Assembly: GCA_027067015.1 (NCBI GenBank)
Contig: JAMOMS010000285.1
Coordinates: forward strand, 1-5,240
Direction of reading: 5' to 3'
DNA: 5,240 bases
Source of the DNA: Campylobacterales bacterium
GTDB lineage: Bacteria > Campylobacterota > Campylobacteria > Campylobacterales > Hydrogenimonadaceae
The translations under genes were made by a program, and so were the position numbers. This document shows, piece by piece, positions 1-5,240 of this stretch (positions are counted from its first letter, which is position 1; the number at the start of each line of letters is the position of its first letter). Under the pieces are notes generated by a model. The model had not been told where the DNA came from. It saw nothing but the letters and a program-made list of their open reading frames with translations, and searched no databases.

Positions 1-185
1 CCGGGAATGGGGATGTTGAACATCATAATCACAAAACTGAGCGCCGTCAGCGAGGCGATGTAAGGGAGCGTCGTCTCATCAAGCTTCGCGCGCACCTTGC
101 GCAGGGCCACCGCCCACAGAGGCAGTGCCACGGCCCACGTCACGGCGCAGGTGGCGGGTGAGAGGTAACCGTCGGGGATATGCAC
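1..185 (-). CDS. cbiM: CbiM/NikM-type cobalt/nickel ECF transporter substrate-capture subunit (N-terminal part, runs off left edge)
   Basis: Reading leftward from GTG at 185-183, the first 61 codons stay open to the window edge. The protein begins MHIPDGYLSP, the near-invariant N-terminus of CbiM/NikM membrane proteins; in this family the first residues, including His2, form the metal-binding site. A hydrophobic stretch follows (residues about 14-28), then a short basic loop, then a second hydrophobic segment ending in FVIMMFNIPIPG (about 50-61), which matches the family's FVIQMFNFPIPGG region. Family role: the integral-membrane substrate-specific component that captures Co2+ or Ni2+ for an energy-coupling-factor transporter, together with CbiN/CbiQ/CbiO-type partners, which would lie further left. 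The GTG start is fixed by the conserved N-terminus and by AAGGAGG four bases upstream. Cobalt and nickel cannot be told apart here; nickel is plausible if the host has Ni-hydrogenases. Confidence 0.9.
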   Translation of the reverse strand, partial: MHIPDGYLSPATCAVTWAVALPLWAVALRKVRAKLDETTLPYIASLTALSFVIMMFNIPIP

Positions 186-189
186 CGAA

Positions 190-196
190 CCTCCTT
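190..196 (-). promoter_or_regulatory. Shine-Dalgarno site of the cbiM-like gene
   Basis: Reading the minus strand, AAGGAGG lies four bases before the GTG at 185-183. It is a full-strength anti-16S match and supports the GTG start, which also gives the conserved MHIPDGYLSP N-terminus. Confidence 0.85.
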
Positions 197-198
197 TT

Positions 199-214
199 AT
201 GAATGATCATTCAT
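199..214. promoter_or_regulatory. 16-bp perfect palindrome, probable repressor operator of the cbiM-like gene
   Basis: ATGAATGATCATTCAT is a perfect 8+8 palindrome with no spacer. It lies between the -10 box at 226-231 and the Shine-Dalgarno site at 190-196 of the leftward gene. If transcription starts about 7 bases past the -10, the palindrome covers roughly +5 to +20, a classic steric-repression position. The TGAATGA...TCATTCA half-sites resemble those bound by TetR/AcrR-family repressors. A metal regulator such as NikR is an alternative suggested by the target gene, but the spacing does not fit the split NikR sites known from E. coli or Helicobacter. The plus-strand ATG at 203 lies inside the palindrome, so a bound protein could also affect the divergent gene. 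The palindrome is seen directly; the regulator is inferred. Confidence 0.6.
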
Positions 215-961
215 TTTTTGCTACCATTATACGCAAGAAGGGTAAATTGTGCGTTAAAGAAGGAGTTTGTTATCTATTTTTCGGACCAAAGTCCCTGTTG
301 CGGCGCGCCGGTTTACCGTCTCAAAGACGGGCGTATCCGCTGTAGCCACTGCCGACGCCGCTACGGGCTCAAGCGCCTTGAGCGCGAATACCGCCTGATG
401 CAGTGCTTTTGTGACGACCTGAGCGCCCGCCGGGCCGCGCAAAGTGCCCAAACCACCTACGCCACCGCCAAAAAAAGCTACGACCGCTTCCGCCGTCTCC
501 TTCTGCCCTATCTTGAGCACTGCTACACCGCGCACCGCGACGAGGTGGTCGAATATGACGAATACCTCTACCTCGACCACTCCAAACGCCGCGACAAACG
601 CCATATCTTTGACGCCCACAACTTTTTGACCTTTGACTACGGCGGGAAGGTTTACACCATTCTCATGCCGCCGCTGGGACGCTACAAGCACGCCTTTTTG
701 TACGACGGGCTGGAGGATATCTATTATGAGGCGTTCTCCCGGTTTCTCAAAATCCACCGCATTGCCAGACTCCGATCTTTGGAGAACACCATCGTGCGAT
801 TTTGGCGCTATTTTGACGAATTCATGAAAAAGTACAAAGGGATTGAGGCGGATAATTTTATCTACTATCTCAAAGAGGCGGAGTTCAAATTTAACCACCC
901 CAACCCCGAGCGGGAGGAGGTGCTAAGACGACTACTCTATGGCTCAGGGGCGCAGACGTGA
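203..961 (+). CDS. IS1595-like DDE transposase relative, probably a resident or domesticated gene; start uncertain
   Basis: This is the maximal frame (252 aa). Numbered from ATG 203: a zinc-ribbon-like segment at 30-50 (SPCCG...RCSHC), with the usual first Cys replaced by Ser30 and a Cys at 32; a helix-turn-helix-like region at about 58-100; then a DDE-like fold. Candidate catalytic residues are Asp119 in VEYDEYLYL, Asp168 in LYDGL, and the acidic/Asn cluster in YLKEAEFKFNH (222-232), which matches the YLKEFEFRFNHR signature of IS1595/IS1016-type transposases. The segment NTIVRFWRYFDEF (195-207) replaces the usual IHIxGIESFW. I see no terminal inverted repeats or target duplication around the gene, and its 3' end is read into its neighbour's coding sequence, so it does not look like a fresh insertion. 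ATG 203 has no Shine-Dalgarno site and lies in a palindrome; TTG 218 or a start near 249-272 are alternatives. The fold assignment rests on recalled motifs. Confidence 0.72.
   Translation: MIIHFLLPLYARRVNCALKKEFVIYFSDQSPCCGAPVYRLKDGRIRCSHCRRRYGLKRLEREYRLMQCFCDDLSARRAAQSAQTTYATAKKSYDRFRRLLLPYLEHCYTAHRDEVVEYDEYLYLDHSKRRDKRHIFDAHNFLTFDYGGKVYTILMPPLGRYKHAFLYDGLEDIYYEAFSRFLKIHRIARLRSLENTIVRFWRYFDEFMKKYKGIEADNFIYYLKEAEFKFNHPNPEREEVLRRLLYGSGAQT
226..231 (-). promoter_or_regulatory. Probable -10 box (TATAAT) of the cbiM-like gene
   Basis: The minus strand reads GCGTATAATGG, with a perfect TATAAT about 40 bases upstream of the GTG start. No good -35 hexamer is seen at 16-18 bp, which is common for sigma-70 promoters in Campylobacterota, where the -10 dominates. 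The implied leader of about 35 nt contains only the palindrome and the Shine-Dalgarno site, and no room for a cobalamin riboswitch. Confidence 0.55.
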
Positions 962-1465
962 GGGCATGAAGTGCTTGAACTGTTTGGGATAGACAAAAAA
1001 CGCAAGCCGGCCGATCCCCTCATGAAACACCTCTTCCCAACTCTCAATCGGCAGTTCCACGCAGGCTACCCCGCCGGCGGGAAACTTTAAAATGGCCTCG
1101 TGGGTGAGGCGGTGGGCCAGCTCATGAATCTGGGGCGCGTGGGCAATAAGAAAGAGGGTTTGGGTCTCGTCATCCTGCACGGCGATCATCTCCAACATCC
1201 GCTCCACACTGCTTTGGTAGAGCTCGTTGAAAAAAGCGACCGACTTCTCTTCCTCCCAGGGGTTTGCCACAATTTCGGCGGTCTGTTGGGCCCGCATGGC
1301 GCAACTTGAGAGAATGATATCGGGTTCAATCCCTTTTAAAAGCAGATAGGAAGCCATCGTTTTGGCCTCTTTGCGCCCCTTGGCGCTCAACTCCCGCTCC
1401 ATATCGGTCAACAGCGGATCTTCCCAGCTCCCCTTGGCACTGCGAATAAGACAAAGCCGTTTCAT
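944..1465 (-). CDS. SixA-like histidine phosphatase superfamily protein with the catalytic His replaced by Ser
   Basis: 173 aa. The layout follows SixA phosphohistidine phosphatases, which remove phosphate from phospho-His on HPt or related phosphocarrier proteins: MKRLCLIRSAKGSW at the N-terminus (family form LxxxRHAKSxW), LTDMERELSAKGRKEA (20-34), PDIILSSCAMRAQQTAEIV (48-66, with Arg58), NELY (80-83) and FLIAHAPQIHELA (105-117, with His109). Arg8, Arg58 and His109 of the phosphate pocket are kept. The nucleophilic His of the RHG/RHA motif is Ser9 (AGT). The protein is therefore either a non-catalytic phosphohistidine-binding pseudophosphatase or has a changed mechanism. It is the last gene of the kinase-PAS-roadblock unit, starting 5 bp after the roadblock stop with no clear Shine-Dalgarno site, so translational coupling is likely. 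Its last 18 bp overlap the 3' end of the convergent transposase-like gene. The C-terminal tail beyond about residue 145 is unassigned. Confidence 0.85.
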   Translation of the reverse strand: MKRLCLIRSAKGSWEDPLLTDMERELSAKGRKEAKTMASYLLLKGIEPDIILSSCAMRAQQTAEIVANPWEEEKSVAFFNELYQSSVERMLEMIAVQDDETQTLFLIAHAPQIHELAHRLTHEAILKFPAGGVACVELPIESWEEVFHEGIGRLAFFVYPKQFKHFMPSRLRP

Positions 1466-1470
1466 ATAAA

Positions 1471-1860
1471 TCAGAGCCTGGCCAGTTCGTCGGAAATCGA
1501 CTTGGCGATCTTGTCGATCACCATTTTGGCCAGCGCGATATTGCCGTCATCCCGGAAGATGCAAAAAATATCGATTTTGGCAAACTCGTTACCGTGGTGC
1601 TCCCCGGCGCTTTTCACCAGCATCACGTGACCGTCCTGCGTTTTGGTCTCTACCGAAGCCGCCTCGGCGAAACCGATATCCAACGACGTTTCGCTGATGG
1701 TGCGGAAGGTGTCGTTGAAGATGGTGGCGGCATAGGCGATGTCGGTGCCGGTGTGCTCGTTTTCCACATAGAGGGTCTCGCCGGTGTAGTTGAGCACCGC
1801 CGCGCCCAGGTAACCGTTGATTTTGGTCAGTCTTTGCATCTTCTCGTCAAAATTGATCAT
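1471..1860 (-). CDS. Roadblock/LC7-like domain protein
   Basis: 129 aa, with no signal peptide or membrane segment, so cytoplasmic. The pattern fits the roadblock/LC7 fold: an N-terminal helix (1-13); a beta hairpin INGYLGAAVLNYTGETLYVE (14-33), matching the bacterial 'G..GA.l....G..l' start; a long helix (about 40-58); beta strands around AASVETKTQDGHVMLVKSA (67-85) and KIDIFCIFR (95-103); and a C-terminal helix following DDGNIALAKM (104-113), the usual 'd..ni.lar' feature. Bacterial roadblock proteins such as MglB dimerise and act as GTPase-activating partners of Ras-like GTPases or as scaffolds; no GTPase is in this window, so the partner is unknown. The ATG start is well supported: AAGGAG lies 5 bases upstream and overlaps the TAA stop of the preceding PAS gene (9-bp gap), a coupling arrangement. 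The assignment is by pattern, not by a database hit. Confidence 0.7.
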   Translation of the reverse strand: MINFDEKMQRLTKINGYLGAAVLNYTGETLYVENEHTGTDIAYAATIFNDTFRTISETSLDIGFAEAASVETKTQDGHVMLVKSAGEHHGNEFAKIDIFCIFRDDGNIALAKMVIDKIAKSISDELARL

Positions 1861-1869
1861 TCTCTCTCC

Positions 1870-2391
1870 TTATCGGTTCAGGTTTTGCATAAAGGTGTTA
1901 AAACTTTTGGCGTCTGTGAGGCCGTTTTCGTTCAAAAAGGCGTTAAACGCCTGCCAGGAGGCCTCTTCGCTCTCCTCTTTCTCAATCCTCAGCCACTCGG
2001 CGTAAAGTTTGCCTATGGTCTCTTTGGCCTCGGGCTTGACGGCCCGACGGGTGGACATATAGTTACGGAACGAGCCGTCGGGGTTCTTGGCCATCTTGAC
2101 CGTGGCAAGCACCCAGTAGTAACTGCCGTCTTTGCAGAGGTTTTTGACAAAAGCCACCACGTCTTCGCCTTTTTTGATATGCTCCCAAAGATAGCGAAAC
2201 ACCGCTTTGGGCATATCGGGGTGGCGCAAAATGGCATGGGGTTTGTCAAGTAGTTCCCCCTGACTATAGCCCGAGATCTTCACAAAAATGGGGTTGACAT
2301 AGGTAATGTTGCCCTCGGCGTCAGACTTGGAGACAATAAGGTCAATGCTGGTAACCTCTTTTTCATTCTCAATGGGTTCGGGTCGTTGCAT
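1870..2391 (-). CDS. Stand-alone PAS-domain sensor of the Aer/CetB type
   Basis: 173 aa, soluble. A single PAS domain spans about residues 15-118. Its features are those of the Aer/CetB energy-taxis PAS: DAEGNITYVNPIFVKISGYS (24-43), GELLDKPHAILRHPDMP (45-61), a Trp at 69, VKNLCKDGSYYWV (82-94) and YMSTRR (111-116). In E. coli Aer this domain binds FAD and reports redox state. Here the Aer motif PWSGIVKN is replaced by DVVAFVKN (77-84), so the Trp equivalent to Aer Trp70 is missing and the cofactor is uncertain. The C-terminal 55 residues are charged and helical with no HAMP, chemoreceptor or kinase domain, so it must signal through a partner, as CetB does with CetA in Campylobacter. The obvious candidates are the kinase just upstream (13-bp gap) and the roadblock protein just downstream. 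AAGGAG lies 7 bases before the ATG, next to the kinase stop codon. Confidence 0.87.
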   Translation of the reverse strand: MQRPEPIENEKEVTSIDLIVSKSDAEGNITYVNPIFVKISGYSQGELLDKPHAILRHPDMPKAVFRYLWEHIKKGEDVVAFVKNLCKDGSYYWVLATVKMAKNPDGSFRNYMSTRRAVKPEAKETIGKLYAEWLRIEKEESEEASWQAFNAFLNENGLTDAKSFNTFMQNLNR

Positions 2392-2404
2392 GCTCTCACT
2401 CCTT

Positions 2405-4426
2405 TCAGTTGGCTTGGCGGAGAATCGCTTTGATCTCCTCTTTCTTAAACGGTTTGCCCGCGATCACGTCAAACAGATCCCTCTCTTCACGGTCGGGATC
2501 GCCGGAGATGGAGACGGCTTTGATGGGCTGGGCGCCCTCTTGGCTCTCCAACGCGCGATAATCACGCAACATCTCTACCCCGCTCATACCCGGCATCTGC
2601 ATATCGGTATACAACACATCATAGGGCCGACCGGCCAGGAGCGCCTCTTTAAGCAGGAAAAAGCCCTCCAATCCGTCATAAGCCACATCAATGTCACAAT
2701 ACTCCTCTTTCAAAATATTCTGAAGCAGTGCGATACTGATGCGATCATCCTCTACGATCAATACCCGCTTGGGACGGCTGTGAGCCACAAAGTCGGCCAG
2801 GGCCATGCCGTAAAACTCATATTGCGAAACCAGTATGGCCCCCTCATACGCTTTCGGGTCCATGGAGAGGAATGTCTGCTCTACTACCATAAAAGGGATC
2901 TCGTTATCTTGCGCAAACGAGAGTGTCTCTTTGCTAAGACGGTTTTGGAAAAGAATCAGGTTGGTTGTCTCGGCAGGTACCTCAGCCAGGCTTTGCACCG
3001 CTTTGATACGATCGGCGGAGAGGCCCAGGCGCACAAGATAGCGGCCGATATTCTCGGCCACCGCCCAATCTTGTTTATCCATTAAAATAGTAACATAAGC
3101 GTAGTTGAGCCCAAAACCGTCCCGGGGCTTAAACCCTTCAAGCGGCAGGCTGAAGAAAAAGTCACTTCCCTTTTCCAACTCGCTTTGAAGTTGCAGTTCA
3201 CCGCCCATCTGGCGCACATACTCGGCGCAGATACTCAAGCCCAACCCCGTGCCGCCGAAACGGGCTTTGGTATCATCCTCGGCCTGCACAAAGGGCTTGA
3301 AAACCTCCTTTTGCTTCTCAGGCGCAATGCCGATGCCTGTATCTTTGACCGAGACGCTGATACGCTTTTCATCCGCAAGATAGCGGACGCTAAAGTAGAT
3401 ATGCCCACCCTCCGGCGTAAACTTCAGGGCGTTGGAGATAAGGTTCATCACCACCCGCTTGAATTTAACGGTCTCCAACGCCGCCTCCTCGGGAAGCAGA
3501 GGGTCAAGGTAAATATGGTACCCCACCCCTTTTTGGGCCATATTGGCCGAAAAGATATGGGCGATCTCGGCAAAAAAATGGGGAAGCGCCACCCGCTCTT
3601 TCCGGTCGGCCTCCTCACCGGCCAGTTTGGCGGAGAAGGTGTCCAGAATGGAGGTGGTCAACTGGTTAATCAACACGGCACTGCTCTTGGCGTACCCCAC
3701 ATACTCTTTAAGACGCTTATCCTCAATCTGCTCTTCCAGCAGTTCCAGAAAACCGGTCAGGTTATTGGCGGGCGTGCGAATATCATGCACAATCTGGGAA
3801 GTCATGGCCAATAACTCGTTTTGATCCTCCTTGCGGTGGTCGATCTTTTCAATATGCTCCACCTTTTTGGCCACCCGCTCACCGGCGTGCACAAGACAGT
3901 GACACTGGCCGTCGCTCCCCTTTTTGAGGGGTTCCTTGCCCATGTTGGCCATCATCTTGCACACCGCGTCGATCACGAAGGGGGTAATGGAGTGGAAAAT
4001 CTCCAGATCTTTGCGGGTAAAGTTTTTGATCTTTTTGACAGACGAGTAGCAGGTGACAATGCCCACCAACTCTTTTTTGTGCATCAAAGGAATGGCGATT
4101 TTGGATTTGATGCGTATATTGTCGGGGTTGTCAATCTCGGGCACATACCCTTTTTCACTGGTAATATAGTTGTATATAGCGCTTTGGCGGGTAATAAAAC
4201 TTTTGTATAGCAGACCCCTTTTCTCCTCCATCGAAAGCTCCCGCACGCCGCTTTCGCGCTCTCTGAGCAGACGGGGATAGTCGTTGATCCATATAGAGGC
4301 AAACTCCGACTCCATCAGATCGGTAATCACATCTTCAACGATTCGGTTGATCGCTTTGTTATCCGTTAACGCCCGAATCTCTTTGGATGCTTGATCAATG
4401 CGCTCTTTAATTTGCTGTAACTTCAT
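2405..4426 (-). CDS. Hybrid sensor histidine kinase: GAF - HisKA - HATPase - pseudo-receiver - receiver
   Basis: 673 aa from ATG 4426. No membrane segments, so a cytoplasmic sensor. Residues about 15-160 form a GAF-like domain (SKIAIPLMHKKELVGIVTCY, 108-127). A linker carries CHCLVH (175-180). HisKA has the phospho-accepting His214 in VHDIRTP. HATPase motifs are NLISNALKF (328-336, N box), DTGIGI (362-367, G1), FKPF (376-379) and FGGTGLGLS (390-398, G2). Residues about 440-548 look like a degenerate receiver: the strand LILFQN (490-495) has Gln where the Asp should be. The C-terminal receiver (553-673) is intact, with VEDD (558-561), phospho-acceptor Asp608 in YTDMQMPGMSG, and Lys658 in AGKPF. 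Expected chemistry: ATP-dependent autophosphorylation of His214 and transfer to Asp608. The frame extends to TTG 4468, but ATG 4426 is preferred: a possible -10 lies between the two, and GGGGG sits 5 bases before the ATG. First gene of the four-gene unit; the ligand is unknown. Confidence 0.93.
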   Translation of the reverse strand: MKLQQIKERIDQASKEIRALTDNKAINRIVEDVITDLMESEFASIWINDYPRLLRERESGVRELSMEEKRGLLYKSFITRQSAIYNYITSEKGYVPEIDNPDNIRIKSKIAIPLMHKKELVGIVTCYSSVKKIKNFTRKDLEIFHSITPFVIDAVCKMMANMGKEPLKKGSDGQCHCLVHAGERVAKKVEHIEKIDHRKEDQNELLAMTSQIVHDIRTPANNLTGFLELLEEQIEDKRLKEYVGYAKSSAVLINQLTTSILDTFSAKLAGEEADRKERVALPHFFAEIAHIFSANMAQKGVGYHIYLDPLLPEEAALETVKFKRVVMNLISNALKFTPEGGHIYFSVRYLADEKRISVSVKDTGIGIAPEKQKEVFKPFVQAEDDTKARFGGTGLGLSICAEYVRQMGGELQLQSELEKGSDFFFSLPLEGFKPRDGFGLNYAYVTILMDKQDWAVAENIGRYLVRLGLSADRIKAVQSLAEVPAETTNLILFQNRLSKETLSFAQDNEIPFMVVEQTFLSMDPKAYEGAILVSQYEFYGMALADFVAHSRPKRVLIVEDDRISIALLQNILKEEYCDIDVAYDGLEGFFLLKEALLAGRPYDVLYTDMQMPGMSGVEMLRDYRALESQEGAQPIKAVSISGDPDREERDLFDVIAGKPFKKEEIKAILRQAN

Positions 4427-4454
4427 GAAAACCCCCAGAACTTTTCTGGCAAGA

Positions 4455-4460
4455 AGTATA
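4455..4460 (-). promoter_or_regulatory. Possible -10 box of the kinase operon
   Basis: The minus strand reads CCCTTTATACTTCTTG; TATACT matches the -10 consensus at five of six positions. Transcription would start near 4448, about 22 nt before ATG 4426 and downstream of the alternative TTG at 4468. No convincing -35 hexamer is seen at 16-18 bp. Weak evidence on its own, but it agrees with the ATG start. Confidence 0.35.
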
Positions 4461-4484
4461 AAGGGCAAATCTCACCCAAATTTT

Positions 4485-4515
4485 CGTAAATTCTGTACAA
4501 TCTGTATAGTTTACG
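4485..4515. repeat. Inverted repeat CGTAAA / TTTACG with an internal TCTGTA direct repeat
   Basis: Six-base perfect arms at 4485-4490 and 4510-4515 enclose 19 bases that contain TCTGTA twice, at 4492-4497 and 4501-4506, starting 9 bases apart. It lies about 60-90 bp upstream of the kinase ATG, a plausible activator or repressor site. In AT-rich DNA such short arms can arise by chance. Confidence 0.3.
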
Positions 4516-4518
4516 CTA

Positions 4519-4535
4519 TGAAATGCCCTATTTCA
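4519..4535. repeat. Inverted repeat TGAAAT-N5-ATTTCA, possible operator
   Basis: TGAAAT (4519-4524) and ATTTCA (4530-4535) are perfect 6-base arms around GCCCT. A second short pairing, CCCT (4526-4529) with AGGG (4535-4538), overlaps it, so as RNA the two stems would exclude each other. Located upstream of the kinase operon; a protein-binding site is more likely than a terminator because no T-run follows on either strand. Confidence 0.3.
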
Positions 4536-4619
4536 GGGATTTGTTGATATAAAGATTTTGTAAGGAAATTGACGGTTTTTTGATGAATTTGGCGTAAAAC
4601 AGTAAGAAACAAGGGCAAC

Positions 4620-5240
4620 CTATCGGTAAATCAGTCGCCCAAATCCCAGTAAAAAGAGCAGGGCCGCCCCGTTTTTGAAAGCGGGATCGTAAAGGAGTAA
4701 AAAGATGGCCCCAAGCATCGCCGCAAACGCCAACAGAACCGGACGCTGGTAGGCCAGGGCCTCTTTTTTGAGCCACTCCAGCTGGCGCAGGGACATCTCC
4801 ACCCGCATCGTCCCCTCGCTGGCCTGGCGAAGGGTGGTTTTGAGGTCTTTAAGTAGCCACGGCGCGTAGGCGATCTCGTCGGCGATCATCTCAATGACGG
4901 AGCTTTTGATGCCAAGGGCTCTTGGAATGTTGGCCTGCAGTACGGGCAGAATATCCTTGATGCCGTTGAAATTGGGGATATAGGTGGTCCCCAGCCCCTC
5001 CACGATGGCGCTGACACGAAGAATGTAGATGGCCTCCTGGGGCAGTTTAAAAGGCAGATTGCGGGTAGACTCCAGCACCTCAAAGGCCAAAGTCTGCATA
5101 TCGATGGCGCTTAAACTCTCATCGGCAAAAATATCAAACATCCGCTCCACAAACTCGGCCAGCTCGCTCTCGGGCGCTTCATAGGCAATAGTTCCCAGCC
5201 GTTTGGCGCTGGCTACGTATCGGCCGTAATCACGCTCATG
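4620..5240 (-). CDS. ubiB: ABC1/AarF/UbiB-family atypical kinase, C-terminal part (runs in from right edge)
   Basis: 206 codons before the TAG at 4622-4620, open to the right edge, so the N-terminus and kinase core lie outside the window. GTG 5150 is an internal codon: the frame continues through it with protein-like sequence (HERDYGRYVASAKRLG...). Recognisable C-terminal features are LPQEAIYILRVSAIVEGLGT followed by YIPNFN (about 66-92 of the visible part), matching the UbiB 'P.e...l.R.....eG....l.p.fn' stretch, an amphipathic helical region, and two hydrophobic segments at about 166-184 and 191-205 that fit the paired C-terminal membrane helices of UbiB. Family role: an inner-membrane ATP-binding protein-kinase-like protein that supports quinone or isoprenoid-lipid biosynthesis. 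In a menaquinone-using host the exact role is unclear, so the symbol is a family label. It is separated from the kinase operon by 193 bp and is probably a separate unit. Confidence 0.8.
   Translation of the reverse strand, partial: HERDYGRYVASAKRLGTIAYEAPESELAEFVERMFDIFADESLSAIDMQTLAFEVLESTRNLPFKLPQEAIYILRVSAIVEGLGTTYIPNFNGIKDILPVLQANIPRALGIKSSVIEMIADEIAYAPWLLKDLKTTLRQASEGTMRVEMSLRQLEWLKKEALAYQRPVLLAFAAMLGAIFLLLYDPAFKNGAALLFLLGFGRLIYR

Follow-up and report, generated by a model that had tools for sequence, protein, structure and literature searches.

Four adjacent genes in a 5240-bp stretch of DNA from a Campylobacterales bacterium (the window) encode a hybrid histidine kinase, an Aer-like PAS protein, a protein of predicted roadblock fold and a SixA-like protein lacking the catalytic histidine. 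In the reading that we favour, to which we give a little under an even chance, a FAD-bearing PAS protein acts through a roadblock adaptor on a soluble hybrid kinase, and the His-less SixA-like protein is a non-catalytic phosphohistidine-binding modulator. The PAS protein would sense the respiratory redox state via FAD, and the roadblock-fold adaptor would relay its signal to the kinase. The SixA-like protein would bind phosphohistidine and modulate the kinase or the kinase's phosphotransfer partner, while the kinase receiver would pass phosphoryl groups to an unlinked HPt protein. Observed directly are the gene order and spacing, a neighbourhood conserved through rearrangement, the FAD contacts, the kinase and receiver motifs and the lost histidine. 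We consider rather unlikely a wider proposition in which a GTPase-free roadblock protein adapts a redox phosphorelay, the attached phosphatase repeatedly became a reader, and AUU, AUC or AUA starts limit dose in most relatives. Were that so, phosphohistidine readers would exist as a natural protein family, and the conservon would have a counterpart that works without a GTPase.

Gene arrangement and conserved neighbourhood

The window is one whole contig of a 297-contig assembly, 92% complete, and carries the following features.

4426-2405, minus strand: hybrid histidine kinase, 673 aa counted from the ATG
2391-1870, minus strand: PAS protein, 173 aa
1860-1471, minus strand: roadblock protein (RBK), 129 aa
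1465-944, minus strand: SixA-like protein, 173 aa
1439..1441, minus strand: codon 9 of the SixA-like gene, Ser; His in 45/45 non-module SixA proteins examined

The intergenic gaps of 13, 9 and 5 bp bear out the four-gene arrangement described in the sequence-only reading. The Shine-Dalgarno sites it had noted are clear upstream of the PAS gene (AAGGAG) and the roadblock gene (AGGAGA); that of sixA is weak only and lies within the 3' end of the roadblock gene. Scans for promoters (3 versus a shuffle mean of 3.8) and terminators (8 versus 6.4 in shuffles) gave no clear excess. Scanning of seven window proteins with Pfam and NCBIfam agreed with the earlier statement that the window holds no GTPase or DNA-binding regulator.

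Among 29 further roadblock loci (window not counted), the PAS gene is adjacent and co-directional in 28, and a SixA gene is adjacent in 25, 21 on the same strand and 4 convergent. A same-family kinase falls inside the distance limit in 23, sharing the strand in 12 and lying on the opposite one in 11. All three accompany the roadblock gene in 20/29 loci, and 11/29 have the exact co-directional order of the window. The same-family kinase is absent within the distance cut-offs in six loci. In L055-L057 and L059 a different hybrid kinase of about 1050 aa, of FIST-PAS type by the domains of L055, the one locus checked for them, adjoins the PAS gene, and a module-family kinase follows farther out on the opposite strand. 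L071 has PAS and roadblock genes only and no kinase, L074 carries a protein whose family is unknown, and the roadblock gene of L076 is without PAS and SixA. More distant roadblock genes have a hybrid kinase alongside in 4 of 10 loci. Thus the gene order proved not to be unique to this genome, and the proposal of a dedicated module gained from the finding that relatives' genes stay together beyond it.

The module is patchily distributed. Of 398 genomes sampled from the order, 28 have a roadblock match; among these are the window's genome and 1 of the 17 others of its genus. A sample of the phylum gave 13 of 298 genomes, all 13 of the same order, the share of the 298 outside the order being unlisted. 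No relative was confirmed on viral contigs. That the neighbourhood was inherited jointly without functional linkage is in our estimate very improbable. The loci are relatives rather than independent cases, many of them coming from related genomes of few families, and some have flanks in common (L009 and L010), but flanks vary among many of the loci read while the four families remain together, and the kinase and SixA genes switch strand yet remain adjacent.

Predicted PAS sensor and roadblock fold, and the GTPase question

The PAS protein matches Pfam PAS_3 (5e-17) and has E. coli Aer as its best PDB match (4e-24). The FAD-contact residues of Aer, as given in PMC9668731, are conserved as H52, R56, W69, N84 and R115 in the window and as His/Arg/Trp/Asn/Arg in 29/29 rows. 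On these residues the protein is predicted to be a FAD redox sensor, in keeping with its earlier assignment as a redox-type PAS. It is Aer-like and consists of PAS alone, as does C. jejuni CetB, a stand-alone PAS protein; its gene, unlike theirs, adjoins kinase and roadblock genes. The likeness speaks for energy taxis, in which the PAS protein would act in the manner of CetB with a separate chemoreceptor, and kinase and SixA would be bystanders. However, a linked chemoreceptor (the Aer C-terminus or CetA) was not seen: no chemoreceptor domain was found among the window proteins (Pfam, NCBIfam), and a pattern that we take to be the conserved chemoreceptor tip had no match in 29 loci of 3.6 to 16 kb each. 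Kinase and SixA genes also remain adjacent despite rearrangements, and we regard energy taxis as quite improbable.

For the roadblock protein, Pfam yielded nothing at E values up to 1, Robl_LC7 included, and PF03259 found nothing in its own genome. Its proposed identity is supported instead by an AlphaFold2 model (pLDDT 89) with an MglB-like roadblock fold; sequence identity with the listed roadblock structures is about 8-19%. On this model, RBK is predicted to be a divergent roadblock/LC7-fold protein. Between the window and L008, dN/dS is 0.00 for the roadblock gene, 0.04 for the PAS gene and 0.10 for the kinase gene. Because PAS and roadblock genes form the tightest and best conserved pair, we infer a putative contact between their products; the roadblock protein would in turn contact the kinase.

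A GAP-like roadblock output had also been envisaged but is not supported; a check for co-occurring MglA-like GTPases had been proposed. The window's genome yielded no small Ras/MglA-like GTPase, with a miss being possible at 92% completeness. Its four PF00071 matches fall within three frames 903, 470 and 187 aa long, two of them in the 470-aa frame; from their lengths we take these frames to be IF-2, Der and a LepA fragment. Ras-family profile matches occur in 10 of the 28 roadblock-positive genomes versus 32 of 398 overall, and are absent at E 1e-8 from the other 18. In 5/30 loci (L011, L014, L062-L064) the module has a Rup-like GTPase of the Ras family nearby, at a distance of about 0.8 to 4.4 kb. 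In L011 and L014 it is separate from the module and clustered with partners of its own, a BON/OmpA protein and a 189-aa protein. This cluster fits a Group 1 Rup neighbourhood, for which PMC4316618 reports 0/121 Rup GTPases coupled to MglB. The MglB-like fold, the co-occurrence and the five nearby GTPases argue for a roadblock protein that regulates a Ras-like GTPase encoded elsewhere, in conservon or MglA/MglB style, with the GTPase as output. Against it stand the absence from the window's genome and from 18/28 roadblock-positive genomes and the Rup character of the L011/L014 cluster, and we judge it improbable. The same absences led us to reject the GTPase as an obligate partner, which L011 and L014 had suggested; a GAP role for the roadblock protein, to which the fold alone pointed, was also set aside.

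The hybrid kinase and the SixA-like protein

The kinase is a soluble hybrid histidine kinase of 673 aa. Pfam matches uphold its earlier identification (HATPase_c 6e-29, Response_reg 5e-12, HisKA 3e-7, GAF 4e-6). The phospho-acceptor His, N and G boxes and receiver Asp are all present, and H-box, N-box, G-boxes and receiver Asp are retained in 8/8 aligned kinases. Its domains are as follows.

Residues about 27-147: GAF (Pfam)
Residues 207-262: HisKA, with the HDIRTPAN box
Residues 321-430: HATPase_c (Pfam)
Residues about 445-550: receiver-like stretch, suggested by the strand/helix order of the structure model (pLDDT 74, pTM 0.43)
Residues 555-668: C-terminal receiver (Pfam)

The recommended search for HPt proteins returned three matches above cut-off elsewhere in the genome, unlinked to the module. 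Compared with its nearest relative, the window is 69-93% identical in the kinase stretch and 94-100% identical outside it, except for one 89% block. The kinase has apparently been replaced between the two while the other three genes stayed in place. Because of this apparent replacement and the changes of orientation among genomes, the kinase looks like an exchangeable part of the module.

The SixA-like protein matches Pfam His_Phos_1 (4e-7) and scores 65.5 bits with NCBIfam TIGR00249, below the curated cut-off of 74.5. The SixA family assignment of the sequence-only reading stands, but the catalytic His does not: R8-S9 replaces the R-H pair. R8, R58 and H109, presumably the two Arg and the distal His of the SixA pocket, are kept, as is E81. 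A single-sequence protein search was shallow (4 proteins). The catalytic His is missing in 5/28 module SixA proteins, with Ser in the window, L053, L010 and L014 and Asn in L054, versus 0/45 other SixA proteins, whose pockets are unchanged in those examined. Its absence from the window and the nearest relatives lends new support to the phospho-His reader suggested earlier. Since 23/28 keep the His, only certain lineages may have a reader here, and the protein may be an active phosphatase in others.

When the catalytic columns and L141 were left out of the tree, two His losses were forced, with one-loss bootstrap trees at 0%. A single-clade tree was rejected (AU p 0.002), the tested group being already known before the test. 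In an earlier tree that retained these columns and L141 with its long branch, the starred branches forced only one loss, and one loss sufficed in 4% of bootstrap trees. This repeated loss in one subfamily supplies natural variants that make a bacterial phosphohistidine reader directly testable.

An altered-chemistry phosphatase, using Ser, another nucleophile or water to terminate the signal, would fit the four retained residues and the His kept in most orthologues. However, the H8A variant of E. coli SixA fails to dephosphorylate NPr-P, according to PMC7948535. The Asn of L054 is unable to serve as phospho-acceptor, six loci have another residue for Arg8, and L075 lacks both Arg58 and His109; we assign this alternative a low probability and prefer the non-catalytic modulator. 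From the sixA dN/dS of 0.21 (window vs L008, one pair; 15 non-synonymous changes), the highest of the four genes, sixA appears to be kept as a gene in the window. A decayed pseudogene is not favoured, given the intact frame, this ratio and the absence of His throughout an entire supported clade. Nor is a frameshift from the roadblock gene favoured as the origin of the missing sixA ATG, since sixA begins with ATT/ATC also where it is convergent (L067-L070).

Relation to known systems

Literature searches combining roadblock with Campylobacter, histidine kinase and PAS domain, or with Sulfurimonas, found nothing. Among the matches listed for at least two of roadblock, histidine kinase and SixA, none describes the composition of the module, as judged by titles and the beginnings of abstracts. 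A close likeness is to the actinobacterial conservon, made up of a CvnA kinase, CvnB roadblock, CvnC, CvnD GTPase and an accessory GAF protein, CvnF. According to PMC13343842, a histidine kinase is encoded there together with an MglB-type roadblock protein, and the kinase of Cvn8 is stimulated by an accessory protein that is a stand-alone sensor type. Here too, kinase and MglB-type roadblock genes lie side by side on one strand with short gaps, together with a stand-alone sensor. In contrast to the conservon, that sensor is PAS rather than GAF, a receiver forms part of the kinase, which is a soluble hybrid, and the set includes a SixA-like protein as well. The CvnC family is absent from the seven window proteins (Pfam, NCBIfam), and no CvnD GTPase was found in the window or recognised in its genome. 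The roadblock protein differs from MglB and other roadblock/LC7 proteins in its low identity, its lack of a Pfam match and the absence of a detected GTPase. PMC4316618 counted 328 MglB homologues uncoupled to MglA, none characterised by 2014. For one such orphan roadblock group, the module offers testable partners in a flavin PAS protein, a hybrid kinase and a SixA protein.

Gene neighbourhood of the module

The module genes form a co-directional set with intergenic gaps of 13, 9 and 5 bp in the window, which is one entire contig from a 1.6-Mb assembly of 297 contigs. The features are as follows.

4426-2405, minus strand: hybrid kinase (Pfam: GAF, HisKA, HATPase_c, receiver)
2391-1870, minus strand: PAS protein (Pfam: PAS)
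1860-1471, minus strand: roadblock protein (no Pfam match; fold predicted)
1465-944, minus strand: SixA-like protein (Pfam: His_Phos_1)
203-961, plus strand: 252-aa ORF, zinc-ribbon-like N-terminus (by eye), weak IS1595 transposase match (25 bits against a cut-off of 75)
4620-5240, minus strand: UbiB-like protein, C-terminal part (weak match)
3-185, minus strand: cobalt transporter CbiM, N-terminal part (database match)

The UbiB-like and CbiM gene ends appear unrelated to the module. The 252-aa ORF and the SixA-like gene are convergent, and their 3' ends overlap by 18 bp.

Related named records came from Campylobacterota, including Nitratifractor and Sulfurimonas, and an initial search of these found the complete set of four genes, in unchanged order, in 7 of 7 loci. 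A sample of the taxonomic order yielded a roadblock match in 28 of 398 genomes (11 of 87 genera), 25 with the window type and 3 with a more distant type only. The 25 genomes together with five named loci (L010-L014; L-numbers denote compared loci or rows, G-numbers genomes) gave 30 loci, or 29 without the window; L008 and L009 coincide, by length and match, with contigs already among the 25 and were not counted twice. Among these 29 loci, which are related and not independent samples, PAS adjoins the roadblock gene co-directionally in 28, SixA adjoins it in 25 (21 on the same strand, 4 convergent) and a same-family kinase lies within the set distance of 1400 bp in 23 (12 on the same strand, 11 opposite). 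All three partners occur together in 20 of the 29 and the exact window gene order recurs in 11; the grouping put forward in the sequence-only reading is thus conserved beyond the window genome. Linkage kept through such strand changes is a stronger argument for function than an invariant block would be.

The exceptions are L076, with neither PAS nor SixA beside its roadblock gene; L071, with PAS and roadblock and nothing else of the module; L065, with no SixA adjoining; and L073, where the sequence stops 33 bp past the roadblock gene. No kinase was recognised at the module locus of L074. A different hybrid kinase of about 1050 aa, of FIST-PAS type (domains checked in L055), adjoins PAS in L055-L057 and L059, where the module-family kinase lies further out. 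Among 10 loci of the more distant roadblock type, the gene adjoins a hybrid kinase in 4 (L079, L082, L084, L085). Same-strand pairs of this type are seen in L077, L080 and L081.

The PAS-roadblock core and the kinase

Three Sulfurimonas loci share 64-75% identity with the window in PAS and roadblock, against 39-43% in kinase and SixA. By sequence, PAS together with roadblock makes up the conserved core, and the kinase appears exchangeable. Among solved structures the top match of the window PAS is E. coli Aer (4e-24), whose FAD contacts are His53, Arg57, Trp70, Asn85 and Arg115 (PMC9668731, available part). All five are kept in the window PAS and in 28 of 28 sister-locus proteins (one per locus), suggesting that the module PAS binds FAD. 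In all 29 proteins the position of Aer Met69 is Leu and that of Ser28 is Gly, the residue carried there by a stabilised Aer form described in the same source. Judging from these residues, PAS would sense redox state via FAD, and the gene pairing suggests that the roadblock protein, a predicted-fold adaptor, relays this state to the kinase.

All 8 aligned kinases retain the H-box, N-box, G-boxes and receiver Asp, and judged by motif the module kinase is intact. A second alignment, used for invariant columns, comprised 9 rows including one paralogue without a receiver. Residues of about 445-550 gave no Pfam receiver match; their strand/helix order is receiver-like in a moderate model (pLDDT 74, pTM 0.43), and we read them as a predicted pseudo-receiver. 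A Pfam search of the window kinase returned no HPt match, and three HPt matches over the cut-off lie elsewhere in the window's own genome. From its domains, the kinase would phosphorylate the receiver within the same protein as well as an HPt protein encoded elsewhere.

The nearest relative, L008 in genome G007, is 94-100% identical to the window in 200-bp blocks outside the kinase (one block 89%), against only 69-93% across 4640-2241, which covers the kinase. dS between the two is 1.0 for the kinase, against 0.11-0.41 for four further genes that were tested. These values are most simply read as replacement of the kinase allele between them. Between UbiB and kinase, L008 also carries a gene for a 129-aa protein that looks cytochrome-like by eye; the same interval of the window spans only ~190 bp. 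In L058 (6143-8096) the kinase is encoded in two overlapping frames, the gene being interrupted or the sequence in error.

GTPases and relation to conservons

A Ras-family GTPase lies ~0.8 to 4.4 kb from the module in L011, L014 and L062-L064. In L011 and L014 it is clustered with a BON/OmpA protein and a 189-aa protein, directly downstream of the module and convergent with it:

L011, 9726-12429: Rup-type GTPase cluster
L014, 10112-12825: Rup-type GTPase cluster

A GGDEF gene lies between module and cluster in both. The arrangement fits the Group 1 Rup neighbourhood in the available part of PMC4316618, and the GTPase G3 motif lacks Gln, which that text gives as a Rup feature. Ras-profile matches are enriched in roadblock-positive genomes (10 of 28, against 32 of 398 overall), albeit with 9 of the 10 from one family. 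The sequence-only reading had noted no GTPase in the window, and a search of its own genome as far as assembled likewise found no Ras-family GTPase. We therefore regard the GTPase as an occasional neighbour rather than as a partner required for function.

The nearest known logic is that of the Cvn8 conservon, whose kinase, encoded alongside a roadblock protein, is stimulated by a separate GAF protein that stands alone (PMC13343842, in the portion available). Because it lacks CvnC and a GTPase, the module is not a conservon by membership. The four-family composition was not found described in the open-access literature searched, which covers few subscription journals.

Catalytic residues and start codons of the SixA-like protein

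The window SixA-like protein reads LIRSAK where other SixA carry an R-H pair; by alignment, its catalytic His is lost. The E. coli SixA variant H8A fails to dephosphorylate NPr-P (PMC7948535). We compared 28 module proteins with 47 other rows, of which 45 are distinct (L140 equals L150 and L142 equals L151). The module set comprises the window protein, 25 SixA that adjoin the roadblock gene, and L127 and L134, which come from roadblock-positive genomes without being adjacent; the other rows were hand-picked from listed ones and are mostly high-scoring. One comparison row, L141, is from a genome with a roadblock match (G021) and is itself a possible member of the module subfamily. The His is replaced in 5 of 28 module proteins (Ser in the window, L053, L010 and L014; Asn in L054) and Arg8 in 6 (L054, L055-L057, L058, L059), one of them also His-less, so that the pair is altered in 10. 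L074 and L075 deviate at Arg58, or at Arg58 and His109. Any of the four pocket positions is altered in 12 of 28, against 0 of 45 others.

On a tree built without the catalytic columns, His loss maps to two events, one in the window clade (5 rows, support 100/97) and one in L014 with P0123. The starred branches force two losses, none of 200 bootstrap trees needs just one, and constraining all seven rows together was rejected (AU p 0.002). An earlier tree, with those columns and the long L141 row included, supported two losses less strongly. The protein would act on phosphohistidine, as a phosphatase with the His and as a binder without it. A second SixA match is present in the window's genome.

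In 17 of 25 module sixA genes (L055-L057, L059-L064, L066-L070, L072, L074, L075), alignment places ATT, ATC or ATA at the first codon; these are putative start codons. In 13 of the 17, in-frame ATG, GTG and TTG are absent between the preceding stop and this codon. AAGGAG lies 5-6 bases 5' of the first codon in, for example, L068, L069, L072 and L074. Against such starts, L061, L068, L072 and L075 have an in-frame ATG or TTG upstream. In L055 and L057 translation may instead begin a few codons downstream, which would remove the fold's first strand. The 47 non-module rows begin with ATG (44), GTG (1), TTG (1) or ATT (1, L141), so an ATT-type start is one case in 45 distinct genes; sixA of the window and its close relatives starts with ATG. 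Convergent sixA genes (L067-L070) likewise begin with ATC or ATT, and for these, coupling to the roadblock gene does not explain the codon. IF3 may control the unusual starts, for which Streptomyces sigR offers a precedent of IF3 repression at an unusual start codon (PMC5472188, available text).
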